In this document: piece by piece, positions 1-62,694 of the stretch | Layout of the letters: each line of letters starts with the position of its first letter | How positions within the stretch are numbered: the first letter of the stretch is position 1 | Assembly (NCBI GenBank): GCA_029882995.1 | Contig: JAOUJV010000005.1 | Location: forward strand, 1-62,694 | Reading direction: 5' to 3' | Source of the DNA: Gammaproteobacteria bacterium | GTDB taxonomy: Bacteria; Pseudomonadota; Gammaproteobacteria; DAOVJZ01 | DNA: 62,694 bases | Position numbers and translations under genes: made by a program | Notes under the pieces: model-generated | The model's database searches: none | Seen by the model: the letters and a program-made list of their open reading frames with translations, nothing else | Told to the model about the DNA's origin: nothing

Positions 1-2185
1 TCAGTCTGTTGAGAGCGGCTGTCGCCCTTCCGGCATCACCGGTTTTTTGTAATGGTGTGGCACGACGCACCAGCGGATCAGATGAATAAGCCGATACATC
101 GGAAATACGTATCAGCGCACTGTTTTCTGAAACCTGTTCAGTAACAAATTTATCCATTGCATTGGCCGGTGTTACATCGCCAATTTCATTACGCGCCTGT
201 TCAAGTACTTCTTCAGAAGACACATACTCAAAACCATCCACTTCAAGCAGGTTGCCTAACACGCGCAATACTTTCCAGCCCGGTCTTGCTTCTGCATAAG
301 GTTCAACACTGCCAGCAAAACTCTGCCATTGTCCTTCCGCATTCACAAACGTGCCTGAAGTCTCACCGAATGTACCAATCGGTAACAGCACATGTGCATA
401 CTCACGCATGGTGTCAGTAATATAAGGTGTCATTGAAACAACAAAATCAGCTCGCTCCAATGCACGTAACGCCAAATCAGAATCCGCGCAATCCAGTTCC
501 GGTTCCAGACCCATTAATACATAGGCATGACGCGGATCGACAAACATATTGTGTATGTTCATCCCGCTGGAACCATTGGTTTTTGCACCCACACTGCGGT
601 GTGGTGTGATACCGGCAAGACAGGCACCGGCGCTATTCGCACCTTCTGTCAGATAACCCAGTTTGGCATTTGCCAAACGTGCCGCTTCGGTTGCCAGTGC
701 ACGCAGGGTGGCAAACTGAGGATGCATCATTGCCTGCAAGCCCAGAATAACCGTTGCATTTTCGGCGCTGACAAGATGTTCGGCGATAGCACGATGTGTG
801 TCTGTGACTTCAACACCGGCTGTTAATTGTTTGATACTGCTGTCCGGATAGTTTCCGGTTTTTTCGGTCAGTGCTTCAATCACGGTTGCCAACGCAATGA
901 TCATGCCGGAAGGACTGGCAATAATTGTTTGTTCCACATCAAAATGCATGGCGTAGTCAGCCTGATTGATCAGCATTACCTTGCCGCCGTTCATGGAGGC
1001 CTTGCGTAAACGATGTGCGGCAATCGGTTGTTCCTTACGTACATTGGAACCGATCAATAACGCGGCATTGGTTGTTTCCAGTGAATCAATGGATTGCCCT
1101 AACCATGGGAAAGCCGGTGCATTGTCCTGATCAGAAAAATCAATCTGACGCAGACGATGATCAATATTGTGGCAATCAACCGCACGTGCCAGTTTTTGTA
1201 ACAGGTAAAGTTCTTCCAGCGTGCTTGAAGGTGATGCCAGCACACCCAGATTTTCACCGCCACGTTTAACAGCATTCTGGATACCACTTGCCGCCGCTTC
1301 CAGCGCTGTGTTCCAGTCAGTTTCATGCAGTACACCGTCTTTGCGGATCATGGGGGTCTTTAACCGGTCTTCACTGTAAATACCGGTGTAACTGAATCGG
1401 TCACGATCCGAAATCCAGACTTCATTAATCGCTTCATTTTCTCTTGGCACAACACGCATGACCTTCGCGTCGCGTGTATGTACATGCAGATGTACGTTGG
1501 AACCAATACAGTCATGCGGTGCAACGCTATTGGTTTGCATCATTTCCCATGAACGCGCACCGAAGCGGAATGGTTTGGATGTCAGTGCGCCCACCGGACA
1601 CAGGTCAATCACATTACCTGACATTTCCGAATCGACACTCTTTTCAATATAAGTACCAATCACTGTGTGTTCACCGCGACCGGTGGCACCCATTTCACGA
1701 ATACCGGCAATCTCCTGACCAAAACGAACACAGCGTGTGCAATGAATACAACGTGTCATTTCCGTTGCAATCAACGGACCTAAATCCTTGTCCTGAACAA
1801 CGCGCTTGGTTTCACGGTAATTTGATTCGCTGTTGCCGTAACCCATCGCGATATCCTGCAATTCACATTCACCGCCCTGATCACAAATCGGGCAATCCAG
1901 CGGATGGTTAATTAACAGGAACTCCATGACATTCTTTTGTGCTGCGATGGCCTTGGGCGAACGCGTAAACACTTTCATGCCGTCCGTCACCGGTGTGGCA
2001 CAGGCAGGCAATGGTTTCGGTGCCTTTTCTACTTCAACCAGACACATGCGGCAGTTGGCCGCGATAGATAATTTATTGTGGTAACAGAAACGCGGAATGG
2101 TAATCCCAGCCTGATCAGCGGCCTCGATAACCATACGGCCCGCTTCGACTTCAATACTTTTTCCGTTTATCTCAATTGTTGCCAT
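1..2185 (-). CDS. nuoG: NADH-quinone oxidoreductase subunit G (partial, runs off the window start)
   Basis: Minus-strand translation from ATG at 2185 reads MATIEINGKSIEVEAGRMVIEAADQAGITIPRFCYHNKLSIAANCRMCLVEVEK... with Fe-S cysteine motifs; directly downstream of nuoF. Absent from the ORF track because no stop lies in the window. Confidence 0.95.
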   Translation of the reverse strand, partial: MATIEINGKSIEVEAGRMVIEAADQAGITIPRFCYHNKLSIAANCRMCLVEVEKAPKPLPACATPVTDGMKVFTRSPKAIAAQKNVMEFLLINHPLDCPICDQGGECELQDIAMGYGNSESNYRETKRVVQDKDLGPLIATEMTRCIHCTRCVRFGQEIAGIREMGATGRGEHTVIGTYIEKSVDSEMSGNVIDLCPVGALTSKPFRFGARSWEMMQTNSVAPHDCIGSNVHLHVHTRDAKVMRVVPRENEAINEVWISDRDRFSYTGIYSEDRLKTPMIRKDGVLHETDWNTALEAAASGIQNAVKRGGENLGVLASPSSTLEELYLLQKLARAVDCHNIDHRLRQIDFSDQDNAPAFPWLGQSIDSLETTNAALLIGSNVRKEQPIAAHRLRKASMNGGKVMLINQADYAMHFDVEQTIIASPSGMIIALATVIEALTEKTGNYPDSSIKQLTAGVEVTDTHRAIAEHLVSAENATVILGLQAMMHPQFATLRALATEAARLANAKLGYLTEGANSAGACLAGITPHRSVGAKTNGSSGMNIHNMFVDPRHAYVLMGLEPELDCADSDLALRALERADFVVSMTPYITDTMREYAHVLLPIGTFGETSGTFVNAEGQWQSFAGSVEPYAEARPGWKVLRVLGNLLEVDGFEYVSSEEVLEQARNEIGDVTPANAMDKFVTEQVSENSALIRISDVSAYSSDPLVRRATPLQKTGDAGRATAALNRL

Positions 2186-2186
2186 T

Positions 2187-3461
2187 TCAGGTATTACCTA
2201 CCATGCATTTCTTGTGTTCAATGTGATATTCAAATTCGTGACGATAATGTTTCAGGAATGCCTGCACCGGCATCGCTGCGGCATCTCCCAATGCACAAAT
2301 CGTGTGGCCGCCAATTTGCCCTGCCACCTTGTCCAGTAGATCCAGATCTTCAGGACGACCTTCACCGTGTTCAATGCGATGCACCACCTTGGCCAGCCAG
2401 CCAGTGCCTTCACGACAAGGCGTACATTGTCCGCAGGACTCTTCATAATAAAAGTGTGACAAACGTGCGAGCGCCTTCACCATACAAACGGTTTCATCCA
2501 TCACAATCACCGAACCGGCACCCAGCATCGAACCCGCCTTGGCAATGGAGTCATAATCCATATCCACTTCCATCATTTGATCACCGGGAATGACTGGCAC
2601 TGATGAACCACCGGGGATCACGGCTTTCAGTTGATGTCCGTCACGTACACCACCTGCCATTTCAAGCAGTTTTGCAAATGGTGTACCGAGTGACACTTCA
2701 AAGTTGCCCGGATTGTTTACATGTCCGGACACAGAAAATATTTTGGTGCCACCATTGTTCGGTCTGCCCAGATCCTGAAACCACTGACCGCCATTACGTA
2801 AAATGGCCGGCACGGATGCCAGACTTTCTGTGTTATTGATCGTGGTAGGACGACCATACAAACCATAACCGGCCGGGAACGGCGGCTTGAAACGCGGCTG
2901 TCCTTTTTTACCTTCAATAGATTCAAGCAATGCGGTTTCTTCACCGCAGATATAGGCGCCTGCACCCAGATGTGTGAACACATCAAAATCAATACCGGAA
3001 CCCATGATGTTCTTGCCTAACAAACCGGCATTGCGCGCTTCTTCAATAGCCGCTTCAAAACGTTCGTAAGGTTCCCAGAATTCACCGCGAATATAGTTGT
3101 AGCCTGCTGTTGCACCAATGGTGTAACCGGCAATCGCCATACCTTCAATTAATGCATGCGGGTTGTAACGCAGAATATCGCGATCCTTGCAGGTGCCGGG
3201 CTCGCCTTCATCCGAATTACACACAATGTATTTTTGACCCGGCGCGGTACGCGGCATGAAACTCCACTTGAGTCCTGTCGGGAAACCGGCACCACCACGT
3301 CCACGCAAACCGGAAGCCTTCATCTCTGCGATAATATCTTCAGCTGATGTCTTCTCGATAATAATTTTACGCCACGCCTCATAGCCTCCCGCGCTCTGGT
3401 AAGTATCCAGCAGCCAGGGCTTGTCGAGATGCAGTGTGCTAAAACAGTTTTCGTTTGCCAT
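2187..3461 (-). CDS. nuoF: NADH-quinone oxidoreductase subunit F
   Basis: 424 aa; [43 protein letters not shown] motifs. Confidence 0.97.
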
Positions 3462-3479
3462 GGTTATAATTCGTTTTAT

Positions 3480-3980
3480 TTAATCCAGACTGTCGAGTAA
3501 TTCATCAATCTTTTCCGGTGTCATTTTGGCGTGATAATCCTTGCCCACCTGCAGTACCGGCGCATCAACACAGGCACCGAGACATTCCACTTCTTTCAAT
3601 GTGAACTTGCCGTCTTTTGTGGTTTCACCCAGTTTGATACCCAGCTTGTTTTCCAGATGTCCGACGACCTTTTCACTGTCACACAACATGCATGAAATAT
3701 TGGTGCACACACAAATCTTGTGACGACCAACCGGTTTCAATTCATACATGGAATAAAAACTGGCAACTTCATAAACAGCGATTTCCGGCATATCCAGATA
3801 ATCTGCAATCGCATCCATCATGCCGGTCGTTAACCAGCCATTATTGGCATCCTGCGCAATATGCAGTGCCGCCATAACAGCAGACTGCTTCTGACCTTCC
3901 GGATACTTGACGACCCACTTATCGATCTCTTCCTTTACATCCGGAGCCAATAAATCACTTTTTCTGTTCGTGCTTTCCAT
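3480..3980 (-). CDS. nuoE: NADH-quinone oxidoreductase subunit E
   Basis: 166 aa thioredoxin-like 2Fe-2S subunit, VCTNISCML...ECLGACVDAPV. Confidence 0.96.
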   Translation of the reverse strand: MESTNRKSDLLAPDVKEEIDKWVVKYPEGQKQSAVMAALHIAQDANNGWLTTGMMDAIADYLDMPEIAVYEVASFYSMYELKPVGRHKICVCTNISCMLCDSEKVVGHLENKLGIKLGETTKDGKFTLKEVECLGACVDAPVLQVGKDYHAKMTPEKIDELLDSLD

Positions 3981-5233
3981 TAACGATCAATCTCACCAAA
4001 TACAATATCCATTGTTCCGATAACAGCCACCACGTCTGCCAGCATATGCCCGCGCACCATTTCATCCATCGCGGAGATATGCGCAAAACCGGGTGCTCTC
4101 ATTTTCACTCTGTAAGGTTTGTTTGCACCATCTGAAACCAGATACACGCCGAACTCCCCTTTTGGTGCTTCAACGGAAGCGTATACTTCACCTTCCGGGA
4201 CACAATAACCTTCTGTAAACAATTTGAAGTGGTGGATCAATGCTTCCATGTCGCCTTTCATGTCGAGACGTTTTGGCGGTGCCACTTTATGATCTTGTGT
4301 AATGACCGGCCCCGGATTATTACGCAACCATTCCACACACTGTTTGATAATGTGATTCGACTGACGTAACTCTTCCATGCGCACCAGATAACGATCATAA
4401 CAATCACCTGTCACACCCACCGGAATATCAAAAAACAGTTCGTCGTAAACCGCATAAGGCTGTTTCTTGCGAATATCCCATTCAACACCGGAACCGCGCA
4501 GCATCGGACCTGAAAAACCCAGTTGCTGTGCACGTTCGGGAGACACCACACCAATACCCACGGTACGCTGTTTCCAGATACGGTTATCGGTTAACAGTGT
4601 TTCGTATTCGTCCACCATTTTCGGGAAACGCCTGGTGAAGTCTTCAATAAAATCAAGCAATGAACCCTGACGGGCTTCATTCATACGATCCACGTCTTTT
4701 TTCTTGTGCCACTTGCTGACTTCGTACTGCGGCATGGTGCCGGGCAGATCACGATAGACACCACCGGGGCGATAATACGTTGCGTGCATACGCGTGCCGG
4801 AAACGGCTTCGTAGCAATCCATTAAATCTTCACGTTCGCGGAAACAATACAGGAACATGGTCATCGCACCGATATCAAGACCGTGCGTTCCCAACCACAT
4901 CAGGTGATTCAGGATGCGTGTAATCTCATCAAACATCACACGGATATACTGTGCGCGTCTTGGCACTTCGATACCGAGCAGTTTTTCAATCGCCATGACA
5001 TAGGCGTGTTCATTACACATCATGGAAACATAATCGAGGCGATCCATATAACCGATGCTCTGGTTAAACGGTTTTGTTTCAGCCAGCTTTTCCGTACCAC
5101 GATGCAGTAAACCAACATGTGGATCAGCGCGTTCGACAACCTCGCCGTCCATCTCAAGCACCAGACGCAATACACCGTGTGCCGCAGGGTGCTGTGGTCC
5201 AAAATTCATTGTGTAGTTACGAATTTCCGCCAT
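3980..5233 (-). CDS. nuoD: NADH-quinone oxidoreductase subunit D
   Basis: 417 aa; [23 protein letters not shown]-terminal DIVFGEIDR. Confidence 0.97.
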
Positions 5234-5234
5234 C

Positions 5235-5939
5235 TCAGGATCCCTGTTGTTCTTCTTTCACTTCAGGCAACGATTCGCCGCCATAGCGATTGTCGTGACG
5301 AATCACGCGTGGTGTATTAATTCGGGGAGCAATACTGACGGGTTGATAGACAACACGTTTCTTGTCCGGGTCATAACGCATTTCAACATGACCTGATAAC
5401 GGAAAATCCTTGCGCAGGGGATGACCGATAAAACCGTAATCCGTCAGGATACGTCTTAAATCCGGATGGCCTTCAAACATAATGCCAAACATGTCAAACG
5501 CTTCACGCTCAAACCAGTTGGCCGACGACCAGATATCAATCACTGAATCCACTTTCGGGAATTCACTGTCGGCAAAGGTGCGAACACGCAGACGCTGGTT
5601 TTTAGAGTGTGATAACAAATGATAAACAACAGCAAAACGCGGCTTCTCCCACGCTGTTGTTTTTTCTTCCACGACATCACGACCGCGACTGAAGCCGGTG
5701 CCGGTGGCACGCTCGGTTGTCCAGTCAACATTGCCGTAATCTGAATAATCCACGCCGCACACATCAACAAGCTGCTCAAAGGCAAAATCCTTTTCATCAC
5801 GCAGTGCGGTACAGGTTTCGATTAACTGTTCTGCCGGTACTTCCAGTGTGATCTGATCCTGCGCTGAATGCACTGCCTGACTATCAGGAAAACGTGCAAC
5901 CAGTTTTTCGCAAAGCGCAGATACAGCTTTTTTTGACAT
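5235..5939 (-). CDS. nuoC: NADH-quinone oxidoreductase subunit C
   Basis: 234 aa; [49 protein letters not shown]. Confidence 0.96.
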
Positions 5940-5966
5940 TATTTATATAACCTTTCCCAAAACTGC

Positions 5967-6464
5967 CTAACGTGCAATCGTATTTGTACGTTTGATTTTT
6001 TTCTGTAACTGCAAAATGCCATACAACAACGCTTCCGCTGTAGGTGGGCATCCCGGCACATACACATCGACCGGCACAATGCGATCACAACCGCGCACGA
6101 CAGAATAAGAATAATGGTAATAACCACCGCCATTGGCACATGAACCCATGGAAATCACCCAACGTGGCTCTGCCATCTGGTCATACACCTTGCGCAATGC
6201 CGGTGCCATCTTGTTTACCAGTGTGCCTGCCACAATCATGACATCCGACTGACGTGGACTCGGGCGGAACAAAATACCGAAACGATCCAGATCATAACGC
6301 GCACCACCGGCCTGCATCATTTCCACCGCACAACAGGCAAGACCAAACGTCATTGGCCACATGGAACCGGTACGTGCCCAGTTGATCAACGCATCAACTG
6401 ACGTCGTCACAAAACCTTCGCGCATTACACCTTCTATTCCCATTCCAGTGCCCCCTTCTTCCAT
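5967..6464 (-). CDS. nuoB: NADH-quinone oxidoreductase subunit B
   Basis: [47 protein letters not shown]; likely start is MGIEGV at ~6443. Confidence 0.96.
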
Positions 6465-6790
6465 TCATAAATGAAACCAATCACCAGAATGGCCAGAAAA
6501 ATAAACATCGCACCAAAACCGAACCAGCCGATCTCGTCGAGCACAATTGCCCACGGGAACAAAAATGCAATTTCCAGATCGAAAATAATAAACAGAATGG
6601 CCACGAGGTAATAACGCACGTCAAACTTCATGCGTGTATCTTCAAACGCCTCAAAACCACATTCATAAGGAGAGAGCTTCTCGCTATCAGGACGATGCGG
6701 ACTCAACACAAAACCCACTGTTAACAACACGGCGCCAAAGCCTAGCCCGACAAGCATAAATATCCAGATTGGTAGATACTCTTCGAGCAT
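6434..6790 (-). CDS. nuoA: NADH-quinone oxidoreductase subunit A
   Basis: 118 aa, three [42 protein letters not shown]. Confidence 0.96.
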
Positions 6791-7079
6791 GCTGCAGTAT
6801 TCCCCCTGCTGACCTTATATATAAGGTCTGTTGTTCTCATTATTCAGTCGGATTTTCACTTGTAAACCGGTTTTAAAACCGATCCATAAGGTGGGTCAGT
6901 CTAGGCTAGTGGCTAAACATGTGTCAAGTCTGCTACACGACAGTAATGTTTTACAGAACAATCAGTTACAGGATTTTTAGGGGTATAAATAAATGGTATG
7001 TACTCATTGAAACGGCAAGAATAAGAAACCGGCAACGAACAAAAATAAAACAACCAAAACAAAAAAATGAAATCACTAT

Positions 7080-7151
7080 AAAAATAAACAACCTACACCC
7101 ATAAACCAGAAAACACTTCAGGTTTTGGGTGAAATAATCAACAGGTTATGT
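7080..7151 (-). repeat. Possible terminal attC-like structured site
   Basis: CACCCATAAACC ... GGTTTTGGGTG imperfect inverted repeat inside AACCT...AGGTT, ending in GTTATGT on the + strand (same heptamer as the 8815-8821 site). Confidence 0.3.
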
Positions 7152-7221
7152 GGGAGAGTTAAGGGAGTGATGAAGTTGGGGGATAAATTAATGGGTGAAT
7201 CTGTCTCAAATATTTGAATAT

Positions 7222-8202
7222 TTAAGTCTTATTTTGATATTCGGCATCTATCTCATTTGCGATTTGTAAGAAATGCTTGTGCTCATACCTCAGATATGAA
7301 AGATAGATTCGTGCATCTGATTCTTCCATAGTGTTCTCAGTGCCTGAAAAATAAGTATCTAGCCTGTCCAGTGCGTGAAAGTACTCTTTGAGATCGTACT
7401 CCGTATAATCGTTTAGTTCGTTCCTCTCTACTAGTGCTGCCTGAAATTTTTTGTATGTGTCCTTGACCAATCTAACATGACTGTAACCAAACTCGCGATC
7501 TCCGTAGGAATGGGCATGTATACCCTGAGCGATTTTTTCGAAGAAGTAACCCATTGCAGAATGAAAGATGTCCGCTAATGGGGTGTCTTTATATTTCTCT
7601 TTATGCATCTTATCTATCTCCTCAAGTCTTTCGACAATCTTCCGGTAGGCATCGATAATCCCGTCCAATTGATCTGAGCAGGCTCTTGCGATATCTACTC
7701 GTGTGAAAATATGATCCCGATCACCCGAACTCCTCATTAAATCGAATCCAGGCTTATTCATGGATATGCGAGAAATGTAATTGTAATAACGCTTCTTATT
7801 TTGGTCTTGCTTCGAAGGATGGCCTATAGATGCATTTCGGTAATTTCTAATCTCCCGCAAAGTCTCTGTAAGTTCATATGGTACTTCGAATGCCTCCGAC
7901 AAATGCCTTAGAGCATCTTGCATTAAAAATAGGGCTTGCAAAATACCATATGTATATATGTATTTCAGTCCAATATCTTCCGGGAACGGTGTGGTTTCAT
8001 AAGATTCAACAGCGCACAAAGAATCGCCAATTAGATCTAAAGAACTACATATTTGATTCCAAATCTTCGAGTCATCTAGCAGGACAGACTGGTATCGATG
8101 TGTATTGATGTGACATCGAACAGATTCAGAAAGCTTGATAATTTCCGCTACTTGAGTAGTGATGTTACGTTGAGGGTTCACTGTAATTGCATTAATAGAC
8201 AT
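7222..8202 (-). CDS. Hypothetical protein, candidate cassette ORF
   Basis: The 333-aa ORF starts at 8223, but the start MSINAITV (8202) sits at the R' of the upstream attC-like site. Confidence 0.6.
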   Translation of the reverse strand: MSINAITVNPQRNITTQVAEIIKLSESVRCHINTHRYQSVLLDDSKIWNQICSSLDLIGDSLCAVESYETTPFPEDIGLKYIYTYGILQALFLMQDALRHLSEAFEVPYELTETLREIRNYRNASIGHPSKQDQNKKRYYNYISRISMNKPGFDLMRSSGDRDHIFTRVDIARACSDQLDGIIDAYRKIVERLEEIDKMHKEKYKDTPLADIFHSAMGYFFEKIAQGIHAHSYGDREFGYSHVRLVKDTYKKFQAALVERNELNDYTEYDLKEYFHALDRLDTYFSGTENTMEESDARIYLSYLRYEHKHFLQIANEIDAEYQNKT

Positions 8203-8324
8203 AACGATTAAACTAACAAACACACCGTCTTATGGTGTGTCTTTGTTGAGATATTTGGGGGCAAAGTAAAAATGACAATACCCATGAATTTTTACTCTGT
8301 ACACAAAAAATACGTTTGTTATAT
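8199..8324 (-). repeat. attC-like recombination site, ~126 bp
   Basis: Minus strand ATATAAC-AAACG...TTTAATC-GTTATGT; ends match the RYYYAAC...GTTRRRY architecture; lies exactly between two same-strand ORFs. Confidence 0.6.
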
Positions 8325-8338
8325 GGTTTATATTGCAT

Positions 8339-8737
8339 TTATTTATCTGGTGTTATTTTGATTTTTATTGTTGCAGCACCGCCAACACCAAAACCCATAA
8401 ATTTACCATCAGCGCTAAAGCTAGCAGACAATTCTATTTCGCTTATAACGTATTCATCTGTCATAGTTGAAACAATTTCGTCGACTATTGAATCAATCTC
8501 TTTTCTAGCTTTTTTGAAACCACTTCTAAGTTTACTTGCAGGTACCAGTGTAGCCTCACTGTCTGGGATTAATAGGCCACTTTCAGTTGACGAATAACCA
8601 GCCGGTTTCTTTGGAACCTTCTTTTTTCTAGCTGCTGTTTTTTTCGTAACCTTCTTCGCTGTAGCTGACCTTCTACTAGCTCTACGACTAGCTATACCCT
8701 TCTTTTTACCCGCTCTTTTGGCTTTCTTTTTGCTCAT
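8339..8737 (-). CDS. Small protein with Lys/Arg/Ala-rich N-terminus and a C-terminal domain resembling trypsin-co-occurring (CU044_2847-like) domains
   Basis: MSKKKAKRAGKKKGIASRRASRRSATAKKVTKKTAARKKK followed by IPDSEATLVPASKL...ISEIELSASFSADGKFMGFGVGGAATIKIKITP. Confidence 0.5.
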   Translation of the reverse strand: MSKKKAKRAGKKKGIASRRASRRSATAKKVTKKTAARKKKVPKKPAGYSSTESGLLIPDSEATLVPASKLRSGFKKARKEIDSIVDEIVSTMTDEYVISEIELSASFSADGKFMGFGVGGAATIKIKITPDK

Positions 8738-8753
8738 TTGTTTGCCTTAAACC

Positions 8754-8821
8754 ATATAACGTTTAAGCTACGGGATGGGGCGGCGCAACGCACCACGCAC
8801 CACTCGAGCGAACTGTTATGT
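8754..8821 (-). repeat. attC-like recombination site, ~68 bp
   Basis: Minus strand ACATAAC-AGTTCGCTCGAGTGG...CCCGTAGCTTAAAC-GTTATAT. Confidence 0.7.
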
Positions 8822-8834
8822 ATAACGACAACCA

Positions 8835-9104
8835 CTACTGCACACCGCCTTTAAATAATTCCTTAAATGGGCGGTAATGATGTAACACCTTAAGAATGCT
8901 TTCTGGCGATATTACTTCGCTTGTTATTATGCCACTGCCCATATTTTCGAAAATATTTACAGAACCGTCATCGTGCATGATACACATGGCATCTTCAATG
9001 ACTTCGAAGCAAGTGGAATCCTTTGCTTTATTCAATATCAACTCCATACCCTCGGCCACATCTAGTTTTTCGAGCTCTTTTGAAAGTTCTGCTGCCTTGC
9101 TCAT
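8835..9104 (-). CDS. Hypothetical 89-aa protein, cassette ORF
   Basis: Intact ORF between two attC-like sites. Confidence 0.55.
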   Translation of the reverse strand: MSKAAELSKELEKLDVAEGMELILNKAKDSTCFEVIEDAMCIMHDDGSVNIFENMGSGIITSEVISPESILKVLHHYRPFKELFKGGVQ

Positions 9105-9128
9105 AAATATACCTGTGTGTCTTTTATT

Positions 9129-9206
9129 GCATATCGTTATAGCTGTGTGACATAAACGAAGCGAAGCGCAGCGTAGTTTGCGACAGAACGGACGCCTTGT
9201 TAGAGC
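9129..9206 (-). repeat. attC-like site with degenerate R'
   Basis: Minus strand CTCTAACAAGGCGTCC...; the upstream ORF's TAA stop lies inside the CTCTAAC core, as is common in cassettes. Confidence 0.5.
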
Positions 9207-9841
9207 TTTGTTTTGCCATTACCTTGAAATTCTGCCAATGTTCTTACTCTACGGTACAAAGAAAGTAATATCTTTAATGTTTTAAGTGGGCTTCCTGATT
9301 TTTGGTGCATTTGCTCAATATCTTTTAGACCTAGTAGCTGCACCATCTTATTTGCAGAGCTCTGAATATAATCAGCATGTTGTTGCTCAAGTTCGATTTC
9401 TTTTCTCTTTGATTCTATTCTGAGCAGCTTCCTTTTAGACATTCCAACGTGGATTTCATGATAGACAGAATTAGCTTCTCTAATGCTGGTAGAGATTGCT
9501 TTAACAATTCTTTCCACTGCAACAGCGACCCCAATAATAAGTGTTAGCTCAATCCAGCCTGGTGATGCATATTGCATTGATAGGACTTGTGGTCGCTCTT
9601 TCTTCGGGGTGGTGTACTTCAGCTTGTTGTAGAAATTAACAGCACTATACCCGCCTTGCCAAGGAAAAGCTGAATATGCATATTGTATTTTTTCTTGAAT
9701 TCCTTCATCTTCATGAGGCAACAGAGAATAGATAAGAAAATATACCTGCTCATACGTATGCGGAAAAATGTACAAATCCTCAAGATTCCACTTTCCATCT
9801 ATATGAATTTTGTAATTCTCTTCTGTTAAGTCAATTCCCAT
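9200..9841 (-). CDS. Hypothetical 213-aa protein with a hydrophobic segment, cassette ORF
   Basis: Intact ORF between attC-like sites; LIIGVAVAVERIVKAI segment. Confidence 0.55.
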   Translation of the reverse strand: MGIDLTEENYKIHIDGKWNLEDLYIFPHTYEQVYFLIYSLLPHEDEGIQEKIQYAYSAFPWQGGYSAVNFYNKLKYTTPKKERPQVLSMQYASPGWIELTLIIGVAVAVERIVKAISTSIREANSVYHEIHVGMSKRKLLRIESKRKEIELEQQHADYIQSSANKMVQLLGLKDIEQMHQKSGSPLKTLKILLSLYRRVRTLAEFQGNGKTKL

Positions 9842-9860
9842 ATTGATTTTCTTTTTATAG

Positions 9861-9920
9861 CTCTAATGTTTAAGTTCAGCTGCGCCGCTATTTGGCCTCG
9901 GCTGGGACGCCTTGTTAGGC
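9861..9920 (-). repeat. attC site, ~60 bp
   Basis: Minus strand GCCTAAC-AAGGCGTCCCAGCCGAGGCCAAATAGCGGCGCAGCTGAACTTAAAC-ATTAGAG; perfect R'' core, classical stem layout, one degenerate R' base. Confidence 0.75.
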
Positions 9921-10372
9921 GTTTTATTACTAACCTTTGAAGTAATGCTATTATTTGAAGAAGTTGTTTCAGTTGGTGCAGTAACACCAACTACACCAAG
10001 TCCAGCTATTAGAACAATAACTCCAGCTAAGACGAATGAAACAATTGAACTCCACATAAAGCCTATGCTCCAGTGACAAATGCATGGCTCTTTTAATTTT
10101 TTTCCAAAAATGGTACAACATTCTAATTCTTTTCTGGCATACTCCAAAGAACATAGCCTTCGAAATCGGTTATGAATAACAGCACATACAAGTCCTATTT
10201 GAAAAGTAAAGACTGACCAAATAATTGCACGAGCAAGTGATTCAAGTTCAGGCTTTTGCAATACACCAGGTAGAAAAGCCAAAAGTGCTACTGCGCCGCC
10301 ACCATTAATAAGCAGAAGACCTTTTACAGTTTCAGAATCAATAGTTGCTCTAGTTTCTCTACCAGTGGCCAT
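9863..10372 (-). CDS. Hypothetical membrane protein, cassette ORF
   Basis: 169 aa with TM segments; its C-terminus (NKTPNKASQPRPNSGAAELKH) is translated attC sequence. Confidence 0.55.
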   Translation of the reverse strand: MATGRETRATIDSETVKGLLLINGGGAVALLAFLPGVLQKPELESLARAIIWSVFTFQIGLVCAVIHNRFRRLCSLEYARKELECCTIFGKKLKEPCICHWSIGFMWSSIVSFVLAGVIVLIAGLGVVGVTAPTETTSSNNSITSKVSNKTPNKASQPRPNSGAAELKH

Positions 10373-10688
10373 TTCTTTTCCTTAACGCCCAACTATGTAA
10401 TTAAGAGATTTAAATGTCGTATGTCATCCCGAATTTATAGAAATGTCATGCATTAATCCCTATCGTTTTAATGGTCTATCTTACGTTTATGTATTAATAG
10501 TTCAAGGGGTGACACACCTGTTTAGTGCCTTTTTTTATTTGTTTTGATTTTCAGTGTGTTGAGGTTTTTTGTTATTGTGTTTTGTTATGAGATTCCGGTC
10601 TTTAAGGCGGTATGACGTTAATGGTGGGTGTTTTGGGCGCAGAGTAAAACCATCTACCCTGCCCCCAAATATCAGTGAATCTGACTTG

Positions 10689-11468
10689 TTATCCCGATAT
10701 CCCTTTTGCCTCAAGGAATTCAAGCGGTACATCGGCATTTTTTCTGCCTGCAATGGCGAAATAATAGAGGGGTTCGCCTTCTATCGATAACCTGTGTCTG
10801 TAACGCTCAATATGATAGACATCAAGGTATTTGGAGAAGATCAATTCCCGTATCATTTTTGAAAAACCTGATTCGTCAGTGATATCGAAAAATGTTTCCT
10901 TTATATTAAAGGCAACCCATCCTTTTGCTTTTATAATATTAAAGGCTTCTATAAATGCTCTGGTTGGGATATCACCAAAACCCAATGCGGCAACGGTTAC
11001 CATGCAGTCACACTGCCACGAAGCGATGTCTTCTTTTGCTTCTCTGCTTAAATCAGTGAAGTCTTCAACATAATAGTTGTCGTACAGGCCGGGTCTGTCA
11101 CGGACTGTGGCCTCATAGGCTTCTTCAATAATATCAACACCGATCAGGCGTGATACGCCGTGTTTTTTTAGTGCCTCACCCATCATGCCATTGCCGGCAC
11201 CAAAATCCAGTACCCGCAATTCAGATAAATTATCTTCAGACTGTTTTAGGGAAGACTCCAGTATGGTGGCTACTTTTTCTGGTGATGTGCATTTCAGGCG
11301 ATCATAAAAGATCTGTTCGTAGAGGCCTTGCACCTGATAAATTTCATCATAGTCATGAAATCGTATTTTACGGTTGCCGCCTGACCCTTGAAGATAGAAG
11401 TAAACCTCGTCCTGATTGAGGCCGGAAGATTCGGGTTTTGGAAATTGTATTCTGTGTCTTTTTAACAT
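10689..11468 (-). CDS. Class I SAM-dependent methyltransferase
   Basis: VLDFGAGNGMMGEALKKHGVSRLIGVDII SAM-binding motif. Confidence 0.8.
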   Translation of the reverse strand: MLKRHRIQFPKPESSGLNQDEVYFYLQGSGGNRKIRFHDYDEIYQVQGLYEQIFYDRLKCTSPEKVATILESSLKQSEDNLSELRVLDFGAGNGMMGEALKKHGVSRLIGVDIIEEAYEATVRDRPGLYDNYYVEDFTDLSREAKEDIASWQCDCMVTVAALGFGDIPTRAFIEAFNIIKAKGWVAFNIKETFFDITDESGFSKMIRELIFSKYLDVYHIERYRHRLSIEGEPLYYFAIAGRKNADVPLEFLEAKGISG

Positions 11469-11706
11469 GATTCTCCTATTTGGTTTGATGTGAATTGGCC
11501 CAACGATGTAAGGAATGGGCTTGGCTCACGACAAGAAATTATCTTGTCGTACGGGTGTGAAGCCCCGTTTGAAAAACGTCGCGTCAGCGACATAAAGACT
11601 GTCACTCCGAGACCATGCGGATTTGTTACGAGTTTCTGGTCACGTTGTGACTATACGAACATTTATTGATGAGATACCGGATCTAATCCGGTATGACGTA
11701 AATAGT

Positions 11707-11791
11707 TGGTGCCGATGGCCGGACTCGAACCGGCACGGGTTACCCCACCACCCCCTCAAGATGGCGTGTCTACCAATTCCACCACATCGGC
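11707..11791 (-). tRNA. tRNA-Leu (anticodon GAG)
   Basis: Minus strand gccgatgtggtggaattggtagacacgccatcTTGAGGGggtgg...ggttcgagtccggccatcggcacca; cloverleaf and encoded CCA. Confidence 0.95.
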
Positions 11792-11803
11792 TAACAGGTT
11801 TGC

Positions 11804-12178
11804 TTACTCAGGTACTGCTGGTTTATCTGATTCAGCGGGCTTTTCAAGAATAACCGGTACGTCTTCAGCTGATTTTTTAGCTGGAACAACAGGTGCTTCG
11901 ATTTGTGTTTCCGGCACGAGTTGATCAACCACGCTGGTTTTCTTGGTGTTTTGTCCGGCAATGAAGGCCAGTGCCAAACTGAGGATAAAAAATACCGTTG
12001 CCAGGATACCGGTAACACGGGTCAGGAAGTTGGCTGAACCCTGACTACCAAAGACTGAAGCCGATGCCCCGCTGCCAAATGCCGCGCCGGCATCTGCACC
12101 TTTACCATGCTGAACCAGTATCAGCCCAATCAGGGTGAGCGCAACGATCACATGAATGATGAGTAAAATTGTTTGCAT
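11804..12178 (-). CDS. secG: Preprotein translocase subunit SecG
   Basis: LIGLILVQHGKGADAGAAFGSGASASVFGSQGSANFLTRVT. Confidence 0.96.
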   Translation of the reverse strand: MQTILLIIHVIVALTLIGLILVQHGKGADAGAAFGSGASASVFGSQGSANFLTRVTGILATVFFILSLALAFIAGQNTKKTSVVDQLVPETQIEAPVVPAKKSAEDVPVILEKPAESDKPAVPE

Positions 12179-12182
12179 ATTG

Positions 12183-12935
12183 TTAACCTGCTGCTTTACC
12201 TATTGTCAGGAAATCATCGGATTTAAGGGAAGCGCCTCCGATCAAACCGCCATCGATATCTGCCATACCGATCAATTCTGCGGCATTACCTGCGTTCATA
12301 CTGCCGCCATAGAGAATTTGTACTTTTTCAGCAACGCCGGCATCCATTGAAGCCAGTTTTTGACGGATTGCTGCATGGGTTTCCTGTGCCTGATCCGGTG
12401 TCGCTGTTTTGCCGGTACCAATCGCCCAAACCGGTTCGTAGGCAATGACGCCATCGGCCAGAGCTGCAATGCCAACCCGGTTAATCACTGCGTCTAACTG
12501 ACGATTGACGACTTCTTCAGTAATGCCCTTTTCACGTTCTTCGAGTAATTCACCAACACATAAAATGGGTACCAGTCCGGCATTACGTGCCACTTCAAAT
12601 TTGTGTGCCACGATTTCATCGGTTTCACCGTAGAGTGAGCGGCGTTCGGAATGACCGACAATCACGTACTTACAGCTGAAATCCTTGATCATGTCAGCTG
12701 AAATCTCGCCGGTGAAAGCACCGGATGCTTCTGTGCTCAGATTTTGTGCGCCCCAGCTGACATTACTGCCATTGAGCTGCTGCTGAACATCGGCAAGATA
12801 GACATAAGGAGCACAAACTGCGACTTCAGCCTTGTTTACTGCACCGATTCCGGCCTTGATTCCATCCAGCAGAGCTTTGATACTCTCGCGGGATCCATTC
12901 ATTTTCCAGTTTCCGGCAACTAACGGCTGACGCAT
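12183..12935 (-). CDS. tpiA: Triosephosphate isomerase
   Basis: VAGNWKMNGS, YVIVGHSERR, AYEPVWAIGTGKTATPDQAQE, LYGGSM. Confidence 0.98.
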   Translation of the reverse strand: MRQPLVAGNWKMNGSRESIKALLDGIKAGIGAVNKAEVAVCAPYVYLADVQQQLNGSNVSWGAQNLSTEASGAFTGEISADMIKDFSCKYVIVGHSERRSLYGETDEIVAHKFEVARNAGLVPILCVGELLEEREKGITEEVVNRQLDAVINRVGIAALADGVIAYEPVWAIGTGKTATPDQAQETHAAIRQKLASMDAGVAEKVQILYGGSMNAGNAAELIGMADIDGGLIGGASLKSDDFLTIGKAAG

Positions 12936-13102
12936 TTTACTCCCCTTTTCAATAACTTACGGTTTAATATTAAAGAACAAAAATGAGGGGGAATTCTACG
13001 GGCACTAGAAGAAAAAATCAATGTGGATCAAGGGGGTTAGATTCAAAAACCCAATCTCACCTATAATAGCTTTCAAACCAATAAAAAAGACGACCCGCCT
13101 GC

Positions 13103-13741
13103 ATGCAGTCTTCAACAAATCATCATCTGGAAATTATTAATCTGGCCTGTACCCGTCAGGATCGACGCCTGTTCAGTGGCCTGAATTTTACGATGACCAA
13201 CAGTGACATACTCCAGATTGAAGGCCCGAACGGCAGTGGCAAGACCAGTCTGTTGCGTATGTTGTGTGGTTTGTTGTTACCGGAAGAAGGTGAGATCCAT
13301 TGGCAAGGTAAAGACATCTCACGTGATCGTGCCCCGTTTCTGGAAGACCTGATTTACATCGGTCATCGTCCCGGTATCAAGGATGAACTGACACCACGCG
13401 AAAACCTGAATCACATTTGTAATTTGCACGGCAGTAAACCGGACACCGATATTGATCAGGCGTTAAAAAATGTCGGCCTGTATGGTTTTGAAGATGTGCC
13501 GGTGCGTACCTTGTCGGCCGGACAAAAACGCCGTGTTGCTTTGTCGCGTTTGTTATTTAGCACTGCCCGATTCTGGATTCTGGACGAACCCTTTACCGCG
13601 CTCGACAAGGCCGGTCAGTCTTATATTGAAAAGTTACTGGAACAACACAGTCAAAACGGTGGTTTGATCATGATAACAACACATCAACCGCTTCATCTTG
13701 AAAATTGTAATGTAAAGAGTGTTCAACTGGGCAATGCATAG
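13103..13741 (+). CDS. ccmA: Cytochrome c biogenesis ATP-binding protein CcmA
   Basis: 212-aa ABC ATPase; GPNGSGKTSLLRMLCGLL, LSAGQKRRVALSRLL. Confidence 0.95.
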   Translation: MQSSTNHHLEIINLACTRQDRRLFSGLNFTMTNSDILQIEGPNGSGKTSLLRMLCGLLLPEEGEIHWQGKDISRDRAPFLEDLIYIGHRPGIKDELTPRENLNHICNLHGSKPDTDIDQALKNVGLYGFEDVPVRTLSAGQKRRVALSRLLFSTARFWILDEPFTALDKAGQSYIEKLLEQHSQNGGLIMITTHQPLHLENCNVKSVQLGNA

Positions 13742-14417
13742 ACCATCGACATTTCAGGCGTGTAAAAGCCTGCTCAAACGCGATTTGTTACTCGCATTTC
13801 GTCATCGCGGTGAGCTGGCCAATCCGTTGCTGTTTTTTGTTATTGTGGTGAGTTTGTTTCCGTTGGGTATTGGGCCGGAGGCAAATACATTAAGCACAAT
13901 TGCACCCGGTATTCTGTGGGTCGCTGCCTTGCTTGCCGCCCTGCTTTCACTTGAAACGATTTTCAGATCAGATTTTGATGACGGCAGTCTGGAACAAATG
14001 TTGTTGAGTCCGCATCCGGCCGCGGTGCTGGTTGCAGTCAAGGTGTTTGTACACTGGCTGGTGAGCGGTGTACCGCTGATTTTATTGTCGCCACTGCTCG
14101 GTGTGTTATTGCAGATACCGGAAGAGTCCATGTTGATTCTGGTTGTCAGTCTGACACTCGGCACGCCGATTCTGAGTCTGGTGGGTTCTATTGGTGTTGC
14201 ACTGACTGTTGGATTACGGCGTGGCGGGCTGTTGTTGTCGTTACTGGTATTACCTCTTTACACACCTGTGCTGATTTTTGGTGCCAGCGCTGTCACCAAT
14301 GCTGCATTTGATTTACCGGTGGCCGCACAACTCTATTTTCTGGCGGCACTCTGTGTGCTGTCTATCACGCTGGCACCTATTGCAACGGCAGCAGCCTTGA
14401 GGATTAGTGCAGATTAG
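13719..14417 (+). CDS. ccmB: Heme exporter protein CcmB
   Basis: 232-aa polytopic protein overlapping ccmA; RSDFDDGSLEQMLLSPHP. Confidence 0.95.
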   Translation: MFNWAMHRPSTFQACKSLLKRDLLLAFRHRGELANPLLFFVIVVSLFPLGIGPEANTLSTIAPGILWVAALLAALLSLETIFRSDFDDGSLEQMLLSPHPAAVLVAVKVFVHWLVSGVPLILLSPLLGVLLQIPEESMLILVVSLTLGTPILSLVGSIGVALTVGLRRGGLLLSLLVLPLYTPVLIFGASAVTNAAFDLPVAAQLYFLAALCVLSITLAPIATAAALRISAD

Positions 14418-14501
14418 GAATAATCTTCTAATTCAGTTGGTTACAAACCCCCTTGATATCTCTGTTTTTCTTACTGTTTGGCACTAAGAAATACTAATAC
14501 A

Positions 14502-14515
14502 TTGATAAATATCAA
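14502..14515. promoter_or_regulatory. FNR/Anr-like box upstream of the multiheme island
   Basis: TTGATAAATATCAA matches TTGAT-N4-ATCAA at 10/10, within the palindrome CATTGATAAATATCAATG. Confidence 0.65.
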
Positions 14516-14575
14516 TGATATTAGGGGGTTGTTATGGTCAACTAGACCCTGCAATAGAAGCATGACCACTAGGAG

Positions 14576-14597
14576 CTATTGTACCTTTGTACAATAG
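14576..14597. repeat. Perfect inverted repeat in the leader region
   Basis: CTATTGTAC-CTTT-GTACAATAG. Confidence 0.8.
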
Positions 14598-14784
14598 AAA
14601 TCATACATAAATTAAGGGTATGCTAACTGGGAGTCATAAATAGGTCAGCTTTACTAGTAATCCACTCATAATAATAAGCAATACAATCAGTTAAAAAGCA
14701 GTAAATATAATTAATAGGGATGTTGCTTTTAGCACATGTGGGACTAAAAAAGCTGTTGGTTTGTGTTAAATGATGGGGGTCAAT

Positions 14785-15477
14785 ATGAAATCATATACAC
14801 GCTACGGGTATGTTACATACCTTTTCATTACTGCATTATCTTTATTTTTCGCCGTACTTGGTCAGGCAACTGCCGGTACAATCAAGGATACAGCGCATGA
14901 CTTTTCCACCAAGGGCTACACCGGTGGGCAAATCTGTGTTGTTTGTCATACACCACATAACTCAGATACCACAATAAGTGAAGCACCTCTGTGGAATCAT
15001 GAAACAACTGCAACAACTTTCACCATGTATAACAGCCCATCATTCGATGCAACAGGTGATGGTGCTCCTACAGGTACTTCCAAACTGTGTTTGTCCTGTC
15101 ATGACGGTACTGTCGCTATCGATAGCTTTGGCGGTACAACCGGCACTGACTTAATGATTGGTAACAAGGCGGTAGGTCGTGATGGCTCACTGGCTGATGA
15201 CCATCCAATCTCTATTACTTACGATGCCGCATTGTCCACAACTGATCAGGGATTGCATGATCCTTCTGCAACCAACGTGGAAATCGGTACCGGTGGTGAT
15301 AAAACACGTTCAGGTACAATTCAGACAGTTATGCTATCAAACAACAAGGTACAGTGTTCTTCATGCCATGATGTACACAACAACTTCGTTGCTAATGATG
15401 GAACTGGCGGTGGTGCACCATTCCTGAAGGTAACCAAATCCGGTAGTAGCCTGTGTCTGACTTGCCACAACAAGTAG
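14785..15477 (+). CDS. Exported tetraheme c-type cytochrome
   Basis: CVVCHTPHN, CLSCHDGT, CSSCHDVHN, CLTCHNK; signal peptide MKSYTRYGYVTYLFITALSLFFAVLGQATAG; listed ORF starts at 14770. Confidence 0.9.
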   Translation: MKSYTRYGYVTYLFITALSLFFAVLGQATAGTIKDTAHDFSTKGYTGGQICVVCHTPHNSDTTISEAPLWNHETTATTFTMYNSPSFDATGDGAPTGTSKLCLSCHDGTVAIDSFGGTTGTDLMIGNKAVGRDGSLADDHPISITYDAALSTTDQGLHDPSATNVEIGTGGDKTRSGTIQTVMLSNNKVQCSSCHDVHNNFVANDGTGGGAPFLKVTKSGSSLCLTCHNK

Positions 15478-15598
15478 CAGTCTGACCATACGTAAACCGA
15501 CGGCCTGATCCCATAACCCTCCTTCTCCGTTGTTACGGCGGAGGGTTATGGTTATAATCAGGATACCTGTTAAAACATCAATAATAAGGGTCTATGTT

Positions 15599-16711
15599 AT
15601 GCAGACCAGTAGATGTTGTTTCCGTCAATTGTGGCATGTACTTGGTTTACTGAGTGTGCTGGTGCTTAGTGGATGCGCCGGTGTCTCTACAACCAAAACC
15701 GAAGAGTCGGTCTTTTACCCGGCCCTGCCTACCCCTCCCCGCATCCAGTATCTGGCTCGTTTCTCATCTTCAAACGATCTGGCTGCCGATAATAGTAGTT
15801 TCAAGCAATTTGTTGTTGGCAAGGAATCTTCCAGCAGTCATCTGGTACAAAAACCCTATGGCGTTGCCGTTCATGAAGGAAAGATATACGTCGTCGATAC
15901 CCGTGGTTCAGGCTATGGCATCTTTGATTTAAAGAACAACCGCACCGATTTTATTCATGGTTTTGGCGGCGGCAAGATGGACAAGCCTATCAATATCACC
16001 ATTGATACCAATGGCACCAAATATATTACTGATACTGAACGCAACAAGGTGCTGGTCTTTGATAAAAACGATCAGTTTGTTCGCGCCTACGGCAGAAAGG
16101 ATCAGTTCAAGCCTATTGATGTGGCTGTTATTAATAACAGGCTATACATTTCGGATCTGTATCATCATCGTATCGTCGTGCTGGATAAAGATACGGGCAA
16201 GACCCTGTTTACATTCGGCACACCTGGCTCAAAAGAAGGTGAGCTGTTTCAGCCTACCAATCTGACCCTGTCTGCAGACAAGCATCTATATATCAGTGAT
16301 ACCGGCAATTTCCGTATTCAGAAATACACTCTGGACGGCAAGTTTGTGCGTACCTATGGCAGTATCGGTGCAACTGTAGGGAAGTTTGCCCGTCCCAAGG
16401 GTATCTCGGTTGATAAGACAGGGCGCCTTTTCATTATTGATGCTGCGTTTGAAAACATCCAGATTATGGACAAGACCGGCACACCATTAATGTTTTTTGC
16501 CGGGCCAGGCGACAAGACCGGCAATATCAATTTACCGACAGACATTGTGATTGACTATGACAATGTTAAATATTTCCAGAAATATGCCGATCCGAAATTC
16601 AAGCTTGAGTACATCGTACTTGTAGCCAGCCAGTTCGGCATTAACAAGGTAACTGTTTTCGGGTTTGGGAAAATGCAGGGCATGGATTATTCAGCCCCCA
16701 AACCGGAATAA
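15599..16711 (+). CDS. NHL-repeat (six-bladed beta-propeller) lipoprotein
   Basis: ORF listed from 15530; ATG at 15599 gives MQTSRCC...LSVLVLSGCAG lipobox; repeated FxxPxxIxxDxxxxxYIxDxxNxRI units. Confidence 0.85.
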   Translation: MQTSRCCFRQLWHVLGLLSVLVLSGCAGVSTTKTEESVFYPALPTPPRIQYLARFSSSNDLAADNSSFKQFVVGKESSSSHLVQKPYGVAVHEGKIYVVDTRGSGYGIFDLKNNRTDFIHGFGGGKMDKPINITIDTNGTKYITDTERNKVLVFDKNDQFVRAYGRKDQFKPIDVAVINNRLYISDLYHHRIVVLDKDTGKTLFTFGTPGSKEGELFQPTNLTLSADKHLYISDTGNFRIQKYTLDGKFVRTYGSIGATVGKFARPKGISVDKTGRLFIIDAAFENIQIMDKTGTPLMFFAGPGDKTGNINLPTDIVIDYDNVKYFQKYADPKFKLEYIVLVASQFGINKVTVFGFGKMQGMDYSAPKPE

Positions 16712-16890
16712 TCTGAGAAAACTGAATATACGAAAACACCTGAACACCATGATACATAATATCTATAAACTCATTGGGATATAAAGGAGCCAGGTGTAAA
16801 TGAATACTTTTATATACAGGAAGTCTGTTTGCCAATGGAGTGTAAATGTAGTCGCATGGCACACGGTAAATTGCTTGGATATATGTTGTA

Positions 16891-18909
16891 ATGTTAAAAA
16901 ACAGGAGTCTTATCAGTGGTGATCACCACTCTATTTTGCCCGCTATCCGGCTTGGGCTTCTGTTATCACTGTCTGTTCAAAATATCCACGCACAGGGACT
17001 GGCTGACATTACTTCATTCCAGCTAATGGATGTCGAAGGCTTTGCTTCTATGCGCTACGCCTTTGATGATAAAACCACAACCTCTTCCGGCTCTACTACC
17101 TACGAATCCAGACCCACACTGGAAGAAGAGTTTTACATATCAACCCGCAGTTATGTCTATCATCCAAATTTCCTGAATATGGATGTCGGTGCAGGGGTAA
17201 TATTTTCACAACAGGATTTTGAATCCAATGGCGGCAGCTCAAGCAGTGATGAAAACCTGTTTAATTTTTCTGCCAACCTGCGTTTTCTTGAATCCAAGCC
17301 CTACCCGTTTACGCTTTATTACAATCTTTCCCATCCGGCAACCAGCATTGGAATGTCCGGTCGTTTCCTGCAGGAAAATGAATTGTATGGTGTAAATATT
17401 TCCCTGCGGGAACCGCTGGTCCCTCTTATGCTTAATCTTGATGTATCTCATGAAACCAACAAGGGAGAAGGCTTTGACACTCTGGTCGACAACTCGACCG
17501 ATCAGGCAAGATTTTATGCCTACAAGTCATTCAGTACAGGCAACAACGTCCAGTTCTCACATCAATGGAAAGAACGATATGCACGCAGCGGCAATCCCGG
17601 TGTGCCGATACAGGCTACATTAATAACGACCAACACAAGTAATCTTAACGTTAATAATACCTTCGGGGAAAAAAACCAGCTCAAACTAAATCAACTGCTC
17701 TCCTACATGGAGAATGAAACCAGCACCGATACCACCACTTTCCGTTATTCACCCGGTTTGCATTGGACGCACTCGGAAAAAACACGATCCTTTTATCGCT
17801 ATAACCTGTTTGATAACAACTATGGTTCTATTGAAACCGAAAACCAGTCCCTGAACATGGGGCTCAGCCACAAGTTCACTGAAAAACTACTCGGCAATGC
17901 CGACCTGCTGACTGAAGACAACAAAACAACCAACTTTGAAAAACAACGCTACGCCGCCAATGGTTCACTTAGCTATAAACATGCTATCCCCTGGGGCTCC
18001 ATGACTATCGGCGGCAACTGGCAATATGATTACAATGATCAGGAAGGTGACAGTCTTGTGCCTGTGGCCGATGAGTCGGTTACATTGAATGGAACAACAG
18101 CAGTCGACCTTGCCCAGGAGAATATTGATATAAACAGCATCAGGGTTACTAATCTTGCCAAGGACACAACATATGATGAAGGTGCTCTTGCAGATTATGT
18201 TATTACAGTTGCTGGCAACACCACAAAGATAGCACGTAGTGGAGTCGGAAGTGCTATTAATGATGGTGACACTGTGCTGGTCAGCTACAACTACGAATCC
18301 GGCGGCACCATTGCCTACAGCAGTTTTACCCAGGGTTACCAGCTTAATCTGGATTTATTTAACTATTACGGTGTTTATGTGCGCTACCGCAATGTTAACC
18401 AGAACCTGGAAAGCGGTGAGCCAACAACATCCCTGAATTCATCAGAAAATATTGCATTTGGTGCCAAGGCCAATGTGCCATTGGTCAATGACTGGCAGGT
18501 AGGCGGTGAAGTTAATCATGAGATCCATAATGCCGATATCTCTTCCTTTACCCGCACCAACTATGACGCCTATGCACAAACCAGTCTGCCACGCCGAAGT
18601 ATTCTGCGTTTCTCCGCACGTCATAACGTGATCGACAATGAATCTTCCGCAGAAGACACCGACCTGTATGGTTTGCGCATCAGGTTGACTTCACAACCCT
18701 GGTTCCGTACTACACTAACAGCAGAAGTGGATTATGAAGAGGATCAAGGTGGTTCTGTTTTACGTGAGCGACTCGTACAACAGGTTGGTATGACATGGCA
18801 ATACCGCCAGTTGAACCTGACCCTGACCGGAAGACATCATAATGAAACGCAGGGAACAACCGAGCGTGAACAGGCACAAATCTATCTCGTATTAAGGCGG
18901 ACTTTCTGA
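16891..18909 (+). CDS. Outer-membrane beta-barrel protein, candidate porin partner of the cytochromes
   Basis: 672 aa, signal-like N-terminus, alternating amphipathic strands, C-terminal ...AQIYLVLRRTF ending in Phe. Confidence 0.75.
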   Translation: MLKNRSLISGDHHSILPAIRLGLLLSLSVQNIHAQGLADITSFQLMDVEGFASMRYAFDDKTTTSSGSTTYESRPTLEEEFYISTRSYVYHPNFLNMDVGAGVIFSQQDFESNGGSSSSDENLFNFSANLRFLESKPYPFTLYYNLSHPATSIGMSGRFLQENELYGVNISLREPLVPLMLNLDVSHETNKGEGFDTLVDNSTDQARFYAYKSFSTGNNVQFSHQWKERYARSGNPGVPIQATLITTNTSNLNVNNTFGEKNQLKLNQLLSYMENETSTDTTTFRYSPGLHWTHSEKTRSFYRYNLFDNNYGSIETENQSLNMGLSHKFTEKLLGNADLLTEDNKTTNFEKQRYAANGSLSYKHAIPWGSMTIGGNWQYDYNDQEGDSLVPVADESVTLNGTTAVDLAQENIDINSIRVTNLAKDTTYDEGALADYVITVAGNTTKIARSGVGSAINDGDTVLVSYNYESGGTIAYSSFTQGYQLNLDLFNYYGVYVRYRNVNQNLESGEPTTSLNSSENIAFGAKANVPLVNDWQVGGEVNHEIHNADISSFTRTNYDAYAQTSLPRRSILRFSARHNVIDNESSAEDTDLYGLRIRLTSQPWFRTTLTAEVDYEEDQGGSVLRERLVQQVGMTWQYRQLNLTLTGRHHNETQGTTEREQAQIYLVLRRTF

Positions 18910-19955
18910 TGACACGTCTATTATCAACACTGTTCGCTTTTACTGTTATTGGGGCCATATCCATCCTTGCCGCTTCCTGTGCCACAACTACTACCCCTTC
19001 TGCACAAGAAGCCATTAAAAGGGTATGGCCCCAACCACCGGAAACTGCACGTATTGAATATCTGGGTAGTTTTTCCAGCCCGGAAGATCTGGGTATCACC
19101 AAATCCTTCTGGCAACGCCTTGGAGAGTTTTTTACCGGCGTGGAACAGAACAATCTGATCCGCCCCACTGCCATTATTACAACTCGTGATGGCAAGTATG
19201 TTTTTGTTACCGATCCGGGAGCCAAAGGTGTGCATCAGTTTGATCTCGATCATGGCAAATACCGGATCATACGCCGAAAAAATAATATGCCATTGCTCTC
19301 CCCGATAGGTATAACCACAGGACCAGACAATCACATTTATATAACCGATTCTGCACTCAACCAGGTTTATGCTATCAACCCCGATTCCAAATATGCTGTA
19401 CCCGTCACGCTTGATGGAGAACTCAAACAACCCACCGGCATTACCTATGACGAAAAAACAAACCGGCTTTATATTGTGAATACGGCTGCACATCATATAA
19501 AGGTCTTTTCCGGCAATGGAAAATTCATTAACCAATTTGGTAAACACGGAAACGGGGCCGGACAATTCAACTATCCAACCTTTATCTGGCAGGACAACCA
19601 AAGGCGTCTGTTGGTAACGGATTCATTGAACTTTCGTATCCAGTTAATGAACGCAGATGGAAAAATGCTGGGCAAGTTTGGCAAGGTCGGGGATGCCACC
19701 GGTAACCTGTCCCGACCCAAGGGGGTTGCCACTGACAACCAGGGACATATTTATATTGTTGATGCGCTGTTCCATGCCTTCCAGATATTTGATTCCAATG
19801 GTCAACTATTGCTGGATTTGGGCAGTCAAGGCCAAAAACCGGGAGAATTCTGGCTCCCGACCGGGATTTTTATCACACAGGATAATACAATCTATATTGC
19901 CGACTCACACAATAAACGGGTCCAGCAATTTCGTTATATTGGAGGTAGACCATGA
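18909..19955 (+). CDS. NHL-repeat beta-propeller lipoprotein
   Basis: ISILAASCATTT lipobox; VWPQPPETARIEYLGSFSSPEDLG header parallels PPRIQYLARFSSSNDL of 15599-16711; TGATG overlap with the barrel gene. Confidence 0.85.
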   Translation: MTRLLSTLFAFTVIGAISILAASCATTTTPSAQEAIKRVWPQPPETARIEYLGSFSSPEDLGITKSFWQRLGEFFTGVEQNNLIRPTAIITTRDGKYVFVTDPGAKGVHQFDLDHGKYRIIRRKNNMPLLSPIGITTGPDNHIYITDSALNQVYAINPDSKYAVPVTLDGELKQPTGITYDEKTNRLYIVNTAAHHIKVFSGNGKFINQFGKHGNGAGQFNYPTFIWQDNQRRLLVTDSLNFRIQLMNADGKMLGKFGKVGDATGNLSRPKGVATDNQGHIYIVDALFHAFQIFDSNGQLLLDLGSQGQKPGEFWLPTGIFITQDNTIYIADSHNKRVQQFRYIGGRP

Positions 19956-21715
19956 GACGCCCTGCTTTCGTCTGCATGATTTTGTTTTGGCTGTTACTGC
20001 CTGTTACTACCATACAGGCTGCCAGTATTGTTAACAGCAAACACAATTTGTCGGTTACTGGTTCCGGCAGTGTCAAGGCTGATCAGGAATCACAAATCTG
20101 TATCTTCTGTCATACACCGCATAATGCTTCACCGATTGCGCCACTCTGGAACCGTCCATCATCAGGTGCCAGTTATACGCCCTATTCCAGCAGTACCGCG
20201 ATTGCTTCACCCGGGCAACCAACCGGTGCCTCCATCCTGTGCCTGAGTTGTCATGACGGTACCATTGCGCTGGGTGATATCTTAAGCAAAGACACGCCCA
20301 TCACGATGAGTGGTGGTATTACTACCATGCCTACTGGCTCAGGCAGACTGGGTACGGATCTGAGGGATGACCACCCGATTTCATTTGAATACACAACTGG
20401 ATTGGCCAGTTCCAATGGTGAACTGGTAAACCCTTCAACACTCATGGGGCAGGTAAGACTGGATGCAACCGGGCAAATGCAATGCACCTCCTGCCATAAT
20501 GCACATGATAACAGTTATGGAAAATTTCTGGTCATGCCTAATATTGCCTCTGCACTTTGCACAACCTGTCATCAAAAAACCAACTGGTCGCAAACACCTC
20601 ACAGCTATTCCTCTGCAACATGGAACGGGCAATTACCTGATCCATGGCCAACAACAGATTTAACTACTGTCGCGGACAATGCCTGTGAAAACTGTCATCA
20701 ACCTCACAGCGGCGGCAGTACCCAGCGATTGTTGAAACACATGAATGAAGAAGACAACTGCGCTTCCTGTCACAACGGCAACGTGGCCGCAAAAAATATC
20801 ATGACATTGTTCAATCAGGCCTCGGGACACCCGATCACCAACACTTCCGGTGTGCATGATCCGGCAGAAGGCGCTGTAGTTAACAGCCGCCATGTTGAAT
20901 GTGTCGATTGTCATAACCCGCACCAGACACGTGCAGGTACTGATCCGGTAACGGGTGTCTTGTCCGGTGTGCGTGGAATTGATATTAATGGCATTGAAAC
21001 AAATCCCATTACACAGGATTATCAATTGTGCTTCCGCTGTCATGCCGACAGCACCGGGAAACCCGCTGCACTGACACCACGTCAAATTACCCAGACCAAT
21101 GTCCGGCTGGAATTCACTACTACGAATCCCTCTTTTCATCCTGTAGCCGGTCCGGGTCAAAACCCTAATGTTCCGAGTTTAATTGCACCTCTTACGATTA
21201 ACAGCACCATCAGTTGCAAGGATTGCCATAACAGCAACAATTCACCAACTGCCGGGGGTAACGGGCCGGAAGGACCACATGGTTCATCATGGAAACCTCT
21301 TTTAATTCGTCAATATGAAACTCTGGACTATACAACCGAAAGTGCCTCTAACTATGCTCTCTGTTATGGTTGTCATGACCGTAACAGCATTCTGGGTAAC
21401 CAAAGTTTTCCACTTCACAATTGGCATATTGTTACAGTAAAAGCTACTTGCAATACTTGTCACGACCCGCACGGAATCAGCGATACTCAAGGTAATGCTA
21501 CCAATAACACTCATCTGATCAATTTTGATACATCCATTGTTTCCACTGCTGGTAACGGAAAACTGGAATTTGTTGACTATGGCACATACGCTGGTTGCTG
21601 TAGTTTAAGCTGCCATAACCGCAACCATGGCGCATTTTCATATGGCGGTGGTGGTGGCGGTGGTGGCGGCGGTGGTGGCGGCGGCGGTGGCGGCGGTGGT
21701 GGTGGCGGCTGCTGA
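19952..21715 (+). CDS. Multiheme c-type cytochrome (11 CXXCH + 1 CX3CH) with C-terminal poly-Gly-Cys tail
   Basis: CIFCHTPHN...CLSCHDGT...CNTCHDPHG, CCSLSCHNRNHG, then 22 Gly and terminal Cys. Confidence 0.92.
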   Translation: MRRPAFVCMILFWLLLPVTTIQAASIVNSKHNLSVTGSGSVKADQESQICIFCHTPHNASPIAPLWNRPSSGASYTPYSSSTAIASPGQPTGASILCLSCHDGTIALGDILSKDTPITMSGGITTMPTGSGRLGTDLRDDHPISFEYTTGLASSNGELVNPSTLMGQVRLDATGQMQCTSCHNAHDNSYGKFLVMPNIASALCTTCHQKTNWSQTPHSYSSATWNGQLPDPWPTTDLTTVADNACENCHQPHSGGSTQRLLKHMNEEDNCASCHNGNVAAKNIMTLFNQASGHPITNTSGVHDPAEGAVVNSRHVECVDCHNPHQTRAGTDPVTGVLSGVRGIDINGIETNPITQDYQLCFRCHADSTGKPAALTPRQITQTNVRLEFTTTNPSFHPVAGPGQNPNVPSLIAPLTINSTISCKDCHNSNNSPTAGGNGPEGPHGSSWKPLLIRQYETLDYTTESASNYALCYGCHDRNSILGNQSFPLHNWHIVTVKATCNTCHDPHGISDTQGNATNNTHLINFDTSIVSTAGNGKLEFVDYGTYAGCCSLSCHNRNHGAFSYGGGGGGGGGGGGGGGGGGGGGGC

Positions 21716-21747
21716 TAAGCTTTTGAAGTATATTATTTTTTCATACA

Positions 21748-21761
21748 TTGACAAAGATCAT
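21748..21761. promoter_or_regulatory. Weak FNR-like box
   Basis: TTGACAAAGATCAT, 8/10 to consensus, ~40 bp before the next CDS. Confidence 0.3.
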
Positions 21762-21802
21762 TAACAAAATGCCCGGATTATGGACAGAATGAAAAAGTAA
21801 AA

Positions 21803-22816
21803 ATGGTACTAACAACAAAAGCCGCTTTATCTGGAGCCGCAAGGTTCCTGATAGTTTTTTTTGCATTATGCGCAATTGCAAATGCAACGGGGAATGATGG
21901 AGGGAAAAAGGTGATGGTTTCAGCAATCACTGATAAAGAAATATTTGCCCACCCGGAAAAAGTAAACCGATGGTTATCGGAGCGACAACTTTCAGTCCAG
22001 CAAATCCCCAATCCTCACTGGCACAACGATGCATGTCAGGCATGTCATACAAAAAAGAATTCTGCCAGCCTCAGAAATAATAATACCGAGCAACTTTGCC
22101 TCAATTGTCATCAAGCTGTATCACGACACGGTTTTAATCATTCATCAGACAAGCCAACCAGCGATGCCATGCTAAAACGCATGCCTGCCAACTTCCGTAA
22201 TGCCCTGAAGACAGGTAACAAGGCAACCTGTACTACATGTCATGAGCTGGCCATACAATGTTTACCAAAACAGCGTAAGGAAAAACGTCGTAACCCGATG
22301 TTCCTGCGAGGAGGTCCGTATCGTTATCGTTCTGATCCCTGCTATCAATGCCATGATGCCAAGGCCTATGCACGCATCAACCCACATGATCAGATTGACG
22401 AGGCCGGCAATGTCAGGAAATCAACCTGCCGCCTGTGCCACAGTGATAAAAACGATCTTGATAAAGCCCGCAATATATCCGAGGTCGGCTTTAATGTTGA
22501 AAAAGATTTGAAAAACATGTGCACCGGCTGTCATCCGTGGATCCCTCACCCGGGAGGGACATTCATGTTTACCGGCGGTGAACGACCGGAACACCTTGCC
22601 AAACCATCAAAATGGGTACTTCAACGTATGCAGGAAAGTGAAAAGAAACTAGATATCATTCTTCCGCTGGATCCGACCAATGGTGAAGTATTTTGCGGCA
22701 CATGCCATAACCCGCATGAACGCAACCTGTTGTCCTCTCCTGTTGCAAACAAGGGGGCCGACAGCAAAAAGCGCTTGCGACTACAGGAAATCTGTACTGC
22801 TTGCCATGAGAAATAA
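21803..22816 (+). CDS. Octaheme c-type cytochrome
   Basis: Eight CXXCH: CQACH, CLNCH, CTTCH, CYQCH, CRLCH, CTGCH, CGTCH, CTACH; N-terminal hydrophobic segment. Confidence 0.9.
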   Translation: MVLTTKAALSGAARFLIVFFALCAIANATGNDGGKKVMVSAITDKEIFAHPEKVNRWLSERQLSVQQIPNPHWHNDACQACHTKKNSASLRNNNTEQLCLNCHQAVSRHGFNHSSDKPTSDAMLKRMPANFRNALKTGNKATCTTCHELAIQCLPKQRKEKRRNPMFLRGGPYRYRSDPCYQCHDAKAYARINPHDQIDEAGNVRKSTCRLCHSDKNDLDKARNISEVGFNVEKDLKNMCTGCHPWIPHPGGTFMFTGGERPEHLAKPSKWVLQRMQESEKKLDIILPLDPTNGEVFCGTCHNPHERNLLSSPVANKGADSKKRLRLQEICTACHEK

Positions 22817-22822
22817 ACATTA

Positions 22823-23932
22823 ATGAAACAATATCTACTCCGATCAGCAAGCATGTTCCTGTTGTTGGTGATATGGATGACCAATGTACAGGCCTTTCAG
22901 GATGATGAAGGCTGTTTAATGTGTCACAAATACCCGATGATGGGTCGTATTACCGGTGAGGGTGTTTTCCGTTCCTATTATATTGTCCCTGGAATTTTTG
23001 AAAAAACAGTACATCGCAATGTCCCTTGTCGAGATTGCCATAACTATATAAAGGAACTGCCGCATAAACCGGTCAAGCAAGGGGTAACATGTAATACCGA
23101 ATGTCATTCCATCACTAACCCGGCAACAGGAAAACCATTCAGTCACAAACCCATTTACGATACCTATCGTAAAAGTGTACATGGCCGTGACAAGCTAACC
23201 AAAACCAGTGATTCCGACAAACCCTATTGCATCACCTGCCATACTAATCCGCTGTATAACCCGAAAGAGGACAAACCACCATCAAAAATTATTGACCGCT
23301 GTGTGGTTTGTCATGAGAAGCGACAGTTTGCCGAACGCTGGTACAATCATACCAGCCGTCGCATCAAGGAAGTACGCCGTTCATCCGAAGATATTGTGGC
23401 CATCTGTTCCAACTGTCATGGTAAAAAAGAATTTATTGAAAGACGAAAAGAACTTGCCAAAAAAGAAGGCCGTGAACTTGGGCCCAAGTTTGCATTTGCC
23501 ATCGATTCCTACAAGGACAGTTTTCACGGGAAATTGACCCGCATCGGGTTTACCGAAACTGCAAACTGTCTTAACTGTCATGCCAACGAGGTGAATTACT
23601 ATAAAAGTGTGCATGAAATTCGCCCGTCGCGTGACCCGCTGTCACCAACGCATGATAATAATCGCGTCAAGACCTGCCAGAAATGCCACACCTATGCAGA
23701 CGCCAACTATGCACAACTGGATCCTCATCCAACCAGTGACAAGGAAGATAACCCGTTCCGTTACTTTGCAGAAATGATATACAACTGGGTTGGTTATATC
23801 GTGATAGCAGGACTGGTGGGTATATCCATGTTTGAAACCTTCGGTCGCTGGCGCGATGGTGTTGGTTTGTTTATTCGCCAGGGTTCTTCATGGTGGCGTA
23901 AAAGTAAACGTGGTCGCAAACGGGTTGTTTAA
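22823..23932 (+). CDS. Multiheme cytochrome anchored by a C-terminal TM helix (7 CXXCH + CX3CH)
   Basis: CLMCH, CRDCH, CNTECH, CITCH, CVVCH, CSNCH, CLNCH, CQKCH; C-terminal YNWVGYIVIAGLVGISMFETFG then basic tail. Confidence 0.9.
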   Translation: MKQYLLRSASMFLLLVIWMTNVQAFQDDEGCLMCHKYPMMGRITGEGVFRSYYIVPGIFEKTVHRNVPCRDCHNYIKELPHKPVKQGVTCNTECHSITNPATGKPFSHKPIYDTYRKSVHGRDKLTKTSDSDKPYCITCHTNPLYNPKEDKPPSKIIDRCVVCHEKRQFAERWYNHTSRRIKEVRRSSEDIVAICSNCHGKKEFIERRKELAKKEGRELGPKFAFAIDSYKDSFHGKLTRIGFTETANCLNCHANEVNYYKSVHEIRPSRDPLSPTHDNNRVKTCQKCHTYADANYAQLDPHPTSDKEDNPFRYFAEMIYNWVGYIVIAGLVGISMFETFGRWRDGVGLFIRQGSSWWRKSKRGRKRVV

Positions 23933-23965
23933 TCCAAAGGTGATATTAACAAAAGGTCGAATGAA

Positions 23966-24919
23966 ATGAATCTATCTGACAATGCCAAAAAAGTACTGGA
24001 ACGCAGTATGCAACAGAACAGGGTTAGCGATGAGGAACGTAAAGATATCCTTGACGTTGTTGCTATCATGCCGGATGACCGCGTACTCCTTTATAAGAAT
24101 GTAGTATCAAATCCTATCGGTGACCTGCCGCGTTACTCAATTCATATTCGTATTCAACATATGCTGACCTTTGTTACTTTCCTGACACTTGCCTTCACCG
24201 GCTTGCCAATCCATTTTATTGATACTGTCTGGTCAGAGCCGCTGAACTCACTCCTTGGTGGTGTCAATGTAACACGGATCATTCACCGTACCCTGGCCTC
24301 AGTCATGATCTTCTCAATGATCTATCACATTTTCACAATTACTTTCGGTCCTCTGCTACAGATATCCCGTGGCCGTTTTGATATTTACCGCACAATTATT
24401 CCAACATTCAAGGATATTACTGATTTCAAGGATGACATGCTCTACTTTGCCGGCAAGCGTGATCAACGTCCTGAAATGGACAAGTTTATGTATAAACAAA
24501 AAATTCATTACTTTGCAGCGGCCTTTGGTAATTTGGTTATGGTTATCTCCGGTTCATCCTTCCTGTTTCCGGAATTTTGGGCGAGTATCTTGCCTACTTC
24601 AATTGCCGCACACTTTCAGGAACTGATGCGCTTATCACACCCACATGAAGCACTGCTGGCACTATTGGTGATTGCTTTTTGGCATTGGTACAACGTACAT
24701 CTGGCACCGGGGCGTTTCCCCATGCAGTGGACATTCCTTACCGGCATGATCACCCGTGAACATCAAATTGAAGAACACTTCCTGGAATATTTACGCAATC
24801 TGGTTGAAATCCCTGAAGAACGACGTTTCCTGCAAGACTTGCTGGAGAGTCGCGAACTGGTACCGGAAACTGAAACCCCTGTAAACTCTAAACCCGTTAG
24901 TGAGCAATCAACGCCATGA
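23966..24919 (+). CDS. Di-heme cytochrome b/b6-type integral membrane subunit
   Basis: Four or more TM helices with His pairs: IRIQHMLTFVTFLTLAFTGLPIHF, RIIHRTLASVMIFSMIYHIF, HPHEALLALLVIAFWHWYNVHLAPG. Confidence 0.88.
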   Translation: MNLSDNAKKVLERSMQQNRVSDEERKDILDVVAIMPDDRVLLYKNVVSNPIGDLPRYSIHIRIQHMLTFVTFLTLAFTGLPIHFIDTVWSEPLNSLLGGVNVTRIIHRTLASVMIFSMIYHIFTITFGPLLQISRGRFDIYRTIIPTFKDITDFKDDMLYFAGKRDQRPEMDKFMYKQKIHYFAAAFGNLVMVISGSSFLFPEFWASILPTSIAAHFQELMRLSHPHEALLALLVIAFWHWYNVHLAPGRFPMQWTFLTGMITREHQIEEHFLEYLRNLVEIPEERRFLQDLLESRELVPETETPVNSKPVSEQSTP

Positions 24920-25035
24920 TCAATCCAATGACACGTCTGCAAAAACTGATTGCATACACATCCCTCATTATTGTATTGGCATGGACAGTTTTTGGTATTT
25001 ACACAATCTGGCTCTACATCGGGCATGAATTGTAA
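24916..25035 (+). CDS. 39-aa single-TM protein, not in the ORF track
   Basis: ATGA overlap with the cytochrome b stop; MINPMTRLQKLIAYTSLIIVLAWTVFGIYTIWLYIGHEL*. Confidence 0.7.
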   Translation: MINPMTRLQKLIAYTSLIIVLAWTVFGIYTIWLYIGHEL

Positions 25036-25057
25036 GCAGGAACATCGGAGATAAACT

Positions 25058-26086
25058 GTGCATCAAATGGAATCTGCAAGTATTGTAATCATTGTTATAG
25101 CAGTCCTGCTATTTTTCCTGCTGGGGATTGCTATATTAATGCTGGTTGATCACAAGGCACGATTACCTGGTCATTTCACACAAGACCAGTTTTCTATCAA
25201 GGGAATGCGCCGCAATCATCCTGGAATTTCCTTCATCACCACCATTATCCTGTTCTCAATTATTTTTACCCTGCTCATGGAACTGGGCGTAACCTTTTAC
25301 GGAAAATTTTCTCCACTCCCGGAACAGGAATCTCCAGGATTGCTAACACAAATTGGTCAGGAACGAAGCGCAGAAAAACTTCGCCATTTTCACAACACGA
25401 CAGAAAAATTATTACCTACCCAGGGCAATAAAACTGTCTGTTTCCAGTGCCATGGTGATTATCCACACTCCAAGGAACCCATGATTCGCACCATTCTTAA
25501 TATGCACACCCAGTTTGTTGGCTGTATGACCTGTCATAATGATGCACGCAAAGTTAATGAACAAAGCCTGACTTTCAACTGGCTTAATTTCTCAGGCATT
25601 AAAACATCCGGCCCACCCTTCGGAACCAGTATTGATCCAGAAACGGGCAACCTGATTGAAACAGATGACTATTATTCCAAGATTGTTGTGTATAGTAATA
25701 ATAAATTGCTTGAGATTACACCGGACACACCTGATACCATAGAGTTTATCAAGATAAACCATCAACTAACTGATGAGGACAGGCAGGCAATCAAGGAACG
25801 TTTTCACAGACTGGTCAGTCCCAAAGGACGTTTTTGCAGTCGTTGTCATACCCAGGAAAACGGCTATATTCCGTTTGCAGAACTGGGTTTTTCAGAACGC
25901 CGAAGAAACGACCTGACCAACCTGAATATTATTGGTCTGGTTGAAAAGTACAAGGATTTCTATATCCCCAACCTGCTTAATACAGATAAATCAATTCCAT
26001 CACTGGAAGATCTGACCAGAGGGCCTGAGAAAAGCAAAGCCAGCAAAGATCATGATATCAAAAGTCCCTGGTGGGAAAAGAAATAA
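25058..26086 (+). CDS. Membrane-anchored triheme cytochrome with two N-terminal TM helices
   Basis: IVIIVIAVLLFFLLGIAILML and FITTIILFSIIFTLLMELGV; CFQCH, CMTCH, CSRCH. Confidence 0.85.
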   Translation: MHQMESASIVIIVIAVLLFFLLGIAILMLVDHKARLPGHFTQDQFSIKGMRRNHPGISFITTIILFSIIFTLLMELGVTFYGKFSPLPEQESPGLLTQIGQERSAEKLRHFHNTTEKLLPTQGNKTVCFQCHGDYPHSKEPMIRTILNMHTQFVGCMTCHNDARKVNEQSLTFNWLNFSGIKTSGPPFGTSIDPETGNLIETDDYYSKIVVYSNNKLLEITPDTPDTIEFIKINHQLTDEDRQAIKERFHRLVSPKGRFCSRCHTQENGYIPFAELGFSERRRNDLTNLNIIGLVEKYKDFYIPNLLNTDKSIPSLEDLTRGPEKSKASKDHDIKSPWWEKK

Positions 26087-26113
26087 CAACACATTAACTG
26101 GATATAAAATAGT

Positions 26114-27052
26114 GTGAGGATTCCCGGCTCAAAACATTTTCTTTTGTTTTATGCAGTGATTGGACTGTTATGGAGTGCTACTGCACCTGCCACAGACATC
26201 CCGACCCACCCGCTTTCCCACATCCGCAATATAACCGCTACTGCAAACGGAAAATTATCACTGCCTACCGACGTTGCACTTGATAAACAAGGCAGGCTTT
26301 ATGTGGTTGACAGTGGCAATCATCGCATTGCTGTCTTTTCCAATAACGGTCAACATTTATTTAATGTCGGCAAACACGGTTCAGCTCCCGGTGAATTTAA
26401 TGGCCCGACAGGTATTGATGTTGGACCGGATAACAGGTTTTATGTTGCAGATAAAAACAATCATCGCATACAGGTGTTCAGTCAATCCGGTGAACTGGTG
26501 CGAGTTATTCCCATAACGCGTGGCAAACACGGCATTACCCCGGTCGATGTTGCTGTATCACCTGATGGTGAGACACTCTATATCACGGGCAACAACAATC
26601 ACCACCTGATGAGTTACACAATCAAAGGCAAACCTGTTCACGAATGGGGCGGCGAAGGTGTCAACAAGGGCGAGTTTCGTTATCCGGCCACCATTGCTGT
26701 CAGCCCGCAAGGGAATATTCATGTCGTTGATGTACTGAATGCCCGGGTACAAAAATTTACCGGGGACGGAAAATTTCTTGTTCAAATCAGCAAGTGGGGC
26801 GTACTGCCCGGTCAACTGTTTCGTCCCAAGGGGATTGCACTCGATTCGCAACAGCATGTCTATGTTGGCGACAGTTACATGGGAGTAATCCAGGTGTTCG
26901 ATAAGGAAAGCCGTTTCATACATGTGCTGGGAAATAAAGGAGAACCTCAACGGTTTGATACCCCGCTCGGCATGGCCATCAGCAGGAATGGTCACTTGTA
27001 TGTGGCGGAAATGATCGAAAATAAAATCTCTGTTTACAAGCTGGGACGATGA
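26114..27052 (+). CDS. NHL-repeat beta-propeller, exported (GTG start)
   Basis: LSLPTDVALDKQGRLYVVDSGNHRIAVFSNNG... repeats; signal-like N-terminus. Confidence 0.85.
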   Translation: MRIPGSKHFLLFYAVIGLLWSATAPATDIPTHPLSHIRNITATANGKLSLPTDVALDKQGRLYVVDSGNHRIAVFSNNGQHLFNVGKHGSAPGEFNGPTGIDVGPDNRFYVADKNNHRIQVFSQSGELVRVIPITRGKHGITPVDVAVSPDGETLYITGNNNHHLMSYTIKGKPVHEWGGEGVNKGEFRYPATIAVSPQGNIHVVDVLNARVQKFTGDGKFLVQISKWGVLPGQLFRPKGIALDSQQHVYVGDSYMGVIQVFDKESRFIHVLGNKGEPQRFDTPLGMAISRNGHLYVAEMIENKISVYKLGR

Positions 27053-30000
27053 TCATGAAACTGTTTTCACGAATGATTATTACCGCCCTGTTATTCATGA
27101 CTGCTGCCCTGTCAGTTTCAGAATATGTATGGGCAGCACGTGATGTAGGTGAACAACGTGAGTGTGCAACCTGCCACATCATGTGGCTCAATGAATTCAA
27201 ACGCACTGATATTATCCCGCTAATAAAATATGATCCGACCCCGCAGGAAACAACCGGTCGTCAGGATATTGTTAGTACAAAAAGAATGTGCATTTCCTGT
27301 CATGACGGGTTTGTACTGGATTCCAGAGAACTCTGGAAGGAAGGCCACAAACAACACCCGGTCGGAGTAAAACCGTCTGACAAGATCACAATCCCGATTG
27401 TTGAAGGCAAGAACCTTTTTCCACTTAACAGTGATGGCAAGGTATATTGCGGCACCTGTCACACTGCTCACGGCATCAAATGGGGCGAAAAGGAATCGAC
27501 CGTATTTATGCGCGTCAGTAGTCGTGACGGAAATTTTTGCCAGAATTGCCATAAGCAAAAAATGACCGGGCCAGCCACGGGCAATCATCCTGTCAATAAA
27601 AAGGTGAAGGGCAAACTTGCTAACATAGGTGCAAAACCGGTTCGGCTAACTGATGAGAAGGAAGTCAGTTGCCAGAGTTGTCATACTGCACACAAGGCCG
27701 CCAACAAAAAACTGCTGGTTAACGATAACAACAATTCCGAGATCTGCGGCAGTTGTCATGCTGACCGCTATACCTTCTCCATGAAAGAGGCAGCACGCTC
27801 ACATACACATCCGGTCAACCTTGTTCCTGAACATGCAAAAATCCCCCAGGACCTGATTGATAAAGGTGCAAAACTGGGTAATGACGGAAAAATTATCTGT
27901 CAGACCTGCCATACCCCGCACGGCTCCAAAACCCAAAAAAGCATTCTTGTTGACAGCAATCAGGACTCCTCCCTGTGCCAGCAATGCCACATAAAACAAC
28001 GCAAGGTGGCTGGCGGCAAGCACGACATGCGACTGGTTGATGCTAATAACAGCAATGTTAAAAAACAGGTCGTGGACAAAGCCGGTGTGTGTAGTGCCTG
28101 TCATACCGCACACGATGGCAAGGCTCCAAAAATGTGGGCACGTACACCGGGAAACAGTAAAGACCCAATGGCTTCAACCTGCCTGAGTTGCCACCAGACA
28201 GACGGGCTGGCCAGGAAACACCAGGTTGGGAATTTCAGTCATCCGGTCGGTGTGGATATTGCCAAGACCGGGAACAAGGTCAGTCTGCCGACCTTCTCAA
28301 ATACAGGCGTAAAATCCATCAACGCCGCCAGCGGCAATGTTACTTGTGCTTCATGTCACGATGTACATCAATGGGATCCAAAGCACCCGCAGAAAACGGC
28401 CAAACCCGGGCAAGCCGGTGATGCCAGCAACAAGTTCCTGCGCAAGGTAAACAAACCTGACAGTGCATTATGTAATACCTGTCACAAGGAAAAGTGGAGT
28501 ATCAATGGCACTGAACATGACTTGTCAGAAATAGCACCCAATGCCGTTAATGTGCTCAAGCAAACACCCGAACAAGGTGGTACCTGCAGTAGTTGTCACC
28601 TGGTGCATAATGGTAAAGGTCCGCGCATGTGGGCACGTAATATTCCGGCAGGCACCACAGGCCCGTCTGCCCCATGCCTGAGTTGTCACAACACAGATGG
28701 TCTTGCAAGCGATAAGGCCATTGGCAAACATAATCATCCAGTTAACTCCCCGTTGGAAAAACTCGGTATCAAGGCCACCTTCAAAAGCTGGCAAACTGCG
28801 ATCCCTGATATCCTGAAACTGAAATCACCTGTACCGCTGCCCCTGTATGATGAGGATGGGCATTATGCCAATGCTGGCGGCAATATCAGTTGCGGCAGTT
28901 GCCATGATCCACATCGCTGGGATCCGGAAAATGCCAGCAACAAGGACACCAATGTTGAAGGTGATGCCAGCAACAGCTTTCTGCGCATGGCAGACAAGGG
29001 AGAAAGTGCTCTTTGCATGAACTGCCATCGCAACAAGGCCAGTGTAGTCCTGTCCCCACATGGCGAGAAAAAACTGGCGCAGTCACCTAGCAATGAGCAT
29101 TCTGCAACCGGACCATGCAGCGCCTGTCATCAACCCCACAACAGCAAGGAACCCTATCTTTGGGCACGCAAGCCCGGCGAAGGGAAAACAGCGATCACAA
29201 CTTTGTGTACCAGCTGTCACCGGGATGATGGGCATGCAAAAAATAAACAAACGGGAAAAAATACACACCCGACCGGCATAGCATTAACCAAAGACATGCC
29301 CGCATCAAAATTACCGCTTTACACTGCAAAGGGAGAAAAAACAGAACACGATGGGAAAATAGATTGTGCCACCTGTCATGATCCCCATCAGTGGAACCCG
29401 GACAATTTCAAGAGTATCGCGGGCAAAAAAGCCAATGTTGAAGGCACACCCGCCAACAGTTTCCTGCGTATTCATGCAAGCGGGGACAGCGCCTTGTGTA
29501 TCACTTGTCACAAGACCCAGGCATCAGTACAAAAAACTGATCACGATTTAAACATAACAGCAAAAAATGCTGTTAACCAACATAAACAAACACCCGCTGT
29601 ATCCGGCACCTGCGGCCAATGCCATACACCGCACAATGCCACCTCACCCGTGCGTTTGTTTGCACAGGCTCCGGGCAAGGGCAATAACATTAATGAACAA
29701 CTCTGCCTGGGCTGCCATGCCGAAGGCAAAAGTGCAAAAGCCAAAATACCACCGGAAACAAAACACCCGGATAAAGTACGTGCATGGTCAGGTCCCGTGC
29801 GCGCACAACTGCGGCCTGATGCAAAAACTCATTTACCCATCTTTAATAAGCAAGGCAAACCCGACACCACGGGTATCATCAGTTGCCCAACCTGTCACAA
29901 TCCTCACAAGTGGTCGATCACACAGGAAAAACAGCCCGGCAAGAATACCGAGGGCGACACCTCGTCCAGCTTTCTGCGCCTGTCCAACACTGAATTATTC

Positions 30001-30093
30001 CTGTGCGCCGACTGCCACGGCCTGGATTCCCTGTATCGCTACAAGTACTTCCACTCCAGTAAATCTCATGAAAAACACAAGCTGACACGCTAA
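27049..30093 (+). CDS. 24-CXXCH multiheme c-type cytochrome with internal tetraheme repeats
   Basis: 24 CXXCH counted; recurrent CHDPHxWxP...EGDASNSFLR...ALCxxCHK...GTCxxCHxxHN...WAR..CLSCH blocks; ATGATCATG start overlaps the previous gene. Confidence 0.93.
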   Translation: MIMKLFSRMIITALLFMTAALSVSEYVWAARDVGEQRECATCHIMWLNEFKRTDIIPLIKYDPTPQETTGRQDIVSTKRMCISCHDGFVLDSRELWKEGHKQHPVGVKPSDKITIPIVEGKNLFPLNSDGKVYCGTCHTAHGIKWGEKESTVFMRVSSRDGNFCQNCHKQKMTGPATGNHPVNKKVKGKLANIGAKPVRLTDEKEVSCQSCHTAHKAANKKLLVNDNNNSEICGSCHADRYTFSMKEAARSHTHPVNLVPEHAKIPQDLIDKGAKLGNDGKIICQTCHTPHGSKTQKSILVDSNQDSSLCQQCHIKQRKVAGGKHDMRLVDANNSNVKKQVVDKAGVCSACHTAHDGKAPKMWARTPGNSKDPMASTCLSCHQTDGLARKHQVGNFSHPVGVDIAKTGNKVSLPTFSNTGVKSINAASGNVTCASCHDVHQWDPKHPQKTAKPGQAGDASNKFLRKVNKPDSALCNTCHKEKWSINGTEHDLSEIAPNAVNVLKQTPEQGGTCSSCHLVHNGKGPRMWARNIPAGTTGPSAPCLSCHNTDGLASDKAIGKHNHPVNSPLEKLGIKATFKSWQTAIPDILKLKSPVPLPLYDEDGHYANAGGNISCGSCHDPHRWDPENASNKDTNVEGDASNSFLRMADKGESALCMNCHRNKASVVLSPHGEKKLAQSPSNEHSATGPCSACHQPHNSKEPYLWARKPGEGKTAITTLCTSCHRDDGHAKNKQTGKNTHPTGIALTKDMPASKLPLYTAKGEKTEHDGKIDCATCHDPHQWNPDNFKSIAGKKANVEGTPANSFLRIHASGDSALCITCHKTQASVQKTDHDLNITAKNAVNQHKQTPAVSGTCGQCHTPHNATSPVRLFAQAPGKGNNINEQLCLGCHAEGKSAKAKIPPETKHPDKVRAWSGPVRAQLRPDAKTHLPIFNKQGKPDTTGIISCPTCHNPHKWSITQEKQPGKNTEGDTSSSFLRLSNTELFLCADCHGLDSLYRYKYFHSSKSHEKHKLTR

Positions 30094-30121
30094 AAACCGG
30101 TTGCCAAACCCATAATTATTA

Positions 30122-30152
30122 TTAGGTTACATACGTAACCTATTGTTTTTTA
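30122..30152 (+). terminator. AT-rich hairpin terminator after the 24-heme gene
   Basis: TAGGTTAC-ATAC-GTAACCTA followed by TTGTTTTTT. Confidence 0.6.
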
Positions 30153-30244
30153 TATAATTTATAATTATCCCCCCTTTCTGTACCCTGCTCACTACGCTCT
30201 CAAGGTTCCTGCTCCCTGTTCGATATATATCTATATAGATACTT

Positions 30245-30332
30245 GTTTCGTGACAAAGGCAAACCAGTCGAAAGGCTGGGACGCAAAGTTACCTACCTGT
30301 GGCCAATGGCTATGGCAGAGGGACTTACCGGA
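30245..30332 (+). ncRNA. GEMM-I (c-di-GMP-I) riboswitch
   Basis: gacaaaGGCAAACCAGTCGAAAGGCTGGGACGCAAAGttacctacctgtggccaatggctatggcagagggacttaccgg: P2 with GAAA tetraloop, GGGACGCAAAG core, P3-like arm. Confidence 0.88.
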
Positions 30333-30337
30333 GAAGC

Positions 30338-30835
30338 ATGATGAAAACCTGGGAGTTATTACAACGGCTTGCCGCCTGTATGGTCGGTGTCCTGTTTACC
30401 ATCAATACCGCAAATGCTGAAAGTTTTGCTGATTCATTCAGAGACTTCGTGCTGGGATCAGAAGCTCAGGCTCGCACCATAACACCGGCTGATTTTGGCA
30501 CCAACAGTCAAAGTGGCAAATGCATGCAATGCCACGACAGCATTCACCTCAAACGTGCCGGAACCCCCATGCAATTTCAAGGCAATGCCAGCACCAATCA
30601 CCCGGTAGGCATGTCATACGCCCAGCATGCCAACAAGAGTCCTGCAACCTACGTGCGCCCTGCTTCACTGAATCATCGTATTCAACTGGAAAATGGTCAG
30701 GTTGGTTGCGTTAGTTGTCATCAAGCAAAAACAACTGAATCGGTTGCTGTAAACACTCCAGACTGCACCTCAACCAAAGAACTGGCAACAGGTCATGATC
30801 AAACCAGTCTATGTATGTCGTGTCACGTCATGTGA
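30338..30835 (+). CDS. Riboswitch-controlled triheme c-type cytochrome
   Basis: ATG at 30338 (MMKTWELL); signal peptide; CMQCH, CVSCH, CMSCHVM. Confidence 0.88.
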   Translation: MMKTWELLQRLAACMVGVLFTINTANAESFADSFRDFVLGSEAQARTITPADFGTNSQSGKCMQCHDSIHLKRAGTPMQFQGNASTNHPVGMSYAQHANKSPATYVRPASLNHRIQLENGQVGCVSCHQAKTTESVAVNTPDCTSTKELATGHDQTSLCMSCHVM

Positions 30836-30980
30836 ATCCAGAAATTGTATTTATACACCTGTATCAGATTTTAATATGTATAAATATATCCTCATTCGAA
30901 TGATTTAGCTTATTCACGTTCCATGACACGCATTCTGGAATTGATGAAATCAAAATGGGTGTGTGACAATAACTCCTCTG

Positions 30981-31604
30981 CTATAACGAACTGATGTATT
31001 CTGATAACGCTTCAATCTCATCATCAGTTAGTTTTAAAAGCACTATTTGCATCAGGTTGAATATATCTACCGGACGCTTTCCTGTTTGCATATCCTTCAT
31101 TGTTTTATACATATATTCCTTATTCTGCCCTTTTATCAACGGTGCTCCATCAATATAGGCTGTGGCCGGATCGGCATCTAACCCGTGACAAAAATGACAA
31201 TTGCGACTCAGGTATACATCTTTCCCCTTCTTGCCAAGTTCGGTTTCTTTTTTTGTTCCTGTCATGGCCGGGCGGCTTGCGAAGTATTCAGAAATGGCTC
31301 TGATGTCTTTTGTTTTCACGTTTTCAAGCACATCAGCCATCAGGGTGCTGATCCTGCGGCCTGATTTATAATCCAGAGTCTGGTTAACGAGGTAATCTAC
31401 ATCCTGCCCGATCAGCTTGGGGATCAAGGGATCCGGATTATTATTATCTGCCGTATGGCACTCAAAACACAGGCGTGCCATTTTGTCACCCTCTGACAAT
31501 TTTTCTGCGCCAGTAACATTAAGGGAAATAACAAAAAAAGTGATACATAGTCCTGTATAAGTTGCAGATTTCATTATTGAGCTTTGAAAAACAACATGCC
31601 GCAA
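30981..31604 (-). CDS. Diheme cytochrome c (c553/c4-like)
   Basis: CFECH and CHFCH; two class I-like cytochrome c domains; signal peptide. Confidence 0.85.
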   Translation of the reverse strand: MRHVVFQSSIMKSATYTGLCITFFVISLNVTGAEKLSEGDKMARLCFECHTADNNNPDPLIPKLIGQDVDYLVNQTLDYKSGRRISTLMADVLENVKTKDIRAISEYFASRPAMTGTKKETELGKKGKDVYLSRNCHFCHGLDADPATAYIDGAPLIKGQNKEYMYKTMKDMQTGKRPVDIFNLMQIVLLKLTDDEIEALSEYISSL

Positions 31605-31605
31605 C

Positions 31606-32478
31606 TTAACCAGGAATATAACTACCCGTACTTTTAATAGCCCGGATAATTTTCATTGTGGATATCTCAAGTTCCTTGATTGCTTTTTTATATTTACTAT
31701 GAGAAGCAAGTTCTTCTGCCTTGTTCCTGTGTTCCGTGGCAGCAGATTTGTATACTGCAACAATTTTATTCAGAGAGTCATCATCAGGAAATTCTGACAA
31801 GAACATACTTAACAACATAAAATGGGTATCATTCCTGTCGAGCTCATAATTGTACTCATCCTCGGCACTATCAAAACTAAGAGTATTAACCAAAGTATCG
31901 CCTGTTCTCATTGTAACAATGGTCGCTTCTACAAGCTCCAATGCCCTGTGAACAATAGCAATGGCCTTTTTATAGTGTTTTTTGAAATATTCCTGATCAG
32001 CCTGTTTGGTGAGTTCGGTGACCTTGTTTATTATAATCTGGGTTTCTTCAGTCTTGTCTTTGGTTGCACTTACCCGCCTTAATGCGTCTGTAAGCGCATT
32101 AACACTTCTTCTCTTTGTCTCATAATCATGTCTATCCTGTTCATTGCCCGTTCCTTTCAGGTTGGCATACATAATCGCTTCAAAAATGGCCTTCTTTGAG
32201 TTCTTTAGATGAAAATCGGCCTGTTTCAGATCACCCTTGCGGTATTCCCCAACCGCATTATCAAATGAGACCTGAGCATATTTAAAATACTGTTTAGCCA
32301 CATCACTGCCACTGTTTCTGATTTGCCTGCTAACCGATGACTCACTTAATAAACTTGCAATTGAGTTCACTCTTCTCTCGAAGTCTTTATTAGATTGGGC
32401 AAACAACGCACTATTGGCTGATAATATGGCTGCTATAAAAACCAGAATTTTAAATTTCTTGTTCATAATCTTCTCCAT
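31606..32478 (-). CDS. Exported alpha-helical hypothetical protein
   Basis: Signal peptide and helical, Lys/Glu-rich sequence; no CXXCH; co-directional with flanking cytochromes. Confidence 0.6.
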   Translation of the reverse strand: MEKIMNKKFKILVFIAAILSANSALFAQSNKDFERRVNSIASLLSESSVSRQIRNSGSDVAKQYFKYAQVSFDNAVGEYRKGDLKQADFHLKNSKKAIFEAIMYANLKGTGNEQDRHDYETKRRSVNALTDALRRVSATKDKTEETQIIINKVTELTKQADQEYFKKHYKKAIAIVHRALELVEATIVTMRTGDTLVNTLSFDSAEDEYNYELDRNDTHFMLLSMFLSEFPDDDSLNKIVAVYKSAATEHRNKAEELASHSKYKKAIKELEISTMKIIRAIKSTGSYIPG

Positions 32479-32527
32479 ATTGGGTCACAACAACTTCCCT
32501 GGTTTGTTTTAATTTCTATATTCATAT

Positions 32528-33223
32528 CTACTTTTCGCCACTATGACATGAAGAACATTTTGATAAAGGAAATGCAACCTTCCCGTGGCAGACACCGCAT
32601 TTTTTCCCCATCAGGTTTTCCGCCATTGTTATGTTGTTTGAACCACTAAGCGGAGTAAAAATAGCCGGGTGACAATTAGCGCAATCAAGTATGGTGGTAT
32701 GTTGTTTATGAGGAAAAACAACATTTGGCATTGAACCCTTCACCTCCATAACAATATTCAGATCCATAACAATTGGCATTACCTCCTTGCCATCATAACT
32801 GTTAAGTGGCTTAATCTTGCCTGAATCCATTGCCTTGACCCAATCCACCTCATTTCCAGCCTTTGCCTCCGGAAAACCAAAAAGCGCTTCCTTGGGGTTT
32901 TGTAACATACGGGCTGCCCTGTTTGTGGGATCATGAATACCGTCTTCTATGGGGGCAAGATGCACTTCACCACCCTTTTTCAATAATCTGTTAAACCTGT
33001 TTACATCTGGTTTTTCAACACTTTTCTTTTTTACAATGGTATCTTTTTGGGTGTTGCTCATATCTTTTACTTCTGCCACCACTGTTGGTGAGTCAGACTT
33101 TTGAACTATTGGCTTTGAGGGGCTTAGATTAACATCCGCCTTGCTATCTACCGATGTGCAATTAACTACCAGTGCTGAAAATAGAATTGTAAATATATAT
33201 GTTAATGCACTTCGATTATTCAT
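32528..33223 (-). CDS. c7-type triheme cytochrome lipoprotein
   Basis: FPHKQHTTILDCANCH...KKCGVCHGKVAFPLSKCSSCHSGEK; ALVVNCTS lipobox-like N-terminus. Confidence 0.85.
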   Translation of the reverse strand: MNNRSALTYIFTILFSALVVNCTSVDSKADVNLSPSKPIVQKSDSPTVVAEVKDMSNTQKDTIVKKKSVEKPDVNRFNRLLKKGGEVHLAPIEDGIHDPTNRAARMLQNPKEALFGFPEAKAGNEVDWVKAMDSGKIKPLNSYDGKEVMPIVMDLNIVMEVKGSMPNVVFPHKQHTTILDCANCHPAIFTPLSGSNNITMAENLMGKKCGVCHGKVAFPLSKCSSCHSGEK

Positions 33224-33241
33224 AGCATATTCACTTTTAGC

Positions 33242-33730
33242 TTACTTTTTTTGTTTCTCGGGTACAGGCGTTGTTGTTATTTTTGGTTTATGACCCCGTA
33301 CATCCATAATCCTCTGCTGGGTACTATTGTGTACCTTGGTTTTAGTGCCCATCTCTGCCGAATGGCATAAATCACAATTTTCGATATCCCACGCAATTTT
33401 TCCATCATGACAGGCACCACAGTAACGACCATTGATGATGTCAGACATTTTCATCTTGTTCTCGCCCGCCTTGAACTTGAATTCAAGATCATCATGACAA
33501 ACCTTGCAGGTATAACGTATTCGATGGAACCAGTGGGGGAAAATGACAGGCCTGACACCGGCCTCATCAGCAAAATTGTTGAGTACAACATCTCCGTACT
33601 CTGTCTTGCCTTCGATAGGTAGAACACATACGGCTAGAAATACAACTAATCTGAATATTGATTTAACAAACATAACTGACCTTTCAAAAAACCAGCCCTC
33701 CCTGACTAATTTTATAAACAGTAAAAACAT
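33242..33730 (-). CDS. c7-type triheme cytochrome
   Basis: FPHWFHRIRYTCKVCH...GRYCGACHDGKIAWDIENCDLCH. Confidence 0.85.
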   Translation of the reverse strand: MFLLFIKLVREGWFFERSVMFVKSIFRLVVFLAVCVLPIEGKTEYGDVVLNNFADEAGVRPVIFPHWFHRIRYTCKVCHDDLEFKFKAGENKMKMSDIINGRYCGACHDGKIAWDIENCDLCHSAEMGTKTKVHNSTQQRIMDVRGHKPKITTTPVPEKQKK

Positions 33731-33916
33731 CAGGTGCTTTTCCTGCTAGCCATCCTTGCCATTGCTACACCAAAAATCTCATCTATATCAGCAACGTGCA
33801 ACGCTTAATTAACTCATTGAATTCATTATAAACACTCTTATACCGATATGATATTTTTTTATCCGAAAAAAAAAGGCTATGTTTTTATACGGTTAGCTAT
33901 AAAAAACATGCTGGAC

Positions 33917-33930
33917 ATGATTTAAATCAA
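33917..33930. promoter_or_regulatory. FNR-like box upstream of the minus-strand c7 cytochrome group
   Basis: ATGATTTAAATCAA, 9/10 to TTGAT-N4-ATCAA. Confidence 0.5.
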
Positions 33931-33996
33931 TTAGAGTTTTATTATGAACACCATATTGGCGGTACATAGACATACACGTTAGTCTGGGGTTAAACA

Positions 33997-34026
33997 CAAA
34001 AAACCCCGCCATTGCTGCAGGGTTTA
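33997..34026 (-). terminator. Rho-independent terminator of the 34054-34968 gene
   Basis: Minus strand AAACCCTGCAGCAATGGCGGGGTTTTTTG. Confidence 0.75.
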
Positions 34027-34053
34027 AAGCCAAAAACTTCGCAATATATCAGA

Positions 34054-34968
34054 CTATTCTCCTCCTGCTATCCCCAGCAAAACATCTTCAATCGCGCCGG
34101 GCGCACACATGATATTAAAGAAGGTGTGGCTACCCTGCATCATATTCAGATCAGGGAAGCTTTGTGCAATACGGAATTTGGGATGCAGTGCCAACACGTC
34201 ACCTTTGCTGATCAGTATTTCATAAGGCAGGTGGGGCGTGCCGCGCAGATACTCACCATCAATACGATCCATGATGTACTTGTCATTACTACATCCAGCT
34301 GTCATAGCAACACCAAATACAACTTCATCCTTATCAGGAATATCAACACGATATACTTTGGAAACACCCCCACGCCTTGACTCAAATCCTGCCTCAACTG
34401 CGTTTATTGCTTTCTCCTGACTGTCAAACTTGGCCAGTTTATATACGTCATCAAAATAAGGCATTACATCCTTGTACTGGTATTTACGCAATTTACTGGA
34501 AGTAAAACCATACTTGGAGCCATATTCAGTACCCTTACCACCCAATGCAGACACAAGCTGTTCGTAAACATCTCGTAAGTCGCTTTTCATGCGATAGATA
34601 TTGGCCATATAACGCGGATTGGTAGTGGAAACCTGTGTATTGTTTCCTGCCCTGGTAATTGCAATGCGTTGTACAGCACCAAAACCACCCATGTCAGAAT
34701 TAGCTGCATTGCTTTTCAGTGCGTCATTCGTAACTACAATAATATGAGCACCTTTATAGGGGGAATATTCACCTACTACTTCAAAACCACTTGCTTGAAG
34801 CGCGTCACGGATACTGCTCACAGCCGCACTATAATCAACACCCGCCTTGTTCATTGTATTTATATAAGGTCTGAATACTTCTTCTTCTGCCAACACAACA
34901 CTGGAAACAGATATGGCCAATACAGAAGCAGCCAGAAAACCAATTGTTCTTTTGTTGATAAATATCAT
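34054..34968 (-). CDS. Exported protein, DUF302-like
   Basis: Signal peptide; DYSAAVSSIRDALQASGFEVVGEYSPYKGAHIIVVTNDAL resembles DUF302-type sequences. Confidence 0.5.
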   Translation of the reverse strand: MIFINKRTIGFLAASVLAISVSSVVLAEEEVFRPYINTMNKAGVDYSAAVSSIRDALQASGFEVVGEYSPYKGAHIIVVTNDALKSNAANSDMGGFGAVQRIAITRAGNNTQVSTTNPRYMANIYRMKSDLRDVYEQLVSALGGKGTEYGSKYGFTSSKLRKYQYKDVMPYFDDVYKLAKFDSQEKAINAVEAGFESRRGGVSKVYRVDIPDKDEVVFGVAMTAGCSNDKYIMDRIDGEYLRGTPHLPYEILISKGDVLALHPKFRIAQSFPDLNMMQGSHTFFNIMCAPGAIEDVLLGIAGGE

Positions 34969-35047
34969 GCTATTTCTCTGGAGACTAATCGCTCGGCTCA
35001 GTATATCAGCATGGGGTACTAACGCTAGTAAATGGAGGGGGTCAATT

Positions 35048-35061
35048 TTGAGCTAGATCAA
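35048..35061. promoter_or_regulatory. FNR-like box between the DUF302-like gene and ccmC
   Basis: TTGAGCTAGATCAA, 9/10 to consensus. Confidence 0.45.
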
Positions 35062-35202
35062 GAATTCCTGATTATTTTTATACAGAATGTGCGTTATTTT
35101 GGGCTATTTTCCATATTTACCTTGAGAAGCAAAATCTTAGGGCAATCTCTTGATAATTTCCGGTATAATGACAAGTTCCTGATAACATAACTACTTTTGA
35201 GT

Positions 35203-35937
35203 ATGTGGCAATTTTTTCACAAGCTGGCATCACCCAAATTTTTCTATGATTTCTCTAGCCGTTTAATCTTCTGGCTTGCCATCGTGACAATCATACTGAT
35301 GGCTAGCGGCTTGTACATGGGACTGGTTGAAGCGCCACCGGATTATCAACAGAAAGACAGCTATCGCATCATGTTTATTCATGTGCCGGCAGCATGGATG
35401 TCCATGTTTGTTTATATGGTGATGGCGATCACCGGTGCGATTAATCTGATCTGGCGCATCAAGCTGGCGGATATTATTTCCATGAGTTGTGCACCACTCG
35501 GTGCTTCGTTTACGTTTCTTGCACTGGTAACCGGCTCTATCTGGGGCAAACCGATGTGGGGAACATGGTGGGTATGGGATGCGCGCCTGACATCGGAATT
35601 GATTTTATTGTTTTTGTATCTCGGTTACATGGCATTGCGTGCTTCCATTGAAGACAAGACCAATGCATCACGTGCTGCGGCGGTACTCGCGCTGGTCGGT
35701 GTCGTGAATATTCCGATCATCCATTATTCGGTTGAATGGTGGAACACACTGCATCAGGGCCCGACGGTGACCAAGTTTGATAAACCTTCCATTCACACTT
35801 CCATGTTGATCCCGTTATTGCTGATGGCATTTGCGTTTAAAACCTATTTCGTGAGTGTGCTGTTGGTGCGTACTCGTACTGAATTGCTGGTCAGGGAGTT
35901 TCGCAGTAGCTGGGCCAGAAAGGAATTATCCAAATGA
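35203..35937 (+). CDS. ccmC: Heme exporter protein CcmC
   Basis: WGTWWVWDARLTSELILLFLYLGYMAL; start taken at ATG 35203 instead of the listed TTG 35197. Confidence 0.96.
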   Translation: MWQFFHKLASPKFFYDFSSRLIFWLAIVTIILMASGLYMGLVEAPPDYQQKDSYRIMFIHVPAAWMSMFVYMVMAITGAINLIWRIKLADIISMSCAPLGASFTFLALVTGSIWGKPMWGTWWVWDARLTSELILLFLYLGYMALRASIEDKTNASRAAAVLALVGVVNIPIIHYSVEWWNTLHQGPTVTKFDKPSIHTSMLIPLLLMAFAFKTYFVSVLLVRTRTELLVREFRSSWARKELSK

Positions 35938-36101
35938 CCTTTGCAGAATTTATTGATATGGGTGGTTACGGCTCCTATGTGTGGAGCTCTTACGGTATTG
36001 CGCTGGTTGTACTTGTGGCCAATGTCGTTATCCCGCTGCTTAGCGCACGAAAACAGAAACGGGAATTGCTCGGCAAGTTGAAACGCATGGAGAATTCATG
36101 A
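35934..36101 (+). CDS. ccmD: Heme exporter protein CcmD (not in the ORF track)
   Basis: ATGA overlap with ccmC; MTFAEFIDMGGYGSYVWSSYGIALVVLVANVVIPLLSARKQKRELLGKLKRMENS. Confidence 0.93.
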   Translation: MTFAEFIDMGGYGSYVWSSYGIALVVLVANVVIPLLSARKQKRELLGKLKRMENS

Positions 36102-36553
36102 ATCCAAAAAGAAAGAAACGATTAATCTATGTTGTGCTGATCGTGGCTGGTGTTGGTGCGGCAGCGGCGTTGATGGTGACCGCATTCCAGCAAAACATGA
36201 TGTACTTTATTACACCCACTGAAATCGCGGCCGGTGCTGTTCAGCAAGGACGCAGTATTCGTCTGGGTGGTGTTGTATCGGAAGGCAGTTTGCGACGTGA
36301 AAACGACGGACTGACCGTTCATTTTAAAGTGACGGACAATGCCAACGAAGTACCAGTACGCTACAAGGGCATCTTGCCCGATCTATTCAGAGAGGGTCAG
36401 GGGATCATTGCCATTGGCAAGGTCACTGCGGATAATCTTTTTGTGGCTGATGAAGTGCTGGCCAAGCATGATGAAAACTACATGCCACCTGAAGTAATGG
36501 AAGCACTCGAAAAATCAGGTGCCAAATCCCCACATAAACCGGAAGCCAAATAA
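36098..36553 (+). CDS. ccmE: Heme chaperone CcmE
   Basis: TPTEIAAGAVQQGRSIRLGGVV...VADEVLAKHDENYMPPEV. Confidence 0.96.
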   Translation: MNPKRKKRLIYVVLIVAGVGAAAALMVTAFQQNMMYFITPTEIAAGAVQQGRSIRLGGVVSEGSLRRENDGLTVHFKVTDNANEVPVRYKGILPDLFREGQGIIAIGKVTADNLFVADEVLAKHDENYMPPEVMEALEKSGAKSPHKPEAK

Positions 36554-36556
36554 AAC

Positions 36557-38518
36557 ATGATTCCTGAAATTGGTCATTATGCCTTAATCATGGCGCTGTG
36601 CCTTGCCATTGTGCAAAGCATTGTGCCGTTAGTTGGTGCGCAACGCGGCAATGCACAATGGATGGCGCTTACACGCCCTTCTGCTACCGGGCAATTTGTG
36701 TTTTTATCCATTGCCTTCTTTTGTCTGACTTATTCTTTTATACAAAATGATTTTTCTGTTCTGTATGTTGCGAAGAATTCCAACACCGCATTACCGATTG
36801 CCTATCGTATCTCCGCTGTCTGGGGTGCGCACGAAGGTTCGTTATTATTGTGGGCCTACTTGCTCGCTGGATGGACTATTGCCGTTGCCTTTTTCAGTCG
36901 CAGTTTGCCGCAAGTCATGGTGGCACGTGTGATCAGTATCATGGGTATGGTCAGTATCGGCTTTTTATTATTCATGATACTGACGTCCAATCCGTTTGAT
37001 CGTTTATTCCCGGCCGCACTGGAAGGCCGTGATCTGAATCCATTGTTACAGGATCCCGGACTGGTAATACATCCGCCCATGTTGTACATGGGTTATGTTG
37101 GTTTTTCTGTCGCGTTTGCGTTTTCTATCGCCGCATTAATCGGTGGCAACCTTGATGCAACATGGGCACGCTGGTCACGTCCGTGGACAACGGTAGCGTG
37201 GTCATTTTTAACACTGGGTATTGCACTCGGCAGCTGGTGGGCCTATTACGAACTCGGTTGGGGTGGCTGGTGGTTCTGGGATCCGGTGGAAAATGCCTCG
37301 TTCATGCCATGGCTGGTCGGTACTGCATTAATACATTCACAGGCCGTTACGGAAAAACGCAGTGCATTAAAGGCATGGACGGTATTGCTTGCCATTTTTG
37401 CGTTCTCATTAAGTTTACTGGGTACCTTCCTTGTGCGTTCCGGTGTACTGGTATCGGTACATGCGTTTGCAACCGATCCGGCACGCGGTACTTTTATCCT
37501 TGCCTTCCTTGTCGTGGTGGTGGGCAGTTCACTGGCGCTGTATGCATGGCGCGGTCCCAAGGTAGTGGGCGGTGGTCAGTTCGGCAGTTTTTCACGTGAG
37601 ACATTGTTGCTGGTCAATAACCTGTTGCTGGTGGTGACCGCCATCACGGTATTACTCGGCACACTGTATCCGTTAATTATGGACGCACTTGGTTTCGGCA
37701 AGATTTCTGTTGGCCCACCCTATTTCAACATGGTGTTTGTGCCGTTGATGCTGCCATTGTGTTTCCTTCTAGGCATTGGACCATTAACACGCTGGAAGCA
37801 GGATCAGCCGGAACGCGTTGTTAAACTGATGTGGCGTTTTTTGATTGCGGCATTCATTATTGCTGTCGCCTTCCTGTTCCTGTATGTCGCGGAAATCAAA
37901 CCCATGGTATTACTGGCTGTGTTTGTTGCGGCATGGGTGATGATCACGACCGGTTTTGCCTGGTACAAACAACGCAATGCCGGTCAGCGTAAATCAGTAA
38001 CGCCGGCGTTTCTCGGTATGGTGATGGCACATATCGGTATTGGCATGTTCATTATTGGTGTCACGCTGGTGGAAACCTACCATATTGAAAAAGACGTGAA
38101 GCTGGAAATGAATGAAAGCATCATGATGGGTGAGTATGAATTTAAATTCCTCGGTACCTCGCATGTTGACGGTCCCAATTACTCGGCTGAGCGCGGCAAT
38201 GTGCAGGTATTACTGGATAATAATGTTATTGCCACGCTTTATCCCGAAAAGCGTATTTATCATGCACAACGTAGCCCCATGACTGAAGCCGGTATTGATC
38301 CGGGTTTGTTCCGTGATCTGTTTGTTGCACTGGGTGAACCGCTCGACAACGGCGCATGGTCATTACGTGTTTATTACAAACCGTTTATCCGCTGGATCTG
38401 GCTGGGCTGTCTGGTAATGGCCATTGGCGGCTTCATTGCTGTTTCGGATCGTCGCTATCGTATTCGTGTGCAAAATAAAATCAGTGACAAGTTGGCTGCG
38501 CAGGGAGCAACTGCATGA
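36557..38518 (+). CDS. ccmF: Heme lyase CcmF
   Basis: 653 aa; WGAHEGSLLLW, ELGWGGWWFWDPVENASFMPWL. Confidence 0.97.
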   Translation: MIPEIGHYALIMALCLAIVQSIVPLVGAQRGNAQWMALTRPSATGQFVFLSIAFFCLTYSFIQNDFSVLYVAKNSNTALPIAYRISAVWGAHEGSLLLWAYLLAGWTIAVAFFSRSLPQVMVARVISIMGMVSIGFLLFMILTSNPFDRLFPAALEGRDLNPLLQDPGLVIHPPMLYMGYVGFSVAFAFSIAALIGGNLDATWARWSRPWTTVAWSFLTLGIALGSWWAYYELGWGGWWFWDPVENASFMPWLVGTALIHSQAVTEKRSALKAWTVLLAIFAFSLSLLGTFLVRSGVLVSVHAFATDPARGTFILAFLVVVVGSSLALYAWRGPKVVGGGQFGSFSRETLLLVNNLLLVVTAITVLLGTLYPLIMDALGFGKISVGPPYFNMVFVPLMLPLCFLLGIGPLTRWKQDQPERVVKLMWRFLIAAFIIAVAFLFLYVAEIKPMVLLAVFVAAWVMITTGFAWYKQRNAGQRKSVTPAFLGMVMAHIGIGMFIIGVTLVETYHIEKDVKLEMNESIMMGEYEFKFLGTSHVDGPNYSAERGNVQVLLDNNVIATLYPEKRIYHAQRSPMTEAGIDPGLFRDLFVALGEPLDNGAWSLRVYYKPFIRWIWLGCLVMAIGGFIAVSDRRYRIRVQNKISDKLAAQGATA

Positions 38519-39048
38519 ACCGTTATTTGTGGCCGCTTGGTATTTTTATCGCACTCGTGATTTTACTGGGTGTTGGTCTGACACTAAATCCGCGTGAAGT
38601 CCCTTCCCCGTTTATTGGCAAGCCGGCACCGGCCTTTGTTCTGCCAACGGTGCATGATACAAATAAACAATTTTCGCATGAAGAATTCAAAGGAAAGGTT
38701 TCACTGTTTAATGTCTGGGCATCATGGTGTGTCGCCTGTCGTGAAGAACATCCGTTGCTGGTTGAGTTATCAAAAACCAGTGACATTCCGATTTATGGTC
38801 TTAACTACAAGGACAAGATCGCTGATGCCAAACGCTGGCTCAAAACGCTGGGCAATCCGTATATCGACAGTGCTTCTGATATTGAAGGCAAGGCCGGTTT
38901 TAACTGGGGTGTATACGGTGTGCCGGAAACCTTTTTGATCGATAAGAAGGGCATTATTCGTTATAAAAAAATTGGGCCGATCACAACACAGGATTTAAAG
39001 GAAAAAATTCTGCCGCTGGTTAAACAACTGCGTGGAGAAGCCGGATGA
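38515..39048 (+). CDS. ccmG: Thiol:disulfide interchange protein CcmG/DsbE
   Basis: NVWASWCVACREEHPLL, WGVYGVPETFLIDKKG. Confidence 0.95.
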   Translation: MNRYLWPLGIFIALVILLGVGLTLNPREVPSPFIGKPAPAFVLPTVHDTNKQFSHEEFKGKVSLFNVWASWCVACREEHPLLVELSKTSDIPIYGLNYKDKIADAKRWLKTLGNPYIDSASDIEGKAGFNWGVYGVPETFLIDKKGIIRYKKIGPITTQDLKEKILPLVKQLRGEAG

Positions 39049-39509
39049 AAAAGCTTCTGGTCCTGACCCTGTTTTTGTTTTCATCACTTGCCTTTGCCGC
39101 ACCGGTAGAAACACTGGACGACATGACACCTGAACAGGAAAAGCGTTATCGCCAGTTGATTGCGGAATTACGTTGTCTTGTTTGTATGAACCAGTCGCTG
39201 GCCGATTCCAATGCCGAGCTTGCAGTCGACATGCGTAACGAGGTGCACAAGAAAGTAGTTTCCGGTCAGGCCAATCAGGAAATCGTGGATTTTCTGGTGG
39301 AACGTTACGGTGACTTTGTGCGTTATCGTCCGCCCGTCAATGCCACCACTGTCCTGCTCTGGTTTGGCCCGCTTATTCTGCTTGTGATCGGTGCAATTGT
39401 GTTAATTAAGAACAACAAAAAGAAACGGGCAACCGCGTCACTCAGTGAAGAGCAGCATGAAAAGGCAAAACGCCTGCTTGATACCATTAGCGAGGAAAAC
39501 AACTCATGA
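39045..39509 (+). CDS. ccmH: Cytochrome c biogenesis protein CcmH
   Basis: LRCLVCMNQSLADSNAELAVDMR. Confidence 0.96.
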   Translation: MKKLLVLTLFLFSSLAFAAPVETLDDMTPEQEKRYRQLIAELRCLVCMNQSLADSNAELAVDMRNEVHKKVVSGQANQEIVDFLVERYGDFVRYRPPVNATTVLLWFGPLILLVIGAIVLIKNNKKKRATASLSEEQHEKAKRLLDTISEENNS

Positions 39510-40735
39510 TGTTCTGGATCATCGTTGCCCTGCTCACCCTGTTGGCACTGACCTTTGTTATCCTGCCGTTATTACGCAAGCCGGCTGATAACACGACTGA
39601 ATCAAATGCACTGAATATTACCATTCATAAAAAACGCCTGGCTGAACTGGAAACGGATTTCAAGAATGGCAACATAGATGAAGAACGCTATAACACCGCA
39701 CGTGAAGAAATTGAACGTGACCTGCTGAACGATATCGAGAATCAGAACAACACGACATCGACAGACAGTGTTACACCGAAACTACTCGCTATTATCAGTG
39801 GTGTTGCTGTGCCCATAGTGGCATTGGTAATGTATTTTGCATTGGGCAGCTGGCACAACATGAATGACATGCAGCGTGCCGGTATTGTGCAAACACCGGA
39901 AGAAAAGAAAAACATGCCTTCCGTAGACGAGATGGTGCAGGCACTTGAGGCACGTCTTGAACAGGATCCCAATAACGCCGAAGGCTGGCAATTACTTGGC
40001 CGCAGTTATCTGCATCTTAAAAAGTTTGCCGAAGGCAGGCAGGCTTTTGAAAAGGCAATGCAACTGACTAACCCCCCAACCGCCACACTACTGACTGATT
40101 ACGCAGAAGCCATTGCGCTGGGCAATCAATTAAAACTTAGCGGTGAACCCTCTGATCTATTGGCGCGTGCACTGAAGATTAATCCTCGTTATGAAAAGGC
40201 GATCTGGTTGTCCGGGTTTGCCCGTTATCAGGAAGAACATTATTCTGCTGCAATCAAGCATTGGAAATACCTGCAAACACTCTTGCCATCTGACAGTCCT
40301 GACCATGAAACACTGATCGCCTATATCGCACAGGCGGAAGAACGCGGCGGCATCAGCCCTTCAACAAAACCAAAACAGGACACGGCTAAAATTCAAATCA
40401 AGGTTAATGTGGATCTGGATGATGCATTGATTAGCAAGGTTTCATCTGATGATGTGGTCTTTGTTTATGCCTATGCTGCAAATGGTCCGCGCATGCCGCT
40501 GGCCATTGTGCGCAAAAGAGCTGATGAACTGCCGCTGACCGTAGTATTGGATGAAACCATGGCCATGACACCACAAATGAGCCTGGTGAATTTCCCTGAA
40601 GTTATTATTAATGCCCGTATCTCAAAATCAGGACTGGCGACACCGCAGTCTGGAGACCTGATGGGCCAGTCCGCTACTCTCAAAACGGATAGCAACCCGA
40701 CCGTGGATATCGTGATTAATCAGGTGAAAGAGTAA
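39506..40735 (+). CDS. ccmI: Cytochrome c biogenesis protein CcmI (TPR)
   Basis: N-terminal two TM, TPR region, C-terminal VFVYAYAANGPRMPLAIVRKRADELPLTVVLDETMAMTP. Confidence 0.93.
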   Translation: MMFWIIVALLTLLALTFVILPLLRKPADNTTESNALNITIHKKRLAELETDFKNGNIDEERYNTAREEIERDLLNDIENQNNTTSTDSVTPKLLAIISGVAVPIVALVMYFALGSWHNMNDMQRAGIVQTPEEKKNMPSVDEMVQALEARLEQDPNNAEGWQLLGRSYLHLKKFAEGRQAFEKAMQLTNPPTATLLTDYAEAIALGNQLKLSGEPSDLLARALKINPRYEKAIWLSGFARYQEEHYSAAIKHWKYLQTLLPSDSPDHETLIAYIAQAEERGGISPSTKPKQDTAKIQIKVNVDLDDALISKVSSDDVVFVYAYAANGPRMPLAIVRKRADELPLTVVLDETMAMTPQMSLVNFPEVIINARISKSGLATPQSGDLMGQSATLKTDSNPTVDIVINQVKE

Positions 40736-40761
40736 AATCTTTTTTTTACTAGGCTTTTGTA

Positions 40762-40793
40762 ATAAAAAACCCGCTAAAGCGGGTTTTTTATTA
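40762..40793. terminator. Bidirectional terminator
   Basis: AATAAAAAACCCGCTAAAGCGGGTTTTTTATT between converging ccmI and glmM. Confidence 0.9.
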
Positions 40794-40819
40794 ATGTCTC
40801 TTTATATATCTCTTTTTAC

Positions 40820-42166
40820 TTAAGCCGCTGCTATCGCCTCATCTACAATCGACGCTAACTGGTTGGTGATTCTGACCACTTGATCATAATCCTCACCTTC
40901 AACCATCACCCTGACAACCGGTTCGGTACCGGAAGGACGTAATAATACGCGCCCCTTGTCTGCCAATTCTTTCTCTGCTTTTTTGACTGCATCCTGAATT
41001 ACTTTTGAAGCAAACACATCGGTCTTTTTGCTGATGCGAACATTAATCATATGTTGCGGATATTTGCTCATGGCAGATTTCAGTTCATGCAATGTCTTGC
41101 CGGATTTAACAAGCGCTGCCATGACCTGTAATGCTGAAACAATGCCATCACCTGTGGTGGTTCGATCCAGACAAATAATATGACCTGAGCCTTCACCACC
41201 CAGACACCAGCCGCCTTCCTTGAGCATTTCCATCACATAACGATCGCCGACATTGGCGCGACGCAGTTCGATACCGATTTTTTTCAGCGCATGCTCTGCA
41301 CCAAGATTGGTCATCAGTGTGCCAACCACCACATTGCAGCAGGCTCTTTCTTTTTCATTGCGTGATTCGGCAATGATATAAAGCAGTTCATCACCATCGA
41401 CTATCTCACCCTTATGATCCACCATGATGACGCGATCGCCATCACCATCAAACGCAATACCAAGATCGGCATTATGCTCAAGCACAACCTTTTGCATGAT
41501 TTCAGGTGAAGTAGAACCAACACCTTGATTAATATTCAGCCCATCCGGATCTGTACCCAGCTCAATGACCTTGGCACCCATTTCGGTAAACACATCCGGT
41601 GCAACGTGGTATGTCGCGCCATTTGCACAGTCCATCACGATGGTCATGCCTTTGAAATTCATGCTGGATGGAATGGTGCTTTTACAGAATTCAATATAAC
41701 GACCACGCGCATCCGCTACGCGCACCGCCTTGCCCAAATGTGCAGAATCAACGGTCTTCATTGGTTTATCCAGTTCAGCCTCAATCGCCAATTCTATTTC
41801 ATCAGGTAATTTTGTCCCTTCAGCTGAAAAGAACTTGATACCGTTATCATAAAATGGGTTATGTGATGCGCTGATCACAATACCGGCTTGTGCATGAAAT
41901 GTACGTGTCAGATAAGCGATTGCCGGTGTCGGCATTGGACCTAATAAATGGATATCAACACCAGCGGCGGACAAACCGGCTTCCAGTGCGGATTCAAACA
42001 TATAACCAGAGATGCGGGTGTCCTTGCCAATAAGCACCTTGCCGTCTCCTTCCTTGGCTAGTACCTGCCCAACAGCCCAGCCCAGCTTGAGCATAAACTC
42101 CGGTGTGATTGGTTCTTCACCTACCTTGCCTCGGATACCATCCGTTCCGAAAAACTTCTTTTGCAT
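40820..42166 (-). CDS. glmM: Phosphoglucosamine mutase
   Basis: [41 protein letters not shown]. Confidence 0.98.
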
Positions 42167-42248
42167 CTGTTACTACCCTCTGAGTCCCAACTGGATTAAG
42201 TATATACAATGTGTGGCCATTACACACCTGTAATATCTTGAATAATGT

Positions 42249-43082
42249 TCAGATATCATCTGTAACACTTTGTATACTATAGCAAAGTTTTAGTGCTTCA
42301 ACGGTGGGTTTTATATCATGAGTCCGGATTATCCGTGCGCCTTTCATTACCGCCACTGTGGCTGCGGCCAGACCGGCGTGGAGACGTTCATCAACCCCCA
42401 GACCCAGTAATTGCCCAAACATGGATTTTCGAGAAACCCCCACGAGGACGGGAAACCCGGTATCGACCAGTGCTTCCATGTGTTTCAGTAACAACAGATT
42501 GTGCTGCAGGGTTTTGCCAAAACCAAAACCCGGATCAATCATGATTCTGTCTCTTGCTATACCTGCCTGTATACATGCCTCGGTCCGTTTGAGTAAAAAT
42601 GCCTTAATCTCGGTAATCACATTTTTATAGTGCGGCTCTTTTTGCATGGTTCTTGGCTCACCCTGCATATGCATCAAACAAACAGGGACAGCTGTTTCAG
42701 CCACGGCCTCAATTGCACCCTCCGCCCGTAATGCATAGACATCATTTACCATGCTGGCACCGGCTTTTATCGCTTCACGCATTACTTCCGGTTTACTGGT
42801 ATCAATTGAAATGGGTGTATTGAGTTCCTTGCTTAAGGATTCAATCACCGGTATGACGCGATCTATTTCCTGCTGCACGCTAACCGGCTCGGCACCGGGT
42901 CGTGTTGATTCACCACCAATATCAATAATCCCAGCTCCTTCTGCATTCATCTGACAGGCATGATCAACTGCCTTGTTCACAGCGTCAAACTTGCCACCAT
43001 CTGAGAATGAATCCGGGGTGACATTTAAAATTCCCATTACAACAGGCTGGCTGGTATCAATGGTGGTATATTTCTTGTTCAT
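42249..43082 (-). CDS. folP: Dihydropteroate synthase
   Basis: VMGILNVTPDSFSDGGKF, IDIGGESTRPGAE, DPGFGFGKT. Confidence 0.98.
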   Translation of the reverse strand: MNKKYTTIDTSQPVVMGILNVTPDSFSDGGKFDAVNKAVDHACQMNAEGAGIIDIGGESTRPGAEPVSVQQEIDRVIPVIESLSKELNTPISIDTSKPEVMREAIKAGASMVNDVYALRAEGAIEAVAETAVPVCLMHMQGEPRTMQKEPHYKNVITEIKAFLLKRTEACIQAGIARDRIMIDPGFGFGKTLQHNLLLLKHMEALVDTGFPVLVGVSRKSMFGQLLGLGVDERLHAGLAAATVAVMKGARIIRTHDIKPTVEALKLCYSIQSVTDDI

Positions 43083-43237
43083 TAAATCAACCTTAGTTAA
43101 CTACTTGGTTATTACACATTATCCTTATCTTTATTCTGTTTAAAAATATTCCAGAGCATCCGATAGACACATTAAGTAGACATCATAATCCAGAATGATA
43201 TTATTAATATACACGGAGAAAAAAAAGGGGATTAGGG

Positions 43238-43636
43238 ATGGAATGGAGTGACGATTTTAGTGTTTCCATCAGCGAAATAGATGATCAGCACAAAATCATT
43301 ATCGGCCTGATTAACGAGGTTGATGAAGCAGCACACGCATCCGAAGAACATGAAAAGCTGGCGCATGTTCTGAGTGAGCTGATTGATTACACTAAAGCCC
43401 ATTTTGCTGTTGAAGAAAGTTTGATGCGTATCTTTAAATATCCGGGATACGACGAACACAAACAAAAACATGAAAAGCTGATTGAGCGAGTCATTCATTT
43501 TCAGGATCAATTTAACCGGGGTAATACGCTGGTCGCAAAGGAGCTACATTATTTTCTACAGGACTGGTTGATTAAACATATTCAGGGCACTGATAGGGAA
43601 TACACCCCGTTTATGAATGAACATGGCATTAAATAA
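43238..43636 (+). CDS. Bacteriohemerythrin
   Basis: WSDDFSVSISEIDDQHKIIIGLIN...HFAVEESLM...YDEHKQKHEKL...WLIKHIQGTDREYTPF. Confidence 0.93.
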   Translation: MEWSDDFSVSISEIDDQHKIIIGLINEVDEAAHASEEHEKLAHVLSELIDYTKAHFAVEESLMRIFKYPGYDEHKQKHEKLIERVIHFQDQFNRGNTLVAKELHYFLQDWLIKHIQGTDREYTPFMNEHGIK

Positions 43637-43668
43637 AAAAGCCCCGCTTAAGCGGGGCTTTTTTATTT
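43637..43668. terminator. Bidirectional terminator
   Basis: AAAAAAGCCCCGCTTAAGCGGGGCTTTTTTAT. Confidence 0.92.
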
Positions 43669-45586
43669 AGTGGATGCCAGCCGGGCCGCCTATTTTCCCG
43701 TCACCCTTGGATTCCTTTTTCTCCGATGAGGATGAAGATGTGCCATCCGGTGTATCACTGTCTGTCCAGTCACTCGGTGGACGCGGCTCCTTGCCGTTCA
43801 TTATGTCAGTAATCTGTTCATTATCGATAGTTTCGTATTTAATCAGTGCCTCTGCCATCTTGTGCAGCTTGTCCACGTTGTCAGTCAGGATCTGCTCGGC
43901 ACGTTTATAGTTACGATCAACAATAGAACGGATTTCTTCATCAATAATATGTGAAGTTTCATCCGATACTTCTTTATGTTTGGTAACAGAACGTCCAAGG
44001 AATACTTCACCCTCTTCCTCTGTGTAGGTCATTGGTCCAAGGCGATTGGACAAGCCCCACTTGGTCACCATATTGCGCGCCAGTTCAGTGGTACGCTGAA
44101 TATCATTGGAGGCACCGGTTGTCACTGCCTCGGGACCAAAAATCAGTTCCTCTGCAATACGACCACCAAACAAACTGGATATCTGGCTTTCCAGTCGTTT
44201 CTTGCTGTAACTGTGGCGATCTTCTTCCGGCAGAAACATGGTCACACCCAATGCACGACCACGTGGAATAATACTTACCTTATAAACCGGATCGTGTTCC
44301 GGTACGTTACGTCCAACAATGGCATGACCGGCTTCATGGTAGGCAGTGAGTTTTTTCTCATCATCACTCATGACCATGGAACGACGTTCTGCACCCATCA
44401 TGATTTTATCTTTTGCCTTTTCAAGTTCATCCATGCCGACTGTGCGCTTGTTGGCACGCGCTGCAAACAGCGCTGCTTCATTCACCAGGTTGGCTAAATC
44501 AGCACCTGAAAAACCGGGAGTACCACGTGCAATAATTGAGGGATTCACACCATCACCTAATGGTACTTTACGCATATGTACTTTCAGTATTTGTTCACGG
44601 CCACGTACATCCGGCAGTGGCACAACCACCTGACGATCAAAACGACCGGGACGTAACAAGGCAGGATCAAGTACATCAGGTCGGTTGGTTGCCGCAATCA
44701 CGATCACACCTTCGTTACCTTCGAAACCATCCATCTCAACCAGCAACTGGTTCAGTGTTTGTTCACGTTCATCATGACCGCCGCCCAGACCGGCACCACG
44801 GTGACGACCCACCGCATCAATTTCATCTATAAAGATAATGCACGGCGAATGTTTCTTGGCTTGTTCAAACATGTCACGTACGCGTGATGCACCAACACCA
44901 ACAAACATTTCAACAAAGTCAGAACCGGAAATAGTAAAGAAAGGTACCTTGGCTTCACCGGCAATGGCTTTGGCAAGTAATGTTTTACCGGTACCGGGAC
45001 TACCTACCATCAGGACACCGCTTGGAATCTTGCCGCCGAGTTTCTGAAACTTGCCCGGATCGCGCAGAAACTCAACCAGCTCTGCCACTTCTTCCTTGGC
45101 TTCCTCGACACCGGCAACATCAGCAAATGTCACCTTGACCTGATCTTCGCCCAGCATGCGTGCCTTGCTCTTGCCGAATGACATCGCGCCACGGCCACCG
45201 CCGCCACCTTGCATCTGGCGCATGAAAAATATCCACACACCAATAAGCAACAACATCGGGAACCAGGAAATAAATATTTGCATCAGAACAGACTGCTGTT
45301 CAGGCGGCTTGGCACTGAACTGCACGCCATGTTGAATCAGGTCACTTACCAGCCCCGGATCACCCGGGCTGTAGGTATAAAATTCTTCACCGCTTTGACG
45401 AACACCATGAATAGAGCGCCCTTCAATGGTGACGCGTTGAACCTGGCCTTTTTTGACTTCATCAATGAATTGGGAATATTCAACCTGAGATACTGCACGC
45501 TGGCGTGGGCCGAAGTTATTGAAAACGGACATCAGCACTACCGCGATAATGATCCAAAGTACCAGATTTTTAGCGAGATCGTTCAA
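43667..45586 (-). CDS. ftsH: ATP-dependent zinc metalloprotease FtsH
   Basis: [68 protein letters not shown]. Confidence 0.98.
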
Positions 45587-45702
45587 CTTCCATTACCTCT
45601 TTCTGTTATAAGATTTTGGCTGGTTCAGCTTTCCATACCGCTACCCGAGGTGTATCGGCAGGAGGGGAAAAACCAACAGATTCCCCGTAAATCAATAAGC
45701 TA

Positions 45703-46323
45703 CTACACATTGTAGCCTCTTGCCAGCACATAAACCTCACGACTTCTGGGTCTGGAAGCTTTGGGTTTACGCGTCGTTACCTTACTGAAATCATTACGTA
45801 AACTGCGGTAAAAGGCATCATAGCCCTCACCTTGAAAAACCTTCATCAGCAAATCCCCTCCCTCACACAGAGCCTCTTTTGCAAAATCCAGTGCCAATTC
45901 AACAAGATACATTGAGCGGGGCTGATCTACTGATTCTATTCCTGTGATATTGGGTGCCATATCCGACATTACAAGGTCTATGCACTCTCCTTTTACCGCA
46001 TCTCTCAATTGCGCCAAAGCCTGCTCTTCGGTGAAATCACCTTGAATAAAGGTGACATCCACCAAGGGCGCCATTTCCAGTATATCGAGAGCAACAATCT
46101 TGCCCTTTTCACCTATAACCGATGAGGCATATTGTGACCAGCCTCCGGGAGCAGCGCCCAGATCCACTATTTTCATTCCTGGCTTCAACAGCCGGTCTTT
46201 TTCCTGAATCTCTTTCAGTTTGTAGACAGCGCGCGAACGGGCACCGTCTTTTTGTGCCATTTTGACGTAATGATCATCAAAATGCTCCTTGAGCCAGCTT
46301 TTGCTTGTTTTGGACCGTGCCAT
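45703..46323 (-). CDS. rlmE: 23S rRNA (uridine2552-2'-O) methyltransferase RlmE
   Basis: [38 protein letters not shown]. Confidence 0.97.
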
Positions 46324-46375
46324 GATAGAATACGCGTTTTCAAACCTGACTTAATTATACTCGAATAAACTTCCT

Positions 46376-46669
46376 ATGCCTCTGACTTCAAAACAAAACA
46401 GCTATTTACGCTCGAAAGCGCATCATCTCAAACCTCTGGTGATTCTCGGTTCAGCCGGATTAACCGAAGGCGTACTGAATGAAATTGAAAATACGGTGGA
46501 ACATCACGAGCTGATCAAGATAAAAATCAATGCCGGTGATCGGGATGAACTAAAGGAAATTGCAGAACAAATCAGTGAAAAGACAAACAGTGAACTGGTA
46601 CAGATAATCGGTCACACCGCGATCATTTATCGGAAGGCAAAAAAACCGGTTATAAAGCTGCCGCGTTAA
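46376..46669 (+). CDS. yhbY: YhbY family RNA-binding (CRM-domain) protein
   Basis: LRSKAHHLKPLVILGSAGLTEGVLNEIE. Confidence 0.93.
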   Translation: MPLTSKQNSYLRSKAHHLKPLVILGSAGLTEGVLNEIENTVEHHELIKIKINAGDRDELKEIAEQISEKTNSELVQIIGHTAIIYRKAKKPVIKLPR

Positions 46670-46677
46670 TCCTTAAA

Positions 46678-46707
46678 ACAAAAAGCCCCCGAATCGGGGG
46701 CTGTATA
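46678..46707. terminator. Rho-independent terminator
   Basis: AAAAAGCCCCCGAATCGGGGGCTGTAT. Confidence 0.8.
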
Positions 46708-46726
46708 AAACCATATGTAAAATCAA

Positions 46727-47383
46727 TTATTTTCGTCTTTTAGCAAGACCAAGTAATCCAATCAATCCTGAGCAAAATAACCAGACTGCAGCGGGTACCG
46801 GTACCGGACTTGTATTAACAAAGCTTTCGCTACCTGTATCTGCAAAATCAATTGCATGCAAACCAATACGCAAGGCACCTGTTTCCAGATCATTTATTAC
46901 ATCAAAGAAACTTAAGCCAGCCTGCAAATCAAAAACAATACCCAGTGTCTCGAATTCATTTATCCCGTTATGGGCCGATGGATTTACAGCCACCGATGTA
47001 AAAGAAGCTGTCGCTTCAAATGTTGGTATTACCTGATTCCAACCCGGCATATTAGGTGATGACATGTCCTGCATAAAATCCACGCCGGCACTGCCACCAT
47101 TTTGTGTGTCAATAATGGTAGAAATTCCAAGTAAAGTGCCGTCATCAAAATAAACACCACGAATTGAAGATTGTTCAGGTCCGCTGTTATTAATGTTGAA
47201 CAGTACCTGACTACTACCGTAGTCAATCACATCGACTGAAAATTGTGCTTCACCTATCGTACAATCAGTCGCATCAATACTGTCCATGTTTGGCACGCAG
47301 CTAAAATTCACTGAATAAGCATGGACCTGGGAAAAGAATGATAAAAACAGAATGCCTGCTACAGCCTGAAGTAAACTTCTCAC
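46727..47383 (-). CDS. Exported protein with VPxPA/PEP-CTERM-like sorting tail
   Basis: Signal peptide; C-terminus SPVPVPAAVWLFCSGLIGLLGLAKRRK. Confidence 0.8.
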   Translation of the reverse strand: MRSLLQAVAGILFLSFFSQVHAYSVNFSCVPNMDSIDATDCTIGEAQFSVDVIDYGSSQVLFNINNSGPEQSSIRGVYFDDGTLLGISTIIDTQNGGSAGVDFMQDMSSPNMPGWNQVIPTFEATASFTSVAVNPSAHNGINEFETLGIVFDLQAGLSFFDVINDLETGALRIGLHAIDFADTGSESFVNTSPVPVPAAVWLFCSGLIGLLGLAKRRK

Positions 47384-47538
47384 GACTTACCCCCCTCACA
47401 ATTATTAATAAAACAACAAATTCAAACCGATTATTATTTTTATTTAGACTGATTTTACATCAGGATATTAAATTGAGTCTATATATTATTATTAAATAAT
47501 TTTCATACTAAAATTGTAAGTTTTCTTGCAAGATTGGC

Positions 47539-47997
47539 TTAATTTTCATGTCCGGATTTGATAACTAGTACCAGACCCGCAATACTGTTAATCAGAAAAA
47601 TAACTGCAGCAATCCCGTGTAACATACTGAATTTTTTGTGATTTTCGGAACCTTCCAACATCCCGGTTACCTTTAGTTCTGCCATCATTGGCTGGAGGAT
47701 AAATTCACCAAGACAAACCAGAATTAACATGGCCACCAATAACCAGCTACGCCATTGCCTAAATGATTGCTGTCCATACCGATAGGCTATCCCTGCCAAT
47801 AGCAACACACCGCAAAACAGCCCGACATAACTCATGGCTGTAAACATGTGACCGGCCACATTCCCCGCCGTTTGTTTATCCAGATACTGGAACAAAAGCG
47901 GCGCCATCATATAGCCTGTGATCCACATTCCCCCGACCCACAGGGTCAGAAAAATACGCTCAGTTATTGAAAATAATTTTAAATTATCCATATACAC
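47539..47997 (-). CDS. DUF4149-like membrane protein
   Basis: Four TM; LTLWVGGMWITGYMMAPLLF...LGEFILQPMMAELK. Confidence 0.75.
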   Translation of the reverse strand: MYMDNLKLFSITERIFLTLWVGGMWITGYMMAPLLFQYLDKQTAGNVAGHMFTAMSYVGLFCGVLLLAGIAYRYGQQSFRQWRSWLLVAMLILVCLGEFILQPMMAELKVTGMLEGSENHKKFSMLHGIAAVIFLINSIAGLVLVIKSGHEN

Positions 47998-48061
47998 AAA
48001 AAAGGCCGAAAAAATTCGACCTTGTTATTAATATTCCAGCTTTTAAATTCTCTGGCCTTGT

Positions 48062-48538
48062 TTAAATATATTTAACCGCCAGAATTTCATACTCCTTATC
48101 CCCGCCTGGCGCCTTCACCACCGCAATGTCACCCTCTTCCTTACCAATTAAGGCGCGAGCAATAGGCGATGAAACAGAAATCTTGTTTTGTTTAATATCA
48201 GATTCCAGATCACCGACAATCTGATATGTAACTTCATCACCGCTTTCTTCATCTACCAGTTCAACTGTGGTTCCGAAAACAATTTTTCCGCCTGGATTCA
48301 GTTCGGTAACATCGATTATCTGTGCATTGGACAGAGCCCCTTCAAGCTCTTTTATCCGACCTTCAATAAAGCCTTGCTCTTCACGTGCAGCATGGTATTC
48401 TGCGTTTTCTTTCAGATCACCGTGTTCACGTGCTTCAGCAATCGCCTGAATAACACGAGGACGTGCCTCACTCTTGAGATGAGTCAGTTCTTCTCTCAAT
48501 TTTTTAGCGCCTTTTGCTGTGATTGGCTCTTGAGTCAT
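48062..48538 (-). CDS. greA: Transcription elongation factor GreA
   Basis: [23 protein letters not shown]. Confidence 0.98.
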
Positions 48539-51500
48539 TACACCAGTTCCTCATGTAATTTCTGCAAACTATTAACACCGGAAGTATCCAGTTCCCTGAT
48601 GGCCATACAAAATGCCTGTCCACCGGCCAAGGTAGTAGTATAGGTTACCTTGTGATGAAGGGCATTACTGCGGATTGTATATGAATCGGCAATCGCCTGC
48701 GCACCCTCGGTGGTGTTAATAACCAGACTAATTTCATCATTTTTAATCATATCAACGATATGCGGGCGGCCTTCTGTTACCTTGTTGACGATCTGACATT
48801 CAATGCCTGCTTTCTGAATAACAGAACCTGTGCCGCGCGTAGCAACAATAGTAAAACCGTGTTCAGATAAGTCACGTGCTATTTCGACTGCAGCAGGACG
48901 ATCCTGCTCACGTACACTGATAAAAGCACGACCACTTGTTGGCAATGAATTACCGGCACCCAATTGTGCCTTGGCATAGGCTTCACCAAAACTGCGGCCT
49001 ACGCCCATGACTTCACCGGTTGATTTCATTTCCGGCCCCAGTAATGGATCAACGCCCTGGAATTTGGCAAATGGAAACACGGCTTCTTTCACTGAAAAAT
49101 AAGGCGGGATAGTTTCACGACGACTGTTTTGTTCTTCCAGTGATTTACCGACCATGCAACGCGCTGCAATCTTGGCAAGCGGACGACCGGTTGCCTTGGA
49201 AACAAACGGAACAGTACGTGATGCACGTGGATTCACTTCAAGAATAAAAATCTTTTTCCCCTGAATTGCAAACTGGATGTTCATCAATCCGACCACATTC
49301 AGCGCCATAGCCAGACTCTTGGCCTGTTTGCGTAATTCATCCTGAATCTGTTTACTCAGACTAAAAGGAGGTAATGAACAGGCAGAGTCACCGGAATGTA
49401 CGCCGGCCTGTTCGATATGTTCCATGATGCCGCCAATCAATACATCCTTGCCATCACAAATAGCATCGACATCCACTTCAATGGCATCGTTAAGGAATCT
49501 GTCGAGTAACACAGGTGAATCGTTGGAAACACTGACAGCCTCACGCATATAACGTGACAAGTCTTCCTTGTTGTAAACAATTTCCATCGCACGGCCACCC
49601 AGCACATAGGATGGACGCACCACTAATGGATAACCGATTTCTTCTGCCAGTTTCACCGCCTCTTCCGAACTGCGTGCTGTGCGATTAGGTGGCTGCAATA
49701 ATCCCAGTTGTTCAATTTTTTTCTGGAATCGTTCACGATCTTCTGACAAGTCGATGGAATCCGGTGTCGTACCCACAATCGGTGCACCGGCCGCTTCCAG
49801 ATCACGCGCCAGTTTTAATGGTGTCTGTCCGCCGTATTGCACAATTAATCCATAAGGTTTTTCAAGATGTACAATTTCCAGCACATCTTCCAGGGTCAGC
49901 GGCTCGAAATACAATCGATCCGATGTGTCGTAATCAGTTGATACTGTTTCCGGATTACAATTCACCATAATGGTTTCATAACCGTCTTCGCGCATTGCGA
50001 AAGCAGCATGGACACAACAGTAATCAAATTCAATACCCTGCCCGATACGGTTAGGTCCGCCACCCAATACCATGATCTTTTTCCGATCAGTCGGGTTTGA
50101 TTCACACTCTTCTTCATAAGTGGAATACATATAGGCCGTGTTTGATGCAAATTCTGCGGCACAGGAATCAACACGCTTGTAAACAGGATGTATGTTCAGA
50201 CTATAACGATGCTCCCGCACTTCCTTTTCAGAAACAGAAAGCATTTTTGCAATACGTGCATCTGAAAAGCCCTTGCGCTTTAATTGACGCATTTCATCAG
50301 CATCAATTTTGGCCAGTTTCTTTTTCTTTAACCCGTTTTCAATTTTCACAATGTCTTCAATCTGGATCAGGAACCAGGGATCAATAGCCGAAAGTTCAAA
50401 TATTTCTTCCAGCGTGGCTCCGGCACGAAATGCATCAGCGACATACCAAAGTCGTTCCGGACCAGGCGACTTGAGTTCCTTGCGTAAAATTTCTTCTGTA
50501 CCTTCAGCATTGATGTCAACCATTTCATCCAGACCACACATGCCGGTTTCCAGACCACGCAGTGCCTTTTGCATGGATTCCTGAAAGGTACGACCAATTG
50601 CCATGACTTCACCAACCGATTTCATTTGTGTGGTCAAACGCGGTTGCGCCTGCGGGAATTTTTCAAATGTAAAACGCGGCACCTTGGTAACAACATAATC
50701 AATAGAAGGTTCAAATGAGGCCGGTGTCGCACCGCCGGTAATTTCGTTTTTCAATTCATCCAGCGTGTAACCTACCGCCAGCTTTGCCGCTACCTTGGCA
50801 ATTGGGAAACCGGTTGCCTTCGAAGCCAGTGCAGAAGAGCGAGATACGCGTGGATTCATTTCAATAATAATCATGCGACCGTTTTCAGGATTGATTGCAA
50901 ACTGGACATTGGAACCACCGGTGTCCACACCAATCTCGCGTAAAACCGCGAGTGAGGCATTACGCATGATCTGGTATTCCTTATCGGTCAGTGTTTGTGC
51001 CGGTGCCACTGTAATGGAGTCACCGGTATGCACACCCATCGGGTCCAGATTTTCAATCGAACAGATAATGATGCAGTTGTCTTTGTGATCACGCACCACT
51101 TCCATTTCATATTCTTTCCAGCCAAGTACAGATTCTTCAATCAACAGCTCATTGGTTGGTGATAAATCCAGTCCACGTTCACAAATCTCGACAAACTCTT
51201 CCTTGTTATAGGCAATACCACCACCGCTACCGCCCATAGTAAATGAAGGACGAATAATCGTGGGATAACCGATACCAACCTGTACCTGCAACGCTTCTTC
51301 CATGCTGTGTGCAATCGCCGCATTCGGCGTATCCAGTCCAATCTTGTTCATTGCAACACGGAAACGCTCGCGATCTTCAGCCTTGTCGATCGCATCGCGA
51401 GTAGCGCCGATCATTTCCACCTTGTGTTTTTCCAGTACCCCTTCACGTGCCAGATCGAGTGCACAGTTCAAGGCTGTCTGACCACCCATTGTCGGGAGCA

Positions 51501-51756
51501 ACACATCCGGTTTTTCTTTTTCAATGATCTTTTCAACTGTTCGCCAGTTGATTGGCTCAATATAGATTGCATCCGCCATATTCGGATCAGTCATGATTGT
51601 AGCAGGATTCGAATTTACCAGAATGACGCGATAACCTTCCTCACGCAGTGCCTTACAGGCCTGTGCGCCGGAATAATCAAACTCACATGCCTGACCGATT
51701 ACAATCGGTCCTGCACCGATGATTAAAACACTTTTGATGTCTGTTCTTTTTGGCAT
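48538..51756 (-). CDS. carB: Carbamoyl-phosphate synthase large subunit
   Basis: 1072 aa; [30 protein letters not shown]. Confidence 0.99.
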
Positions 51757-51764
51757 GCCGGTAT

Positions 51765-52895
51765 TTATTTCCTGTCTTTAATCATTTCAATAAAACGATT
51801 AAATAATGGTGCAACATCATGTGGACCTGGACTGGCTTCAGGGTGTCCCTGAAAACTGAATGCCGGTGTATCTGTTCTTTCAATCCCTTGTAAAGAACCG
51901 TCAAATAAGGATTTATGTGTTGCCTTTATGTTTTTAGGTAATGATGATTCGTCAACAGCGAAGCCATGATTCTGGCTGGTGATTAAAACCTGTTTGTTAT
52001 CGAGATCCTGTACCGGATGATTGGCACCGTGATGACCAAATTTCATTTTAACCGTCTTCGCACCACTGGCCAGTGATAACAACTGGTGACCAAGACAAAT
52101 TCCAAATACCGGGATACCGGTTTCCAGCACTTCCTTAATGGCCTTAATCGCGTAATCACAGGGTTCCGGATCACCGGGACCGTTGGAAAGGAAAATACCA
52201 TCCGGCTTCATCGCCAATACATCTTTAGCTGGTGTCTGTGCCGGTACAACCGTCAATTCACATCCACGATCAACCAACATGCGTAATATGTTTCTTTTTA
52301 CACCGTAATCATAAGCAACCACATGGTAAGGTAAATCTTTACTGCCTTTCGGCAGTCCTTCTTCCAGAGTCCATGTACCCTGTGACCATTCGTATTGTGT
52401 TTTGGTCGTCACTTCTTTGGCCAGATCCATCCCTTTCAACCCACCAAAACCCTGTGCCGCTTTAATGGCCACCTTTTCATCTATTTTGTTACCGGCAACG
52501 ATACAACCGTTTTGCGCACCCTTTTCTCTGAGAATGCGCGTCAATCGACGAGTATCAATATCTGCGATCGCAACGACTTTATTTCTGTTCAGGTAATCAG
52601 TCAGGGATTCTTGTGAACGCCAGTTACTGGTGATCATCGGCAGGTCACGAATAATTAAACCGGCCGCCCAGACATGGGATGACTCGGCATCTTCATCATT
52701 AGTGCCTACATTACCGATATGGGGATAAGTCAGTGTGACAATTTGTTTACAATAGGAAGGATCAGTGAGGATCTCTTGATAACCGGTCATGGCGGTATTG
52801 AACACCACCTCACCTGTCGTTTGTCCCTCAATACCAATCGCTTCTCCCCAAAACAGAGAGCCATCTTCAAGGGCAAGTAGTGCCGGTTTTCTCAA
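51765..52895 (-). CDS. carA: Carbamoyl-phosphate synthase small subunit
   Basis: [31 protein letters not shown] opens at 52964, but homology appears to begin at a TTG at ~52895. Confidence 0.96.
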
Positions 52896-53044
52896 AAAAT
52901 CCTCCAGCGCTAGGCGTACAAAAAAGCGGGAGACACTTTTTCGTGGCTTCCGCTCATATTTCAATCAAAAAACTGGGTTATTAACTGGCCGGATTACTGA
53001 ATCTGACCGAGGGGATTATACATAAAAACAGATGCAAGGGGAAA

Positions 53045-53283
<239 letters not shown>

Positions 53284-53417
53284 TCAACCGAGGATATGAA
53301 TATTTTTTAAAATCAATCGCTTACATAGTTATCTTTGGTTAAAACCGGTCACATCCAACTTAAAACTAAATTGAAATCATTTGTATATAGCGTACAAATT
53401 TGGACTCATAGCAACAA

Positions 53418-54308
53418 TTATTCAACTGTAACCGTAACAGCAATTTGGTTCCCATCAATATCATACCCCTGTGCGTTAACCAATGCTAAACCAGTAATTT
53501 CGCCAGCCACATAAAACTTAAAGTCTTTCATCTCACTCAATATCTGATTACGCGCCGGTGAAACTAAAGCTGTCAGATTAGAACCGTCATCTGACCAACT
53601 AATATTTTTTATATCACCTCTAGGATTAACCACATAGGCACGCCCTGCACCTCCATTATCAACATCAGCATTATGGGTCATATTGATTTCAACCGCATAT
53701 GGAATAGTAGTTCCACTGAACGAAACTGTGTAGTGATTTGCACGTTCCATTGCCCTGAGTTCTTGTTCTGTGAGAGCACCTATTTGTGTGTTCTGGAAAG
53801 TATTTTGTTCCCCTGTACCAGGCAGTATCTCAAACAATGGGGAAGCAATGGTTTCCCAACTGGCTGTATCTGCATTATAAATATTGACTTGAATAACAGC
53901 CATTCCTGTTGCAAGAGAGGTAGGCAAATCCAGAATCAATGTGTCTTGCATCCATTCCTTATCATAAAGAGTCGCACCTTGAATATATTGTCCCGATGAG
54001 ATTTCACCACCATCAATATCCTGATTTGTTTCATAACCAACAATTACCTTTGATAACGGATCAGGAAAAGCATGAAAATATGCTCTTATTGACGGATCAT
54101 TTCCAGGAACAACAATAAGTGTCCCTTCACTATCTATTATATTGAGGCTGATATCGGCACGTGATAAATCAGGATGCCTACCAGGCATAACAGCAATAGT
54201 GTCTCCTGCACGAGCTGCAATACCAAAACTTTTTGATCCTGTACAACCTGTAAGGTTCAGGGCAATAGCAAAAATCATTAAAGTCAAAATTTTTAAATAA
54301 TTGTTCAT
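53418..54308 (-). CDS. Putative lipoprotein
   Basis: MNNYLKILTLMIFAIALNLTGCTGSK lipobox; ORF opens at 54353. Confidence 0.6.
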   Translation of the reverse strand: MNNYLKILTLMIFAIALNLTGCTGSKSFGIAARAGDTIAVMPGRHPDLSRADISLNIIDSEGTLIVVPGNDPSIRAYFHAFPDPLSKVIVGYETNQDIDGGEISSGQYIQGATLYDKEWMQDTLILDLPTSLATGMAVIQVNIYNADTASWETIASPLFEILPGTGEQNTFQNTQIGALTEQELRAMERANHYTVSFSGTTIPYAVEINMTHNADVDNGGAGRAYVVNPRGDIKNISWSDDGSNLTALVSPARNQILSEMKDFKFYVAGEITGLALVNAQGYDIDGNQIAVTVTVE

Positions 54309-54377
54309 TTGTATACTCCTGTAAATTCTATATTGAGTAATATTTGGGTACATAACAATATCTTTTTTGAAAAAATA

Positions 54378-55034
54378 TCAATAATCTATCTCACCTAATA
54401 CCTTGCGTTCGATGAGAAGAACATCCGCGAAATTAAACACACCATTGGGACTTGGAACACCACCAATAAGAGGGGCTACATCACCGTGCTGGAGCTGTTC
54501 TGCCGTTGGGGTGATTTCGCCAAATATGATCTTCCTGCCAAATATAACGTCAGCCATATTTACCTGCCCGTCACCATTAAAATCGCCATCAGCAAAAATG
54601 GGGAATGAGAGGTCATCCAGTGGATCTGTTCCTGCAAGGATTTCATCACCATCATTAACACCATCTCCATCGGTATCTGGCAATAAGGGGTTGGTGTCAT
54701 GAGTCAGGACTTCAGCACCATCGGAAAGCCCGTCAAAATCAGTATCTGGCAGATTGGGATCGGTACCTAACGCAGCTTCATCAACATCGTTCAGGCCATC
54801 ACCATCGCTGTCGGGGTTGCTGGTGGTTATTACGGTGATGTTACCTACTTCATCGTAGGTATAACTTAATAGTGGGCCATCGGAACGGGTGACTGTTTCA
54901 ACACGGTTTAGATCATCGTAGACATAATCGATGGTGGTAGCAGACATGACCGGTTGGTAGATACTCATCCCTGTAACAAATAAAACTGAACAGGCAATTT
55001 TAGCTATCCTTGATTTTGTTTTGAGTTTGTCCAT
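54378..55034 (-). CDS. Exported YD-repeat stub with calcium-binding (TSP3-like) and dockerin-like repeats
   Basis: IDYVYDDLNRVETVTRSDGPLLSYTYDEVGN then DSDGDGLNDVDE..., DFNGDGQVNMADVIFGRKIIFGEI / NGVFNFADVLLIERKVLGEI. Confidence 0.75.
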   Translation of the reverse strand: MDKLKTKSRIAKIACSVLFVTGMSIYQPVMSATTIDYVYDDLNRVETVTRSDGPLLSYTYDEVGNITVITTSNPDSDGDGLNDVDEAALGTDPNLPDTDFDGLSDGAEVLTHDTNPLLPDTDGDGVNDGDEILAGTDPLDDLSFPIFADGDFNGDGQVNMADVIFGRKIIFGEITPTAEQLQHGDVAPLIGGVPSPNGVFNFADVLLIERKVLGEIDY

Positions 55035-55195
55035 TTTTCTATTCCTTAACTTTGTTTACCTTGTTCGTGTGGTCTTTGTTTGGCACCCTTAAGCTATCAT
55101 GTGCTTTTAATTAATCAATCGAGTCTGACCCTATTGATTTATTTCAATTATTCCTTAATATTCTCATTTGTTGACAATGTTTTTCTTTGTTTTAT

Positions 55196-55546
55196 TTAGT
55201 CTACTTTAATAGTCTTAATCTCTATTGCTGATTTAGAAACAATTATTTTATCGTTAAAGTCAAACCCATTAGTAACATAACCAATCTCATTTTGAATCGA
55301 ACTTCCTGATAAGAATCTAATTTTTATCGTGTAATGACTATCAGATGTAATTATAAAATCACCAATAACAGTTTTTTCTGGATCTATATTTCTAAATTCA
55401 AATTCTTGGTCACAAACTTTCACAACTGCTGATGAAATAATCTCGCCAGACATATTAACCAGCTCAAATCTTCCAAAATTCTCGCCACATGATGACAAAA
55501 AAACCAACGACACCATTAGAAAGACAAAATTATATAGAACCTTCAT
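55196..55546 (-). CDS. Putative small lipoprotein
   Basis: MKVLYNFVFLMVSLVFLSSCGENFG lipobox. Confidence 0.6.
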   Translation of the reverse strand: MKVLYNFVFLMVSLVFLSSCGENFGRFELVNMSGEIISSAVVKVCDQEFEFRNIDPEKTVIGDFIITSDSHYTIKIRFLSGSSIQNEIGYVTNGFDFNDKIIVSKSAIEIKTIKVD

Positions 55547-55552
55547 TTGCCA

Positions 55553-55831
55553 CTATACTTTTTTCCCACAATTACTACATTTGCCAAATATTAAAATCTT
55601 GTAATATGGATTCATGTTTGATTCGCCGGGTTTTGGGCTATACATGGAATCACCGCAATTTGGGCATTTTAATGATGCGGTAATAACTAACGCTATAATA
55701 AGTAGTAATGGCGTCAAAATAAATAATATTGGAATAAATATTCCTTTATGATTTATTGCAAACAATAAAATAATGCCCATAATCACAAAAGCAATCAGAT
55801 AAATTGCTCTCGTTTTATTTGTGGCAGTCAT
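55553..55831 (-). CDS. Small two-TM protein with zinc-ribbon-like Cys pairs
   Basis: CPNCGDS...CSNCGKK. Confidence 0.6.
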   Translation of the reverse strand: MTATNKTRAIYLIAFVIMGIILLFAINHKGIFIPILFILTPLLLIIALVITASLKCPNCGDSMYSPKPGESNMNPYYKILIFGKCSNCGKKV

Positions 55832-56157
55832 TTTTCTATACCAATAATTGAAACTACTTCTTCATCAGAATTAGGATTATTTATTATAACCCTAACCCAA
55901 ACACCTTCTTCCCCATTTTTAACATGCAAAGTATATTTCATGTATGGCTGTTCATTTGGCGAGCCAGAATATTTAGTTGCTTTTTTAACTTCAAATTTTT
56001 CAAATGCTCCAATAGAGTTTCTTATTTCAACATTGTTTGATAGTGCTGCTTCAATCAAATTACGTCTCTCATCACTTAAATTCATGCCTCCGCTAAAATA
56101 AATACCAATAGCAACAAGAGCACCAACAAAAAAAGAATATCCAATAAATTTTTTCAT
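55828..56157 (-). CDS. Small single-TM protein downstream of the RHS gene, possible immunity protein
   Basis: N-terminal TM followed by a soluble domain; position immediately after the RHS 3' end. Confidence 0.4.
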   Translation of the reverse strand: MKKFIGYSFFVGALVAIGIYFSGGMNLSDERRNLIEAALSNNVEIRNSIGAFEKFEVKKATKYSGSPNEQPYMKYTLHVKNGEEGVWVRVIINNPNSDEEVVSIIGIEK

Positions 56158-56173
56158 AATAAAACTATTTTTT

Positions 56174-59100
56174 CTATTTACCCCAATTCGAATAGCTGCC
56201 TATATCAACACCCATTGAAGCTCCAGCCTTTATTCCAAAAGCCCATTTCCCATCTGTAGAAAGCGTAGACAAAGAACCTGATGCAAAGTTACCTCCAACT
56301 GGTGTGGTGACCGCGTTTCCACTCGCAATCTGACCAGTTGCATCAAGAGATACAGGTCCAACACCAAGACCTATTCCACCTGAGGCAGATGTTCTTGCAA
56401 TATATCCAGAACCAGTTGTTTTTGAATGAGGTGATGGCTCCCCTAATGGATCATAGGAAACACCTCCACCTAAACCAACACCAAGTCTGCCAGTCGCTTC
56501 AAGTGTTCCATCAAGATACGAAATATTAATTCCACCTCCTACTCCAAGATATGCCTCCAAGCTAAATGACCAAGTTCCAATTGGATCAATCGCATTAACA
56601 GGATTCCCCCCCACATAGGCATAAAGGTTGAGTCCCCCCTCAAACCCAATCGGATCTTCGGAGATGAATCTGCCGATATCCGGATCGTAGTAACGCGCCC
56701 GCATGTAGTAGAACTCAACACCTGGTTCATACATGACACCGTACTGGCCTACGTATTTAAACGGTTGGTTGATGGTTTCAAGTTCGTTGAGGACTCTACC
56801 GTAAGGGCCATAGCTATAAGCATTGATGGTATTTTCGTTGTTATCGGTCATGGCAACAGTACTGCCGATGGCATTGTAGTGGTAGGTGTAAACATTGCTG
56901 CCTTCGACCATGGCTAACAGTCCGGCACCGTGGATGTAGTATTTGGTGATGGTTCCAGCGTTGTCGGCTTCGGCTAACAGGTTGCCGGCGGCATCGTAAA
57001 TGTATTTGGTGACAATACCACTGCGGGTGGCCTTGAGACGGTTACCCGCGCCATCATAATTAAACTGGATATTAGCGCCTATTCCAGTTAGCCGGTGCGC
57101 ATAGTCAAATGTAAACGGCGTACCGCTCTTGTCACTGAGCTGGCCTTCAAAATCGTAATTGAAGGTGGCATTGGTGGTACTGTCGAGCCGGTTACGTGGG
57201 ATGTTGTAGTTAAAGGTAACACTTTCTGTAGGCAGGTTGCTCGGAGGCAAGGGTTCTTGTCTGACTTCCTGTTTGCGGTTGCCATTGCCATCGAGTACCG
57301 GGAACTGGTAGCTAGCGATAATAGTGCCATCAGCCTTTTTATTGATAAGACCAGTGAGGCGGTTGGCGTTGTCATAATCATAATCAGTGATACTGCCGTT
57401 GAAGTTGTCTACCCAGTCAAGGCGGCCTGCGATGTCGTAGTGGTAAGTAGCCACCTGGTTAGTTAGCCAATCTATTGTGACCGTTTCAAGGCGGTTCTGG
57501 TTGTCATAAATATAACTGACGGATTTGTTGCCCGGATAGGTAATGCGAGTAACATTACCCGCTTCGTCATAATCATAATCCACATCAAAACCCTGTGCAT
57601 CGGTGATGATATCAAGGCGGTTAACGGCATCGAAGGTGTTAACTGTGGTGCCTAATGAATCGATCATGGTTTCCAGATTATCTCGGCTGTCATAAGTGTA
57701 TTGTACTGTGGAGAGATCCTGATAAGTGATGGTGTCTAGCTTGCCGGTTGGTGTGTAATCTGTAGTAATAACATCTGAATTACGATCAGTATAAGTATGG
57801 ATGCGCCCGGTATCATAATAAGTATAAAAACTCTTTTTCAGTAACGGATCTGTGCTTTCCTTGAGCAGGCCGTTTTCATAATAAATGAAATTAGTATGTG
57901 CCCCTTCCTGATCGATGAGATCGGTCATCTCCCCTTTTGCATTGTAGGTGTAATCCACGACAGGACGGGTACCTACCTTTGTGGTATCCGGGTAACCATT
58001 AGTATCAAAGACATAATCGGTTACTGTTGTGCGGCCATCGGTACTGGTATCGATCAATCCATTGGGGTAATAAATGGCTGAGGTTTCATTTAACTCACCA
58101 TCTCGTGTCAATTCCAGATGGTGCTCGGCATCATAACCGTAATGTGTGTTGTTACGGAATGGATCGTAGGTATCGATTAACCTGAACTGGACATCATAAA
58201 CATTTTCAGTTTCGTTATTATCCGGATCGTAGATAAAGCGCAGGTTATTATTATTGTCATAAACATAGCGGAATTCATTACTACGTGGGTCAATAGATCT
58301 CACCGGCTGGTTCTGGCCATCGTATTCGGTATATGACTTCTCTCCAAGCGAATTCTCAACTGCAACTTTGCGGCCAGTGAAATCATAATAATAGGTTGTC
58401 CGGTTACCCAGTGGGTCTTCCTCTGATGAAGTCAGTCCGGTGTAATGCATCTTGTAGGTGGCTGTGCCGACTTTACGTGGTGCAAGCTGGGTGATTACAC
58501 GATCACTGTCATCATAGGTATTATCAACGATAGTGGCATTTACGGGATCGATCACAGTTTTCAGGCGATGCAATGTGTCGTAGGTGTATTGCCAGTTGGC
58601 ATTTTCAAGACCGGCGACATTTCTCAGCTCTTCGGCAATCTGTGTATAAACCACAGATCGACCGTTTTGATCGCTCACACTGGTGAGTAGATCACCTGTG
58701 TAGCCTACTGTCAGGGTGCGATTGTAGGTGTCTTTGACTTGAGAGAGTTTTCCAGTCACACCATCATAGATAAAGGTAAGCACATTGCCATCTACATCAG
58801 TCAGGGTGGCTATCTTGTTGTCTGCATTAAAGGCAATCACCGTACCGAAACGTTCGCGCAGTTCATAAGTACCCCCACCCAGTTTTACCAGCTCTGTTGT
58901 CACGCCAGGCGGTGGTGCATAACTACCATCCGGTAGTTTGATATAGGTAAGACCTTGATCACCCATATGAACCGTAACGGCATTATTCAATAAATTGTCT
59001 GTTGCCCAATCGGCTACCAGTGCACCGGTAATCCATGACTTGATTGTGGGCTGGGTCGCTTCCATCAAATCACGTGTCACAAAAGCAGCCACTATCAATG

Positions 59101-61678
59101 AAGCTGCATCAATCGGGGTACGCTTTCCAAGTGCCTTCACAACATCACTATTTTCAGAAAGATAAATATTATAGTTATGTGTCCAGCCTCGACCCAGTCC
59201 CGTTGTATCCTGACTCACCTGCTGGCTGTTGTGAAAACGGGTGAAACTCAAACCACGTGGTCCTGCACCGGCAATACTAATGTCGGTCATTTTTGAAAAA
59301 TAAGCACCCGTGTTTAGATCCACTGGATCAGCTGCAGGGGTTTTAGGAATTATTGATGATGGAATATTTTTAATGTAGTTATCAAACTGTACATAAGGCG
59401 TATTCAGGATCGCTGGTTGACTGGAAAAACCACCATTTAATCCACCACCGATAATCATACCCAGACTACGTGCGCTACCACTGACCCTGTAATCAACATA
59501 ACCTTTGCCTGTCCAACTATTCAGTGTTACCTGACCATTCTCGGGTAACACAAGAGTTGAACCATTATTTACTGCCGTTTGGAACTGACTTAGATCATTG
59601 GCAGTATACGTTAACGTTAACTGGGGTTGAATAGTGCCAAAATTGGCTTGATTAGCGAGGAAGAACTTACCGCCATTCTGGTTGTTGAGCGCAAAGATTT
59701 TAATGGTGGATATGCCTGGATTACTAATACCTTGTAGTTGTTCCAGCACACTGTGTTCCATGGCACTGGCAACAAAACTACCCGCCTGAAAAGCACCGGC
59801 AACCGCCGTTGCTGTTTCCGGTAGCATAGACCCCTGTTGTGCCTTCACATCAACAAAGTAGCCTTCTTCCTGCCCGATAATGCCAAAGCGATGGTGGTTG
59901 ATAAAACGATAATCACTGAGTTTAGTAATAAGATCTGTATTCAACTGGGTTTGTTGCATCCAGGTCTGCCCGATTACATTGAGTGTTTCCGTTATGACTT
60001 CATTGGAATCATTCGCCAGACCTTGCAGTGTCATGGAATTGAGCTGGCGCTGACGTTCTGCCAGCAGCTTGCTATTGCGATCACCACCAAAGGCGGATGC
60101 TAATACATAAGTCCCCACGGAACGATTGAGTGTGAATGTGACACTTTGATCAGCATAGGCACCACTGCTAGCGGCATAGGGATGATCGACTGTAACCACA
60201 AAATCAGTGAGACTACCTGACGGTGTACTTTCTGCTACCAAAAGTATGTCATCAAGATAGATTTCTGCAGTCGGCGTGACTTCAACAACGCCTGTTAAGT
60301 CCACAACTTGAGTACCAAAGACACTCCCTGCATATGACCATTCAAATGTTAGTGTTGCATTTTTTCGCCCAGCTGTTTGACCAACTCCAGAGAACTTCAC
60401 CTTAGTATCCAGACTTGCACCCGGTGCCAGATTATTAAGCCCGCCACCGCTGACAAAACTGAATGCATCGCTACCGGTTAATATCGCTGTTAATTGAATA
60501 GTAGGATTGGTATCTGGGTTGGTGTTTGTATAGGTGATGGTTGGCCCATCCTCGTTGCCAACAGTACCGAAATCCGTTGCTCCCGGTGGTGCGGGATCAA
60601 CTGGGGTATTATCTCGTACATAAGTAATGCTGAGCTTTTTACCCGCAATGTAAGGAATATCATACGTCGCATTGATCCCACCATGTTGAAATTGCACAGT
60701 ATGTACATAGCTTGCCGGAATCGCTGTCCACACTGGTTCCGTAGGTGTTCCTGTAAAAGGCATTGATGCAGGTAATGCAGTACTGTTATCTGGCACAATA
60801 ACAAGACCACCTACAATATCACGCACATAATCTTTGGCATGATTTTGTTTCAGGTAGGTTGTTAATGTATTGGTCAGGTTGTTCAGATAGGTGTCAACGG
60901 CAGCTTCATTAAGATTGCTGATTGAATCTGTACCCAACGTACCTCCAGCAGCAGCCAATAAGCCTGCCTGACTGTATCCAGTTGCTGTTGTTAAATCGAT
61001 ACCATCTGTTTTGGTATTCGGTTTGAAGGCAGGGTCAAGGTTGTATGGCGTACCTGCAATATCCACCACCACCCAGACACGATCCATGGTAAAACTGGTA
61101 CCATAATTTAATGCAGGAATCCCACCACTGGCGATAATGCCACCGATAATTGTGCTGTCCGCATCAGTACCTAACCAACTGGCTAGATTGAAGCCATCGC
61201 CTGAAGTTACTGGAATACTCATGGTGCCGTATTGGTAGTCAGCGGTATAACCAGCAGCACGTAATAGCTCAACCAGAACAGCAGCCTGATCAAAATCATT
61301 ACCACTGCGTTCTAATAAGGTTAGATGTGCGCCTTTAAGTGCACCATAGTAAGGTACATATTCAAAATTGTTACGGATAAACTGATAAATACGAACTGGA
61401 TCGTTTTCTAATGCTTCGGCTAACTGTGTGAAGTCTGAAATTGAAGATACTGCCTGGAGGGAAACCGTTTGCTCATCAACAATGGCACTTTGTGCACTTG
61501 CTTTTGTCGCAGCTTTGGATAGAGCCAGTGTTTTTTTCGATTTTTCAGGTGCAACAAGTTCGGCTGTTTCAGTAATCCAGCCTGGATTATTAACTGCTGC
61601 TTGTGCAGGAAAAATCGAAACAAGAAAACAAAAAATCACTGAAAACACATGACGAGAAAAAAAACAACAACGATCCAT
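56174..61678 (-). CDS. RHS/YD-repeat protein with N-terminal transglutaminase-like domain
   Basis: 1834 aa; many YDxxGxxxxxxY units; RYYDPDIGRFISEDPIGFEGGLNLYAYVGGNPVNAIDPIG core end; N-terminal FIRNNFEYVPYYGALKGAHLTLLERSGNDFDQAAVLVELLRAAG. Confidence 0.93.
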   Translation of the reverse strand: MDRCCFFSRHVFSVIFCFLVSIFPAQAAVNNPGWITETAELVAPEKSKKTLALSKAATKASAQSAIVDEQTVSLQAVSSISDFTQLAEALENDPVRIYQFIRNNFEYVPYYGALKGAHLTLLERSGNDFDQAAVLVELLRAAGYTADYQYGTMSIPVTSGDGFNLASWLGTDADSTIIGGIIASGGIPALNYGTSFTMDRVWVVVDIAGTPYNLDPAFKPNTKTDGIDLTTATGYSQAGLLAAAGGTLGTDSISNLNEAAVDTYLNNLTNTLTTYLKQNHAKDYVRDIVGGLVIVPDNSTALPASMPFTGTPTEPVWTAIPASYVHTVQFQHGGINATYDIPYIAGKKLSITYVRDNTPVDPAPPGATDFGTVGNEDGPTITYTNTNPDTNPTIQLTAILTGSDAFSFVSGGGLNNLAPGASLDTKVKFSGVGQTAGRKNATLTFEWSYAGSVFGTQVVDLTGVVEVTPTAEIYLDDILLVAESTPSGSLTDFVVTVDHPYAASSGAYADQSVTFTLNRSVGTYVLASAFGGDRNSKLLAERQRQLNSMTLQGLANDSNEVITETLNVIGQTWMQQTQLNTDLITKLSDYRFINHHRFGIIGQEEGYFVDVKAQQGSMLPETATAVAGAFQAGSFVASAMEHSVLEQLQGISNPGISTIKIFALNNQNGGKFFLANQANFGTIQPQLTLTYTANDLSQFQTAVNNGSTLVLPENGQVTLNSWTGKGYVDYRVSGSARSLGMIIGGGLNGGFSSQPAILNTPYVQFDNYIKNIPSSIIPKTPAADPVDLNTGAYFSKMTDISIAGAGPRGLSFTRFHNSQQVSQDTTGLGRGWTHNYNIYLSENSDVVKALGKRTPIDAASLIVAAFVTRDLMEATQPTIKSWITGALVADWATDNLLNNAVTVHMGDQGLTYIKLPDGSYAPPPGVTTELVKLGGGTYELRERFGTVIAFNADNKIATLTDVDGNVLTFIYDGVTGKLSQVKDTYNRTLTVGYTGDLLTSVSDQNGRSVVYTQIAEELRNVAGLENANWQYTYDTLHRLKTVIDPVNATIVDNTYDDSDRVITQLAPRKVGTATYKMHYTGLTSSEEDPLGNRTTYYYDFTGRKVAVENSLGEKSYTEYDGQNQPVRSIDPRSNEFRYVYDNNNNLRFIYDPDNNETENVYDVQFRLIDTYDPFRNNTHYGYDAEHHLELTRDGELNETSAIYYPNGLIDTSTDGRTTVTDYVFDTNGYPDTTKVGTRPVVDYTYNAKGEMTDLIDQEGAHTNFIYYENGLLKESTDPLLKKSFYTYYDTGRIHTYTDRNSDVITTDYTPTGKLDTITYQDLSTVQYTYDSRDNLETMIDSLGTTVNTFDAVNRLDIITDAQGFDVDYDYDEAGNVTRITYPGNKSVSYIYDNQNRLETVTIDWLTNQVATYHYDIAGRLDWVDNFNGSITDYDYDNANRLTGLINKKADGTIIASYQFPVLDGNGNRKQEVRQEPLPPSNLPTESVTFNYNIPRNRLDSTTNATFNYDFEGQLSDKSGTPFTFDYAHRLTGIGANIQFNYDGAGNRLKATRSGIVTKYIYDAAGNLLAEADNAGTITKYYIHGAGLLAMVEGSNVYTYHYNAIGSTVAMTDNNENTINAYSYGPYGRVLNELETINQPFKYVGQYGVMYEPGVEFYYMRARYYDPDIGRFISEDPIGFEGGLNLYAYVGGNPVNAIDPIGTWSFSLEAYLGVGGGINISYLDGTLEATGRLGVGLGGGVSYDPLGEPSPHSKTTGSGYIARTSASGGIGLGVGPVSLDATGQIASGNAVTTPVGGNFASGSLSTLSTDGKWAFGIKAGASMGVDIGSYSNWGK

Positions 61679-62030
61679 GTTATACCCCCAATCCTTAAAG
61701 ATACTGAAATTTTTAATATAGAATTCTTACAATAAGAGCAAGTTTCATGCCGTTTCCTGATTTTTATTTTAATTACATACAATTAGAAAATTTTTTATTT
61801 TTTGATTGTGTCTAAACTTATTGAAAATGTAAAAAATTCTGATACCTTATCGCTTGTCATTTTTGCTTTTAAAACACTATTTTCACCTAAGCATATGTTT
61901 TCAATCTATTATCTTGTAAATTTAGCAGTGTAAATAAAACTGACACAGTAATAATAACTAACTGTTTTATTTATAGTTTGATGAGTCCAGAACAAGACTC
62001 AGATCCAATGAGAAACTTTTTGGTTTGGTT

Positions 62031-62694
<664 letters not shown>

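What the first reader, a model, noticed from the sequence alone, without database searches (positions are those of the whole stretch)
30245..30340. GEMM-I riboswitch directly in front of a triheme cytochrome
The core GGCAAACC-(GAAA stem)-GGGACGCAAAG plus a P3-like arm ends within about 10 nt of the ATG, with a GGAG ribosome-binding site in the 3' flank, suggesting translational control. By alignment to the V. cholerae Vc2 aptamer the ligand-discriminating position 20 reads G, which favours c-di-GMP; A at this position is associated with the cGAMP-preferring forms known from Geobacter cytochrome genes. It links surface-lifestyle signalling to one cytochrome of the island.
Basis: partly seen in the sequence, partly recalled or inferred. 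Interest (0 to 1): 0.75.

Follow-up and report, generated by a model that had tools for sequence, protein, structure and literature searches.

The report
c-di-GMP riboswitch before Uet-locus triheme cytochrome
An RNA sensor for the bacterial lifestyle signal c-di-GMP sits directly in front of a small cytochrome gene inside a cluster for moving electrons across the cell surface, and the same pairing recurs in ten bacterial species from two distant groups, so it is a real, conserved control point.

Summary
Rfam's c-di-GMP-I (GEMM-I, RF01051) model matches window 30248-30332 (+) at 66.3 bits (cut-off 35). The ATG of a 165-aa cytochrome with three CxxCH motifs follows at 30338. The ligand-selecting position 20 (30258) is G, and 34 of 39 GGDEF domains in the genome could be read, all with the canonical Asp, so c-di-GMP is the likely ligand.

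What the tools add: (1) The pairing is conserved. Ten species carry GEMM-I directly upstream of the orthologous triheme gene: four Gammaproteobacteria and all six triheme-bearing genomes of a Nitrospirae-like class. (2) The island is a Uet-type locus (undecaheme electron transfer, known from Ca. Tenderia). (3) The ribosome-binding site GGAG (30330-30333) is itself part of the 3' strand of aptamer helix P1, which is 97% paired across the ten, with two compensatory changes. Eight of ten have ATG or GTG at +6 to +9 after the aptamer.

Best reading: a translational OFF switch in which c-di-GMP locks P1 and hides the ribosome-binding site. Polarity is inferred; energy modelling does not settle it. 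This is a new member of a known riboswitch class, with a compact platform and a newly seen target.

The parts
30248..30332 (+). c-di-GMP-I (GEMM-I) riboswitch aptamer; G20 = 30258, A47-equivalent = 30285, C92-equivalent = 30328
   Evidence: RF01051, 66.3 bits, gathering 35; ortholog alignment A4
30245..30252 (+). 5' strand of helix P1 (positions 7-14), one nt 12 unpaired
   Evidence: 68 of 70 cells paired over ten species, two pairs with changes on both sides
30329..30337 (+). 3' strand of helix P1 (positions 93-101); contains the ribosome-binding site
30330..30333 (+). Shine-Dalgarno sequence GGAG inside P1
   Evidence: sequence; same place in L041, L042, L046, L047, L146, L147
30338..30835 (+). 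triheme c-type cytochrome, 165 aa, 3 CxxCH, signal-like N-terminus; weak Cytochrome_C7 match below the Pfam cut-off
   Evidence: orthologs
30123..30142 (+). terminator-like hairpin after the 24-heme cytochrome gene, so the riboswitch-triheme unit probably has its own transcript
   Evidence: consensus scan only, 1 found vs 0.8 expected by chance
27049..30093 (+). 24-heme cytochrome immediately upstream (1014 aa)
   Evidence: 24 CxxCH; synteny in G126, G122, G369, G046
14770..21715 (+). Uet-type core: tetraheme, NHL, beta-barrel-like protein, NHL, undecaheme
   Evidence: heme counts; order conserved in G046, G126, G369 and in the Nitrospirae-like class; Uet composition from PMC10734462
21803..27052 (+). 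octaheme, heptaheme, cytochrome b561-type, membrane-anchored triheme, NHL
30981..33730 (-). diheme cytochrome, TPR-like protein and two further trihemes, matching the Tenderia triheme-TPR group
   Evidence: PMC5371394

Best explanation
A c-di-GMP-I riboswitch controls translation of a triheme cytochrome of a Uet-type electron-transfer locus, most likely as an OFF switch. c-di-GMP binds at the three-way junction (G20, A47 and C92 equivalents) and stabilises helix P1 (30245-30252 with 30329-30337). The 3' strand of P1 contains the GGAG ribosome-binding site, so the bound RNA keeps ribosomes off; without ligand P1 opens and the cytochrome is made. Shown: the aptamer, its place, the conserved P1 and the conserved gene linkage. 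Inferred: ligand binding, the translational level, and the OFF polarity.
For: RF01051 at 66.3 bits. The same aptamer lies directly upstream of the triheme ortholog in ten species. P1 including the RBS is 97.1% paired with two double-sided changes, against 50-82% when slid. The start codon follows at +6 to +9 in eight of ten, whereas eleven other GEMM-I leaders with an assignable start have it at +60 to +310. G20; 39 GGDEF domains, 34 readable, none with the Hypr Ser. No terminator between aptamer and ATG. The Vc2 c-di-GMP-I switch is described as a translational OFF switch that works through P1 stability (PMC9262584).
Against: In unconstrained folding of the window leader the ligand-free RBS is not clearly open: the GG pairs with coding bases (P unpaired about 0.1), while G97-A99 is open at 0.7-0.9. 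Forcing P1 costs 3.5 kcal/mol and leaves G95 and A96 unpaired. No binding or expression data exist. P1 support is partly one-sided changes, and the 3'-letter shuffle control is only moderate (32 of 500 for double changes).
Confidence: 0.65

Rival explanations
1. Translational ON switch: the ligand-free RNA hides the RBS by pairing the P1 3' strand with the first codons (about 30350-30358), and ligand binding breaks that pairing.
For: The unconstrained minimum-energy fold of the window leader pairs the RBS GG with coding bases. Geobacter cGAMP members are ON switches (PMC6456294, PMC9262584).
Against: P1 formation itself occupies G94 and G97-C101, so the bound state also hides the RBS. The pairing with coding sequence is not conserved in L042. 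The Geobacter ON switches use terminators, absent here.
Confidence: 0.2
2. The natural ligand is 3',3'-cGAMP, as for Geobacter cytochrome riboswitches (GEMM-Ib).
For: Cytochrome target as in Geobacter. One ortholog, L042, has A at position 20. G20 is reported as a selectivity factor, not a hard filter (PMC9262584).
Against: G20 in the window and in eight of the nine other orthologs. All 34 readable GGDEF domains of the genome carry the canonical Asp rather than the Hypr Ser. The same holds for the GGDEF domains that could be read in the L042 genome.
Confidence: 0.06
3. The aptamer is a relic or has no effect on the gene.
For: Some genomes with the same locus lack it (G122, L044, L045), so it is not essential.
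Against: High score, conserved ligand-contact bases, and retention in front of the same gene across two distant groups although leader length varies.
Confidence: 0.05

Closest known systems
Vc2 c-di-GMP-I riboswitch of Vibrio cholerae
   Same: Same Rfam family, G20/A47/C92 ligand contacts, P1 as switching helix; described as translational OFF switch (PMC9262584)
   Different: In Vc2 the masked RBS is described as distant from the aptamer (title of Inuzuka 2018, cited in PMC9262584); here the RBS is inside P1. Different target gene
Geobacter GEMM-Ib (cGAMP) riboswitches in front of cytochrome genes, e.g. pgcA and omcAHG
   Same: Same fold family, cytochrome and electron-transfer targets
   Different: Selective for cGAMP, made by the Hypr enzyme GacA; reported ON control (PMC6456294). 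Here G20, no Hypr enzyme found, no terminator before the gene
Bc1 c-di-GMP-I riboswitch of Bacillus thuringiensis
   Same: Same class; RBS trapped on ligand binding (PMC11218506)
   Different: Long platform of about 220 bp with two terminators; here the aptamer abuts the start codon
Uet (undecaheme electron transfer) locus of Ca. Tenderia electrophaga and Gallionella
   Same: Undecaheme and tetraheme cytochromes, beta-barrel, NHL proteins, trihemes with a TPR protein (PMC10734462, PMC5371394)
   Different: The passages read do not mention a riboswitch there; the window locus also carries a b561/24-heme module and the riboswitch-linked triheme

Membership tests
c-di-GMP-I (GEMM-I, RF01051) riboswitch | Covariance-model score above the gathering cut-off over the full model | tested here: met
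   66.3 bits vs 35, model 1-87
c-di-GMP-I (GEMM-I, RF01051) riboswitch | GNRA tetraloop and receptor, conserved junction bases, C92 equivalent | tested here: met
   GAAA loop, GACGCAAAG and the CC pair present and nearly invariant over ten orthologs
c-di-GMP-I (GEMM-I, RF01051) riboswitch | P1 helix next to the ligand site | tested here: met
   97.1% of cells paired, two pairs with double changes
c-di-GMP-I (GEMM-I, RF01051) riboswitch | Located 5' of a gene on the same strand | tested here: met
   ATG 5 nt downstream of the aptamer end
c-di-GMP-I (GEMM-I, RF01051) riboswitch | Binds c-di-GMP and changes expression | not testable with these tools
   needs in-line probing and reporter fusions
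GEMM-Ib (cGAMP-selective) subclass | A at position 20 | tested here: not met
   G at 30258
GEMM-Ib (cGAMP-selective) subclass | Hypr GGDEF (Ser in place of Asp) in the genome | tested here: not met
   34 of 39 domains readable, all Asp; five degenerate or split hits not read
Uet locus | Undecaheme, tetraheme, beta-barrel, NHL and triheme genes clustered | tested here: met
   heme counts and order; no direct sequence comparison with Tenderia proteins was made
Uet locus | Peptidylprolyl isomerase UetB | tested here: inconclusive
   PPIase-like gene next to the undecaheme gene in L043 and L046 by reading of the ORF; not sought systematically in the window

The most novel reading that the evidence does not exclude
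A distinct c-di-GMP-I platform in which the ribosome-binding site is the P1 strand itself and the start codon abuts the aptamer. In Gammaproteobacteria it starts the cytochrome directly; in the Nitrospirae-like clade it starts a leader ORF that runs through a terminator (three species) and overlaps the cytochrome start, so one SD-masking event would give translational repression in one clade and translation-coupled attenuation in the other, putting Uet-type electron transfer under c-di-GMP.
Probability: 0.35. Interest if true: 0.72.

Novelty: new member of a known kind. Interest (0 to 1): 0.55.

Why it matters
Regulation of Uet-type electron conduits, the proposed route of electron uptake in cathode and iron-oxidising bacteria, is almost unknown. 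A conserved c-di-GMP sensor on one of its small cytochromes would tie surface attachment to electron traffic outside Geobacter and with c-di-GMP rather than cGAMP. The element is about 100 nt long with a very short platform, so it can be tested directly in a reporter.

Tried and rejected
Structure prediction of the triheme from 12 sequences failed (mean pLDDT 55, pTM 0.30), so no fold search was made. Profile search of solved structures gave no meaningful relative (best E 0.003), and NCBIfam gave none. Energy modelling of bound and free states did not settle polarity; one search used a wrong anchor for three sequences and weak constraints and was replaced. An antiterminator role of the P1 3' strand in L046/L146/L147 is suggested by 9-12 kcal/mol duplexes, but the terminator hairpin wins in both modelled states, so it is not claimed. 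A Hypr enzyme to match A20 in L042 was sought and not found among readable domains. A degenerate GEMM-I in loci lacking one was sought at E up to 0.5 and not found. No promoter was found for the unit by the sigma-70 scan. The plasmid collection gave only one 46-bp partial match, in a Methylomonas plasmid.

Full report
Check of the observation. cmscan against all 4227 Rfam families gives one riboswitch in the window: c-di-GMP-I (RF01051) at 30248-30332 on the + strand, 66.3 bits against a gathering score of 35, complete model. The ATG of the next gene is at 30338. The encoded protein is 165 aa with three CxxCH motifs and only a weak match to Cytochrome_C7, below the Pfam cut-off. The genome (2.42 Mb, 175 contigs) holds one further GEMM-I, at C60:10410-10497; by reading of the sequence it precedes an S8-type protease gene and follows a GGDEF gene on the same strand.

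Conservation. The triheme protein has orthologs in other families of Gammaproteobacteria and in MAGs labelled Nitrospirae or simply bacterium. RF01051, or its clan member RF03167 in one case, lies directly upstream in G126/L041, G046/L047, G369/L042 and in all six triheme-bearing genomes of the class that holds L043 and L046. With the window that makes ten species. The chance of such a placement in even one genome is small: one aptamer in about 3 Mb falling within 250 nt upstream of a given gene on the right strand is of the order of 1e-4 or less (my estimate). The element is not universal: G122, L044, L045 and the Bacteroidota or Chlorobiota relatives have the gene without it.

Setting. Heme counts along the window read 4 (14770), NHL, barrel-like, NHL, 11 (19952), 8, 7, cytochrome b561, 3, NHL, 24 (27049), then the riboswitch and triheme, then on the other strand a diheme, a TPR-like protein and two trihemes. 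Undecaheme, tetraheme, beta-barrel, NHL proteins and trihemes are the parts listed for the Uet complex of Ca. Tenderia electrophaga and Gallionella (PMC10734462), and the Tenderia trihemes are co-transcribed with a TPR gene (PMC5371394). tblastn of the window proteins shows the same order in G126, G369 and G046 (rearranged), and the undecaheme core beside the riboswitch-triheme unit in G370, G373, G378 and G383. Membership in Uet rests on composition and order; Tenderia proteins themselves were not compared.

Anatomy. Ten leaders were aligned. Helix P1 pairs 30252-30329, 30251-30330, 30249-30333, 30248-30334, 30247-30335, 30246-30336 and 30245-30337. Over the ten species 68 of 70 cells form standard pairs, with G-C to A-U and C-G to U-A changes; sliding the partner by one to three columns gives 50-82%. 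The GGAG ribosome-binding site, 30330-30333, is part of the 3' strand. In the window, L041 and L042 the cytochrome begins at +6 to +9 after the aptamer end (L042 also has an in-frame ATG at +3). In five of the six members of the other class an ATG also follows at +7 or +8. In L046, L145, L146 and L147 it opens a leader ORF of 42-73 aa that reaches or passes the cytochrome start. In L043 the ORF from +8 is only 10 codons, but another frame open from +16 runs into the cytochrome; in L144 a frame open from a GTG at +13 does so. L046, L146 and L147 carry a terminator-like hairpin inside the leader ORF. Only L047 lacks an early start; it has a leader of about 110 nt whose TATCTCCGG can pair with the P1 3' strand. 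Eleven other GEMM-I leaders with an assignable start have it at +60 to +310, and one more, L009, shows the same compact layout in front of a small ORF.

Ligand. Position 20 is G in nine of the ten and A in L042. The own genome has 39 GGDEF hits; the 34 that could be read all have Asp at the position where Hypr cGAMP synthases have Ser (Hypr signature from PMC6456294). G20 is described as a selectivity factor rather than a hard filter (PMC9262584). c-di-GMP is therefore the likely ligand, not proven.

Mechanism. The aptamer abuts the start codon with no terminator between, so control should be translational. P1 stability is the key to Vc2, described as a translational OFF switch (PMC9262584). 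Here the RBS is inside P1, so the simplest outcome of binding is repression. Modelling is not decisive: the free window leader prefers a fold in which the RBS GG pairs with coding bases, and P1 is 3.5 kcal/mol less favourable without ligand. An ON switch is therefore kept as a rival.

Known or new. The class is known, and cytochrome targets are known from Geobacter with cGAMP (PMC6456294). The held literature gave no c-di-GMP-I riboswitch on a Uet-type locus and none with the RBS in P1, but most subscription papers are not held, so absence there is weak evidence. I file it as a new member of a known kind, with the compact platform as a possible variant.

Noticed in passing
L001 (G000:C60:10410-10497, - strand): Second GEMM-I of the genome, upstream of an S8-type protease gene and directly downstream of a GGDEF gene on the same strand.
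   Followed up: partly
L042:4820-4917 (G369): Ortholog of the riboswitch with A at position 20, the cGAMP-type base, in a genome whose readable GGDEF domains are all canonical; possibly a natural ligand change or decay.
   Followed up: partly
L046, L145, L146, L147 leaders: Leader ORF starting at the RBS in P1, overlapping the cytochrome start, with a terminator-like hairpin inside it in three of them (L046, L146, L147); may couple translation to attenuation.
   Followed up: partly
window 30338-30835, residue C143: A single non-heme Cys is invariant in all 13 triheme homologs, as is one His (H88); they could be distal heme ligands. The structure model was too poor to tell.
   Followed up: no
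G000 whole genome: 39 GGDEF domain hits in 2.42 Mb, a very c-di-GMP-rich genome.
   Followed up: partly
L009:1501-1589 (G015): GEMM-I with the same compact RBS-in-P1 layout in front of a small ORF, not a cytochrome.
   Followed up: no
L175:855-3653 (G046): Second, diverged copy of the heptaheme / b561 / membrane triheme module next to the undecaheme core.
   Followed up: no
L044:51-206: Matches on both strands to mir-3119 (RF03717), below its gathering score; likely a chance palindrome.
   Followed up: no
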